A DNA stretch of 64,000 nt from contig CAJNOJ010000004.1 of assembly GCA_905250025.1 (NCBI GenBank), positions 248,001 through 312,000 on the forward strand. The letters are read 5' to 3'. A model generated the notes under the pieces. It worked only from the letters and a program-made list of their open reading frames with translations. It had not been told where the DNA came from and searched no databases. The stretch is from Adineta ricciae. Taxonomy: Eukaryota; Rotifera; Eurotatoria; Adinetida; Adinetidae. The number at the start of each line of letters is the position of its first letter. The first letter of the stretch is position 1. Shown here one piece after another: positions 1 to 64,000 of this stretch. Made by a program: the position numbers and the translations under genes.

Positions 1-1
1 T

Positions 2-1380
2 TTCGATAAATATTACATCGCTGTTAACATCGGTGCAATTGCTGCGACATTGTCAGTTCCTTTAGTCCAGACAGATACTGAAAATATGACAGCGTCGAAT
101 AGTTATTTTTTTGGGTACCTCATTGCTATGTTTATGCTTTTAATATCAGCTGGACTGTTTATTTTCGGTCGTCGATATTATCTTCATGTGCCTCCTTATG
201 ATTCAGTGATTATGAAATGTATTCCGGTAGTTCTAAATGCTTTTCAAAACTGGCTGAAACATGAAAATGCTCGCGAGAGAAGTGCAAGTAGTTCTCGCCG
301 AAGAGATTCTGGACAAGGACGGAATTCGATCAGTGAAGATGAAACATTGGCGGCGAATAGTCAGTCGCTGTCATTTCTTGACTATGCCAAAGCTGCTAAT
401 CGTGGTAAATTTACTGATCGGATTGTCAATGATGTTAAGTCACTTCGACGAGCTTTTATTGTTTTTATTCTTCTCATTCCGTACTGGATTATTTATTACC
501 AAGTAGAATTGAGTTCTTTCATGTTTCATTGTTCATCGAGTTTCTTTCTTTAGATTCAAATTACTTTTCCTTTACAAGGTCAGCACATGTCTATTCCAAT
601 CTTACGTCAGACAGATCCTATGCCAATCAGTTGGATGTCACTTGGCGACTCGGTCGCAATTATCGGTAAATAAACTAGATTAACTTTCGAGTTTTTTTCT
701 TGCATAGATCAGTTGTTTCTAGTTGGCCTGATGATTTTCAATCTGTTCGTTTACAAACGTTTGAGTAATCCATCTCGGACATTGTCCATCCGACGAAAGC
801 TTGTTATCGGTATGATCTTAGCTTCACTGAGTATGTGCATCGCTGGTATTGTTGAGATTTTTCGACAAAATCAATGTATATCAGGTAATACATTTTCATT
901 TCGATGTCAAAATTCTTCAGCGTTTCTTCTCTGAAGACAAAGATGATTCGAGTTTAAGTATTTTTGCTCAATTACCTCAGAATATCTGCATGGGTCTTGC
1001 TGAAATATTCGCAACAGTTGCAAGTCTCGAATATGCCTATTTAGCTGCTCCGCGTTCAGCTCAAGCACTTCTCATGAGTTTACAGTTTTGTTCGTTGGGC
1101 ATCTCATCGGTTATTGGTAAAGCCTATCTTTCACTGTATTCAACAACAACCGGTATCTTTGACTTCAGTGTAAGTGAAACGAACTGAACAAGTCAATGTG
1201 ACTGATCTATTCGATTTTTAGTGTCAACATCTGAATCAATGGACATTTACATTATATTTTTTCGTGTTAGCTGCACTGCAAATACCTCTTCTGATAATAA
1301 TTGTTATCTGTGATAGAAAATTTCAAATCTTGAAACTAAATCCTCAACAGATTGACAACGAGCAATTTCAGAGCCGTTAA
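2..1380 (+). CDS. Proton-coupled oligopeptide (POT/SLC15) transporter, 3' part
   Basis: C-terminal part of a multi-pass transporter of the POT/PTR2 family, most like animal SLC15A4 (peptide/histidine transport, often endolysosomal). The 5' end lies outside the window; the frame is open from base 2. Exons read as 2-502, 554-665, 708-884, 937-1169 and 1222-1380 with GT-AG introns of 42-52 nt. Supporting motifs are INIGA near the start, a cytosolic serine/arginine-rich loop, then IVFILLIPYWIIYYQ joined to FPLQGQHMS, and later LPQNICMGLAEIF and YLAAPRSAQALLMSL, both typical of the last POT helices. A poly-A signal AATAAA sits at 1403-1408. Family call is firm; substrate and exact SLC15 subgroup are inferred. 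Confidence 0.8.
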
Positions 1381-1585
1381 TATTTACTTTGTGCTCGAAA
1401 ATAATAAAACATCGTATCATTGACTTCACTACTCTAACTAAACTCAAACTATGACTTCATTCATATTCGTTTTGATTTCAACCAATCTTATTCGTTTCTT
1501 CAGTTAATAGAGGATTGTACTATACACACATTTTCTTTTCCATGGATGAGTTAATACGATTGATAATGAGTATTCTTTTTCGCGA

Positions 1586-4500
1586 ATGGCGAAGAAATAT
1601 GCGTCGTCATCCTCCGACGAAGATTCTTCCATACGCGAACAAACCGTAAGCGCATAAGAATTCAGCATACGATGACATCTCGATCTTTCTTTCTAGTTGA
1701 AAATATGTCCGTTGTATAACCAGAATCCTGCATCATGTCAGTCATCATTGTGCGAATGCTTTCACTTGTGCGGCAAGTATATCCTCGAGAATAAGTGTTC
1801 ACAATTCGAAATCAACGGCAAATGTTCGCATTCGCATTCATTTTTTACTCTTCACAATGCGAAAATTCTCAAACGACAGTACAACTTATCGTTGAATGAT
1901 GAAAATATCGGCAAGAAACTTTCAAATTTGATTGAATATTCTTCAAGGTTAATGCGCAAACCTTCACCACCTGTCAATGCATATAACCTAATCGATTTGA
2001 CACCCGAGCAGGTATCATCGTGCCTCTTTTTCGCTCGAAATGATCGTTGATATTTCTTCGAATTAGACAAAAACTTCGCCGCTCAATACAATACACTCGC
2101 GGTATCCAACACGCACTTCACATGAGAGTGATTCTTCCAGCTCAGCACGCAGCAGCAAAGAAAAGCCAACAGATATTCCAGCGCAAGACAAGTGTAAGAT
2201 GCCCACGCAAAGTATCACTTTTGATACGGAAGACGATGAACTGTCGATATCATCTTCACATAAACGTATACAATCGAAAAAATCGAGTTCGACCAAAATG
2301 AAAAATACTGATTCGTCATCATCGGAGACATGTACGTATCAATAGAAAATATTCAAGTATACATTTTCGGTCATTCAGCCCATGGAAAAGACGCAACCAC
2401 AGTAACAACAGATTCTTCAAAGACAAATCATTCCGCACAGTCTGTGCTCAATGCTGTACCTCGATTGAGAGACGAACATAGTTCGTCACCAGACTCCGAC
2501 GGTTCTTCGATGAGCTCAACAAATATGAAGTACATCTTTGATGCATATACGAACGATATTATAGTGAGGAGTCTTATTTCGATAATAAGAGCATGGAACC
2601 ATCAGAGTGCACATATTCTAGCTATTATTTCTTCATGGTCCTGTAAGACAACGTTTGATAAAAGAGAAACATTATCCTATTTCACCGTCTGGCTATTGTC
2701 AAGCATTAACCGAGAGTGAAGGAAGGGTGCTGAAGAAACTGATTCATGATTTTTTACCATACCGTGTGAAAAGTGATCCAGTTCGGTTTGATAACAAGAT
2801 TCTCTCGTTGGTTAGTTCGACCTGCACTGCGGAGAAAGTTTTCGAAGATAGTAATTATCACGAAATTTTCATCAGATAGAGAGAGAGCAAAACAAGCGTT
2901 TATTATAGATTCGAATCAAACCGATTATGCCATTACAACTGATCCATGTACAGTTACTTGTAAGTCAATGCAAAAACGTGTTTCATGATATATTCTTCGA
3001 TTGTAGTTGACGTGGAAGTTATATATCCGCCGAGAAGCGATAGCGAACGTTCAGAATCGGTTTGTATCGATATATTAGAGTTGTCATTGAGCTGCTCTAT
3101 GATCTTTTGCATTCTTAGACATCACCAACCGATCTGACAAGTGTATCCGACAAATCACAATCAGTATGTTTCGTTTTCCTAATTTCGAACTTCTTCAAGC
3201 TCATATATATAGTCCTTATCCGATGCTCAATGTCATATATCCTCTACAAATTCGTCGATTGATCTTGTCTATGGAGATATCTCTCAGATTGAAGTAAGAT
3301 TCGTTTCGATAAGATCTCGTCCGTAAATTCATGATTAAGGTTGATGTGATGATATGTGTAATGACGTCTATCACCTTACTAAAAAGTGTACTCATGAGAG
3401 CTGGCCCAACAGTTAGAGCAGAATATGAAAAGCGATACCGAACGGAGTCGTTTTTCTTTCTCGATGGTGGATCTACTCTAGCAAAGAAGATTTTGTTTGT
3501 TCCGTGGAAATCAGATGTTCAACTTTCAGATATTAGTCAAATTCAACAAGTAAATTATGCGAATTTTCTATTACACATACAGTTCATCTTTTGACTTTCT
3601 CAGTCTCTAGCTGAATTAGTGCAAAAGTGTATCAGAACGGCACATCAGCAGCAAGCAAAGTCAATAGCCTTTCCATCGGTGTGTATCTTTGTTTGAAAAA
3701 CCATGTTTTCCGAACGATCTCTTCTGTTCAAAAGATTGGAACTGGACTCCTTGGCGTGAATATTCAATATGTCTGCGAAGCAATGATCGATTCAGCCAAT
3801 GAAACTTTACAACATCTAACAATGAATGTCCTATTTGTAATCTATCCATCAAAAGTCGATAAAAAATCCGATTCAGCATATCAAGTAACTAGAATTGTCC
3901 TCACCATTTCAATCGAACAGGAAACATATTCCTTTCACAGTCATTCCAAACATATTTGAATGCTCTAACTCAACAAAATGAAACGCAAGCAACTTATACG
4001 GCATGTCAAAATCCCACTTCTCCAGCCAAGCCAATTCCGATCGATCGACATCAATATATTTGTCACACTTGGACATGTAAGTTCAACTCTCTATCCGCAT
4101 CGATAATATCCAACATATCTCTAGGTACGAATTTAGTAATCATATCGAATATGGATGATGTACATACATACGACGAACATCTGCTAAGGTCTTTGGAAAA
4201 ATTGATAGTCACAAAGGAATATGACTTCTCTTTAATTCATAAACCTTTTCTGAAGTCAGACATTTTGATTGATACATGTTTCGATCATAACGTACTACCG
4301 ACCATTGACTATTCGAAAGGAAAACTAATCCTTCAGGGGGATAGTGAATCGTGCTCGCAATGTTTCAGTAATCTTCGTGGACAACAACCTGTTTATAAGT
4401 ACTATCTCCTATCGAAGAACAAATCGAAAAACGAAGAGATCCCATTGAATACTTACGTCACATTGAAGATTGATGAAGCCAAGGGTAATGGTGAATCGAT

Positions 4501-5239
4501 GATTTCGATTCGAGACGATTTGCATACGATTTATGAAATTGACCTCGATAATTTGCAAGTTCTAATCAATCGAAGTAGTCAAACGCAAAGCCTCATACGA
4601 AAACAAATCGATGGTAAGTTGAGTTATGCAGATAACTTGGCTAAACAATCATCGAGCTTTAGACAATCATAAAATTCTTCCTCCAAGTATATGGCCTTCG
4701 CTGAATTTAATGATCCAAACAGTTAACTTATCCCCGGAATCGTTTCCCTCGTTGCCATGCGTTCGTACGTTTGAGTACACAATGGCTCAATCTAAATTAT
4801 CTATCGAACGAGTAAACTCGTTGATTTTCGTGAATACTTTCCTCCAAAATTTTCTTTTCACAGATCGAAGCGATTCAAAATTGGCCATTGTACGTTCATT
4901 TCGTTCGAAAGAAGAGTAAGACAGATACGACCGTGTTCCACGCCTGTCCACTATCATCCGTCACATCAATCATTCACTATGGTTTTCATTCGGAATCAGG
5001 TTTTGTCAATCTTATTCTTCTCATTGACCAACTTCAATTTCTTCTCTTTAGGATCAATTGAATTTGCTCGGCAAGCGTTGAAAACTCATATACATAATGC
5101 ATATCGCTCAACTAATGGACGATACTATATGTTCGTCGTGATCCTTTCGAAGAATGTCCGCGAGAAAGATTTGATCAGTTTATCAAACGATGATGCTCAT
5201 TTAGCCTTACCAACACATCTGATCACTTATAAACAATAG
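1586..5239 (+). CDS. CCCH zinc finger - macro - WWE - PARP-like protein with degenerate catalytic site
   Basis: Multi-exon gene resembling PARP12/PARP14-type proteins. Exon 1 (1586-1645) starts at ATG; exon 2 (1697-2011) encodes a Cys/His-rich segment (ICPLYNQNPASC, CECFHLCGKY, KCSHSHSF) like the CCCH fingers of PARP12/ZAP. A Ser-rich linker follows; exon borders between about 2380 and 3200 are unresolved. A macro domain lies at about 3210-3870: DLVYGDISQIE, then SIAFPS joined to IGTGLLGVN across a short intron. A WWE-like segment (about 4440-4615, YEIDLDNLQVLINRSSQTQS) precedes a PARP catalytic-like region (about 4680-5239: ERIEAIQNWPLYVHF, TVFHACPLSSV, GSIEFARQA, LPTHLITYK). The His of the H-Y-E triad is present (FHA). 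The Tyr of the usual YFA is Glu (EFA), and no catalytic Glu is evident. It is convergent with the ART-LRR gene. Likely a macro-domain ADP-ribose reader or pseudoenzyme (inference). Confidence 0.7.
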
Positions 5240-5325
5240 ACGAGGCGTGTATTTTTATTGTTAACTTTTATACAAATTTGTTTTTATACTACACAACAAC
5301 TTTCGATGACGATGCAGATCTAAAT

Positions 5326-7086
5326 CTAAACTTCTAAATCAAAATCTCTCTTGAATCTCGTCAGTCGGTGAAGCGTTTGTTTGACAGCATCCGAGAGATT
5401 ACAATCGTATAAATAGATGGTTTTTAAACTCAAGTTATACTTGAATAATAATGCAAATGTATCTAAACTACCATCATCGATTCCTTTATTTGAATTGAGA
5501 AATAGCCATTGAAGAGTAAAGTTATCGTTGATAAGCACACTCGATAGTATTTGAAGACCTGAATTCGTTATTTGATTATTCGACAACCATAACCAGGTTA
5601 GAGTTCGATTTGATTTTAGCATATTTGCTAAGTAACCAATGCCGATGTCAGTGATGCCATTGTCGCCAAGATACAGATGTTGAAGAGTCGATGGTTTCGA
5701 AAGAACTTCTTTATTGTCGTGATCGGCATACGCACGTTTGTCTTCATTCAAAGCATTTGTTAATAATTCCACACCGACATCGCCGAGGTAATTTTGCGAT
5801 AGATATAATTCAGTTAACGTTCGATTGCACCGTACTAGCTCGGCTAAATATTGCGCACCTTCAGAAGTTATTCCATTGGATTCTAATTTCAAGATTTTTA
5901 AATTCGAGCGTATAATTTGTGGAAGTAAAATCTGCATGCCTAGATCTCCTATTGAATTGTTTCGAAGATCCAGGAATTGTAAGATGTTATTGTTATGTAA
6001 ACTTTTGCCTAGAGCCAATGCCCCTTGAGCAGTAATATGATTATTTGCTAAGCGAACACGTCTGTAACGCCTGTTCGCAATGGTTTTTTGAACGACAAAT
6101 TTCATGTCGCGATCGTTGATGTTCTGTTCGCTTAAATTGATCCAATCATCATCGAATGCGTTGATTAATTCTCTCAGTGTAACTTGTCGAAAGGTAACAC
6201 TCGCAGATGAAGGCTTTCGCATTGAGAATAATCGATTGGAACGGGATTTAGGTACACAATATCTAGAGAAAGAACTGTTATATAGGAATCATCAGGTTGG
6301 GGAAACTACTTTTGAAAAAGTGTTTGAGACTTCTTGTGGAATGTTTGCTAAAAGAATTAAATGAATATTCAAGTAGACAAATAGTTGGTGTCTTACAGTT
6401 TTAAGTAAAAATGATGATTGGATTTCTTGGACAGTAATCAGATTGATATCGTCTGCCTGCTGTATTCGCTCGACGACTTCAAATTTTGCTCCGGGTAGGA
6501 TCAAAACCGATGAATCCGACGGAAAATACGTATGTTTGTGAATATTTTTAATCGATCGACAATTGACTGAGAATCTCGTTTTCGCTTCGGTCAAACTCAT
6601 TTGTTCACTCGACACTGAACACAACGCAAAATCCCACCAAACGAATTTCTCGTTCAGTTCGTATTGTTGACCCAGATCGAAATTATTCTCACGGTAGACT
6701 GTCATTTGGCTGGACGGAAGTCGTGTCAGAGCTGTGAGAAATAGTTTTAAATATAACAACCACGGTTGCAGTTTCGCACAATTCTTCGAGCGTATTGTTC
6801 GATTTAAAACCATGTAAAGACATTGATCGTACGGTTGCCATCCCATTGTATACAGCATAATCGATGCTGATTCATTAGGAGTTAGACCATCCGATGGATT
6901 ATCGCATTTAACCTTCGCTAAACGAACGTATGTTCGAATATTTGGTAAGAGTGGAATTAATGGTGTTACAGCTTGTTCGAGTGTAACGATTGGTATTTCG
7001 ACAATGCCGCTGGGTGAGAGAAGATAATCAAAAAAGGTCTGATACGTTTGTGGTTTCGGTTTTCTATTAGATCCACCCATATTCAA
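5326..7086 (-). CDS. ADP-ribosyltransferase-like domain fused to leucine-rich repeats
   Basis: Three exons, 7086-6397, 6347-6310 and 6262-5326, give a continuous 554-aa frame; the 38-nt middle exon is needed to keep phase. Residues about 20-225 match the R-S-E type mono-ADP-ribosyltransferase fold: TLEQAVTPLIPLLPNI, DGLTPNESASIMLYTMGW, LQPWLLYLKLFLTALTRLP, VYRENN, WWDFALCSVS, VLILPGAKFEVV. The arginine of the first motif and a serine of the second are kept. The ExE motif expected just before VLILPG reads SDSS, so classical transferase activity is doubtful. Residues about 255-550 carry at least seven ribonuclease-inhibitor/NLRC3-type LRRs (LxxLxLxxNxIxxxG). No signal peptide or membrane segment, so probably intracellular. 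Head domain plus LRR suggests sensing or scaffolding (inference). Confidence 0.75.
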
Positions 7087-8396
7087 GCTGATCCTAAGAA
7101 AAAAGAGTTAATTATAGAACGGAGGGAGGTCAATAATGACTTTGATTAGACACAATTGAGATAAATGAAATCTATCTGCGACTATATTTTCTCATCTAAT
7201 TTTCCTCAAAATCGTTAATAAAATATGACAGCAATTCAGATACTATCTTTACATGAAAGAGTATGAAAAATATCGAAAAATCGTCTCTTTAATCTTCGGA
7301 GAGAAGGAAAACCCTCTAGCAGAAGTCTACAAACTCTATCTGCATGAATCAAACCCTGTGTTACAACACACACTCTCGCCGTAGTTTACTAAGTTCATGT
7401 GTGAAAAACAACAGCGCAGATCGAAATACAAAGGTATTCTGTTACCTATAGACATTCGTTTTTCTTTCTTTTAAACGTGTATATTCTCTCCGAAATCCTT
7501 TTTGCACATACATGTGAGCATTAGTATCGATTGTAGCCGAGCGAAAAATGGTAATCATTCACTTACGGAGAACACGTGTGTAATTGTATATCAGGGAAAG
7601 TTTTGAAACGCAAAATCAAACGATAATTACGACGTCGAATGTGTTTCTTTCTCTTCAATGAATGTCCATTCGAAAAACAACCTGTCTAGGTGTGAGTGTA
7701 TCGACGAAAGGTAATTAGCAGGAGAGAAATCGTCGGGTGCAATTCAAAAATCAGTTTTTGTCAAACAATTCAATTAAAATTTGTATAATTGAATCGACAA
7801 AATCTATAACACGTGAATGAGAGAGAAAAAAAACAGCAAAGAACTACTCCATACCTGTCTTGCTTATTTGAATATGTGATTTATGTTAATGTCAATGTTG
7901 AATATTTGAGTACTAAGAGAAGGGAAAAGTCTAATCTTTTCCGTAGAACTCTTCTTCTACTTTGATGACGATCGTGAATAATATTTAGTTCAGACAAAAT
8001 CTCAGACAGATGCGTTTTCACTTAATAAACACGCTTAGCTATATTCATTCGCCATTATTGCTGTTATGACCTTCTCAAAGCAAACAAATATACCGAGATT
8101 AGATAGAGTTCGGGGGTGCCTGTATCGTTGAAGACTTGTTTCGTTTCCGCAAAAAATACTTTATTTAAGACTAAAAATAAAACAATTGATGTGAACGTAG
8201 CTGTTGAGAAAGGAAAAATAATACATTGATAGTAAGACACAAAACAGACAGTAAAAGGTTCCAGATTAGGTAAAATGAGCTAGTGAGAAAAGTATGTCTT
8301 ACGTATAAAGTAGAAGGTAGTGGCTGTTTAAATATACTGAAAGAAAATTTTGACTGATCTAATACTAAAAAGTCGAAATTGTTTGACGGATGAAGC
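7087..8396. other. Intergenic, 1.3 kb
   Basis: No supportable gene. It holds the 5' flank of the ART-LRR gene and the 3' flank of the alcohol dehydrogenase, both on the minus strand. A minus-strand AATAAA at 8160-8165 could serve the dehydrogenase transcript. Open frames here are short, low-complexity and without domain signal. Confidence 0.6.
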
Positions 8397-9589
8397 TTAT
8401 TTGGCGGTAAAATCCAGAACAACTCGACCACTGATTCGATAATGGAGCATATCCTCAAAGATTTCGTTGATATCTTCTATTTTGCGTTTTTGAACTTTAC
8501 ATTCAATATTGTGATGTTTGGCGATTTCAAGACACTCTTGCAAATCTTTTCGTGTACCAACAATTGATCCGACTAATTCAATTCCACCTAAAACACAGTC
8601 AACAATTGGTACAGCCATTTTACCATTTGGTAAGGCAACAGCGACAACTCGACCACCACGTCGAACGGATTGAAATGCTTGTTCAAAAGCAGCAACAATG
8701 GGCACAGTGATGACAGCTGCGTGTACACCGCCGATTTTTTCTTGCATCCATTTGCCATGTTGGTCAGGTGGGCCATCGAAAACTTCTTCGGCTCCCATTT
8801 CTTTCGATAATGATACGGCAGTCTAAATCAAAAAGAAACAATGAGTGTTCGTATTCAAAGTAACTAGATCGTTTACCTTATCATTAGGAGCAACTACAGT
8901 AGCGACACGCATGCCCATAGCGACAGCGTATTTAACAGCGACTGATCCTACGAGATAGAAAACAAATAGAATAAAACAGAAGCAAAATCATGAACTTATT
9001 TACCAAGACCGCCAACACCGACGATCGACACCCATTCTCCAGGTCGAACTTGAGAAACTTTCAAAGCTTTATATACAGTAACACCGGCACAGTAGAGAGG
9101 CGCGGACTTGTACGGATCCATTCCTTCAGGTAATTTCACGGCAAAATTAGCATCCATAAGTGCGTATTCAGCAAAACATCCATCAACTGAATATCCCGAG
9201 TTCGTTTGTTGTTTACAAAGTGTTTCGCGGCCGGTCAAACAGTATTCACAGTGAAGACAAGTTGCATGTAACCATGGTACACCGATAATATCACCTTTCT
9301 TTAAATGATTGCCGACCATTGAGCCTAATTCAACAATTTCACCGATACCTTCGTGGCCGGGTATACGTGGTAGTTCGGGTTTAACATCCCAATCTAAATA
9401 CCGAAGGACAATGGGAAATAAATACAGAAGAGAAATATCTGTTTTACCTCCATGAGCAGCATGTAGATCTGTGTGACAAACACCACAAGCGATGTTTTTG
9501 ATTACTACATCATTGGGACCTGGTTTTGGAATTTCCACCTGTTTAATTTCTAGTGGTTTCTTGAATGCGGTAACAACAGCAGCTTTCAT
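8397..9589 (-). CDS. Zinc-dependent alcohol dehydrogenase (AdhP/yeast ADH1 type)
   Basis: Cytosolic MDR-family enzyme expected to interconvert primary alcohols and aldehydes with NAD. Four exons by frame: the first begins MKAAVVTAFKKPLEIKQVEI at 9589; introns follow HAAHGG, GVGGLG and VVAPNDK. Catalytic zinc ligands are visible in GVCHTDLH (Cys) and GHEGIGEI (His-Glu). The structural zinc cluster has four cysteines (CLHCEYCLTGRETLC). The nucleotide fold shows GVGGLGSVAVKYAVAMG. Length is about 345 aa, normal for the tetrameric bacterial/fungal ADH class. That class differs from animal class III ADH, so horizontal origin is plausible, with introns gained later (inference). Stop TAA at 8397-8399. 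Confidence 0.85.
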
Positions 9590-10807
9590 GTTGATCTGAA
9601 ATACGTCAAAACAGCGTTTTTTTTTCTTCGTGTACGAATGCAAATGATTTATCTCGATCGCTAACACTCAATAAGAACCATAACCGATGTGTGTAGACCT
9701 CCAACAAGGGCAGCGATTATCAAGAAAGAAAAAAGAACTTTAAGGACAATTTGGAAAAAGAGAGGAAAAGAAATGTATGAACAAAGAGTTTCGCATCTGA
9801 AATAGTTTTTATCACAACTGAAGTCTAGTCTCAAAGACTGTGTAGTATAAAATACTGAAGTTCTCTTCGATAAAGTTGTTGTTTGTATATGGCCACACCT
9901 ATCGGACACACAATATGAAATGAAAATGCAGTACAGTGTAGCGAGCGAGTCGTATATAAAGAGAACAGAACTAACAGGGCAACTACAAGGGGAATAGAGA
10001 AAAAGAAGCACGCGTCGACTTTAGACAAGAGAAACGCAAAAACTACGAATGAGTACATCGACCTCCAAATGAATGAATTCATGGAAAAAATAGTTGGACT
10101 TTCTGAAGAGAACGACAAGAGTATGAAGGAAAAACAGAACAGAATATAATCATCAAAACAAACCTCTTCGTTTATAAAGAAAAGCAAAACAGGCACCCCC
10201 GTAAAAAATTCAGAACGCAACGGGTTTCAATTGTGTATCTATCCATCTCCCCCTGAATAGTGTCTAATTATTCGAAAACAAACAGGCAACTACATCAGTC
10301 TTATCATTCAATTGCGAATGTTACAAGAAATGTACTTTTTAAAGGCCTGTCGCACCAGGCAAGGTTGAGTGTACTAATATCCAAATGTAGAAACAAATAG
10401 ATGAAGTCGATAGAGGTCACATATAGTGACTTGATTGCCAAGACACACATTCTTTGTAATCTATGTGGCAGTTATTTTTAGCTGGAAGAGAAGAGCGATG
10501 TTTGCTCTATGTTAAAAAGAATTAGTAACAACGCCATAGCCAAAATTCGTTAAGGGGCACAAACAAGCACTTTCAACACTGACGTTCTCTATTTCAACCC
10601 CATTTTATTATTTCGAGTAATAGTATTCGTGCGCACTAAGAGAGCACACCGAGTCGTGAAAAGTAAAAAGTACACTGAATCGATCTAACGTACATGATTG
10701 CAAAATAAATAATAGTATAATAATACTTGATTTATTAGTACAAGGACAACATACATCGATTCACATTATGAACAAAACAGAAAGAAAAAGATTTCTTTCG
10801 TCATATG
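9590..10807. other. Intergenic, 1.2 kb
   Basis: Upstream flank of the dehydrogenase and downstream flank of the first C2 gene. A minus-strand AATAAA at 10731-10736 lies about 70 nt past the C2 stop. Two overlapping minus-strand frames at 9661-10220 translate into hydrophobic, biased sequence with no recognisable domain and were not called. Confidence 0.6.
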
Positions 10808-12201
10808 CTACAATCTTTCGATTATTACTGGAGGCAAAGCCAATTCGTCGATGGTTGTCGAACTATCTTTATAATTCTCGATTGCCGCTTTTAACTGTTC
10901 TTCACTTTCTTTCAGTTTCGGATCTTTGAAATCACATGTGACAATATTCAAGCCAGGAAAATTGAATAAGAATAATTCTTTGAGATTCTTCAACAAATCA
11001 CTGCTTGGCGTATACGTTCCCGACCCATTATCCATGACGATCTCCCAGCTATCATTACTCGTATCATAAGCATTCCAATGATCCCAACCTTTCTTCGGTC
11101 GTACATGAAATTCACCTGCATACCGAACATACTCACTACCATTTGCTAGCAACGCGTGTTTACTTGCAAAATCAGCGAAGAATTGACGACCGGTTTCACT
11201 GAATCTCCACGTATAGTTGTCGATGATATAGGTGTAAATGCATGGTTTGATTTGTTTCGTTGTTTTGTGCGCGAAGACGTACTTCCAGAGATCATCAGCA
11301 CTGTTCAACCTACCATTTTCGCTGTGTTTGACCGTTCGAGCGTACAGTGCTTTGTGTGTGATTTTGAGGGTAGTCTTAGAGACAAGCGAAGCTGGACATT
11401 TGCCAAAGATGAGCTGAGCTGCTTTGTAGTGCTTGTTCCAATGTTGCTTTTGATAAGGTGGAAAGAAAACGGAGATGCGTCGTATGGGTATCTTCCATGT
11501 TGAATAAACACAGTCTGCGTCGAGCATTGTAAGTCGTCCGACGACGAAGGAATCGTGACGAAAATATCGGCAAGGCCCGTCGAAAGTGTAGCGAGGAAGA
11601 TGTTTTGTTTCGTCTGACGACTGGATCGATTGAATGGATAAATGGAATTGGCCGTGTTTATTTCCTGTTAAACTCAAAATATCATGACCAGACGGTGGAG
11701 GATGATAATTCGTTATGTTGAGTATTTCAAATTGACCGATATAGTCGTCGATTGGTTCGTCATCATCTTTATCGAATAGGGTAACAGAAAGTCTGGCAGT
11801 TGCTGGAACATTTCGAACAATCCATTCTTCGTTTTCCCACTTCGGTGATGACGTATTAGGTAAAATCGATGATCTAGAATAATCCCATAAAGACAATAGG
11901 CATGAATTGTACATAACCTCTGTTTGGTGACGAGAGGAAAGGAATACTTACGTATAAGTTATGTGATCATCGATTTTTGCAATAAAATATGGATCACCAC
12001 GCCCGATGGGATCCATTTTAGGTAGATTCTGCAAAGAAAACTCAGAATATTTTCTATGAGTGAACTTAAAAATCCGAATCAAACCTCTGCTGATAAAAAT
12101 TGGATGACAACATCAAATGCATCAGGTGGTGCAGTATTGACCAGTAACGTTATTTCCGGAACAACACTTTTCAAACCATCAGCCAATGAATGTGACGACA
12201 T
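10808..12201 (-). CDS. C2-domain protein, paralogue A
   Basis: About 419 aa in three exons. Exon 1 starts at ATG 12201 (MSSHSLADGLKSVVPEITLL). Exon 2 gives NLPKMDPIGRGDPYFIAK and exon 3 runs from about 11875 to the stop at 10808. Residues about 40-125 form a C2 domain (aspartates in KMDP, GRGDPYF and LFDKDDDEPIDDYIGQFEI) that could bind calcium and membranes. The C-terminal two thirds form a conserved block of unknown function (LPRYTFDGPCRYFRHDSF, IYTYIIDNYTWRFSETGR, YVRYAGEFHVRPKKGW, DNGSGTYTPSSDLLKNL). I recall a similar arrangement in fungal C2 proteins, so foreign origin is possible but not shown here. A head-to-tail copy lies 590 bp away. Confidence 0.75.
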
Positions 12202-12790
12202 GATTGTTTCAACTGGTTTGTCTTTGTGACGTTATTGACGTTTTTGTTCTTTGTATGTGTGTCGGGTAATATACGACAATACCGTAATCACAATGGCGTG
12301 ATGGATTATATAGTATTTCTTTTCGTTCTGTTGACTTTATTCGTCCGTCCACTGAAATAATCGTTTAGTAGTGTGCATACAATCAACGAATAAGAACGAA
12401 TGAGAGAGATTTGCGTCATGCATCATGACTGTTATTATTTGAATATGAATCGAAAATAATCTGAGTCATCTTCATTGTAAGAAGTTGGGCGTATCTCAGT
12501 GTAAATAAATTTAGAAATATATTCATTGTGACAAATCAGATATGAATTTACTTTCGAATACTCGTTTAACCATAAAAATTTCTCTCACTACGTTCTATAA
12601 ATAAGCCTTACTATTAATAATGCGATTTGTTTCGCTTTATTTCTACTGATATTTAAGGATTCTAATTGAGCAAAAGATTGACGAAATGAATCGACATATC
12701 TCTAATGCGAACTACTCACTAATTAATTTATTGACACTACTTTCGATAAAATGCTAGTTACAAATGAAAGTGAAAGACACAAAAAAATCT
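12202..12790. other. Intergenic between the C2 paralogues
   Basis: 589 bp of AT-rich sequence with no gene seen. A minus-strand TATATAA at 12306-12312 lies about 105 bp upstream of the paralogue A start and may be its core promoter. Confidence 0.5.
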
Positions 12791-14193
12791 TCAGATTGTT
12801 TTATTTAAATTCTTATTACGTTGATTATCGGCAACAGTAGGTCGAAATTGATTGACAAGTTGACCAATGTTCTTGGTGATTAATTTATATTTTTCCATTT
12901 CTAACTTCAACTGCTCAATGCTTTCTTTTAGTCTAGGATCTTTGAAGTCATATGTGGCTACATGCAAGCCAGGAAAATTGAATAAGAATAATTCTTTGAG
13001 ATTCTTCAACAAATCACTGCTTGGCGCATATGTTCCCGATCCGTTATCAAACACAATCTCCCAGTTCTCGTTAGTCGCATCAGAGGGATCCCAATTTTTC
13101 CAACCTTTCCTTGGCCGTACATGAAATTCACCTGCATACCGAACATACTCACTACCATTTGCTAGCAACGCGTGTTTACTTGCAAAATCAGCGAAGAATT
13201 GACGACCGGTTTCACTGAATCTCCACGTATAGTTGTCGATGATATAGGTGTAAATGCATGGTTTGATTTGTTTCGTTGTTTTGTGCGCGAAGACGTGCTT
13301 CCAGAGATCATCAGCACTATTCAACCTACCGTTTTCACTGTGTTCGACAGTTCGCGTATAGAGTGCTTTGTGTGTGAATTTGATGCTGCTTTTGGAGAGA
13401 ACAGACGAAGGAGATCTATTGAAGATAAACTGAGCTGCTTTGTATTGCGTATTCCAATGTTGTCGTTGATAGGGTGGAAAGAAAACGGAAATGCGCCCCA
13501 AAGGTATTTTCCACGTTGAATAAACACAGTCTGCGTCGAGCATTGTAAGTCGCCCGACAGCAAATGAATCGTGACGGAAGTAGCGGCAGGGCCCGTCGAA
13601 AGTGTAACGAGGCAGGCGTTTTGTTTCATCTGAGGACGCCATCGATTGAATAGATAGAAAGAAACGCCCACTGGGCTGTCCGAGAGCACCTAGAATTTGG
13701 TGACCGTTTTGAGGAGGTTGGTACTGAACAATATCGGGGATAACAAATCGGCCGATGTAACCGTCAACAAGTTTCTTCTCATCTTTATTGTAGAGTTTAA
13801 TTGTCAAGCTCGAGTTCCGAGGGATATTCCGAATAATCCATTCTTCATTTTCCCATATGGGTTCAGAAGTGTTTGGTGAAATTGCTGATCTGAAAATCAT
13901 TTTCATATCTTTCTAAGTTCAAGTTAGTGTGAAGAAACTCACGTATATGACATACGGTGATTAAGTTTGGCGACAAAATATGGATCATCATAGCCAATCA
14001 TATCCATTTTCGGCAACTTCTAAAAGTCAATTCAACATTCCTATATTACAATTGTCCGTAGTACTAAAACTCTTACCTTTGCCGAGCGAAATTTGATGAT
14101 CACATCATAACTATCAGCGAAGTCTTCATCATAATGCATAAAATGTTCCGGAAGTGTTCGCATGAGGCCAGCTGCCAATGAGTACGCAGACAT
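12791..14193 (-). CDS. C2-domain protein, paralogue B
   Basis: About 430 aa, same three-exon layout as paralogue A: exon 1 from ATG 14193 (MSAYSLAAGLMRTLPEHFMH), exon 2 KLPKMDMIGYDDPYFVAK, exon 3 from about 13889 to the stop at 12791. The C2 domain keeps KMDM, YDDPYF and LYNKDEKKLVDGYIGRF, with some aspartates replaced by Lys or Val, so calcium binding may be weaker (inference). The C-terminal block is nearly the same as in A except for a diverged tail ending NKNLNKTI. Part of the third exon (13116-13296) is identical to A at every base, silent sites included, while both sides have diverged. Confidence 0.75.
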
Positions 14194-14770
14194 TATCAAT
14201 TTTCTACTCCGAATATTCTTCAACGAATACTTTTATTTTGACTGAATCACTTAACTATATTTATATGCGAATGTTTTCTTCTGGAGCGTAATCTTAGTCA
14301 TATATGTAAATATTATAGGCCATATATATGCTGACGAATACACTTCCTTTAAACAAATATATGACGTATTTAAAGTCATTACTTTATGTGTTTTTATCTG
14401 ATTAATTTCTCTTTCTGTGCTAAAGAATGACTCATATCCGATATATGTAACTAGTTTTCATCATGCATTTACATTATGTAGAATGAAAAGAAGATGCGGG
14501 GCGTTTGATTACTTTCGCATAACCACCAGACTACACTGTTTTTTTCTCCTTATCATATTCAAACATCAATACTACGTAATAAAACAGAGCAATCAAGTTA
14601 ATAGACATTGTTGACCAAGTAAAACACTTGATGCTACGGATGAAGAACATTTCAGCGAAGGCGCTCAGAGTGACACAGAGACGTTTTACGAGCAAGATGC
14701 AGATGATTATCTCCTCAAGATAAATGTTAAGAAAGTGAAATTTTACACAGATATTCTACAGAAAATTACT
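14194..14770. other. Intergenic, 577 bp
   Basis: Apart from the TATA-like motif at 14260-14265, nothing supportable. A short plus-strand frame at 14417-14614 has no domain signal. Confidence 0.5.
14260..14265 (-). promoter_or_regulatory. TATA-like box of C2 paralogue B
   Basis: TATAAA on the minus strand about 70 bp upstream of the ATG at 14193. Position fits a core promoter; motif only. Confidence 0.4.
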
Positions 14771-16834
14771 TTAGAATATTTCAACTTTCGATGGTTTTCT
14801 GACGTCATTTTCATGCGTCTTCGCAGCAAAACTTGAATTGACACTTGTCGATGCACGTGAAGATGAAATTGCCCAGAGTTCTTTACTATCATTATCGACT
14901 AGTTTCAAATCCACATCGATATCAGTACTGGAGATTGCTTCAGTTAACTTTTTCTTCATCGCTGTTATCATTCGATCAGTGGAATCGTTATCTTTCTCGA
15001 CCTTCTTCTTGTCAAACGAAAGAACGAATTGAAATTTATAGGACTGATATTGATCGGGTTTCACTTTACTATGAAATGTGGAAAATTGTTGCGAAATAGT
15101 TCGCGATAGTTCTGCTCGTCGACCGGCACGTCTTGAAGATGCAACTGATTTCGTGTCTTCATCACCATTTGCCATCTTATCGAGTTCCATAGACGAAATT
15201 TCTGGCTCGACAATGTACATTTTGCGATTGTACACACGCTGATAACGATCAACAAATACGGAAATAAGCATACCCATCGTCGCAGGACCACATAGAGCAC
15301 ATAGACAAGCGATAATACGACCGGCAGCGGTTATTGGACACATATCACCATATCTAGTGGAAGCAAAAAATGAAAAATACATTCATTTCAGACGAAAGTG
15401 GTGATGATTTACCCGACTCCTGTCATTGTAATTATTCCCCAATAGGTGGCACTAGGTATTGAATCGAATACGCTACTATTTTCATTTTGTTCAACGAAAT
15501 AAGCTGCTGCACCGAATAAAAACGCAACCAAAGCTAAAATTATAACCATAACGATGAAATCAACAACCGATTCTTTTACTGTTGCACTCAACACGCGTAA
15601 TGACTTTAACTGTTTGAATACTAAGTAGATTTTAAAGATCTTCGAAAAACGTAGTATGCGCAGGAGACGTATAGAGAGTATTGCGTTCGTGTCTAAGCCA
15701 ATATCTTCATCAGCTAGCTGAATAGCCAAGAAAACGTAATAAGGTACGATGGCACTGAGATCGACCCAATTAAAGAATGATAATATGAAACGAAGATATG
15801 ATGGCGTGCTGATGAATCGAAGAACAAATTCAATAGTAAAGTATGCCACACATATCGTTTGAATAATGAAGAAAGGCGAGGTGAATAGAGCTGAACAACG
15901 TGGTACGTAGGTTGCATTTAAGGAAATGTTTGCTTCTAGTTTACATATATTGTCCCAATGATCGGTGTAAGCAGGTAGAGATTCGACGGCTAATGAAATA
16001 CATGAAAGAAGTGTGAACAGTGTCGAAATTAAATTGATTGCGCGTGCAATATGCGAATGTTGAGGAAATTCCAGATAGAACCAAATGTATCGACGCCAAA
16101 GCATCTTTGGCATCTTTACATGTACAACATCTTTAATATTTTCGACTCGACGCACTTGTGCCGATGCTTCTGGACCGAGTTCGAAGAACGCGATTTCTTC
16201 GAGAAATGTATCGATAGGAACGAATTCGGGCCGACGGAGACGACCATTTGATTGATAGTAATAAAGAATAGCTTGGAAACACGCACGATGCCGATCGAAG
16301 AAATATTCTCTAGTTTCGGAATTCCAAAAATATTTACGCTTCTTCGCATTTCCCAATAACGTATTTGGATACGCTTCCAATGTTGACAGATATGTTTGAA
16401 AGCGATTGCCGCTAACATTAATAGTTACAATCGGTGGAGAATCTTTTTCATCGATGACTTGTCGAATTGATTTTTTAGTTGAACGTATTTTAAGTAATTC
16501 ATCATCTGTACTCAATGGAATCGCGCTAGAATGAGTACAAATGCTTCGACTTCAAACAAGTCAGAATAGAATTCTTCTTCAAAATTACCTTACAGCATCA
16601 CAACGTTTGATTTCGGGAAATACCGATGAACGACTGGCACTCTTTGTACGCCAAATTCTGAAATAGACAATCAATTCGACTGTTTGATTTGGTAATCATA
16701 TAACGCACATACGGAGTCACCTTTGGTGCTGTACTATCATAGTTAAGGGTTATCGCAGGAATGTTTAAGTTATTCTTGTTTGAATTTTCATCAGAATCAC
16801 GTTGTTTTTGATTGTTTGTTAACTCGTGTCGCAT
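14771..16834 (-). CDS. Voltage-gated potassium channel (Kv/Shaker superfamily) with GVGYG filter
   Basis: Four exons, 16834-16713, 16657-16589, 16525-15413 and 15353-14771, give an exact 628-aa frame. The N-terminal T1/BTB tetramerisation domain has VTINVSGNRFQTYLSTLEAY and EYFFDRHRACFQAILYYYQS. Six membrane segments follow; the S4-like stretch is ILSIRLLRILRFSKIFKIY. The pore reads TYWGIITMTGVGYGDMCP: canonical Kv channels have TMTTVGYGD, and here the threonine that opens the filter is glycine (codon GGA). The last intron splits this filter. S6 is GRIIACLCALCGPATMGMLI, where a proline replaces the first Pro of the Shaker PVP hinge only loosely. The long cytosolic C-tail has no recognised domain. 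Plasma-membrane K+ channel; subfamily (Kv1-like) is inferred. Confidence 0.88.
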
Positions 16835-17436
16835 CCTCGTTTCAATAAATGTCGAAACGATTTGTGAGTGTACAGGTGATGTTTATTATGAAAAGAGAGA
16901 GAGAGAGGAACAGAGAAAGGGAAAAATACGTTGCAAAGCAAATCAGTTTCAAATAACATGCGGGTAATCTTCCTTTATGAAGAAGAACTATCAAAATTAT
17001 ACGAATTGCATTCATCTTGATCAAGGTTCGAGTACAACGTTGTCTTTGTATGGATGAATGTGACGTCAAGCCGGCCGAGAATGAGAAAAACGACCCCGCG
17101 CACAAGTACTTGTGGCCGAAAGGAGTATCAACTGGTATTCGATGCATAGTTAGTGATTGTACTAACGTGAGCGCACGTTATGATGTGACGACAACGAGTA
17201 AGCGATCAATATATTTATTGATTAATATAGACAAGTATTTATTTCATCTGACATGTCATAAAATACGATCAGCAAAATAAGAAATCATTTTTTTAAATGA
17301 CATTCATATCAATAAATAACATGGTACACTTCAAATACCGAGCAGGGTAGGAAATGATTCGATTTACTTCCTTTTCAAGACAAGTTCACCGTCTGACGGT
17401 TCAAATTTAAGCATTTGTTTGAGTTTTCATCTTACA
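16835..17436. other. Intergenic, 602 bp
   Basis: Separates two minus-strand genes. Contains a short GA microsatellite around 16894-16910; no gene seen. Confidence 0.5.
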
Positions 17437-18423
17437 TTAGCGTCTACGCAGTGATTGTAATCGATTCAGACATGTCCGCCGAAAGATATCCCCACCGCTC
17501 AATGTGTAGATATAGAAAGGCATTCCGCTTGCTGAATAACTAAGAAGTGATATAAAACTGTAGAGAAGATTGTCAGTCGCTGTTTGCAATAGCGTTTTCC
17601 TTCGATTCATAGTTAAGGTTGTATACAACTTTTCGACGATTTGAGGAAAAGTTAATAATATTAGAAGAATAACTTGTCGAAAGAGCACATGACGTAAATA
17701 CCGATCGAGTCTTCTCCGACGTTGACGCTGAGCAGATGTGCCCCGTAGTGTTTCTCGACATGGCTGACACGTTCTCAATCTAATTACCGCAGTCGAGCGC
17801 GTTCGACGAACATTTGAAATCGTCAATAAGCCAAACAGCGACATGACCAATATCGGACAGAAGATCGTTACTAACGCATATATGAGATCAGTTATTAGAC
17901 GGCATGGGACATTTTTTCCAAAACATTGAAGCGGCGCATCGACGAGATTGGCATCATAACAATAAACGACTTCACAGTAGCTAAGACAGCAAACACAACT
18001 GATGAAAACAACACCTCGCCGAGCATTTCGTAATGAACTCAGCTGCCGACGATGAAATTGAATGCATGATGAGCACCATCGGTCAATCGTTGCCAAGGCA
18101 ATTAACCAAAATGCGACAGTTCGAGAAACGAACATAATATAAACACGGGCTTTACAAAAATAGCTATTCGTACTAGTCAAATCCAAGTGCCATCCTGATA
18201 AGATCCGCGTGGATAAGCCGATGGAAATGGAAACGAGATTCGCAATTGAGGACATACGAAACAAATATGCGCAGGGGTTCGATCGAAGTGGTGGTTGAGA
18301 TAAAATGAAACAATTCAAAACATTTCCAATCGTTCCAAACAGGAGAAGAATAATAGAAAAATAACGATTAATTTGCATCGAAATGTCATTGAATAAAACA
18401 CGCACTTCGACTTCAGAGAACAT
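17437..18423 (-). CDS. Rhodopsin-like GPCR (lineage-specific)
   Basis: Single-exon 328-aa seven-helix receptor. TM1 carries LLFGTIGNVLNCFIL (the GN of family A) and TM2 SSIANLVSISIGL. A cysteine before TM3 (YFCKARVYIMF) pairs with one in the second extracellular loop. The DRY position reads TIDRWCSS. There is a long, very basic third intracellular loop (RQRRRRRLDRYLRHVLF). TM7 has SGMPFYIYTL in place of NPxxY. Divergent relative of FMRFamide/peptide receptors; ligand unknown. It belongs with three other receptors of this style in the window. Confidence 0.8.
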   Translation of the reverse strand: MFSEVEVRVLFNDISMQINRYFSIILLLFGTIGNVLNCFILSQPPLRSNPCAYLFRMSSIANLVSISIGLSTRILSGWHLDLTSTNSYFCKARVYIMFVSRTVAFWLIALATIDRWCSSCIQFHRRQLSSLRNARRGVVFISCVCCLSYCEVVYCYDANLVDAPLQCFGKNVPCRLITDLIYALVTIFCPILVMSLFGLLTISNVRRTRSTAVIRLRTCQPCRETLRGTSAQRQRRRRLDRYLRHVLFRQVILLILLTFPQIVEKLYTTLTMNRRKTLLQTATDNLLYSFISLLSYSASGMPFYIYTLSGGDIFRRTCLNRLQSLRRR

Positions 18424-19246
18424 CTTTCCGTTATACGAGTAGCAAAGTAAAGTATTTCAACATCAGAATAATCTTTTCTTTCATCTGATATATCTTATTT
18501 AAAAGAATATGATGATATTCAACGCCAGCTAGCATCAGTAATAAGAAACAGAAAGAATCGGCGGGATGATTAGGATTTTACAGAATGTGGAGAAAAAGAA
18601 GTTTCTAATGTGTCCGACAATCTAGGTTAGTCAAAGATTGAATATTCTTTTGTTGAAGAAATGCTTCCTAACAAGTACATTGACATGTGTTTTCTGAATG
18701 TTTGTCTTGGATGTGAGCGTTTGCTTTTTGTCAGAAATTCTATGACAGAATTAGAAAATCTCTCGTTCTTGGTATTTGCTCGTTATGATCATTTCTACAA
18801 ACGCAGATCGTTTATTAAGTACACCTCGCGAATTTCGAATTAAATCACCATGATGACTAATGCATTCTATGAAGATGGTAAGACGCCTACGCATGGCAAT
18901 TCGCAATGTTAAAAGCTAAGCAACGCGTTCTTTTTTCGCAGGGAAAAAAACTCTTTCGCGATGATTATCATCAGATATGATTTAATATTGCTTTACAAAA
19001 AAAAGTGCGAAATTATCACGGAGAAACAGGAGATATATACTTCAAACTCAAAGAAATTGTTGATTAGTCATTCGCCGAGCATTGCTAGTTAATGATCCTG
19101 CTGTTGAAAGAATATTTATAACACACTCGTGCTTATCTATCTTTAAAGCTTATGTAAGAGTTTAATGAAGGTAATGAATTTTATGATTCTCTATCGCATT
19201 CATTGATGTAGTCGGACGCGCTGGCTCTTCCTTTCATAGCACATTA
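18424..19246. other. Intergenic, 823 bp
   Basis: Region between a minus-strand GPCR and a plus-strand secreted-protein gene, so possibly two promoters. The frame at 18661-18843 has no domain signal and was not called. Confidence 0.5.
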
Positions 19247-19664
19247 ATGACACGCATGTAAGTTTAATGCATGTTTTTTTGATATCTGAGAAGAACTTTT
19301 CTGCTATTTTTCGGCGTACAGAAATATACATCTTCTGGTGGTATTATTCTGTCTGATGAACGTAACATTATCAATGATAATTGAAGAAGAACAATGTTCA
19401 TGTTCATGTTGTCTTGGATTGGGATGTCTACCTGAAGAGAAACCTGATTTTTCGGTACCGATGTGTACTGATGATGATAGTACATGTGTAAGGTTTTGTA
19501 GAATGTTATTTCCAGTTGATTGTAATCATATTGATTCACAAGTATTTGCTGCTTGTCTTTCGCTTGCATCGATTGAATTCAATCAACAATGCATCATAGT
19601 CATTCTTCTTGATCTTGTTTTTATTGTGTTCATACACATGTTTTATAGGGAAAAATACCATTAA
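19247..19664 (+). CDS. Small secreted cysteine-rich protein
   Basis: Two or more exons. Exon 1 is only 11 nt (19247-19257, ATG ACA CGC AT) before a GTAAGT donor; exon 2 begins at 19322. The join gives a clear signal peptide, NIHLLVVLFCLMNVTLS. It is followed by a Cys-rich body: EEEQCSCSCCLGLGCLPEE, then MCTDDDSTCVRFCRMLFPVDC. The tiny first exon is supported by phase and by the hydrophobic leader it completes. The 3' end is uncertain: reading straight through gives a hydrophobic tail to 19664, and a further intron starting near 19540 is possible. Probably extracellular; family not recognised. Confidence 0.5.
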
Positions 19665-19770
19665 AAGTATCATTATTATATTTAGTTGTTTTTAAACTTG
19701 ATCGAAAGGGAATTTATGACAGTTTGTATGGAAATGAGTTCTGTACCAAAGCGAATCAACGAATGAGATT

Positions 19771-20233
19771 TCAGTAAAACTTCAGCAGGACGGTAAGCGA
19801 ACCGAAAATAAGTAATGTCGAAACTTGATAGTTCGCATTTACGTCATTGCATAGATCGGCTTGACAGCAAGCTACCATAACACCGGATGCAAGAGGAGTA
19901 GCTGAACAACTTGATGAGCCATAATAAGATACGAGTAAACTGGTCACATGTACTTTCTAGAATGTAGTCCAAATCAATTAGAAGTGTTTTCGTGTGCATC
20001 TCAACAGATACTTACAGCACAATATACATTCGCCACTGAGCTAAACGTTTCAGCATTGTAAGTGGTTGAATTGAAGGGATTATTGCAACTTGTTAAATCT
20101 GATGAATGGATATAACAACTGAGACCAGTGTAAACTGGGAAGAAAACTACGGAAGAGAATGATATTCGAGTAGATGATAATTAAATTTCACGGTTCACGT
20201 ACCGAAAAGAAGTACAGCGATGAGCTTCTGTAT
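19771..20233 (-). CDS. Ly6/uPAR-type three-finger protein, GPI-anchor type (5' end unresolved)
   Basis: Exons read by frame on the minus strand. One starts after an AG near 20208 (KLIAVLLF, end of a signal peptide), followed by an exon at about 20138-20020 (YTGLSCYIHSSDLTSCNNPF to VANVYCA). The last exon is about 19960-19771, containing GSSSCSATPLASG and VACCQADLCN, then the hydrophobic tail VSTLLIFGSLTVLLKFY. Paired cysteines ending in CC-x4-CN followed by a hydrophobic C-terminus are the Ly6 signature and GPI-signal layout. The last intron falls right after YCA, the same place as in the paralogue at 25437-25888. The ATG-bearing first exon was not identified. Confidence 0.6.
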
Positions 20234-20883
20234 TATCCAATATTAGGAATGAAGATTTTCCGTGTCAGAAATAATACGAGATTAGATTTTACGTCTCCTT
20301 TTGTGCAAGATCTAGCTAGGAGAAAAGAAAACTAACTAGCAATATCAGCTTCGCATATAATTATTCTGTGTATGAATGTCAGTGTGAGCTTTTCCTACAT
20401 TCTCCTTTATCCTATATGCAATCTCGTTAATAATTACACTTGTATTTACTTGGGCAAAGTATTGCTATATCTGTTCGCTTTCTTTTTTTTTCTTACACAA
20501 ATAATCGAAGTACACACATAAATCAGGTTCTTTGTGTATAGATAAATCTTCTTTTGATGCTTTTTTTGTTATAATTAAAACAGAAAAGTTCTTTTGCACT
20601 GATCATCCATAAGAATTTTCGCTTTTATGTCGTCACCGTGTTCCTACACAGATAATCAATTTTATGTATTCATGTCGGCTCTTTCTTTGTATTTTGTACA
20701 TGTGCTGATCTATCCGACACCTTCGATGATAACAGATAAGAAGAAAACTGAGGAGTATTTGTGAAGATGATACACTTAGGAATGTTTAGTTATGAAACGA
20801 TCATCTTTTTATTACAAGATTGTAGAAAATCGAATGTTTGCAATCAAGTGAATAACAAAAACGCGAAACAAACTCTTCATTAT
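20234..20883. other. Intergenic, 650 bp
   Basis: Should hold the missing first exon and promoter of the Ly6-like gene and the 3' flank of the reductase gene. T-rich runs but no other supportable feature. Confidence 0.45.
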
Positions 20884-21924
20884 CTATGGTATTTGCTTGT
20901 GTTTTCTCACTAATTTATAAAACGAATTGATCACTCTTAACATAATTAATCTCAATAAACTAGTAAACAAAGATTGCCCAATAATTTCCCTGATTGTAGT
21001 AACTGGTTGAGCACCACATGTTAAACAAGTGAGTAGAGCACCGTTTAAACCGTAGGAACATGTGAACGAGCCTTGTCTTGTGGCACGAATGATCTTCTTA
21101 GCAACAACATCAGCTGTTAGAACACCTGATGTTTCATTGATCATTTGTGTTTCTCTCGGTTTGCTTTTATTTTCTTCTTTGAAACCTGGTGTATCCGTAT
21201 CCGGCGGGTAAACCATCGTTATATAGATATTTTCTCGTGCTAATTCCATTTGAAGTGACTCCGCTAAACCTCTCAGAGCAAATTTCGTCGAACAATAAGA
21301 TGTATAACCAAATACACCAAGTTGACCAGCTTGTGAGGATAGTAAAACGATTCGACCCGAACCGCGACGTCGCATCGATGGGAGACACGCTTGTGTACAA
21401 TAAATGCTACCTAGATAATTGATTCTCACTAGAGAATAAAGCGGATTCAGCGTCAAATCGACGGAACAACTTAAAACAAGCTTACTCATTTCTTCGAATT
21501 CTTCTGGTTTTGTTTGATGAAATGGTCGTGCAAAAAATATCGCCGCATTGTTAATGAGAATGTCCACGGATTTATCGAGATGATGACGAATCGATTGTTG
21601 TACAGCTTGTTCAACTTGCTCATACGATTGTGAAATGTCCACAGACAAACAGAGAAGACGATCACTTGAATTCGGTGTCAAATCTCGTCGACATTCTTCT
21701 AAACGTTCACGATTCCGTGCTAAGATAGTCACGCGTGCTCCATGTTCGTGAAGTAACTGTCTAGCTAGTTCTTTTCCAATGCCACTCGATCCGCCCGTAA
21801 TAATTACATGGCAATCGTATAAATCGTCCAGATATTTCGGGCGATAGATCGGCCGATAGAGATAAATCAAAATAGTTAACACGGCAAGTGCGCCGATGCA
21901 GCTAAGAATAATAGTCAACAGCAT
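20884..21924 (-). CDS. 3-ketodihydrosphingosine reductase-like SDR
   Basis: Short-chain dehydrogenase matching KDSR, the NADPH-dependent reductase that makes dihydrosphingosine in the second step of sphingolipid synthesis at the ER. An N-terminal membrane anchor (LLTIILSCIGALAVLTILIYLY) precedes the cofactor motif VIITGGSSGIGKELA, then ILINNAAIF and the catalytic YTSYCSTKF (Tyr-x3-Lys). The KDSR-typical PPDTDTPGFKEENKSKP follows. A 57-nt intron at 21429-21485 (GTAAGC...CTAG) is open in frame, so a naive translation carries 19 extra residues. Splicing restores EEM-MRINYLGS and a 327-aa protein, close to the usual length of about 332. Confidence 0.85.
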   Translation of the reverse strand: MLLTIILSCIGALAVLTILIYLYRPIYRPKYLDDLYDCHVIITGGSSGIGKELARQLLHEHGARVTILARNRERLEECRRDLTPNSSDRLLCLSVDISQSYEQVEQAVQQSIRHHLDKSVDILINNAAIFFARPFHQTKPEEFEEMSKLVLSCSVDLTLNPLYSLVRINYLGSIYCTQACLPSMRRRGSGRIVLLSSQAGQLGVFGYTSYCSTKFALRGLAESLQMELARENIYITMVYPPDTDTPGFKEENKSKPRETQMINETSGVLTADVVAKKIIRATRQGSFTCSYGLNGALLTCLTCGAQPVTTIREIIGQSLFTSLLRLIMLRVINSFYKLVRKHKQIP

Positions 21925-22316
21925 TTATCTTTTCCTCTTATCAAATGAAAGAAAAGGTAAAGTATGTGGAGTTGAGAAAAAAAGAAAGTTTTATCAGGTG
22001 AGAATGCCAAATGTCATCGAAACGAAAACTAGCAAATAAATTCGAGTCTTTCTTGTCATACTATGAAAGTGAATTCTTCGTCTGTTGATAACTGATCATT
22101 TTCATAAAAGAAAAGCCTATTGAGCTTCTTTTCAAATCATCGTGCAGATTAGACGACCATATAGGTCAATGTCAAAGGCAAAGTTCAGTTTGTCATCATA
22201 TATTTGATATACATACGAAGGTCTTTTTCTTTTCTTCGCAAGCCTTCAATTTAAAAATGTAATGCACTTTTTCAAGATTTTATGTATTAGATCGATTCTC
22301 GTCCATTGCTGTCAAG
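21925..22316. other. Intergenic, 392 bp
   Basis: 5' flank of the reductase and 3' flank of the chitinase; no feature supported. Confidence 0.5.
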
Positions 22317-23093
22317 TTAAACACAGCATTGAATATCTTTTGGACCAGCGCAAAAGCCAGCAACTGATCGACCTTTACATGCGGACGTTGATATGCAAAC
22401 ACCTGTGGCACCATTGGCTGTACATTTTGGTGCGGTGGCAATAGCTGGACCGCAACCCAAGACGCCCTTTGCTTTTCCCCAATATTCTTCTCGATCAGCT
22501 TGTCCATTGGTTCCACCGTTGATTTTCTTTGTAATCATACGGAACGATTCCAATGTACCTTGATCAGCGAGAGCATTGAGTTTCTTTGTTGTCCAAAACC
22601 ACACACTTGTACGGAAACCGACTGTAGGGGTTTTGACCAAGTCAGGATTGCCAACAAGATCAAGACCTAAAGCTTTACCAGCGGCTGCATAGTTGGCTCG
22701 ACCAGTAAGTTGAATGGGACCACGACCTTTGAATCGTTTTCCGTCACCAGGCTGTGTATTGCCTAAATCTTGACGCCCTTCATATGCTGCACCTGATGCG
22801 ATCTCTTCCATGTAGACTAATTGGCCGGATTCGTGTGCTAATTGAGCTAAAAAGGCAGCTTGACGGTGACAAGTATTGATTGCACCTTCAACAAGAGCAT
22901 CGTTGATATTCTTCAAATATTCGGGATGCTTGCAACGAGGCATAATCGCTTTCAATTGATCAGCAGTGATTGCTTTAAATAGAAATTCAAGAACATGAGA
23001 TTTTTATTCTCATCAAACACCTATTCGAATATTACCTGCATTGGATTGTTGAGTCCAGATAGTGGCAATAGTGAAAATTAACAATGGTATCAT
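22317..23093 (-). CDS. GH19 chitinase with Cys-rich C-terminal tail
   Basis: Secreted endochitinase of glycoside hydrolase family 19. Exons 23093-23036 and 22972-22317 give 237 aa. A signal peptide (MIPLLIFTIATIWTQQSNA) leads into a catalytic domain with the general-acid Glu in AFLAQLAHESGQL and a second Glu in YMEEIASG. The family block KRFKGRGPIQLTGRANY and SVWFWTTKKLNAL follow. A small tail with six cysteines (GVCISTSACKGRSVAGFC ... CCV) may be a carbohydrate-binding or stabilising module (inference). GH19 is common in plants and bacteria but rare in animals, so horizontal acquisition is likely, with one intron sitting at the signal-peptide border. Roles could be digestion of fungi or defence. 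Confidence 0.85.
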
Positions 23094-23478
23094 CCCTTCT
23101 GTACGGTAAGGCAGTAGAATATGAAAAGCGAATGGCAACTACAGTTGTTTATATACGTTGTGCAATGAATACCTTTATTTTCCCCTATGGATTTGCCAGT
23201 GATCCATCGGATACCTAATATCTTGAGACTCAATTCAGTTTCGAAGAAATAAATCTTAATGTCAACAGCAAAATGTAGGTGACAGAGGAAATATTCATTT
23301 CGGCAAGTTCTATTTATAGGATGAGCTGAAAGTTTTTATGCGTGGTAATCATATGACTTACATTATTTTGTGCCCTTAGAGTCTCAAACAAAATCAATCA
23401 CAAGAAAGTGGTTCGATCTACCGCGTATCAGTTCGTGTAACTTGAGTCGCCGAAATCGAAAATTAGCTGGATGAGTGT
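23094..23478. other. Intergenic, 385 bp
   Basis: Chitinase promoter region (TATA at 23148-23155) and 3' flank of the next minus-strand gene; nothing else seen. Confidence 0.5.
23148..23155 (-). promoter_or_regulatory. TATA box of the chitinase gene
   Basis: TATATAAA on the minus strand, about 55-62 bp upstream of the ATG at 23093; good consensus and spacing. Confidence 0.5.
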
Positions 23479-25170
23479 CTAGTTTCCATCGACAGGTTTT
23501 AACCATCCATGATATCGAACGATTAAGCCAGTGAATTTATGTTTAATTTCTACATGAAAATAAAATTGACCGTTATCGTCGTATTCGTACGAATCACCGT
23601 TCGGTGCTAAAATGGAAGGCAATGGAATACCGAGAAAGCTCCAATTTCGAACAACTAGATGTAATTGCTTTGGTTGAATGACTAGTGCTAAACCAAATGT
23701 AAACGGGCCGAATCGTTCATCTAGTAATTTGTCGGACCGACTATGACCTACTGCTTGCCAACTCGAGAAAGACTTTCCAGCAAACGTTCGTGTCCATAAC
23801 TCTCCAGAGGAGTCAGGCCGAAATACAACTTCAACTGGTATGTCCTGCCCGGCGTCAGGAAATCCGACTATCATGGCGATCAGTCTCGACATCATACTAG
23901 TACCACGATCTACTTTTGCTATTCCCGCGACTTTAGTAGTAGATTTGAAGGAATGCATTTTTCGTATCGATTCAGGTAATTCGTACCATGCTTGATCAAG
24001 GAGTTTTTGATATAATGTCATAGATACGCTATCGAAATTTGTTGATGTACGTTGTCCGGTGATAATGTGATAGTGTCGAAATAAATTTTCGTAATCTTCC
24101 AGATCGAGATCTGGAACAGCGGCTCGCGCACCACTTTTCAGTTTTCGTCCATCTAGCGTTTGACTGATCAGAACACCAATGCCCATGACAGGAATAAAAG
24201 GGCCTCTGTCATCGTCGGCAATCAAATGCCAAGATCGTTCATGTTTTTGACCTTGTCGATCAACACCTTCAATAGATACAAACATACCACCACGATGTTC
24301 GCCCCAACGAACGATTTGTATTGCACGATGGAAAGCCGGTGCTAGTGGTTGTAAACTAGAAATTAATCGCCATCGTACCAACCAAGCTAGACTAGTTAAT
24401 AGTCGATGTAAGATTTCTGGTTCAGTACTTGCACCAATCCATATTGAATCAATGTCTGGCCATACATCTCGTAAAATATAATAGTCAGGTACGTCAACCA
24501 AAGCAAAACGACGATTACGAATAGGTAAATAACCTGGCGGACTTATTGTGTAGTGCATTGTTTCTGTTAGTCCATAACTTGATGTTAATTGTCCCTGACG
24601 TACTACAGGTATTCTCTGACCTGCATAACCTGTTATTGCCTGTATCACATTCAAACCAATATTAATATGTGGTGATGGTGCGATTCCGCCTTTGATAGAG
24701 TGTACTTTGAATAGTCCTTTGGCTAAATGTCGAGCAACTACAGCTGTTAAGAGTGGCACAGTGCTAACGCCAGATAGTACATAGATGTTTTTCGATTTTG
24801 CTTGTTCGTCGAATTGTTTAATATCTCGAACGAACTGTGAACTATCTGCAAGGTCGAGATAATTGGTCGACGTTGCCAAACATGCTTTAACAATTCGATA
24901 TGGATCATTGCCGTAGGATTGAAACGGACCGGCTGTATCGATGACTAAATTGGGTTGAATTGATCGTAAACGAGTTTCGACATCCAACTGATTTCGATCG
25001 AAGTAGAACGGAATTAGTTTTGCTAAGCTATTAGTTTGATCTCGACAAAATTTTTCCGCATTTTTCAATGATCGACCTGCGATTAATAATGTCAATTGAG
25101 ATTTATTGGACAATAACTGACACAACCGACTACCAAATGTCCCATAACCACCAATCAATAAAATTTTCAT
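23479..25170 (-). CDS. Saccharopine-dehydrogenase-like NAD(P)-binding protein with DUF4166-type C-terminus
   Basis: Intronless 563-aa gene. The N-terminus is a Rossmann fold (MKILLIGGYGTFGSRLCQLL, IAGRSLKNAEKF, VIDTAGPFQSYG, NYLDLADSSQFV) of the saccharopine dehydrogenase family. From about residue 380 a second domain follows (TLYQKLLDQAWYELPESIRK, VEVVFRPDSSGELWTRTFAG, FGPFTFGLALVIQPKQLHLV), matching the bacterial DUF4166 arrangement. This two-domain layout is known to me from bacteria rather than animals. With the absence of introns in an intron-rich neighbourhood, that suggests bacterial horizontal transfer (inference). The reaction is unknown; lysine metabolism should not be assumed. Confidence 0.75.
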   Translation of the reverse strand: MKILLIGGYGTFGSRLCQLLSNKSQLTLLIAGRSLKNAEKFCRDQTNSLAKLIPFYFDRNQLDVETRLRSIQPNLVIDTAGPFQSYGNDPYRIVKACLATSTNYLDLADSSQFVRDIKQFDEQAKSKNIYVLSGVSTVPLLTAVVARHLAKGLFKVHSIKGGIAPSPHINIGLNVIQAITGYAGQRIPVVRQGQLTSSYGLTETMHYTISPPGYLPIRNRRFALVDVPDYYILRDVWPDIDSIWIGASTEPEILHRLLTSLAWLVRWRLISSLQPLAPAFHRAIQIVRWGEHRGGMFVSIEGVDRQGQKHERSWHLIADDDRGPFIPVMGIGVLISQTLDGRKLKSGARAAVPDLDLEDYENLFRHYHIITGQRTSTNFDSVSMTLYQKLLDQAWYELPESIRKMHSFKSTTKVAGIAKVDRGTSMMSRLIAMIVGFPDAGQDIPVEVVFRPDSSGELWTRTFAGKSFSSWQAVGHSRSDKLLDERFGPFTFGLALVIQPKQLHLVVRNWSFLGIPLPSILAPNGDSYEYDDNGQFYFHVEIKHKFTGLIVRYHGWLKPVDGN

Positions 25171-25436
25171 CTAGAAAGTAAGTTTCCTTTCACCTTGTAA
25201 ACGCATTCGCCCTTGCAGAAAAATTGTTCTTTTCTCCTCTCCCACGTGACTGCAAACACTATTTGCCCATCAACGGGAAAAACAAAACAACAACTGAATA
25301 GTTGAATCAGTCAAAAACGATGACATGTGACCTCGAAAGATAAGTTTAGATTATTTATTTCACTTTATTCCCGAATACAATAACTACGAGGAGAACTAAA
25401 ATGCAAGCATTGAAAGTTTCTGTATGAAACAAGTGA

Positions 25437-25888
25437 TTAATTTGATGAAACACATAACACAATGATTAGTAAAAGACTGACAACGATTGTCGATGCACCG
25501 AATCGGATTATTCCATTGCAATAGTCTTGATCCGAACAGCAATATCGTGTGCTACCGCCCGGACCACCTCCGGGTGTGCAAGTTCGACCGCCAGCCATAC
25601 GTTCAACGTAACTTGGATACACAACTTTCTGAAGAGAAATAATCAACGATACAAATCGACTGGAAGCTCGTTACTCACTAAACAATATGTGTTACCAGGG
25701 ACTGGAAGATCGCCTGATGTTGCTTCATCGAATGGATCGTTACATCCTGAATTGCTCCATCCAACGCATGATACACAATTGATTCCATCAGTAGTTGAGA
25801 AGAAAGCTAAAACGCTAATTCAGATCTTTATACAACGTAAAGGAACCTTACTGAACAGACATAGTGAAACAAAAATGTAACAGATCAT
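25437..25888 (-). CDS. Ly6/uPAR-type three-finger protein, GPI-anchor type
   Basis: Three exons. Exon 1 from ATG 25888 gives MICYIFVSLCLF; after a 45-nt intron, exon 2 runs TFFSTTDGINCVSCVGWSNS to GNTYCL. Exon 3 begins KVVYPSYVERMAGG and ends in RYCCSDQDYCNG plus the hydrophobic tail TIVVSLLLIIVLCVSS. Cysteine spacing (CxxC, CNDPF, YC, CC-x4-YCN) is that of Ly6/CD59-like proteins; the N-terminal leader and C-terminal tail indicate a GPI-anchored cell-surface protein. Its intron after YCL matches that of the Ly6-like gene at 19771-20233, so the two are paralogues. Confidence 0.75.
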
Positions 25889-26553
25889 GTTATATTATTC
25901 TGTTATTGATTAGTGTTTGAATAGGTCGAGAAATGAAACAAATGAATATGCGCAAAGAAGAACATATGACCTTGAAGAGATGAAATTCAATGTTTATTTA
26001 TTTTCGATTTGCATGTAAATTATCCGGATCTGTTTGTTCTTATTTTCTCAACAGTGAATAAAAAGAAATGATTTGTTGATCCTTATCAAACTAACATAAG
26101 TGCGATATGTAAGAAAATTTCGATATAAATCTGTTCTAAATTGCAAGACAGACAATTGTGTATAAGTTTATTGAATAATCCAAAGAGAGACAGAGAGAAA
26201 GATAGAGTGAAAACGATATTTCCATTCATCGTACTGAAAGGAAAAGAGACAATCTGTGTAAGTAAATGAGTACATATGTATATATTTAAACGAGAATGGT
26301 CTATGTCTTTTGACAATGATGAAACCAATGAAAAAGAAAACTGCGAGTAAGAAATTGACACGAAAACAAGAAGAAATTGTTGCTAACTTTTATGAATATG
26401 AAAAAGCAGACGCAAAGAAGACAAACAATTATTTTCTTTTTCTATACAAGACGTGTTGTTGTTCACTGTGTGATGAGACGAATACATAAATTAGAGAGAG
26501 AGAGAAAGAGAAAAAAGAATCCAGACAAGATCAATGCCAAAACCATTTGAAGA
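25889..26553. other. Intergenic, 665 bp, downstream of the KMT2-like gene
   Basis: No SET, FYRN or FYRC coding sequence is visible here on either strand. A GA-rich microsatellite lies near 26490-26515. The frame at 26086-26361 (minus) is low-complexity and was not called. Confidence 0.6.
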
Positions 26554-29101
26554 TCATTGCTTGGCTTCGTCAACAACATTCGATGTAATTAATGACGCAG
26601 ATTTGTCTTCTTGAGCAATAGGAGGAGCGGGAGGAGCATTTGGTGAGCTTCGACACGGTTCGAATGGAATACTTTCGTTTTCATGATTAGGACTACTTGT
26701 CATTTGTTGCACATCCATTGATGATGGTTCATTGATGGAAGATGTCGACGGTTGAGTAGGTGTAAGGAACGAAGTTGAAGAAGATGATGAACTGGGAATG
26801 GACGACAACGTCACGTCTAAACAGAAGGAGTTCTCTTTCGATTCTGTAGGACATGAGAGATCAACGACTTACTCATTGAAGGATTTTCTTGTAATTGGAA
26901 CGTTGATGGCTTGGGTTGTAAATTAGTTGAAGCTGAGGGGGACAATGACGTTTGATCATCGTTCGCGAAATCGTCTTGCTCATCCTGCAAAAAAGAAAAT
27001 CGAATTCTATTAATCGAAAATTTTCACATTTTCAGAATACGTACATTTATTGCTGCTGAAGTAAATGTCATTACTGTTGATGGTTGTTCCGAGAGAAATC
27101 GTTGAGGTTGTTGAATAGCAGATGTTTGAGAAACATTATTCATAGACATCATACTAAACAAAAGTACTATCATAGATTTAATCAAACAAGCGACGAGTTT
27201 GTTTACCGAACAATGGTGTCTGGCTGTTGATCAGTTGGCGCAGGTGATGATTTCGGAGCGAATAATGTATTCAATCGACTTTGTTTATAAACAAGAAAAG
27301 CTTGTTCTAATTCATCGAACTGCTTGCGTTCCTTGCGCATTGCTGTCAGTGTTCGCGAATATTCCGTTTGCTGCTGAGATAAACGTGGCATTTCTTGTTC
27401 TTCTTCAGGTGTGCATAATGACTAGGAAAATACAAGAAAAAAGATAAATATGATAATGCGTGAATGCATGAAATTACTTGTTTCTGTTTCTTGAGAAGAA
27501 TATTTCGTTTTTTCTTGATATCTGCTAGATTTGTTTCATCTGCTTTGATTCTTAAACTGTTGATTTCTCGTCGTTGTTTCAACCATCGTGCGTAACGATC
27601 GAATTGTTCTTCATTGATGCCAGCATTATTATTCGTCAGATCATTGTCACGTCCAACACTGATTAATCCGCTTAATTCTGGTGGCGGTGATTGCTGATAC
27701 AATGGATGAGTAATTGCTTGTTGAAGGAGATGAACGGCATGGGCGAGACTTAATGGAGTTTGCTGGGCTACTGCCGTATTTGATGTTTTGCCGGTTCGTT
27801 CTACGGGCGTCCATTCCGTCAGCGGAGCCGATTGTTGTTGTTGTTGTTGCTGTTGTTGTTGTTTGTCTTTGAAATCTCTTTCGAGTAAATCTTCAAGTGA
27901 AATCGATGGATCAGCAGTAGTAGCTGCTATAAAATAACGGAAAAAATTATAAAAATGAACAAAGTAAACGTTTCGAAAACATTTGTTCTTCGATGCGTTT
28001 ATAGTTTAGATGAAATTGTCATGCTGAAGCGAAAATGACAACGAAAAAGAGTAGTTAGATTTGGTCCTTTGACGTAGCAATACGAGCAAATAGCTGTCTA
28101 AGTCGTTGGTCAATTTATGTTTTTATTACTTTCAACTCACCATCGCCATTAACGGCGATTGTCAAGATTGTCGAGTGTGAAAGTAAATCTGTGTGGTTTC
28201 TGCTTGATTTTAATACAGAATGAAAGAAATTTGACATACCCAGAAAGTGACTATCAGTTTGAGGATGTTGATTCATCGGCCATGCACATTTGATTTGAAT
28301 GGGCGCTTGAGTTAAATTGGTTTGTTGTTGTTCATGGGGTGACGATGCTAGGATCGATGAAATACGTTCAGCAACGATTTGCTGTTGTTCATGTTGAGGA
28401 ACACCAGCAGTGTTGATGACGTTCGTTGTCGCCGGCAAGAGATCATGATGATGCTGTTGTTGTGATGGATGATAGTGAGTGTATGAGGGTGGACCACGTA
28501 CGGCAGCAATGTTTAAGGTAGGTTGTTGTTGGTAATTCGACCATTCGTGTGATTGCTGTTGAACGTACGGATGATGAGTGGTAATCATGTGTTGAGCTTG
28601 AATTTTTGGTTGAGGCAAAGGTACAATTTGAACAGGTATCGAAGGTGGATGAGGCGTTGTAGGAAGGTCTTGAGGAATAACACCAGCACCGGAAACAACA
28701 TCATTGATTACTTCATCGATTTGCTCGAGAACATGCGGTGGAACAGCTAAAAGTTTAAGGGAAAATGTGAATGAGGATTGAAATTGAGTTTCTACATACA
28801 TTGTAATGGATCAGCTCTTCCTTTAGTTATATTGATTGATTCATTCAACGAATCATCGTGTACTTCCGACTTGATTTGTTGCTCATCGAACGATATTGAA
28901 TCATGCTTCACCAGCAATTGTTGAGGTGGTTTTTGCATCGATATCAGCCGTTTGTTTGGATCAGTAGGTGGTGATTGATGTCCACTTGTTGACAGTGTCA
29001 ATTGATGATGATGAACTGATGAAGGAGAAAATTGTGGAGACGGTTGAACAACAATCGTCGGCGAATGCTGTGGATGCGGATGATGCATCGATTGTGGCGG
29101 T

Positions 29102-29133
<32 letters not shown>

Positions 29134-30964
29134 TTGGGATGGGTAGGGTGACATATGTGGGTGTGGCGGCTGCTGTTGTTGCTGCTGCTGGATTACCATG
29201 GGATGTTGTTGTTGCTGTTGTGAATTAGGTGTCATTGGGCGATGATGTGGACTGAATTGTGGTGACACTTGATGATGTTGCTGCTGCATATGCTGATGTA
29301 CCGGGCTTTCTGGCTAAAAAGTCATGAGAGAAAGAGAAAATGAATAATTTCAAATGTGTTTTTGTCATACCATTCGTTGAAATACTTCCGTTGTACCTTG
29401 TTGTACAACAACCGTATGTTGTCCTTGTCCTTGTTGAGTATATTGCACGTAATGTGTTGGTTGTTGTTGTTGTTGTTGATTGGGTGGTGATGCAAAAATA
29501 AATCGTGTCGGTGGACCAGGTGCACCAGCTGAAGAAGGTGTTCGAACGAAATTGGATGCATCCTGTTGCGGAAATCGCGGCATGATCTGTTGTGGTCTTG
29601 GTGTCATTCCACGCGGTAATAATTGTGGTTGCTGCTGAGGCTGAGGTTTCATTTGATTTTGATTTGCATATGGCGATTGTTGCTGGTGATATGGAGATGT
29701 GTCATCCATAGGCGAAACATGATGGTAAGGTGTATTCGCGTCTGACGATGACGTCGATTTTCGAATAGGATTGTTACCTGGATTCGTAGTCGAATGAAGA
29801 ATAGGTGTTGATTCTGCTGATGATGTTTGATGAAGTACAGGCCGAGGTGTCGATGGTGCATACTCAAAATATGGTGAACTTTGAGATTGTTGTTGTGAAG
29901 GTGGGCCTTGCTGCTGCGGTGGAAAATTGAATCGTTGCGATGGAGGATATCCAACCGATGCAGATACAACAGTACCATATCTATCAAAAAGAGAATCGTC
30001 AGTGAATTACAGTGGATATCCATGGCTATATCTAGAGAACAATAGTTTACCCAGGCTGTTGTTGTTGTTGTTGTTGTTGCATCGGTGGTCTTTGTAGTTG
30101 TTGCTGTTGTGGTGGTTGTGTGGCATACGATTGAAGATGAAAAGGTGAAGCAGTGTTCGGTGTATTGGCCATCAAATTTCCACTACCAGGCGAATACATT
30201 TGTCTTGCTTGCTGATACATATGTGGTGCCGAATGATCTTGAAGTTCAGTTGGATGAAGAACAATAGTAGTGGCTTCGTTCGTAGTCGAGGACGAAGGCG
30301 TTGATGAACGACTTTCACTACCAGCTCTACCATCATTGTTATTGTCCTCAGGTTCACTTGATTGTTGCTTCGAAGAATTTTTTCGTTTAGTACCTTTGGA
30401 TGTTACAGATGATTGACTGCTGGTACTTTTCAATACACGTCGTTTCGTACGATTCAAACGTGCTTGTTGTGTATAGTTTTGTTTGGCGTCGGCAGGAACT
30501 TTTCGCCAGATCTTTTTCATCTGTTTGAACCGTTCGTTGAAATCTTAAGGGAGAAAATTTTCATTTTATTGAAAGTGAAAACAAAATACAGATAGGAAAA
30601 TCATAAATAATGAAATAATAAATATCCGTTTTCCCTAGATTTTACTCACACATAGATGTATAATGAAAGACTGGAAATGAATCAATATTGAAAAGGCAAG
30701 GTCACTGATAGATCAGTTATACTTACCAGGAAACTGTTGTTTCAAATCAGGATGATTAACATTGCAATAGAGCACGTTAGACATCGTTGCATTCGTACCC
30801 AATAATTCATCTTCGCGTGTTCGCTCCATCAAATTACTATGTTCGGCAGTAGATGAGCCAGATCGATCTTGTGTTGGCGTTGTACTCGCTGGTGTAGGTG
30901 GCGTAGCCGATGACATCAATGGCATACGTATCATGGTTTGTTGCTGAGGCCAGCTTTGTTGTTG

Positions 30965-30995
<31 letters not shown>

Positions 30996-33900
30996 TGGGG
31001 TAGTGGTGGCGGTGGTTGTTGTTGTTGCGACAGCATCATTTGATTTGCCTGTAGTGAGTGGTCATGAAATCTACGACAAGAGCACAAATGCAATTAATTA
31101 GATTTTTCAATGGTAGTTTTCTATGCGGTGTACATACTCTTGCTTTACAAGAAGTGTAGTATTGGTAATATTCGTTTGTGGTAAGATCGATGCTGTATTT
31201 GTTGTATGTAAACCTGTCGATTCCATCATTTCCCTGGCTAAATTGTTTATAATCTGTTTAGAATTGTCATTCACATTCGTTGCCATAACAACAAGATTTG
31301 ATGTCGGAGTAGCTAGCGGTACTTGAGAATTTCCTGCGTGATGAGACACTGAAGTAGACGTGATCATCGTCGTTTGATGAGATTGTATGACTTGAACAGA
31401 ATTATTTGAGTTCGATACCGAAGGATTTGGATTCGTCGGATTAGCATTATTGAGAAGATCGACAGCTACAGTAGAGATATCGTTTTGGCTCTAATTCATC
31501 AGCTAGAAAAATTCGTATTACCTTGTAATTCATTATGTGTTTCGGGATGTTCAATGAATTCGAGAAAATCTTCGATATCCGTAGGACCACCTGTAGAGAT
31601 CGTGAGTAAGTAATTTTTCAAAATGCAAATTCGATTATTGACTTACAAAGTGGTAACATGGGATCTTGTGTTGTCTTCGATGTATTCATCATATATTCGA
31701 CAAAATTACAAAATTCTTCATTGTCAAGAATAGCTTCTATCAAAAATGAAAAGAAAAGGAATGATTTTTCGAACACAATATCCTGTACATCACTTACGCA
31801 TATCATTTTCATCATCAGCAGCTACTGGAATCGGCGGTGGTTGAATTGAGCTAGACGGTGCTGTCACAGGGGCTGCAGGTGGCTGGCGTGGCTCTTCTTT
31901 TGCACCTAACGCTAATTTGGTTGCTCGTTTGATTACAAAACGATTGATTGTATCATGATCCAATTTGATCGTATATTCATTATTATTTGACGTATTCATA
32001 ACTGTTGTTTGATCATTTAATTGTAAAGGTGCGATAGGCATATTGTGCTGAGCCATGAGACGGCTCTTCTCGGCAAGGCCGCATCCGAAGAAAGCTTCTT
32101 GCATTTCTGGTGGCATGTGCTCTTCGAGAACGCTTTTCTTTTTCAATGGTCGACGATCACGTTTACGTTTGATTGTAGAAGACTCATCGTGAGCGTTATC
32201 ATCTTGACCAAGATCCGTTGCTGGTACATCTTGTCGACGACGTTGACCACGAATTTTCACATGAAAGCCACCAATACCTATTCAATAGATTCGCATGAAA
32301 TTCTCGACCTCCGTAATTACTATTCTTTTTCTTACCAGTGTAACCTTTCGCAGCTTTGGCCGTAGGTACTGTTGCTGTTGCTTTTTTCGTTCCTTCATCA
32401 TCACTCGTTCCACTGCCGCCACCAGTGACGCTATTTCCTAGCATCTCATCATCTTGAATTGAACTCGAATTATTTCTCTTTACTCCGCCCACAATGTAAT
32501 TTGCTTGGCCACCACGTTTCAATTTCGAATTGCCGGTCACAGCGATAGCAGCTGCCGCTTTTTTCGGCAATGGCTTTACACGAATGGACTTCAACTGTGA
32601 TAATCCAGTATCAGTGAGATATACACCTTCGTCTAGTTTAGTTGCCTTTGGTGTCGGTAGTTGTGGCTGAGATCCAATGGATTGATTCAATGCTGACAAG
32701 TTTGTTGCAACGACTAATAATGGTGCTTGATCTGATGGTGAAGAGGACTTTGGTGACGACAATGATGGCAGTGTTTCATTTGTAGATGTTAGCAGTGAAT
32801 TTGGTCGACATAATGAGCAAACGAAATCCCCCGTCGTTGATAAAGTTGAATCTTCTGATAAAATATGTTCACATGAACCATGTAACCACCGATCGCATAC
32901 AGTACATTGAACAATAAGGTCATCTGTACGATATGATTTTGAACAAAGTGGACAAATGACAAGTGAATGACAGGGCGCACATTCAGTATAATTATTTTCC
33001 CATAAACAACATGAACCTGACGGACCTGGATTCGTTGAGCCACATTTCTGACAGCGAACACACCTAGAAGAAGAAAGAAAAAGAATATATACAGATGTTT
33101 GTTTCTACACTTGAGGAAGAGTATAACCTTCCTAATGAACTGAAGGCCTCCGAAGAATGCAGAATGTGCGTCTACTATTCCTCACTAAAGGTAGAGAGCC
33201 ATCTATAGTTTAAGATTGTGCCCTCCATAGGATATGAGGTTATGGGTCAGATTCGAACGTTGAGCCTTCGTTTTTCAACGTTCTTAACGAATTCGATCAG
33301 ATTTTTTAGTCATCTTACCATTGACATTTCCAATTGCCTTTTGGAACTTGATCAAGTGGTGGTTGCAAACAATACGTATGATAAGATATATCGCAATCAT
33401 CGCATAGCAACAGACGAGACTCATCCGTCGGTTTTCCACAACCTTCACATACAGTACAATCTAAGCATCGCCAGCCTTGTTTCAGAATGACTTTTGATAG
33501 CTGAAAACCAGAGAAGTGTAGTTAGATAGTATCATTCATCAAAAATCTATCGAATTACTTTAATTGATCCGGCGCAATATGAATGGTAAGATTGACCACA
33601 TTGTGTACATGAAATAAGACGTCCTTCTTCGTCTAACCCAAAACTACCACAACTGACACACATATCTTGTCCCAGAGTATACAATTCATCTGATGCGCAC
33701 AACACCGTGACAGCATGATGTTCATCGTCATCACGTTTCACAGCTCCAACTGTATATGTGCTGCCTGTGCTTCCACCGCTCGTATTCAATAGATTCATTT
33801 GTATTGTTGCTGTTTCATCGACACTCTAATTTCATTGGAAAAACAAGAGGATATATGAGATTTTCATGAACAAAACAGATCTCACCGATGATTGTGTAGG

Positions 33901-35877
33901 AAGATCTTTTCGAATCTTTGGTGGTCGACCACGGCAACCAGTTCCAGTTGCTGTGCCAGTACGTGACTGATTACTAGTTGTTGGCTGAGTCGTTGCTGCC
34001 AACGAAGATTGAGGCGAAGATGCACGACGATGACCGTTATTCAATGCCTTGTAAGAAAACAATTCGCGTATGAAAGAGAACAGAGACTGATTGATGCTCA
34101 TACTCGTCTTGCACGTTTTTTACTAATTTCTCCACCGTAAGTACGATTTTCGAAAACCGGCTTTCCTTTACCAGATTTCTGACTTGTTTGCGTGCGCAAA
34201 GACTTCATTGGCTGCTGGAATACTGGTTGATCATCATCTTCTTGTTTAATAGGCAAACTCATGGTCGTTGCCATAGGTAAATCCATTGAGTGTTCTGACG
34301 ACTCATCTTTAATACTAGACAAAGATTCGAAAATCAGTGGAGCTTCTTGTTGTTGGCTGTTGGCTGTCGTCGGTGTGGTCATTTCGCTGCTATCACCACC
34401 ACCTGGCGTATATTCAAGTGAAGATTGTTGACTATAATCAATACTGCGACGTTTACGCGTCGATATACCACTTGCCGGCGAAGTTCCCGGTGAATTCTGT
34501 ACATTAAAAAAAAAACAACCGAATTGCACATAAATTTCCTGACGATGAAAACTTACACTTGATTTTTGTGATTTGCTAATAAATCTATTGATTTTCGACA
34601 CTGATGTCGATCGATAAATTTCCTTTTGATCATCGTCATCATCGCCTTCATCCATAGGTAAACTTGTGACTGACGATATTGAACATGTTCGACATATGTA
34701 AGCAGTATCATCATCGTAGTAGTCATCGTTGATTGAATGACATGATGAATGTATTCGTGTTTGACATGAATGGCATTGTCTGGTACTATGTTTCGAGAAA
34801 ATCTCATTTTGGCACAAAGAGCAAATTGTTTTCGTCGTCGGCGTCTTGTTTGTTAACGACAAACAACTTGAACAACTCCATCCGTCCTTCGGTATCGATT
34901 GGTTTCGTAAACAAAATGTATGATAACCTTTATCACAAACATTACACATAATCATTTCAGCGTCGTCGCCTGACTGTCGACACGTTTGACAAATTTTGCA
35001 GTCAGGACAACGCCAACCTGTTCGAACGACACGATTGGCTTCAAGCATCAGACATTCAGCATGATAATGTTTATCACAATTTGTACAAAATAGTTGTCCA
35101 CGAACGTCGCCTGGTTCTGAACATGCTTCACATGACGATGATTCCACACCGACTAGAAGATTTCGAAAATAATCTCCGAGAAGTGATTTCATGAATGACT
35201 TACACATGGATACAACGGAATCTAGATGTTCCGGACAGAGAAATGCCGATTGAGAATGAGAGAAGAAAGAACCAGATGACTGAGCACATGGTAAATGATA
35301 TTTCAATGAACAGGCTTCATTCCGACACGAAAGAGATGCGCCATAACGATCGCATATTGTACATTTCTACAGATCAGACAAAAGAAAATGTCAACACTCG
35401 TATAACAACGAATCCTCATTTGTCATATGATAATGACATTGATTTCTACCTGATTAGTAGCATTGATAACAGTCGTACGAATATGATTCTGATCGTTGAT
35501 TTTATCACCGTCTATTAATGACCATTTTAAACATCGCTCATGTACCCAAAAGTTCCCATTGGTTTGAACATCTGCTGGCGATCGAAAGCCAACGCTGAAT
35601 AATTCTGAATCAACTGGAACAATGATTTTTCCAGTTTCCAATATAAAATTATTTCGCTTATCGATAGGAATATCTCTGAATGAAGAAAAGCAAAGAAAGA
35701 AGTAGAGCGAATGTCGATCGAATTGAATTACTCTAGATTTCGAGATGTTGAAGTAATGATTGGCTGGGATTGTTCTGGAGGGGACTGGATTAAAATCAAA
35801 TCACCTTGCCCAAGACTACATTGTGACGGACAATTACAAAATAAACAGATTGGCATATGATTCGACGAAGAAGTCAT
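26554..35877 (-). CDS. KMT2C/D-type PHD/HMG protein lacking the SET half (Lpt/Cmi-like)
   Basis: Large multi-exon nuclear gene of about 20 exons. From ATG 35877 (an upstream in-frame ATG lies at 35928) it opens with the KMT2C/D extended PHD: CLFCNCPSQCSLGQGDLILI, GNFWVHERCLKW, CTICDRYGASLSC and YHLPCAQSSG. A PHD cluster follows (CEACSEPGDVRGQLFC, CQTCRQSGDDAEMIMC, CSLCQNEIFS, about 35130-34650) and a second cluster (CVSCGSFGLDEEGR, CEGCGKPTDESRLLLC, CPLCSKSYRTDDL, about 33700-32800). Then come PPEMQEAFFG (about 32090), an HMG box (LYCNVNHPDLKQQFPG plus FKQMKKIWRKVPADAKQNY, about 30790-30430) and long Gln-rich tracts. A coiled-coil region (RYARWLKQRREINSLRIK, about 27590-27250) is followed by a stop at 26554. 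No FYRN, FYRC or SET follows. By homology it would be a COMPASS-like H3K4 methylation complex subunit reading chromatin at enhancers; catalysis must come from another gene. Confidence 0.85.
27832..27861 (-). repeat. CAA/CAG repeat coding polyglutamine
   Basis: About ten glutamine codons inside the KMT2-like gene, one of several such tracts. Confidence 0.8.
29101..29220 (-). repeat. CAA/CAG repeat cluster coding Gln-rich sequence
   Basis: Three close Gln tracts (29101-29137, 29168-29190, about 29205-29220) separated by Pro/His/Ser in the KMT2-like gene. Mixed CAA and CAG codons; the complementary strand gives spurious Val/Ala-rich frames. Confidence 0.8.
30957..30995 (-). repeat. CAG/CAA repeat coding polyglutamine
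   Basis: Longest uninterrupted Gln tract, about 13 codons with a run of pure CAG, just upstream of the HMG-box coding part; related shorter tracts lie at 29459-29478 and 30058-30078. Confidence 0.8.
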
Positions 35878-35928
35878 TGGATAATCGAAGAGAGAAAAAA
35901 TAATAGACTGAATTATATTGAATGACAA

Positions 35929-36443
35929 TTACATATAATAGTGGTGGAAATTGAAATCATTCGAAATAACCACCCTAGAGCGAGAAAGAGAGAGAGAGAA
36001 CCATCAGAGGAGAGATCAATGTACCAAAGACACTTACACTGCTCATATGAGCCTCATCTATTTTTCATTTGCAGCAAAACAAAAAAAAACTGCTTTTAAA
36101 AGAAAATTAATAATAGAACAAGAGACAAGATCTAGAAGAAGAACAGAAAAATCATCCAAGCATACGATTAGTCGCATGTCGACAGAGAGATTCACCTAAG
36201 AAAACAAAGAAGAACGGCGGCCATTTTCCGACGTTTCTCCTTTGCTCCTGAACGAGGCGGAGGAGAGAAAGAACAACGACCAATGGTCAATAAACTTCCA
36301 CCAATGCACAGTCGATCAGCAACAGATGGCGCCAGTCGACAACCAATTCTCAGATTTTTCTGTAGATTCATTTATTGAAGTATACCAACAGGGAAAAAAC
36401 ACAGTTAGGTATATGAAAAGAAAAGTCTATCGATTGAACAGTA
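35929..36443. other. Intergenic, 515 bp
   Basis: Likely 5' flank of the KMT2-like gene, with GA-rich stretches around 35980-36000. Plus-strand frames here are low-complexity (Arg/Glu/Lys-rich from GA repeats) and were not called. Confidence 0.55.
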
Positions 36444-36716
36444 TTAACAGCCAGATGGTGCACATGAGTTTTTACAGCGTGGATTGCTAACTACAGCATT
36501 TAATGTTATTGTACAATCATTTTTGGTACCTTGTGTACATGCACGATCACCTTGACAAGCTCGCCAAGCTGTCCAAACGCAACAGTTACATGCGCGACAA
36601 TTAGAATTGTTTTGACACCCTCGAATTCGATTGATATATCCAAGACGATTACAATCTGCCAGTACAGAATGAATGACAAGCAATGCCACGAAACCAACGA
36701 GAATCAGAGATCGCAT
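36444..36716 (-). CDS. Small secreted cysteine-rich protein
   Basis: Single-exon 90-aa protein. A strong signal peptide (MRSLILVGFVALLVIHSVLA) is followed by about 70 residues with 12 cysteines (CRACNCCVWTAWRAC, CTQGTKNDC, C-terminal CKNSCAPSGC). The even number suggests six disulphides. No family recognised; extracellular structural, defence or peptide function is possible. A TATAAA box lies about 70 bp upstream. High cysteine content, leader and promoter motif together make it a credible gene. Confidence 0.65.
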   Translation of the reverse strand: MRSLILVGFVALLVIHSVLADCNRLGYINRIRGCQNNSNCRACNCCVWTAWRACQGDRACTQGTKNDCTITLNAVVSNPRCKNSCAPSGC

Positions 36717-37304
36717 ATTGAAATTGCGAGTAGCTATATTAAATGTAGTTGAAAAAAGTTAACCAAGTGCAGAAATCCGTCGGTTTATATAGTTTCGGTA
36801 TTACTGAGTGGGCGTGTCAACTTTCAGTATAGTTAACTATGGCGCAATAGAAATAAATAGATCGATATTCACATACGCAAATAGTACTTGAAAAAGAAGA
36901 ATGCTATTAAGATTAATAAATATACGACAGAAATAGTTCCATCATAAAATTGCACTCAACAATTTCGTCGATATCGATAGTGATTCATAAAGAGTGAACT
37001 CGGAGTACTCTATCACTTAGAGACTATCCTTTTATTATACGATACTTTGAAACTTGATGACATCGATGAATCATTATTCCTTTTTAAAGTCGTAAATTCA
37101 AGGTAGCTACACGTTTATTTATTGATATTATTATTATACATGATTAAATACAGCTTAAATGAGTATATCGAAGACAAATATGAATGTCTAAGTGAGATTT
37201 GGATTAGTACAAAAGAGAGAATGCTATGGACCATGGAAGAATTGAATCTGTATGAAATAGTGTTTGTTGGTTTGCGTCATTGAACAAAGCGCACGTCTTT
37301 TTAT
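36717..37304. other. Intergenic, 588 bp
   Basis: Apart from the TATA box at 36784-36789, AT-rich sequence without a supportable gene. Confidence 0.5.
36784..36789 (-). promoter_or_regulatory. TATA box of the Cys-rich protein gene
   Basis: TATAAA on the minus strand, about 70 bp upstream of the ATG at 36716. Confidence 0.45.
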
Positions 37305-37535
37305 TCAACTGGACAGAAGAGCATGGTGACTTTGGGAACAAGTTTGTTCTTGACGTTTGTTTGTGAAATACTTTCTTTGGTGAAAACGTCGCGATAACAT
37401 TCGATCTTTCAAGCCGCGAACAGATAAACTTTCATATCCGAGCGATTCATCATATCGTCGTATATAGTTTCCCATACAATAATTTGCTGCAATGCTCAGG
37501 AAAAGTAGTGCATAGATAAGATTACGTGCGGTCAT
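37305..37535 (-). CDS. Candidate small secreted peptide precursor
   Basis: 76-aa single-exon frame beginning MTARNLIYALLFLSIAANYC, a plausible signal peptide. The mature part is very basic and tyrosine-rich with dibasic sites (YIRR, SRRF, NKRQ), the layout of a neuropeptide precursor but without repeated peptides or a clear amidation signal. No family recognised. The start was set at the leader methionine rather than 35 codons upstream because the upstream residues look non-coding. Confidence 0.35.
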   Translation of the reverse strand: MTARNLIYALLFLSIAANYCMGNYIRRYDESLGYESLSVRGLKDRMLSRRFHQRKYFTNKRQEQTCSQSHHALLSS

Positions 37536-38970
37536 GTTTCTTAAAGAAATAGAGTACGAAACTATGGATAATGTATGCCGAGAATGTATTTTATTTGAGT
37601 AAAACTCACAGAATTTATACTGCAAGAAGCAGCTATCCACCTCATGTTCGGTAAAGCGATCAAAATTACCTAAATGAATTCAGTTATTGACAGTAGTCAC
37701 GACAATCAATATATTTCATGCTGTCTATCAGGTTAAAGAAAGTAAATACAAGTCTGTGCTTCATATCTGATCTCACCTACATGTATTGAAAGTGTTCAAA
37801 ATGATTACTATCGGCTGGTGAGTGATGAGTATAGGAATATTCAGATTCAAAAAAAGCAGATATGAGAATATGCTGATGTTGTCACTTCTGAACATTCGCT
37901 CGTACTCAGACTTTCGAATGCTCAACTATTTCTACACTCATTTGGATATCTCATCCGTATTTACGTATAGTTCTTTCGTAATTGGTAAAACATTGATTTC
38001 AATATTTCCCAACACAAAGATAATTTTTCCATTATTATTGAAAAGTTTTCTAAAATGGTCATTGGTAGTAGACGTCGTTTATATCCTAGAAAAGCAATTG
38101 TCATCTTTTACTCAACTCGACAAAAGATCGCGACGCCGTCAAGAGTAATGTCACGATTACGAGAACCATCAAAAAACATCTTTTATCTTCTGCGTCTGGA
38201 CGATTGCATTGACCTAAGATTAACTTTCATGTGCGATAAACACTATTGGCTAGACTTTTGGAAATATAGAAGCAATTTTTTTGGTTTTGCTCAGGGTCAG
38301 AAGCATGAAACGGGGAAAGTTTGGATAGGAACGATTTGAATACTGCCGTTTGTTCATTGGGCATTTGAACAGAGAAAGATTTCTTGCCGATGTCTGGTCC
38401 AATGTTTCCTTCTCATAAAAAAAAGTTGTCATAATGTCTGATATGCCTGCTCAAATAATAACTCATTGTGATGATCAAGAAAAAAGAAGGAAATCTGCCC
38501 GAGGACATGACGTGCAATTTCGTTTATCTAAACTTCAATGTATTTTTAATCAGGAAATTTATTCTTCGTTATAACTTCGCGAACCTAATGGTGGAAAGAA
38601 CGAAGCAAAATGCATTCCCAGTTAATTACATTTCATATGAATGCAGCTTGACATCAAACACCTTGATTAGAAATATCGACGTTCGGAGATGTTCAAAGTT
38701 AGAAATATTCAACAGACTTGAATGGACATATGGTACACTGCTTCACCTTGAGTTCATCAGTGTGTTTATCAATCCGATAAGATCTGCATTGTATTCATCT
38801 TCGACAGGCATATATCATTGATACCTATCTACATTTAAGTAAAAATGCATTAGTATTGTCATGCGTATATATACATGACAAATCTTTGAATAGAAGTCAT
38901 TAGTTCAAATAGTTGAACACAAGCAATACACTGACCAAAAGATATTCAAGCGTCTTTAACGAGGAACAAC
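37536..38970. other. Intergenic, 1.4 kb
   Basis: Several overlapping plus-strand frames (37822-38148, 38055-38339, 38468-38821) translate without any domain, leader or splice pattern I can support. Possibly decayed coding sequence or regulatory DNA. Confidence 0.4.
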
Positions 38971-40565
38971 ATGCATCTTTCCGCAAGTTGTTTGATTGGA
39001 ATACTATCTAGTAAGAAGTTCTTTATGAAAATAGCAACATTCCTGAATTTGTTCTATTTCTGCAGCTGTACTGGCTATTCCGACAATTCGTTCATCGTCC
39101 AAATGTTCAGTACAACCTTGCGTGAATTCATCGCTGACGAATTGTTTTGCAAATGAAGCCGTTTGTTATGATTATCAAACCAATGATGGCAATCGATATT
39201 GTGCTCCAGCAAGTTCTTGTGAATTATTCGAGACATGCAGTGAAAATTATCATTGTAAATCGAATACATCAGTATGTATTGTGAATTCTTGTTGTGCTCA
39301 ACCGATATGTCTACCATTGGTCTTGGTCGAACTATGTTCTTCTGACAAACAGTATAGACCAAGAAGTATGCGGGATTAGCTATTTAAAATCTCATCGTAT
39401 ACTTGGATTTTTAGATAATGGTATCCATGCTACTACGGCGGTATCAAGTACAACACAACAAATTGTACCAACTGGTATGTTACACTTTCTAATCGATCGA
39501 GAAGTTTATATTTCAATCAATTTGTATAGGATATGTTGAGACATCAACGGAATCTATCAGCATAGCGCAAACTAGCACTTCGGATTATTTTACTGTACCA
39601 TCCATAAGTATGTTTTATGATCTCTACATTTTCTAGGAATCTATGAAAATATCGCTTTTTAAGCTCCAGAGATTTTCTCCTCTTCAGTCTTCCGCCCGAA
39701 AATCTGTTCCACAGCATCGTGGAATCCTATCGGAATAACGGTTGCATCATTTCCCAATCTTCTTGTAAATGACTTCTTCGTAAATCAACACGATGAACTC
39801 TATGTTCCAGACAATCAAAACCACCTCATTAGAAAATATTCTCCACATAGTAACAATCAATGGACTGCTGCAACTGCCTCCAATTTTCTCGATGATCCCA
39901 GTGAAATCTTTGTTGATCTCGATGGGAATATCTACATTTGGGATCGAAAACATTTTCGTGTCTACCTTTGGTCATCCGCAACGAATACTACTAAAACACT
40001 TCTCTCTTTCGATAACTGTCGAAAAGCTGTGGAGTTCAATCAGATCTGCTTCGGAACATCAATATTCGTTGACAGTAATCACTCCATTTATCTATCCGAA
40101 AGTTCAACAAAGTATCATCATGCAAACCGCGTAATGAAATTTGAAGCGAACAGCACTGTTGGACAGGTTATCGCTGGAACATATACAACAGGATCGAATA
40201 GGAAGGAATTAAATCTCCCTCGCACTGTCTTCACTGACTCCGAAGGCGTATTATATGTTGCTGATACGGCAAACTCCCGTATTCAACAATTCGTCCCGAA
40301 TGATCGAAATGGTACAACAGTCGTGACTGCTGATGGTCTTACAGATTTTTTGACTGACCAAGATGAAAACTATTTCCTCTTGATTCAATCGAAGAATCTT
40401 CTCCAAATAATGAATGTTAAATCTGGACAAGCATCTACAACAAACGTGATTACCAATTTGAATCAACCAACACGAATTCGTTTTGGGAAAGACGGATCCA
40501 TTTACGTATTGAACGAAGGTGATCACATAATACAAAAATTTGAAATTCGAAACAATAATTGTTAG
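38971..40565 (+). CDS. Secreted Cys-rich/NHL-repeat beta-propeller protein
   Basis: About 460 aa in at least five exons. Exon 1 (ATG 38971) splices within the signal peptide (MHLSASCLIGILS joined to TVLAIPTIRSS). A Cys-rich region follows (KCSVQPCVNSSLTNC, YCAPASSCELFETC, SVCIVNSCCAQPIC), then a Ser/Thr linker over three short introns (near 39371-39417, 39476-39530, 39610-39660). A run of NHL-type repeats completes the protein: NDFFVNQHDELYVPDNQNHL, EIFVDLDGNIYIWD, SIFVDSNHSIYLSES, LPRTVFTDSEGVLYVADTAN, IRFGKDGSIYVLNEGDHII. NHL propellers bind proteins or ligands; the leader points to an extracellular or lumenal site. Family expansions of NHL proteins are known in bdelloids (background knowledge). 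Confidence 0.78.
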
Positions 40566-40746
40566 CCGAAACAAACAATCTGTCCTTTATCCTGTTGAAC
40601 TCATTCAGAACTTTCGACAGTGTTCTTTTATTCTGACCTGTTTTTCAAATTTTCTCCAATAGAAGTTAATAATAATCAAGCGGAAGTTCATTGCTATTTT
40701 TATTCTATTCTATATATATACATATACTACATAGATAATGATATAG

Positions 40747-41809
40747 TTAATTAGGATCTTCATATTCCATGTTTGAATGAGACGCTAATTGATTCTCTTG
40801 AAAGTTAAGAGGACATCTTGAACAACATACACACTTCCATCGTTTCCAGCACTTTTTCACGAAAACAGACTTCACCTGTCGACGAAAACGAGATGAACAA
40901 ATCGCGAAAATGTAAAAGCTAATCTACAAAGTACCAAGCGTATAACTTGAAACGAAAAAGACAGGACCTTACCGAAGAATTCAAAGCGATTAAAAACGTA
41001 AATATGCATTGTAATAATTGCTCAATCGCAAATATCATTGGTTTATTTCGAGGAACCGAGGAATTTAAAGAATATATTCGAAAACTAGTATAAGGTGTTC
41101 CCAGACAAACAAAAATAATCACACGTGTAAGCACAAGTGTAGTCATTTGTCGATCTAGCCGACGACGGTTAATAGAACTTTGCCGTCGAATGATATGACG
41201 TACGTTACGAAAAGCTAATAAACTAAACACTGATGCCGTGAAGATCGGCAACAGACCAATGAAGACTGGATAGACAAAATATGTTACATACTGTCGATAA
41301 ATACGACTTGAGAGTACACACCCATATCCAGGTTGGATATCCGAAAAACATCCGAATAGAATACTATGGGCAATCCAAATACACATGAGTGTGGAAGCCA
41401 CATATCGAGTCAGTTTCAATGTACACACTTGTCGGAAATGTAAACGACAGTTCGTTGAAAAATATTGATCGATTGCTGCGCAACAGATCATTGAATAAGA
41501 GATTAATATCAGTGCTTGGAGTAAAACATATCGAAGTTTACACCAAATTGGATAATATTCTGTCGCATCGATCGAGTAAATCCAGATAAGAATATTCAAA
41601 CTGATGATATATAAGAGAAATAAAAGATTCGAGATTGATTCAATGGTTAAGTAGAATGCAGATCGATTACTTCGGAAGATTTTCAGTTTCGTGAAAACCA
41701 GAATATTCAATAAATTACCAAATATGCCTAACGTGAGTATGAGACAACTGCTATAAAGTGAATATTTAGTTATAAAATCAAAGACGCTGTCAGACGCAGT
41801 TGTATTCAT
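40747..41809 (-). CDS. Rhodopsin-like GPCR (lineage-specific)
   Basis: Exons 41809-40973 and 40923-40747 separated by a 49-nt intron give 337 aa. TM1 has LTLGIFGNLLNILVF and TM2 ESISNLLFLLYII. A cysteine before TM3 (IWCKLRYVLL) faces one in loop 2 (YGCVLS). The DRY site is AAIDQYFST, lacking the arginine. TM6 carries VIIFVCLGTPYTSF. The intron falls in TM7 after ALNSS and continues ISFYIFAICSSRFRRQ, ending in a Cys-rich tail. Without the intron a false stop is reached. Ligand unknown. Confidence 0.8.
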
Positions 41810-42959
41810 GCTCGGTTCGATATTCGAGAAAGTCTACTAGAAAGAGAAAGACGCCTTCTCTTAAAGAAAGTTTATTATCATCTATTCAAGCCTTCTTTCT
41901 ATATTGACGGTTGACTGTCATGTAGTATGTTTCCTCTCTATCAATCCGCCTATCAAATTAACAAAATTGTTTAAAAATAGTAATACAAAGTACAGATTCG
42001 ACAAAATTAGAAACTCTCCTACTCCCTACAGTTTCAAAAGATATCGTAGATCGATCTATTTGCATTTGAAATGATTGCATCTTCATTACTCGACGCTGGT
42101 GCAAAACGTTAGCGTCATTCTTAACAACCACTTTACTGCATAAAAAGGTCACAGCCATCAAAAGTACGAATTCGTAACACTTTATTTATTTGTTTGTCTG
42201 ATGTTTTCCGTCCAATATTAAGTATATCAATCAGATAAGCAATAATCAAGAACAGATTGTATATCACGAATACAAGTTATACTCAGTAACATATTCATTC
42301 GATAGAATCATATTCATTGCACGTGAAGTTATGACAAGTTGTGTCTTGTTCTAAAAGAAGTTCTTCAATAAATATAGGGTCCTCTGAAAATCACTGAAGT
42401 TGGCGAAAAATTTGAATGTTATCATGACTCTTCGCTTCAAAGAATTGAATTTTTTTCTCAACGCAGAAGATAGGTAGTAGACTTTATTCATGACGGAAAA
42501 GATCATTTGTAGGAAGAAGCTCGGCACACTTTTTCTCAATACCAGACCAGGCGGTTGCGATGAGAACCTGCTTATCATTCTAAGTAGCTTTATATATAGG
42601 GAAGAAAAGTGTGCTGAGCTCACCTCCTCAAATGACCTTGTTCGTCATGAATAACACCTGCTACCTGTCTTCTACATTCCGAAAAAAATTCAATTCATTT
42701 GATTGACGACGCGTCATGAAGATGTTCAGACTTTTCGCCCACTCTAGTGACTTTCTAGATACCCTATATATCATTTCATGTTGTATTACACGATTCATGC
42801 ATGCGTTCTATCAATTCAGAAAAAATCGATAACGATACATTTTTCATCGTTCTGTCCTACGTCTACCGTTTGCATGAAATGTGTGTTTAATCAGGCGAAT
42901 CCTACTCATATCTATGTTACATTCATTTACATACATTTTCATAAGCGTACATTTATATC
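41810..42959. other. Intergenic, 1.15 kb
   Basis: Divergent promoter space between a minus-strand GPCR and the plus-strand elongase. Short frames on both strands have no domain signal. Confidence 0.5.
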
Positions 42960-43914
42960 ATGCTCAACCAAATATCACCGAAAGGGCCTGATCCAGTAAC
43001 GTACTCATGGTTTCTCTGTGGTTCTCCATGGCCAGTCATTGCAATCACCCTCGGCTATGTCATCTCTGTCCCATTAGGGAAAAAATGGATGGCCAATCGT
43101 GCGGTGCCATTCAATATGCGATCAATTATTGTCCTATATAATTTAATCGCCGTTATTGTTAATGCTTACGTCGTAGTATTAGCAGTCGAAACGTTAACTT
43201 TGAAACCGTATCGCATCTATTGCCAACGTGTCATGCACAACAAAGAAGATCTTCCGTTATCCAAGGCAGTTTGGTGGTATTATATCTCGAAAGCATTTGA
43301 ATTTTGGGATACATGGTTCTTTATTTTGAATAAGAAATTCTCTCATATTAGTGTCCTGCATGTTTATCATCATGCGACAATGTTTCCCATTTGGTATCTG
43401 GCAACGTTAGTATTAATTTTGTTGATCAAAAATGATTCATCTCTTCTTCTCTTTGTAGACGTTATACACCTGGCGGTGAAGTGGCATTACCCGTAATTGT
43501 TAATGCTTGTGTGCATGTTGTTATGTATTCTTATTATGGCTTAGCTGCTATGGGTATTCAACGTAACCAATTAGCTCGAGTTAAACTTTTCGTAACAGTT
43601 ATTCAGGTAAGATTCGCTTTGGTTTTTTCGTTCAAGGTTCTATTTTTTTCTTTCTTCCTCTATAGATAAGTCAATTTGTTGCTGCTGCGATTGGATGTAT
43701 GTTTCGTTTTCATACGATGTTCTTTAAAAAGGATAAAGCATGCTATGAATTTCCTGTTCTATTTGTTTTAATATTTCTTGCGCATTCGACCTCGTTGCTG
43801 TTTCTGTTTCTCAACTATTTCTTTCAGGAGTATGTTTGGAAACGCAATTCGAAACATCGTGAATCAAGTTCGAAGAAGAAAAATGGGTACATTACAACTG
43901 ACAAGCGTGACTAG
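42960..43914 (+). CDS. Very-long-chain fatty acid elongase (ELOVL family)
   Basis: ER multi-pass 3-ketoacyl-CoA synthase that adds malonyl-CoA carbons to fatty acyl-CoA. Three exons: 42960 to about 43408, about 43459-43605 and about 43666-43914. Visible family marks are KAFEFWDTWFFILNKK, the catalytic histidine box HVYHHATMFP (near residue 137), NACVHVVMYSYYGL and a C-terminal basic tail (SKHRESSSKKKNG) suited to ER retention. Splicing joins WYLAT to RYTPGGEVALP. Length about 280 aa is normal for ELOVL. Substrate class (saturated or polyunsaturated) cannot be set from sequence alone. Confidence 0.88.
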
Positions 43915-44175
43915 ACGATTCGTGACAGATCTTTCGTTTCTCAGAATTGTTTTGCTCTTTTCCATCGCTTTTCTATCTCAATAAAAGAATTTGTAGTGAA
44001 GACTTCTTATCATTTTGTCTTTTTTCGTGTGATGAAAAAAGACGAAAGAATACTGTGCTTCAATTAGCTGTCTGATAAGTTGTCATATCAAATTTGGTTA
44101 TTCGGAAGATAAGAATGAAGAGTTTTGATCTTACTTTTCTTAAAAGAACAAGAAGAAAACGAATCTTTTAGTAGA

Positions 44176-45742
44176 ATGACTACAGTCAATGTAAACGATG
44201 TTGAATTAAAGAGTATTATATGTTACTCCGATCTTACCGAAGAACCATTGGCTTCATTTTCACCCGTTCAAGGCTATGAACATATGCCCTTAGTAACGCT
44301 TGAAGAAGCAGTTCAGCCATTACTCTCTATTGTTCCCGATATCGAACAAATGCTTGGCACAGTCCATGAAACGTCTCGGGATACGCAGGATGGATTGACA
44401 CGCAATGAATCAGCGTCGATCATATTGTATTCAATCAATTGGCAACCGAAAGAACATTCATTCAATCTCCTTCTCAATCGAACTTTACGCGACCAGAACC
44501 GCGAAAAGTTAAAACCGTGGCTTCTATATTTGAAATTGTTTATGACTTCACTATCGAAGCTTCCATCTTTACATTGTTATGCATATCGCGGTGTACAAAC
44601 GGATTTAAGCGATGTATATTCTCAAGGTAAAATCTTCACATGGTGGGGATTTTCCTTATGTAGTCAATCCATTGAAGTCTTTGACTCTGAACAAGAGAAT
44701 GAAACGCGGACGCGATTTAAAGTCGAATGCAAATCGGCGAAAGACATTCGCCATCATGTATTCCATCAAACAAAAGACACAATTCTTTTACTATCATCAC
44801 AGAATTACAAAGTCTTATCGAATCTTGATACTGGAAACGGTCTACACACGATTCATGTCAAAGAAGTCGACTCATCAGCAAGTAACGATCATCGAGCATC
44901 GATGAGTTTATCATTTAGTCAAAGAATACCGTCTCTAAGCATCTCAATTCGTGACACTTCATTCTGTTCAGTAGTACTAAAGCTAACGGTAAGTATATTT
45001 TGAAGGTTCAAACTTATTTGCTTCTTTTCTTCGTTAGGGATCATCGAAAACCTACCAAAACCCACATTTACAAGATCTATTAACTCTCTGCAAACCGAAT
45101 TGCATCATTGACTTATCTGTACATGAATTGATCGATCAAGACATGTCAATCATCGTTCAACGAGCTATTTTAGATAAAAAATGTACCGGTCTTTACTTAA
45201 CTGGAAACAAACTAACAAATCACGGTGTTTCTTTTCTTTCCGATGCTTTGTATCACAACTTCATCCTCACTGAATTGGATCTCTCCGATAACTACATATC
45301 CGACGATGGTGTAAAGAGTCTGATGAACGTCCTGCTGACCAATAAAAGTAAACTCGAAAAACTCCATTTTGGCTCCAACCAAATCACCGATCAAGGCCTA
45401 CAATATCTATCTGATATGTTGAAAACGAATCGCTCGTTAACACATCTAATGTTAAATCGTAATCAAATTACGAATCACGGTGTACATATCCTATCAAATG
45501 TTCTAGCACTGCAAAATATCTCATTGGAAGTTCTATCACTAGCATCAAATTCGTTGATTACAGATCAATGCGTCGATTCGCTGATTTTCATGCTTAAACA
45601 TAACGAAACATTGAAAGCATTGGATATGAAACACTGCTCGATATCCGAACAGCATAGCCAACGGCTACAGCAAGCTGCGAATACGAAGAATAGTTTTAAA
45701 TTTTTTTCAAGTCGACAAGAAAGTGCATGTATCATATCATAG
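44176..45742 (+). CDS. ADP-ribosyltransferase-like domain fused to leucine-rich repeats (second copy)
   Basis: Exons 44176-44988 and 45038-45742 give 505 aa. The N-terminal region (about 30-245) parallels the gene at 5326-7086: LVTLEEAVQPLLSIVPDI, DGLTRNESASIILYSINW, LKPWLLYLKLFMTSLSKLP, YRGVQTDLSDVYSQG, WWGFSLCSQS. The Arg-Gly of motif 1 and Ser of motif 2 are intact. The ExE site reads TKDTILLLSS, with no glutamate pair. The second exon encodes about six RI-type LRRs (LTELDLSDNYISDDGVKSL, LTHLMLNRNQITNHGV). The junction lies at the intron, consistent with exon shuffling of an ART head onto LRRs. Likely cytosolic; partner unknown. An LRR-only relative follows 142 bp downstream. Confidence 0.75.
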
Positions 45743-45883
45743 GGTTGTCTTTTTTTTCGGTCTTTAGTGAAGGAAAAAGAAAAGAATGGGTGTAACTTTA
45801 TCGCTGCCTGTCTACGTGATGAATAGAAATAAAACAATGAATCATTCATGTTCTATTCTTTTTCTTTCGTTCGTCATTGCGAT

Positions 45884-46707
45884 ATGTCCGCAACGAACAA
45901 CAGTCGATCTGACGAGCACTCGATTGCTGTTTATCTTGACGATGATTTTGACCCAAGAAACGAAATTATCGTAGGTGAAAATGATTACACCTAAATTTCT
46001 CTCACATGTCTGTCAATTTCGATTTTTAGGAATCAGGACCTTCTCCGCACACTAAACATGAGATACAAGAACTAATCGAAACATGTTATTCAACCAGTAT
46101 CAGTTTACTGCACGAACAGCTGACTGATTCTGATATGCCAATTATTGTCGATTCAGCAATTATTCGGAAGAAATGTACTGAACTCAAATTAGGATACAAT
46201 CAGATAACGTCCGAAGGGGTGAAGACTTTAGCTGATGCTCTAAAGAAGAATTCAACATTAGAACACCTGAATCTTTTTCATAATAACATAGCCGATCAAG
46301 GTGTATATTATCTTACTCAAGCACTTTTATCGAATGAAAAATCGAAAGTTAAAATGCTTTTCATTGGTTATAATCAAATTACAGATAAAAGCATTGAATA
46401 TTTATGTAATTTATTGAAAAGCAATAGAAATATTGTCCATTTAGGGCTATCAAATAATGAAATCAGTGATCGCGGGATTATAGTATTGGCAAATGTGCTG
46501 ACTAATGACAATATTACTCTAAAAGAATTATATTTATGGGGAAATAAATCGATTGGTGATATGTGTGTCGATGCATTAGCGGATATGTTGGTTTATAATC
46601 GATCATTGATGAAACTTGTTCTGTTTGATTGTAATCTATCTGATCTGAGTAAAGAAAGATTAAGAGAAGTTGTACAATCAAGGAAAGATTTTGGATTGTT
46701 CTTATAA
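45884..46707 (+). CDS. LRR protein, sibling of the ART-LRR gene without the ART head
   Basis: Exons 45884-45970 and 46030-46707 give 254 aa. A short acidic first exon (MSATNNSRSDEHSIAVYLDD) replaces the ART domain. The second exon opens with the same linker style as the upstream gene (ELIETCYSTSISLLHEQLTD, DMPIIVDSAI against DMSIIVQRAI) and runs through about six RI-type LRRs (ELKLGYNQITSEGVKTL, HLGLSNNEISDRGIIVL). Tandem duplication followed by loss or replacement of the 5' exon explains it (inference). Probably cytosolic. Confidence 0.7.
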
Positions 46708-47668
46708 AGAAAAATATTTAGACACTTTATGCAAATATTAAGTTAAAATTTATAGAAATAAATTTTCCACTAATCGTATCTTCTTTATCAACTTGCTTGT
46801 CGCAAAAAAACCGTCTTTTATAGATCAGCTCTAATTTACATGATGAAAATAGAACTTTCTTTCGGTATTATATTTTGATTGATTGATTTTGTTTTCTGAA
46901 GAACTATCTGGGTTCATTAGGCTTCCGATGGAAATTCATCTGAACATAACCGTACGATGTCATTACTTAGCCTAACGACTCCTGTGCCTTTGGAACACAT
47001 CAGAAAAATAATGTGACGTAACTCGCGGGCTATTCTCGTATCGATGTGAACTGAAAGGTTTTCATCGTATTCTATCATTCTTAACATGATTACGATAACG
47101 AATCATCCTACGTTCGCCGCACTTTTATGCACATAATTAATTAGTCTTTGATTGTTTTCATCATTCAACATAGTTAGATATTTATCTCTGATAATTTTAG
47201 TCTTATAATGAACGATCATATAATTTTTGTTTTGATTAAACCGTTATTAATGTTTACAATAGCGGAATGGTGTAATGAGTATTGTAGATTCTAATTGCCT
47301 TTCAAAAGTCGTCCTTTTGCTTTCCGATGAGACGAATTAAACTTTAGAAAAAGAGAATTCAGTTAAAAGTTCTCCTTATTTTCACCTGACAGAACCGCGT
47401 AAAGTAGTTAGAATGACATGCGCTGTATGAAAAGATCGTATGTAATTCTAGTTCTTCTATTTATGAGGTTTCTGTCGAATTAGACCAGGCAATTCAGAAA
47501 GAATAAAAGAAAACTTTTCGTGACCCTATTTTTATATCATGTAAGAAAATCACAGATAGAAGGATAAAGAATGTACTTGTCTAATTCGACCTGCTTCTTT
47601 TGTCTGCCGAAGGAAATAATAATAAATTCACATAGATTATTGTCCATCGGGTCGTTTATTTAACAAAT
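46708..47668. other. Intergenic, 961 bp
   Basis: 3' flanks of two convergent genes. A plus-strand AATAAA occurs near 46758. No gene seen. Confidence 0.5.
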
Positions 47669-48661
47669 CTATGCAAGTGAATATGTCGTTTTGACTGATA
47701 GTTCGATTTTATCGTATTGAACTTGTAATCTCGGCGAAAAATAATCGGTTCGTCGATGGATTGAACAATTCATCGAGTTGATTATTCTCATAAACTCTTG
47801 TCGATATATGTTTGCTGAGAGAATGTAGAGAAAAAATGAGATAAAGTAGTCACCTTGTTGCCAGGTCACACATATTAAACGAATGGCAATGATTTTCGGT
47901 ATTTCTGTTGATGGGACAAATGAATTTAAACTGTACAAAATTCCAAACGGAAGGATAAATATAAAATGGACGAGAACTTGTAAGAATAACATACGAGCTA
48001 GCTGAGTTTCGGTGCGACGATGGGCGGCAGTGGAAATCAACGGTTTGATGCGAGTGGAGCGTTCGTGAATGTTATAAATAGTCAAAATACCAAAAATAAC
48101 TAACAAAACTGGCGAAACAACATAATAAACCAGCACTTGACTGGATATGTAGATCTTAATAATCAAATTGTTCTGTAAAAAGCACTTTTTCGAAGAATCA
48201 TTCCAATGATAGATAAACAGCATCGGTAGCATGTAGCACAATGAAAATAGGATCGATAGAACGATATTTCGTCTTGCTATTAATATTGTATTCAACGATT
48301 GCAAGCGATTTAGTTGTATGCTTGCACAAAAACGATCGAACGATGCTAATATAATCATCAAATTCGCTTGTAATGGTATAGCAAACAGAAAATACGCATG
48401 CAGTTTACAAGAAATCATGTCATGGATTAAGTTGACCGAGAAACTTCGAGCGAATTGGATCGGGCACAGTAAACACGCATAGATTATACTTAATATCGCA
48501 TAAGTGAGGAAATAATGTGTACATGGTGATGCTCGTAGTGCAGAAGAAGACAGAATGCGGATGTTTAATGCATTTGCTAGTACTGCAAGGACGAAATGTA
48601 TCGGTTGAATGTAAATGTTTGTTTGCAGAACACGATCCACAATATTACTGCTCCCATTCAT
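47669..48661 (-). CDS. Rhodopsin-like GPCR (lineage-specific)
   Basis: Single-exon 330-aa seven-helix protein. TM1 has IHFVLAVLANALNIRIL and TM3 is LFAIPLQANLMIILASFDRF (DRF in place of DRY). The cysteine before TM3 (ISCKLHAYF) pairs with KKCFLQNN in loop 2. TM6 has VLVHFIFILPFGILY. TM7 reads DYFISFFLYILSANIYRQEF with no intron, unlike two other receptors in the window. N-glycosylation site at the start (MNGSSN). Ligand unknown. Confidence 0.78.
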   Translation of the reverse strand: MNGSSNIVDRVLQTNIYIQPIHFVLAVLANALNIRILSSSALRASPCTHYFLTYAILSIIYACLLCPIQFARSFSVNLIHDMISCKLHAYFLFAIPLQANLMIILASFDRFCASIQLNRLQSLNTILIARRNIVLSILFSLCYMLPMLFIYHWNDSSKKCFLQNNLIIKIYISSQVLVYYVVSPVLLVIFGILTIYNIHERSTRIKPLISTAAHRRTETQLARMLFLQVLVHFIFILPFGILYSLNSFVPSTEIPKIIAIRLICVTWQQGDYFISFFLYILSANIYRQEFMRIINSMNCSIHRRTDYFSPRLQVQYDKIELSVKTTYSLA

Positions 48662-49203
48662 TTAGGTAGAATATATTTCTCTAACGTTTGGAGTAAACCA
48701 CCATGACTATTGAATGTTCATAAATCTACAATTACTTAAGTAGGGAACTCGGCACACATCTGCTGACACGACACTGGTAGTCATCTGCGCAAGAGGAGAA
48801 AAACACATTTTTTTTGCACAGAAAGCTCAGAACGATGGTTAGGAAAAATGCAATGATTCTGGAAGTACGTATAGGAAGAAAATTTTCTTTGCTAGACTAT
48901 CGTTCTGTTTCATCTCTCATTTATAATATTCTCGAGAGAAATTATTTCGTTGTGCCCTTTTTTCAACTAATAAATCAATCATACGACGTCATTTCATTCT
49001 TATAGCTTAATAAGTAAAGTTTGACGAGAGAAGAAAACGTTTCAAATACAATTTTACTCTGTCCTCATCAATGTCATACTTAGACAAATCGTCTTACGCA
49101 GAACGAAAATGCAAAAAACGTACCACGTGACTACTAATTTGTATATATATATATGTGTGTATATACTTTCTTTTCTTACTTTAACGTTTTACCAGAGAAT
49201 ATT
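48662..49203. other. Intergenic, 542 bp
   Basis: Divergent promoter space; contains a TA/TG microsatellite at about 49142-49164. No gene seen. Confidence 0.5.
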
Positions 49204-49551
49204 ATGAGCGAAGGTGCAACGATAAGTATTCTTGTTTTCGGTATTGACAGCGCTGTGACGGATAAGGTTAGTGCTCGCCTTCAGAGTCAAGGTGTTGATG
49301 CGCGATCGCTGGCAATTTCGAATACTCCGGAGAGCGATGCTGAAATACAACGTGTTGCTGGGGAGAAGAATTGGAGCGGTTTGATTGTCGGTCATGGAGT
49401 ACGGCAGGATCAAGAATGGTTCGAACGAGTTATGAAAATTGTGAATGAAGTCAGTCCAAATATATCCACGGTGAACACGAAGGGTCCGGATGACGTAGAA
49501 AATGCAATCGAACGTCATTTTAATGTTAAATTACCGTTGACAAGGGCTTAG
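49204..49551 (+). CDS. Small protein of unknown function, intronless
   Basis: 115 aa from ATG 49204 (MSEGATISILVFGIDSAVTD). A predicted alpha/beta pattern: beta strand SILVFGID, helix, SLAISN, then KNWSGLIVGHGVRQDQEWFE, resembling small Rossmann-like proteins of bacteria and fungi. No catalytic motif recognised. The ATG was chosen over an upstream in-frame one because upstream residues lie in a T-rich leader. It is the first of three neighbouring plus-strand genes without visible introns. An AATAAA at about 49602 follows the stop. Confidence 0.55.
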   Translation: MSEGATISILVFGIDSAVTDKVSARLQSQGVDARSLAISNTPESDAEIQRVAGEKNWSGLIVGHGVRQDQEWFERVMKIVNEVSPNISTVNTKGPDDVENAIERHFNVKLPLTRA

Positions 49552-49946
49552 TTTGGCAAAGATTAACGACTTACTAACATCTTATTTTACATTTTACAAA
49601 TTAATAAATCCTTTTGAAAAATAAGAAGCCTCGTTGAGTTTTTATCTTTGTTAATCCATTGTTATTTCACCGTTCGATCATTTCATGTGTCGTACGAAAT
49701 TTATCGTACGTTGAGCATTTCGATTTCAAGGACTTTCTCAATGCTTTTTCACTAGTATTGATTGAGCTAAGATCAAATCTGTTTATATCAACATATGTTA
49801 CATTTTCCGTTCAAATACTTACAGCTTACTGTAAATATTATTATAGAGAAAAGAAAGTACCTATGACTCATTCACAACGAACATACGCATTTTGTCTTTT
49901 TTTCTATGTTGATTGGCCGGACATTTCATTTTCTGTTTACATACCA
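49552..49946. other. Intergenic, 395 bp
   Basis: Holds the 5' flank of the next gene; the frame upstream of its ATG is open by chance and has no conserved character. Confidence 0.5.
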
Positions 49947-50426
49947 ATGAGTGACTCTACACAAGGTCGTCCACCCTATCCACCTTTTACACGAGAATCT
50001 GCGATTCAAAAGGTTCGTGCTGCTGAAGATGCTTGGAACAGCCGAGATCCTCAACGCGTTTCATTGGCTTATAGTGAAGACAGTCAATGGCGAAATCGTG
50101 CTGAATTTGTCAATGGCCGTGGCGAAATCGTTGAATTTCTGCAACGAAAATGGCGAAAAGAGCTTGATTATCGATTGATCAAAGAGCTTTGGTCGTACGA
50201 TGGCAATCGAATTGCCGTACGTTTCGCCTACGAATGGCACGACGACTCTGAAAATTGGTTTCGATCCTATGGTAATGAAAACTGGGAGTTTAATGAACGT
50301 GGATTGATGGTTCGGCGTTATGCTTGTATTAATGATCTACCAATCAAAGAAGAAGAACGAAAGTATCGCTGGCCACTTGGACGACGACCTGATGATCATC
50401 CCGGGCTAACCGACTTGAATCTATAA
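49947..50426 (+). CDS. DUF1348-type NTF2-fold protein
   Basis: Intronless 159-aa protein, [20 protein letters not shown] onward. The signature is that of the bacterial/fungal DUF1348 (SnoaL/NTF2-like) family: [102 protein letters not shown]. Length matches the family (about 150-160 aa). The NTF2 cone fold binds small molecules, but the substrate is unknown. Rare in animals to my knowledge, so likely acquired from bacteria or fungi (inference). Confidence 0.82.
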
Positions 50427-50779
50427 ACTGTACGAAGAAATATAAGAATAAAAAGATCTTTAACGTTTTTACAATTATTTTCGTTGATTATTCACTGAGT
50501 TATTCATAGTCTCTTGAGGTTCAGTCGGAATACATTTCGTTTCCTTTATTCAATTGAATGAATGGAAAAACAATGTTGTCTAGTCTATGAGGAGTGAAAA
50601 CAAAGCAATTACTATTTACACTAAAGTTCGTTCTGTGGCATTGCCGAATTAGAGTTTTTACTCATTCGCGGTACTTTTACGGGTCACTGATCACATTTTC
50701 GTCGATTTGCATTGTTAATTGCAAATATTTTCGATATGATTTGCTTTCTAACTCACATACTATTCAGTTGATTATCGGC
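50427..50779. other. Intergenic, 353 bp
   Basis: Poly-A region of the DUF1348 gene (AATAAA near 50449) and 5' flank of the next gene; nothing else. Confidence 0.5.
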
Positions 50780-51202
50780 ATGTCTATTGTAACGCGCGAA
50801 CAGATTGAAAATACACGTAGGTGGGTAGACGCATTCTTCAAAGCATGTGATTCATTTGATGTCAACGATTGGATTACTGACTTTTTCCAACCGGATGCAA
50901 CTATTCATCTCGGCAATCATCCGGTCATGCAAGGACACGAGCAAATTATTAAGCAATATGAAGGCTACTATTCGTTTTTATCATTTGTTGAACATACAGT
51001 TCAAAGTGTGGATATTTCAGCGGAACGGTGCTATGTTCGTGTTCGAGTAGCATCAATTTTAAAAAACGATCCGGAACAACTGCCGATCGTTCTGGAAGGA
51101 TTGATGATTATTGGAAAGAAATCCGACGACGAAAAATTGGATTACTTCAATGTTTATATTGATTCGATTCCTCTTTTGAGAAGATTTCAGATGTGCATGT
51201 AG
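50780..51202 (+). CDS. SnoaL/NTF2-like protein
   Basis: Intronless 140-aa protein from ATG 50780 (MSIVTREQIENTRRWVDAFF). NTF2-fold pattern: an N-terminal helix with FFKACDSFDVNDWITDFFQP, DATIHLGNHPVMQGHEQIIK, then strands VEHTVQSVDISAERCYVRVR and LEGLMIIGKK. Resembles small fungal and bacterial SnoaL-like proteins of unknown substrate. It sits 353 bp after another NTF2-fold gene, on the same strand and also without introns. The two differ too much to be a recent duplication. Confidence 0.65.
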   Translation: MSIVTREQIENTRRWVDAFFKACDSFDVNDWITDFFQPDATIHLGNHPVMQGHEQIIKQYEGYYSFLSFVEHTVQSVDISAERCYVRVRVASILKNDPEQLPIVLEGLMIIGKKSDDEKLDYFNVYIDSIPLLRRFQMCM

Positions 51203-51300
51203 CCTGACGATAGCCTGTCAAGCAAATTAACGGATATTTCAGTTGTAATAAAAAAAAATGGGTATCTTTTGTGCGACAAATTCTTTCAATGAATAGATAT

Positions 51301-53082
51301 TCACTGAATCCATATTCGAATGTCAGTAACAATGTTTGTACTTCGACTAATTTGGCATGTTGATGATAAATTCTCTTTTAGCCATTCGATTAAAATATCT
51401 TGTTGCGATCCACTGGCGAATTCGTCTTCTTCCAAAGGATCGTTTGCTACTCGAACGATTAACGTACATAGATTAGGCAAATTGTCCACCAAATCAAGTA
51501 CATTTTCTTGATTTTCTACTTTTATCAATAGAGTTTTACATTGCATAGCCAATGATGATTGGGTAAGCTGCAGACATTGATCATGATCATAACAACGCCA
51601 GTCACCATTGATAGTAAATCCTTGTACATCCAGTTCTTCAACTGAACTACAAACTAACTCTTTTGATGGTGTTTCACAATTATCATTTAACCATATTCCA
51701 AAGAGTAATTTATTGAGACTAGTTGTTCGCTCAAGTAAGATTTGTAGTTGTGATTGGATTGTGTCACGATCTGTATCTGCTTTCGTGCTAATATACAGAG
51801 TCTTCAGTCGATCGAGTCTCGGAATGATGTCGAAGATTTGTTCATCATATGGAAACATTAGCGAAATATAGGTAATATTCGGAAAACGAAAGTGCGAAAG
51901 AAAAGAATCGATAAAAGACGTCGAATTGTAACGAATATGTCGAACGGTATTCACTGTTGAATATTCAGTATCATTTGGATCGGTCGATTTTGCTAGAATA
52001 CATTTGCCATCAGTATTGAAGTTGTTGAAAAGGTACGGTAAAGTAAAAATCTGAATATTATTCGCTTGTAGTTCTTCATCTGACGCGTACCAGTGATATT
52101 GAACAAACCAGCGACGTTCTTCGATCCAAAATTTTGTTCGAAATGTATCTAGCATCTCGTTCATCTGAGCTTCTTTGTCTACACAGTTCGGTGGTGGGAC
52201 TTTCATAATAAAAGCGAACGTTTTCAGATCAGGTAAATATTTTCGAAATATTTCTTCCCATTCATTTCCATCAACAAAACAGCGATATAATGATATAGTC
52301 AGATGTTGTAAACGAGGTAGGTTTTGTAAAAGAGTTTGCAAAATCGTTTTCTCACAATGAAATTCGAGTTTCAATCGCGTAATCGACAAAACTGGCGATG
52401 AAAATGTATATTCATCCAAACTTGCCTCTGCGAAAACTATCGAAAGTTGTTGGAGATTCGGTGTATGTTGACATAAACGACCCAGTAACACAAATGAACA
52501 TCTAGTATCTCTAATAGCTAAATATTGAAGTGATGTTGACACTACAGTTGGATTGGGAAAGAAGTTTTCGAAGGCAAAGCAGATGCCGAAGTAGCAATAG
52601 GTCAGCTTTGGTAAACTCCATATTTTATCGAAGAAGTCTGTACTTTCTTCCTCTGATAGTGCTATGTAGCATTCATAAAATTTTAAACGACAAAGGCAGG
52701 GAAGTGATGAGCATTGCGTCATGAGCTGCTGAAGTGTTTGTTTCAAATGAATGTGTGTGAGAGTAATGGATTGAAGATGTGTTAATTGATGAATTTGAAT
52801 CGGTAGAGAAAAGAAAAGGCGAGTCTGATCTGGTGTGCCATCGTCATCGGAGAGGCGGAGAGAAATGGTTTGATTTTGAATTAACGGAAGATAATTTTGA
52901 CAAATCTGATGGAATTCAGCTTTGGGCATCGATTGAAAGTTCAAATGAAATTTTCGAAATTGAACATGAAGTAATTGATCGAACCGGGTGTTTAATCGTT
53001 GAAATGCACGAAAAAGATCGGAAATTGATAGGTACTCGAATAAATGAAGCAAAAGTTCGGTAGGCAATAATTCCAAGAGCAT
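51301..53082 (-). CDS. F-box protein, paralogue A
   Basis: Single exon, 593 aa from ATG 53082 (MLLELLPTELLLHLFEYLSI). The N-terminal F-box binds Skp1 in SCF ubiquitin ligases. The rest is leucine-rich, irregular LRR-like sequence (LSITRLKLEFHCEKTILQTL, LPRLQHLTISLYRCFVDGNE) with a conserved FRTKFWIEERRWFVQYHWYA block. It ends DIRIWIQ, as the neighbour ends DIRLWIR. Tandem with paralogue B, 225 bp away in the same orientation. The target is unknown; fast divergence between copies suggests a recognition role (inference). Confidence 0.78.
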   Translation of the reverse strand: MLLELLPTELLLHLFEYLSISDLFRAFQRLNTRFDQLLHVQFRKFHLNFQSMPKAEFHQICQNYLPLIQNQTISLRLSDDDGTPDQTRLFFSLPIQIHQLTHLQSITLTHIHLKQTLQQLMTQCSSLPCLCRLKFYECYIALSEEESTDFFDKIWSLPKLTYCYFGICFAFENFFPNPTVVSTSLQYLAIRDTRCSFVLLGRLCQHTPNLQQLSIVFAEASLDEYTFSSPVLSITRLKLEFHCEKTILQTLLQNLPRLQHLTISLYRCFVDGNEWEEIFRKYLPDLKTFAFIMKVPPPNCVDKEAQMNEMLDTFRTKFWIEERRWFVQYHWYASDEELQANNIQIFTLPYLFNNFNTDGKCILAKSTDPNDTEYSTVNTVRHIRYNSTSFIDSFLSHFRFPNITYISLMFPYDEQIFDIIPRLDRLKTLYISTKADTDRDTIQSQLQILLERTTSLNKLLFGIWLNDNCETPSKELVCSSVEELDVQGFTINGDWRCYDHDQCLQLTQSSLAMQCKTLLIKVENQENVLDLVDNLPNLCTLIVRVANDPLEEDEFASGSQQDILIEWLKENLSSTCQISRSTNIVTDIRIWIQ

Positions 53083-53307
53083 CGTTAGCGAACTTTTCGA
53101 TTTCAAGCAAACGTGAATGTGTTATCGTGCAATTCTTTTTTTTTCTACAAAAGATAAGAACATCAAGATCGCTTTTTTCATTCGTGCCAAATCTAACAAA
53201 TGACATCGCACTCCAGTGTCGTATGTGATGTGTCAATATTTTCTCTTTCCTTCACTTCATATCGAATGATAAATCTTCTCAACTGAAGCAAATATTAGAA
53301 AATTTAT

Positions 53308-55086
53308 TTATCGAATCCATAATCGAATATCACCGATTCGATACGTATCTCTCGTAATCACACATGATCTAGGCACGCACTCTTTCAACCATTCGATCAA
53401 GTCATCGCGAGCCGATGATGATAAACTATTCTCCTGTGTCCATCGATCATTTTCACATCGAACGTTTAACGCTTGAAGACGTTGCATTTCTTTGACCAGA
53501 TTATATATGCATATACGGTTTTTGACTTTGATCAATAAAGTTTCACATTGAACTCCTAATGGTGAATGAATCAATTCAAGGCATTGCTTCTCGTCGAAAC
53601 AACGCCAGTTTTTACCGCAAATATATCCTTGAAAATTCAGTTTCCGTATTGTTTTATTCACAATATTCGTAAATAGCATTTCTAAACTCGTCGAACCCCA
53701 TGATCCAAAGCTTAATGTTGTCAAGTATTTTGCTCGATCTAATAATAATTGCAATTGCGATGGAATGCTACTCGTATCTTTATGCTTATTAATCGAGACA
53801 AATAATGAAACCAATCGATCGAGTTTCGGAATAACTAATAAGAATTGTTCGTTATAAGGTAATGATAATGACAGATGTTCGATATTCGAAAAGCGTATGC
53901 GAGACATGATGGAACTGGTGAAATGCGATGAGCCATAGCATAATTGATTCACTTGATCATAAGACCAGAAGCAATCATCCGATGCACATGTTGATTTCGC
54001 TAAGATACATCCTGTGTAGCTAAGAAACTCTTTGAACATATAAGGTAAAGTGAATAGATCAATGAAATCTAAACGATACTGTTCGTTGGATGCATACCAA
54101 TGGCATCGAACGAACCATCGATGTTCTTCGATCCAGAACTTTGTTCGGAACGAATCGAGTATCTCATTCATTTGCACTTCTCTCTCAGTATCCAATGTCG
54201 GTGAAAATCTCATTTTAAAACGAAATCTTTTCAAGTTAGGAAGGTAACTCGTGATCAATTCTTCCCATTGATATCCATTCATGTAAAGATTACATGTGTC
54301 TAAAGTTAAATGACATAGATTAGGAAGGTTTTGTAAAAGATATTTGAGAATATTCAATGAACAATCGAATGACAGTTTTAATCGTGTGATTGAAAGCATG
54401 GGTAATGGCATATTGTATTGATCAATGTAATCGATATAAGTAATGGATAGATATTCCAGGTTTGGTGTGGACTGAAGCAGAAGTATCAATGGATTTAAAT
54501 AGCAGGATATGTTCGGAATTGATAGAGATTTCATCGATTGGGAAACGATTGTTGGCGTTGGAAAATGGTTTCGGTTAGGAGAATGAATATCGAAGTAACA
54601 TTGAGTTAAGTTCGGTAAACTCCAAATTTGATTGTGCAAATGCTCAGCTGTTGAGTGATTGATTGATACTTGACAATTGATGATGGATAGGCTGGTGAGA
54701 AAGGATAGATGAGAACATTCGGTAAGAAGTTTATCTAGTAGATATGACGAATGAATATGCGATAAGGAAAGTGTTTGCAAAAAAGTGAAGTTTTGTAGAT
54801 GAAAACCATAGGAAATGAAGAGAGGAATTTGTTGAGGAGTATCATCATCGTTTGCGAGTTGAAGTGAACGAATTTGCTTGGCGAATAAAGGCAGATATTT
54901 GCGGCAAATGATATCGAAGTTTGTTTTGGATATTCCCTGAAAATTCAAGCGAATATCACGACAATAAATCAGAATGAGACTTTGAAAACGAAAGTTAAGA
55001 TTCTCAAATGCTTGAAATACATCCAGAATAGTCAAATAATCGAATAATTTCAAGAATAATTCATTGGGTAAGATTTCTAAGTTCAT
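53308..55086 (-). CDS. F-box protein, paralogue B
   Basis: Single exon, 592 aa, starting with the F-box MNLEILPNELFLKLFDYLTI. The layout is the same as paralogue A end to end: SLPNLTQCYFDIHSP, LSITRLKLSFDCSLNILKYL, DSFRTKFWIEEHRWFVRCHW, LEMLFTNIVNKTIRKLNFQG, C-terminal DIRLWIR. Length differs by one residue from A, so this is a tandem duplicate with many substitutions but no disabling change. Presumed substrate receptor of an SCF complex. Confidence 0.78.
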   Translation of the reverse strand: MNLEILPNELFLKLFDYLTILDVFQAFENLNFRFQSLILIYCRDIRLNFQGISKTNFDIICRKYLPLFAKQIRSLQLANDDDTPQQIPLFISYGFHLQNFTFLQTLSLSHIHSSYLLDKLLTECSHLSFLTSLSIINCQVSINHSTAEHLHNQIWSLPNLTQCYFDIHSPNRNHFPTPTIVSQSMKSLSIPNISCYLNPLILLLQSTPNLEYLSITYIDYIDQYNMPLPMLSITRLKLSFDCSLNILKYLLQNLPNLCHLTLDTCNLYMNGYQWEELITSYLPNLKRFRFKMRFSPTLDTEREVQMNEILDSFRTKFWIEEHRWFVRCHWYASNEQYRLDFIDLFTLPYMFKEFLSYTGCILAKSTCASDDCFWSYDQVNQLCYGSSHFTSSIMSRIRFSNIEHLSLSLPYNEQFLLVIPKLDRLVSLFVSINKHKDTSSIPSQLQLLLDRAKYLTTLSFGSWGSTSLEMLFTNIVNKTIRKLNFQGYICGKNWRCFDEKQCLELIHSPLGVQCETLLIKVKNRICIYNLVKEMQRLQALNVRCENDRWTQENSLSSSARDDLIEWLKECVPRSCVITRDTYRIGDIRLWIR

Positions 55087-55758
55087 GGTATCCTGATCAA
55101 CGACGATTTGCGAAAATAGAGATAATCGTGCATAACCAAAGAGAATATGAATGCAGATATTGTTATCATTGTTGCCTCTTGTTGATGTGTTTTTTTTCTT
55201 TTCTTTTTATTCTCAGGATGAAAAGAACGAAAATTTTCATTGTCTGACCTTTGCATATGGAGATAGTTGAGAAAAATAACCTTTTCGAAAAACCTTAGAT
55301 GTTCTCACTCAAGACCTTTTGTTTCTTTCTCGATCAATTTTCATTGACATTAAATGAGATAATTCTTTTTTGTAGATTTGACTTCGTACACAAAGAAAAT
55401 GCATGATGTCTTGTTTTTAGTCATGTTTCGCTCGGTATACATTCTTACGATGGTTCCTCGACATGACGTCGTCGAAAGTAAAATACCTCTATTCTGATCA
55501 CATGATATTTAGTACGTGAGATTGCATATGGGATTCTGATTTACAAAGCAATAGAATGCAAATAACAACGTTGTTTATCTCGAGTGAAACCTGTAAAATT
55601 TAATAGTAGTCCCAGAAAAGCTATACGATCGGTAACGGCGTATAAAGTAATTATTAACACGTGGTATGAGTCATTGACCAACAGTTTATTTTTTTATCTT
55701 GCCTTTCTGTCGGAGGGAAAAACAAAGTTATTTTGTGCAAAAAAAACAATCCGATGCA
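55087..55758. other. Intergenic, 672 bp
   Basis: Divergent promoter space between an F-box gene (minus) and the HET-like gene (plus). The short frame at 55584-55787 has no support. Confidence 0.5.
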
Positions 55759-56553
55759 ATGGAGAATTTGTGGAAACGTGTCGCTGAACTATTACAAAAT
55801 AAACATTTTGCTAAATATGCCGTAGATTACGATCGTCGGCCGTTGATTAAACTTACTAATGATCTGAATGGTCCACGGATGCGATTGATACATTGGTCGA
55901 CGCTTGCAGCAGTCCAGAGAATTCCTCACAGTGATGAAAACTTAGCTGTCGATGCTCTAGAAAGTATCGACGCTTATGGTGTACATACGTGCGAAATCTT
56001 CATGGTTAGTCATCGATGGTTACGACCACGTCTTGACTCATCTCAATCCCATCCGGATTCATCGGACAACGTCAAAGCTCATGCGATCAATGAATTTACG
56101 AAATGGCGACAAGAATGGATAAAAAGCCAATACGGTTTTAGTCCTGAAATTTTCTATTGGATTGATTTTTGCTGTATCGATCAGCATGATCTAACAACAG
56201 CTATTCCGCTACTACCGTTGTGGGTGGCATGCTGTGAACGATTCTTACGTATCGAAACTCCTGATTATTTCGAACGAGCTTGGTGTCGATTAGAACCGTT
56301 ACTATCTTATGTATTTCAATTTGCTGATCACCATACGATTATTCATCTAGATTTTAAGTATTCGGAGGACGAATTCGATTCTGGTAAGAAGGTCGAACCG
56401 TTAATTCTTGATCCGTTGGAAGGGCTCACTACAGATGAAGCAGATTTACTACTCATCAAGCCAATCGTCGATTTAACAAAAGAAATTCAGATTGAACAAT
56501 GTCGAAGGAAAGTTGATTTCGGCAAAACAACAATCAAATGTTTTCAATTGTAA
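55759..56553 (+). CDS. HET-like domain protein, intronless
   Basis: 264 aa from ATG 55759 (MENLWKRVAELLQNKHFAKY). The core has the motifs of heterokaryon-incompatibility (HET)-type domains and their protist/plant relatives: IFMVSHRWLRPRL, EFTKWRQEWIKSQYGF, EIFYWIDFCCIDQHDL, LPLWVACCERFLRIETPDYF, ERAWCRLEPLLS. HET domains are distant relatives of TIR domains and drive self/non-self responses in fungi. Function in a rotifer is unknown. No intron, and unlike neighbouring animal genes, so horizontal origin is plausible (inference). Convergent with the monooxygenase gene, 35 bp apart. Confidence 0.6.
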   Translation: MENLWKRVAELLQNKHFAKYAVDYDRRPLIKLTNDLNGPRMRLIHWSTLAAVQRIPHSDENLAVDALESIDAYGVHTCEIFMVSHRWLRPRLDSSQSHPDSSDNVKAHAINEFTKWRQEWIKSQYGFSPEIFYWIDFCCIDQHDLTTAIPLLPLWVACCERFLRIETPDYFERAWCRLEPLLSYVFQFADHHTIIHLDFKYSEDEFDSGKKVEPLILDPLEGLTTDEADLLLIKPIVDLTKEIQIEQCRRKVDFGKTTIKCFQL

Positions 56554-56588
56554 TCGAAGATGAGTTTTGAGTTTATTTTGTAGAAAAA

Positions 56589-58933
56589 TCATTTATGACA
56601 TTCTTCTGCTTTGAAATCTTCGTACGTTGGTAAAGTCGACAGCATCTGATCTTGAAAATATCCGGATTTGCCATAGATAACAAGTCGAGGTGCTCTTTCG
56701 TAAAAGTTCTGCCACTGTTTCGTTGACTCAGAAGTCCAATTTTTAGTTAATAACCAGTCCTTCACCTGCTTATAATCGATTGGTCTATAAACAGTTATTT
56801 TGTCAATTATTTTTACAAAATAAACAATACGAACGATGATGTATTCATAACATCTTGCCAAGCTGAATCATGATTGAGCGTCACACATGCGTATAAGTCA
56901 TTCATACGAGGGTAGTATGTAAACATGTTAACACACATTTCATCTTTGGTACGCTCACCACCCTTGACAATAAAAACAAGTCCAGAAACAAAAGTTTCCA
57001 ATTCAACTTACTAATGTAACATCGTCTTTATTCATTGTATTATAGATACATCGAGTAGCAAACGAATCACCCTAAATAAGGATAAACGCATGATTGAGTT
57101 TTAACAGATTGGATAGGTTTTTCGTTTTACTGGATAAAGCTTGATGGGTTTTGGTAAACGATTTTGAAACTGATAGTTGAAATCATACGATTCAGCGTTG
57201 AAAAGATATTGTACAGCTGTATTGTTTCGAATTATTTTCGTCCAAGTACTTGATCCTAATGATAAATGACGCAATTGATGAAAATATTTTCTCCTTTCAT
57301 ATTTACCTTGTAAATGAGTATGTGGCAAAGCAAAAATGACATTGATACCCGATTTCGGAAAATTCTACTCAACAAATTTCACTTGAATCAAAAGAAAATC
57401 TATAGATACTCACACGAGTTGCTTCCGGTGGACAGAACGAATCGGTAATAAATCGCTCAACCTTTGGTGGGATTGCAAGACCGGATGGTGTTGAACCTAT
57501 TCCAAATGTTAAAAAGCCGAGATCGTATTGACGAAGTTCATTGCCAAGATAAAATCGTATTCCTGAACTATCACGGCGATCTTGAGAGACGGAAAGATAT
57601 AAGTTAACGATTTAATATTTGATATTGTGATCTAACTTGATGATAGCCGAGGATTATCGTAATGCATTTGGATCATATAGTATTTCGTTTCAGAATTTCC
57701 TCCAACAGCATAGCCAGCTTCTTCGGGAAATTCTCTCATCTGAGTGAAACGATCAAAGGAGAAGCATACGTCGATATTCAACTTACGACATCACCACCAA
57801 CAGCCCACACAGTAGCAAAATTCGACGAACACAATCGAATCTCGTCCGGTATACTGTCACAAAGATCATCAGGTAGGTTATTGTCATCGAATGTCGCTGT
57901 TGGGTCACATTCATACAAGTCCAAATGATGAACAAGATCAATATTGTCTGGATCGATTAATATCTTATGCTACAAACATCGAATGCACGACTGCTAAACA
58001 TTTACATTCAAAGATACAACATACAGCAATGGCATGGCGTTTGTGAGGATACTGACTTGGTGCTTTGTAGATTTTACAATGATAAGTCGTGTCATTCGAT
58101 GGTACGATGTACTAAATATGAAATATAGTATTAATAGGAAAAGATTAAGAAAAACAGACGTTATCTGAGCGAAATTCGAATGTATCCAGACCAAGAAATT
58201 TTTCATCAGCAGGTGGATCAGCGTAAGAACGAAGTGGTAACATTCGACTATTTCGTCGGGTACCATGATACATGATATCTACTTCTGGCCGATTGGAATC
58301 GAGATCAACAAGACCATAAGCAAATATCAGAATATTAGTTCCAGACTTCAGCAAAAGAAAACTGTCAAAATACAGAATGCACGAATTTCTTCTCACTTTT
58401 ATTGGTACATCCATCGAATCACAGGTATGAAGTAAACGTTTGAAACGAATCGCTGTCCAGCCATCTTTCTCTTGTCCTTGTAAGACAAACCAGTCTTGAG
58501 TTGTGTTATCTCGCATTGGTCTTGAATTTGCTGTTGAATACCGATCCTATGGAAATCAATTTAAATAAGACAGATAACGTTTTTCTGACCAGCTTACTTG
58601 AAGAAAAACTTTACCGGATGATTCTACCCATCCAATAGCAATATCAGCACCTTTCATACCACCAGCTAAAACCAACGCAATGAGAAAATCTCATATGAAA
58701 ACGTTCTTACCTGGACTGATGCCTAGTGCAATCCAACCTGTACTTTTCATATGTAATTCAAAAGTAATTTCTCGTTCCGCATCATCAACTGTCCACCAAA
58801 GATCAGCAATATCTTTTTGCAATTCAGCAGAATGTTTATACGTAACAAATGGTGCGATAGGGCTGGATAATCCTGTACATTCTTCGAGAATAACCCAGCA
58901 AGCACACAACACTATGATCAAGTTTCCTGACAT
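56589..58933 (-). CDS. MOXD1/dopamine-beta-hydroxylase-like copper monooxygenase
   Basis: About 590 aa over roughly ten exons from ATG 58933. A signal peptide (NLIIVLCACWVILEECTG) is followed by a DOMON domain (DLWWTVDDAEREITFELHMK, GWIALGISPG, GADIAIGWVESSG). The two copper-binding halves of ascorbate-dependent type II monooxygenases come next. CuH ligands: the His pair in DLVHHLDLYEC and the His in KYYMIQMHYDN. CuM ligands: ALPHTHLQG and the Met in TKDEMCVNMFTYYP. All expected ligands are present, so it should be active in hydroxylating an amine or other small substrate in the secretory pathway or outside the cell. Substrate cannot be told; the MOXD1 subgroup is inferred. Confidence 0.85.
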
Positions 58934-59575
58934 GATTGTTTTCTCGTAGATAAATAATCGTTCAACTAAACCATCGATTTTATTTTTTATTATTGCTTTT
59001 TATCCAAATGTTAATACTTCTTGCTTATATTTACGTAAGAATCATAGATGTCTTAGTGATATTTACGATGTAAATTGGCAACATAGAAAGTCGTTAGTGA
59101 CTAGTCAAACTATTTGTTCAGGATTAATCACATGACTCAGCTGAATATCAAGTCCTTTTCCCATAATACTTTCTCTACCTCAACGTATGGTTTATACTTT
59201 AATGGCACGAAAATTGAGTTTTCTTTTTTGAATAAACTTTGCTGCTAATGTTTTTTCGATGTGCTATTCGAACGAGTTTTCGTCAAGCACAACAATTTAC
59301 ATTTAACGTGGGGGTTAATCGATCCTGTGATGCATTGACTTTCATCTTCGCACACACCTAATTAGACCCACTACGTATTTAACCGAGAAACGCTGTACGG
59401 ATAATACTTTCTGACTTTGAATCAAGATTAACTGTCTCGAAATAGAACTAGTTTGCGTAAAAGTCATGGTTGCATGTGATAAGATTATACTGATATAAAT
59501 ATCAATGTTTCAAAACAGAAATTTTTCTCATTCTTTGAACATTGATTGTTCGCTATTGAAACCATTCGCATTGCA
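58934..59575. other. Intergenic, 642 bp
   Basis: Divergent promoter space between the monooxygenase and a GPCR; TATA-like motif at 59494-59499 serves the latter. Confidence 0.5.
59494..59499 (+). promoter_or_regulatory. TATA-like box of the GPCR gene
   Basis: TATAAA about 77 bp upstream of the ATG at 59576. Confidence 0.4.
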
Positions 59576-60638
59576 ATGTCTACGGTAGAATATTTGAATT
59601 TCATCTCGCAACAAGTTCACATTTATTTTGGTCTAACCATCTTGATCTTAGGAGTGATCGGAAATATCCTCAATGTCGTTATCTTTACAACATTGAAAAC
59701 ATTTCGCGAAACAGCCTGTGCACTCTATTTAACAATTGTTTCACTTGTTAATATTTGTCAATTGTTAATTGCATTGCTTATTCGAATACTTAGTGATGGA
59801 TTCAATATGGATATACGAAAACGATCGTCAGTGTGTAAAATTTATATCTTTGTGATTGTTTGGTGTTTACTAACATCAATTAGTGGATTGTGCTTAGCGA
59901 CCATTGATCAATGTATATCAATGACGAGATATCGTCGGCTTAGTAACTTACCCGCCGCACGACGGAATGTTCTGATCATTTGCACTGCATGGAGTCTTTA
60001 TAGTATATGGTTTAATCGTTATTGGGATGTTTCTTCCGGGGATTGTACAATTATCAATCCAAAAATCGTCATATATGCCACGCGATTTCATTTTCCGATA
60101 CTTATAGGTTGTTTACCGATAAGTATAATGGTGACATTTTCGTTATTAGCATATTATCACGCTCGATCTTATATCCGGCAACCGATTAATATTATTTACT
60201 TGAGCCGTGATCGACAATTAACCGCAATGACATTGATTCATGTATTGCTTTTCATAATCACAACGTTACCGTACGTTATTTTTTATATTTATTCATGGTA
60301 TCGAACGGGCCAAGATCCGACGCAAATTGCTCTACATAATCTTCTTTACGCAATTATAATTCTAATCGACTTTGTTGTTTATGGTGTAAGTATCCATTTC
60401 GTTTTATTTTGGATCAAATTTGTCTATTGAATGTTAGGGTTCATTTTACTTGTACTGTTGTGTTTCGGAACGGTTTCGAAAACAATTTATTTATGTATTA
60501 GCTAAGCTCTGTATCAATCCATGCCAACAATGGACTCATACACAAGTAGTACCAAGAATGGAAGTGCTTCTTGACGGACATCATGCACGGACGAGAACAA
60601 TTCATGAAGCTATTTCGATGCCGTGTAGAACAGTGTAA
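59576..60638 (+). CDS. Rhodopsin-like GPCR (lineage-specific)
   Basis: Exons 59576-60385 and 60438-60638 give 336 aa. TM1 has ILILGVIGNILNVVIF and TM2 VSLVNICQLLIALL. The cysteine before TM3 (SSVCKIYIF) pairs with GDCTIINPK in loop 2. The DRY site is ATIDQCISM. TM6 carries HVLLFIITTLPYVIFYIYSW. The 52-nt intron is in TM7 after DFVVYG, continuing GSFYLYCCVSERFRKQF, at the same place and phase as in the receptor at 40747-41809; the two are the closest pair here. Ligand unknown. Confidence 0.8.
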
Positions 60639-61313
60639 TAATCAAAATTCAGTGTCGTGCGTAATCGTCGATGTATTCGGAATTGTTTTGTATTTGTATG
60701 GAATTGGTGTTATTGTGCTAAACTTTTTGTATCACAATTGTTCGTATGTAAACTCAATCAAGCTTTTCTTTTCTTTTTTTATTAAAGTACACCTGGTTCA
60801 TTTATGATTTTTCTCTCTGTTGAGATTCAATGTTTCTGAGCTTTGCGTGTTAATAAATCTTATCGTTGAATAGTGAGTCAATATCGAGGAATTTTCACAC
60901 GCAATGATTCTCTTCGCATAGTACTGCATACTGTAAAATATACGAACATGTCATGTCTTAATGAATGATGCTCGACGTAGAGAATCAGAAGTAGAGTAGT
61001 AGGAGTGTTGTGCAAGAAAAAGTAATGCAAAAAGCACATAGAATAGATAAGCAGTGCATATATTTGCCATGTGACCAAAGAACAAATGACGTCTGAATGA
61101 GTTGAAAAGGAGACAAGATCAACGTAATTATCGAGGATTAATTGAAGTTTTAGTTACAAATACTCAGCAATACGATGACATATGATTCCACTTCATTGAC
61201 ATATTGAAAGTCTATCGAGATGTTTTCGTCACATTCATTTTCATTTTAAATTCAACGATGTACAAAAATGAATCTATATCGAATCTATCCACTTCTAGGG
61301 TATAGAGAATACA
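60639..61313. other. Intergenic, 675 bp
   Basis: Includes the 3' flank of the GPCR and the 5' flank of the first tRNA gene. AT-rich; no gene seen. Confidence 0.5.
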
Positions 61314-61393
61314 GGCAGCGTGGCCGAGCGGTCTAAGGCGCCGGTTTAAGGCACCGGTCCGAAAGGGCGTGAGTTCGAATCTCACCGCTGTCA
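61314..61393 (+). tRNA. tRNA-Leu (AAG), copy 1
   Basis: 80-nt class II tRNA. Acceptor GGCAGCG pairs with CGCTGTC, discriminator A. The anticodon arm CCGGT/ACCGG encloses loop TTAAGGC, so the anticodon is AAG (Leu, CUU). The long variable arm TCCGAAAGGGC and T arm GTGAG-TTCGAAT-CTCAC are typical. Internal A box (TGGCCGAGCGG) and B box (GAGTTCGAATC) present; a Pol III T-run follows at 61398-61402. Confidence 0.95.
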
Positions 61394-61464
61394 CTACTTT
61401 TTAAAATTAATCAGCCGTATGGATAATTCGGATTCTTACGAACTTCATCTATGGAATGTGATCA

Positions 61465-61544
61465 GGCAGCGTGGCCGAGCGGTCTAAGGCGCCGGTTTAA
61501 GGCACCGGTCCGAAAGGGCGTGAGTTCGAATCTCACCGCTGTCA
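61465..61544 (+). tRNA. tRNA-Leu (AAG), copy 2
   Basis: Identical to copy 1 over all 80 nt, 151 bp downstream. T-run terminator at 61549-61554. Confidence 0.95.
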
Positions 61545-61635
61545 CTACTTTTTTACTGCTGTAGATTATTTGTAACCCTATTGTATTCGATGGATAAACC
61601 ATTTCGAATCTGTTTCAAAGACTGGATTAAGAACA

Positions 61636-61715
61636 GGCAGCGTGGCCGAGCGGTCTAAGGCGCCGGTTTAAGGCACCGGTCCGAAAGGGCGTGAGTTCGA
61701 ATCTCACCGCTGTCA
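61636..61715 (+). tRNA. tRNA-Leu (AAG), copy 3
   Basis: Identical to copies 1 and 2 over all 80 nt, 171 bp after copy 2. T-run terminator at 61720-61725. Confidence 0.95.
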
Positions 61716-61962
61716 CTACTTTTTTATGAATATTATAAAAATACACATGATCATCGGTATCTGACATAATTTTGTGTCTAAAGAATAAGTCATAGTACAA
61801 AACGTAATGATCAAGTCAAAATTATTCTTCATTATTCATTTTTGTTGCTCTTCGCTTATTTTATTACACATTCTTTCCGAAATGAATCATCCGACTGAAA
61901 AAGAAAAATAGTAATAACAACGTGTCAAAGGATAAGCAAAGTAAGACACAACACAACCAAAC

Positions 61963-62937
61963 ATGAGTGATTCTGCATGTTTCGAATCTTGTCCGAATGA
62001 AATTTTTCATGAAATCTTCGATTATTTTTCACTCCATGGCCTCTACTATTCTTTTCACGGACTCAACCAACGTATAAACCATTCACTACAATCAATCAAT
62101 CGTCGTGAACTTCGATTACGATCAACTGATGACGAACCAGAACTACGGCTGGCTCGCTTCTTTTCACCAACCATCAATGTCCTAACCATTTATGACGATT
62201 TCGCTATAAATTTAAACCAACACCCAAAATTAGATTCGCTAACATATGCCTATGCAACTACCGAACAAATTGAACATTTCATTCGGATGAAGTCTCTACA
62301 CCAACGTTTAAAATACTTGAATATCACATCTGACGAGTTAACTTTATTCATGAAATATCTTTTTTCCAATAAATTCTTATCGCTTCGATCGTGTACCATA
62401 CGCAATATCGATTCAATGACGAAATCTCCATGGCGGATATCACCGTCTTTATCTTCAATAATTACATGTGATCAGAAGAATCTCCTGCCATGCATACTTC
62501 AATCTTGTCCAAAACTAGAACGTCTTTCAATAGCTATTCATCGCTATTCGACGACTGATTCAACCTTATTCGTTTCCAGTCAATGTCTGACTCATCTTTC
62601 TATTGAAATTATTCAACCAGCATGGACAACCATAGCCATCAAACGCCTATGTTCATCCATTCACTTACCAAATCTGACTTTCTTCCGTATTTGTTCTCAC
62701 GAGTCATCTGCCAATCACTTCGATTTCGCTCAATTGATTCCAGTTTTTCAAAATAAATTGCCTCGATTGCAACAGTTTCAATGCGATATTCTTTTCGCGA
62801 AAGAGGCCCAAATAGCGGACATAAAATCCATACGAAATCTACATCCGTCGTTATTTAAACTTCTCGAACTCGATTGTCAAATCGATGGTGTTCGAAGGAT
62901 CTATACGAATTGTGAAAGTGAGTCATTAATCGAATAA
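61963..62937 (+). CDS. F-box protein, short type
   Basis: Single exon, 324 aa. N-terminal F-box SCPNEIFHEIFDYFSLHGLY, then irregular leucine-rich sequence (LKYLNITSDELTLFMKYLFS, SCPKLERLSIAIHRYST, CLTHLSIEIIQP). A distant relative of the two F-box genes at 51.3-55.1 kb, about half their length and lacking their FWIEERRWF block. Presumed SCF substrate receptor; target unknown. Confidence 0.7.
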   Translation: MSDSACFESCPNEIFHEIFDYFSLHGLYYSFHGLNQRINHSLQSINRRELRLRSTDDEPELRLARFFSPTINVLTIYDDFAINLNQHPKLDSLTYAYATTEQIEHFIRMKSLHQRLKYLNITSDELTLFMKYLFSNKFLSLRSCTIRNIDSMTKSPWRISPSLSSIITCDQKNLLPCILQSCPKLERLSIAIHRYSTTDSTLFVSSQCLTHLSIEIIQPAWTTIAIKRLCSSIHLPNLTFFRICSHESSANHFDFAQLIPVFQNKLPRLQQFQCDILFAKEAQIADIKSIRNLHPSLFKLLELDCQIDGVRRIYTNCESESLIE

Positions 62938-63117
62938 AACCATCTTGTCATGCAAGAAATTAGTCGTTTCTTTCTCTATGAATAAAGTGATAAGAAAGTA
63001 AAGATATGACGACTTTCCGTGCATTTGCTGATGCTTGTTTTTTCTGTCGCAAAAGAATGATAAAACAAAAAGGGCGAACACTCTGTTGTTACATCAAAGA
63101 CATAGTTTGTCAGAGTT

Positions 63118-64000
63118 ATGTCTGCCGAAGAGGATGTTGTAAGTAACAGTGTCACGATTCATAAGCATTTGCAACGATTGAAAACTGAAGTGAAAGAATT
63201 GTTTACTTTACGTCCCAAAGAATGGCTTAGTGCATTTCGTCCTAATCCACAATATCCACTATTCGTTCGTGGTGATATTGATGGTTTCGTAGCATTCTTC
63301 ATCAATAGTTTATCTACATTGCTAGCTGTTATATTGAGTCTCCAACCGATTCTCGGCAATGATATTGTCTATGGAAAAATTGTACCTGGGTAAGTAGGTA
63401 ATTATGTGTGTAGATCAAATTCAGATGGCTATCAATTGTTTAGAACCGCTGTAGCTATGTTATGGGGTAATTTTTACTATGTCTACATGGCTCGAAAACT
63501 TGCCTATAAGGAAAAGCGCGGAGATGTCTGTGCAATGCCATATGGTGTATGTACACCAGGTGCATTTGCTTTTATTTACGTCATTATTGCGCCGACCTAC
63601 TACGGATGCATAGGTACACATGAAAAACGTTATTGTCAAGAATTAGCTTGGTACGTGGCGCTAGCCAGTAATTTCATTACTGGTGTAGTTCTTATTCTAC
63701 TTTGTATCTTTGGAGAATTTATTCGAAGAAACACGCCTAGTGTAGCTTTGTTATCATCGATATCCGGTCTTGGATTTGTTATATTGGCTCTGAATGAATA
63801 CTTACCTATTACAGAAACGCCGATCGTTGCCTTTCTACCGTTTTTTATTGTTATGCTAGGGTATTTCGGTGGAGGTAAATGCAATTGTTTTTGCGTAGAA
63901 AATTTCATCCGAATCTCTTTTCTAGCTGGTTATGGCCCAGTTCCAATTACGTTGGTTGCTTTATTAACAGGTACCGCACTTGGCTGGATAACTTCTGTTA
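63118..64000 (+). CDS. NCS2-like (xanthine/uracil/adenine permease-type) transporter, 5' part
   Basis: Begins at ATG 63118 (MSAEEDVVSNSVTIHKHLQR) and runs off the window. Introns at about 63391-63443 and 63876-63925 join KIVPG to TAVAMLWGNFYYVYMARKLA and FGGA to GYGPVPITLVALLTG. Several hydrophobic helices and the motif VCAMPYGVCTPGAFAFIYVI, resembling the LPYGINTP-type motif of bacterial and algal NCS2-like permeases, are visible. Substrate unknown (nucleobase suggested only by family). The family is unusual in animals as I know it, so foreign origin is possible. The C-terminal half cannot be judged. Confidence 0.55.

Follow-up and report, generated by a model that had tools for sequence, protein, structure and literature searches.

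The PHD and HMG-box gene of the window and its neighbors

The window, a stretch of 64,000 nucleotides from the rotifer Adineta ricciae (C4:248001-312000), harbors on its minus strand a large gene whose coding sequence, joined by eye at GT-AG sites, is interrupted by 21 introns and retains an intact frame with one stop at its end. Its features are:

26554..35877, minus strand: probable coding sequence of the PHD/HMG half (Lpt/Cmi-like) of KMT2C/D, 22 exons, 2498 residues
34557..35675, minus strand: ePHD1 (extended PHD) and PHD1-3 cluster, exons 2-3 (Pfam; solved relatives KMT2C 2ysm and KMT2D 9atn)
32336..33825, minus strand: PHD4-6 cluster, exons 6-8 (KMT2D 9yle_K, 239 bits; KMT2C 6mlc, 84.7 bits)
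31798..32277, minus strand: PPEMQEAFFG segment, exon 9 (also present in C172N, described below)
30051..31070, minus strand: KMT2C-type HMG box, exons 13-14 (below the Pfam cutoff; solved match 2yuk)
27207..27926, minus strand: coiled coil, exons 18-19 (genome search with a query of 159 residues)
26554..26816, minus strand: last exon, with the stop ahead of any ePHD2, FYRN, FYRC or SET (gene model and genome domain search)
35975..36037, minus strand: possible 5' UTR intron (donor score 8.55, acceptor score 8.65; usable donors are common)
36217..36227, minus strand: AAAATGGCNNC, upstream of the gene and also upstream of C172N and C21C (one match in the window compared to 0.54 expected by chance)

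In the Pfam scan, residues 1-1131 of the protein contain an extended PHD and six PHD stretches, and for residues 1-817 the top five matches among solved structures are all KMT2C or KMT2D. The HMG box stays with 21.0 bits below the HMG_box cutoff of 25.4 in Pfam, and its comparison with solved structures identifies KMT2C (2yuk) at 64.7 bits, followed by HMGB1 at 20.8 bits. Two PHD clusters of the KMT2C/D type and a KMT2C-type HMG box are found in the same protein, together with the PPEMQEAFFG segment, which we regard as typical of KMT2C/D, and a coiled coil, which we take to be equivalent to that of KMT2C/D and whose query found two matches in the genome, both on C4. The intact model confirms the composition described in the sequence-only reading, which had recognized the extended PHD, both PHD clusters, the PPEMQEAFFG segment, the HMG box and the coiled coil from the letters of the DNA. 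No Pfam match was obtained for 378 residues from the last exons, and PDB searches with the coiled coil, the PPEMQEAFFG segment and the first 666 residues of C21C returned two matches at chance level (E values of 0.87 and 0.23) and otherwise none.

Beyond the stop, the next sizeable gene on the minus strand follows at a distance of 1.4 kb. Just downstream of the KMT2 gene, a frame of 563 residues (23479-25170, minus strand) combines a saccharopine-dehydrogenase NADP-binding domain with DUF4166, and a horizontal acquisition of this gene is possible. A further gene (22317-23003, minus strand; 66.3 bits in Pfam) is of the GH19 chitinase type, and bdelloid genes of this type frequently derive from foreign sources. 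On the other side of the KMT2 gene, two adjoining frames of 601 and 592 residues (51301-55086, minus strand) are similar by eye, the first of them showing an F-box-like match of 21.1 bits, which is under the cutoff of 24.3.

Genes with FYRN, FYRC and SET on other contigs

Profile searches covered the genome with its 130.46 Mb in 1033 contigs, with matches reported up to an E value of 0.001 for SET and of 0.01 for FYRN and FYRC, and the resulting counts are lower bounds. Among the matches listed, which comprise at least 69 SET, at least 6 FYRN and at least 6 FYRC domains, none is located on C4, a contig of 1.27 Mb that extends far past the window on both sides. The ePHD2-FYRN-FYRC-SET part is absent from the window gene at the DNA level, in agreement with the earlier claim that this gene would stop at 26554, with no SET exons in the next minus-strand genes down to 16.8 kb. 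Among the matches listed, four contigs (C172, C21, C125 and C60) combine FYRN, FYRC and SET, and on two of these the catalytic half was found elsewhere in the genome, as the sequence-only reading had anticipated, in KMT2C/D-type genes containing ePHD2, FYRN, FYRC and SET. The genes on these two contigs are:

C21:335503..331067: C21C, 15 exons, 1226 residues, intact; ePHD2-FYRN-FYRC-SET without PHD clusters
C172:202861..197166: C172C, 14 exons, 1655 residues, intact; ePHD2-FYRN-FYRC-SET
C172:207292..203403: C172N, 17 exons, 1007 residues, intact; PHD4-6 and PPEMQEAFFG segment

In C21C and C172C, the extended PHD, FYRN, FYRC and SET all exceed their Pfam cutoffs (for C172C in a scan of its last 936 residues). 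The last 567 residues of C172C match KMT2D with 666 bits and the last 561 residues of C21C with 636 bits, and in comparisons with SET structures the ends of both proteins score 245-286 bits with KMT2C/D and at most 148.2 bits with KMT2A/B. The ePHD-FYRN-FYRC-SET part of both proteins is closer to KMT2C/D than to KMT2A/B. Both retain NHSC(E/D)PN, YDYKFDFE, GCARSEPK and the post-SET cysteines, where GCARSEPK is located at the place at which the Win motif would be expected. An in-frame stop is found 33 nt ahead of the ATG of C21C.

C172N is located upstream of C172C on the same strand and in the ancestral order, with 541 bp between its stop and the ATG of C172C. Its PHD4-6 cluster matches KMT2D with 249 bits, compared to 239 bits for the gene on C4. 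No extended PHD or HMG box was detected in C172N by Pfam, and no coiled coil by the genome search. Residues 1-1131 of the window protein, used as query against the genome, found strong matches only on C4 and C172 (35 matches, with scores for 41 of 46 candidates), and the best remaining row, from other PHD-like genes, reached 45.8 bits. PHD clusters and SET are not combined in a single polypeptide on C4 and C21, and such a combination is unlikely on C172. The separate full-length KMT2C/D that the earlier reading had considered as an alternative was not encountered as an uninterrupted gene, and a fused gene on C172 is disfavored for reasons described below.

The two other contigs contain, at C60:198255-200158 (plus strand) and C125:117889-120700 (minus strand), a collinear duplicated and diverged pair with PHD, ePHD, FYRN, FYRC and SET. 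FYRN and FYRC on C60 are about 650 bp apart, a spacing that is a mark of KMT2A/B, and the identity of the pair to C172C amounts to 24-43%. In light of this spacing and of the low identity to C172C, the pair is probably of the KMT2A/B (trx) type. One reading frame of C60, a poorly chosen piece, gave no match in either the PDB or Pfam. Beside the SET gene on C60 (194247-195310, minus strand), frames on the opposite strand contain protein stretches that are 89-100% identical in C125, a conservation between duplicates above that of most neighbors.

Relations among the copies

On matching reading frames, a difference between the SET genes of C172 and C21 is seen at 85 of 155 four-fold sites (0.548), and over the whole aligned genes at 171 of 297 sites (0.576). 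The C60/C125 block, counted likewise with its neighboring genes included, shows differences at 302 of 533 sites (0.567). By these figures, the two pairs appear to have been duplicated at about the same time. A dN of 0.20 and a dS of 1.93 between C172C and C21C (1134 of 1225 aligned codons, with poorly aligned stretches dropped) point to constraint. The window gene and C172N differ at 19 of 25 four-fold sites on matching reading frames and, with 479 of 955 codons kept, at 64 of 99 sites (0.646), a level that compared to a random expectation of about 0.70 is too saturated for their relation to be dated.

C21C and C172N each have as neighbor a divergently oriented gene in which a weak PHD-like match was detected, its two copies differing at 12 of 24 four-fold sites, and on C21 about 0.9 kb separate the ATG of C21C from the first matching frame of this neighbor. 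The 5' flank of C21C (C21:335675-335595) aligns over 80 bp with the flank of C172N (C172:207922-207842) at a score of 46, which is reached by none of 300 dinucleotide shuffles (highest score 35) and none of 200 plain shuffles. No alignment was obtained between the same flank and the gap separating C172N from C172C, where 128 of 300 dinucleotide and 57 of 200 plain shuffles reach the score. Because the flank of C21C matches that of C172N and not the gap, the simplest reading is that C21C arose by loss of the PHD half that had stood behind the original 5' flank, which would have brought the promoter region next to the SET half.

Equivalent comparisons for the locus on C4 remained without alignment for its upstream region with that of C172N (91 of 300 shuffles reach the score) and with the C172 gap (221 of 300), and for its downstream region with the 5' region of C21C (56 of 200). 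Those of its upstream region with that of C21 (7 of 300) and of its downstream region with the C172 gap and the 5' region of C172C (13 of 200) stayed weak. We detected no locus syntenic with that on C4. A Kv-channel neighbor of the window gene was dropped as synteny marker owing to its many paralogues, and C53, which carries the nearest SDR relative, was rejected as syntenic, as it contains no other matching neighbor within 10.5 kb and no KMT2 match.

A probable split of KMT2C/D and its possible origins

The described properties support a split of KMT2C/D at the window locus. In the explanation that we favor, with a probability of about 0.82, the window gene is the histone-reading half of this enzyme, the Trr-like half comes from separate genes on C21 and C172, and the copies have kept complementary parts. 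The window gene would accordingly encode an Lpt/Cmi-like protein, and the H3K4-methylating half would be supplied by the genes on C21 and C172. Provided that both are expressed, the two proteins would probably meet in one COMPASS-like complex, where the window protein would read chromatin through its PHD and HMG domains, and H3K4 would be methylated by the FYR-SET protein, whose Win-like motif and SET/post-SET region are intact. Concerning the distribution of parts, the window copy would have retained the head, C21 the tail behind its apparent original 5' flank, and C172 a reduced head and the tail next to each other.

In Drosophila, Lpt/Cmi and Trr are separate proteins according to the accessible parts of the published descriptions, which bears out the parallel drawn in the sequence-only reading. 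As in the rotifer, genes for the PHD clusters and the FYR-SET part are separate, with the window gene resembling Lpt/Cmi and C21C and C172C resembling Trr. In contrast to the fly, the rotifer contains two SET genes and, beside one of them, a second, reduced PHD gene. The window protein shows a coiled coil after its HMG box, which may further set it apart from the fly protein. In planarians, LPT, trr-1 and trr-2 are described as separate proteins in the accessible text, and the presence of one LPT-like gene (Smed-LPT) and of two Trr-like genes with PHD-like domain, FYRN, FYRC and SET corresponds to our case, a parallel that the sequence-only reading does not draw. In planarians, the phenotype of LPT knockdown matches that of a double knockdown of trr-1 and trr-2. 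Unlike the window protein, planarian LPT is described as having two PHD fingers plus a PHD-like domain, and an adjacent pair is not mentioned in that part of the source. Mammalian KMT2C and KMT2D share the order of domains and provide the closest solved structures for the PHD clusters, the HMG box and the ePHD-FYR-SET part, but they constitute one polypeptide, whereas the rotifer halves are separate genes.

The planarian proteins are also in line with an old fission that is common to flatworms rather than a rotifer event, which would be compatible with the explanation favored here. The agreement of C172C and C21C at seven of the nine first bases after the ATG would fit a start that predates their duplication, although this likeness was chosen after being seen, and the continued adjacency of C172N and C172C is instead what would be expected after a recent break. 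We consider an old fission possible, though less likely than not.

A potential route for the separation is suggested by the arrangement on C172. The TGA of C172N resides within the exon matching exon 17 of the window gene, which on C4 is followed by an intron of 313 nt, and the gap to C172C (203402-202862, 541 bp) has a G+C content of 32%. An acceptor scoring 9.93 is located at 202960, 99 nt upstream of the ATG of C172C, and one scoring 11.3 is found 56 nt upstream of the ATG of C21C, and among 3000 stretches of 150 nt drawn at random from the window, 3.3% contain an acceptor of at least 9.9. Both could be acceptors for the spliced leader (SL) or mark where introns of the 5' UTR end. Three usable donors precede the acceptor at 202960, and since at least one is found upstream of 84% of random positions, the argument from an orphan acceptor for SL trans-splicing is non-discriminating. 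Likewise, the absence of AATAAA and ATTAAA from the C172 gap is uninformative, as neither is present in the 600 bp that follow C172C and C21C. The rotifer spliced leader, as printed in the accessible part of PMC3795323, matches 41 places of the genome with one mismatch at its first base (reversed control, 0), and at the six loci looked at, all 10 rows, some of which represent one copy covered by overlapping loci, run directly into a GTAAA donor. These SL matches and the collinear, diverged C60/C125 pair are in keeping with a bdelloid rotifer. The SL genes on C6, C8, C43, C77, C79, C99 and C146 are clustered, mostly as divergent pairs, many of them about 150 bp apart.

It is conceivable, if rather doubtful, that the ancestral KMT2C/D was cut in place on C172. 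The head would stop in the exon ahead of the former intron 17, the SET half would have become a second cistron freed by SL trans-splicing at 202960, and the halves would have been sorted after genome duplication, with the head going to the window copy and the tail to C21. If true, this would imply a rotifer operon and a gene fission enabled by trans-splicing. Operons had not been reported in rotifers as of 2021, according to the accessible part of PMC7986045.

It is rather improbable that C172 continues to make one fused KMT2C/D ranging from PHD4-6 to SET, with the window and C21 genes as partial copies that each miss one end, in which case the fission would concern these copies and leave the main gene unaffected. 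C172N and C172C adjoin on one strand in the order of the ancestor, and phase-1 donors at 203621 (score 5.54) and 203645 (3.97) could be joined in frame to an acceptor at 202848, 202758 or 202668. However, these acceptors score 0.44-1.01 (scanned to 202600), compared to a 5% mark of 1.89 and a lowest value of 0.45 in 64 mapped introns, and acceptable donors would require an intron of at least 772 nt, whereas the mapped ones span 44-313 nt. The weak donor at 203432 (1.59, with a 5% donor mark of 3.86) would need an intron of 583 nt, and after the strong acceptor at 202960 a stop precedes the ATG of C172C in all three phases. Even if fused, the product would be devoid of the PHD1 cluster, the HMG box and the coiled coil, which are found only in the window gene. 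Judged by these splice sites, C172N and C172C are most likely two adjacent genes and not one fused gene. Finally, that the window gene would be a decaying or mis-assembled piece of a longer gene, with which the lack of Pfam matches in the 378 residues from its last exons would agree, is highly improbable in light of its clean frame of 2498 residues with 21 GT-AG introns, the conservation of zinc-finger segments and HMG box, and the long flanks on both sides of the window within the 1.27 Mb of C4, where no SET, FYRN or FYRC is found among the matches listed.

For Adineta vaga, the Trx-G/Ash1/Set1/MLL, SETD2 and SETD8 types of SET protein are described as quartet or pair, with no split mentioned in the accessible part of PMC8885841. 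Among the open-licence papers listed, none had a title that refers to a rotifer with a split KMT2C/D, which is weak evidence of novelty. The kind of split is already known, and what seems new is its occurrence in a rotifer, the copy with both halves adjacent and the complementary losses of head and tail. One published abstract describes KMT2C and KMT2D as the members of their family that are most frequently mutated in cancers. A further lineage in which the reading and writing halves are apart would offer a test of whether their covalent link matters. The presence of head-only, tail-only and side-by-side copies in one genome could show how a large enzyme comes apart, for which SL trans-splicing would provide a concrete and testable route.
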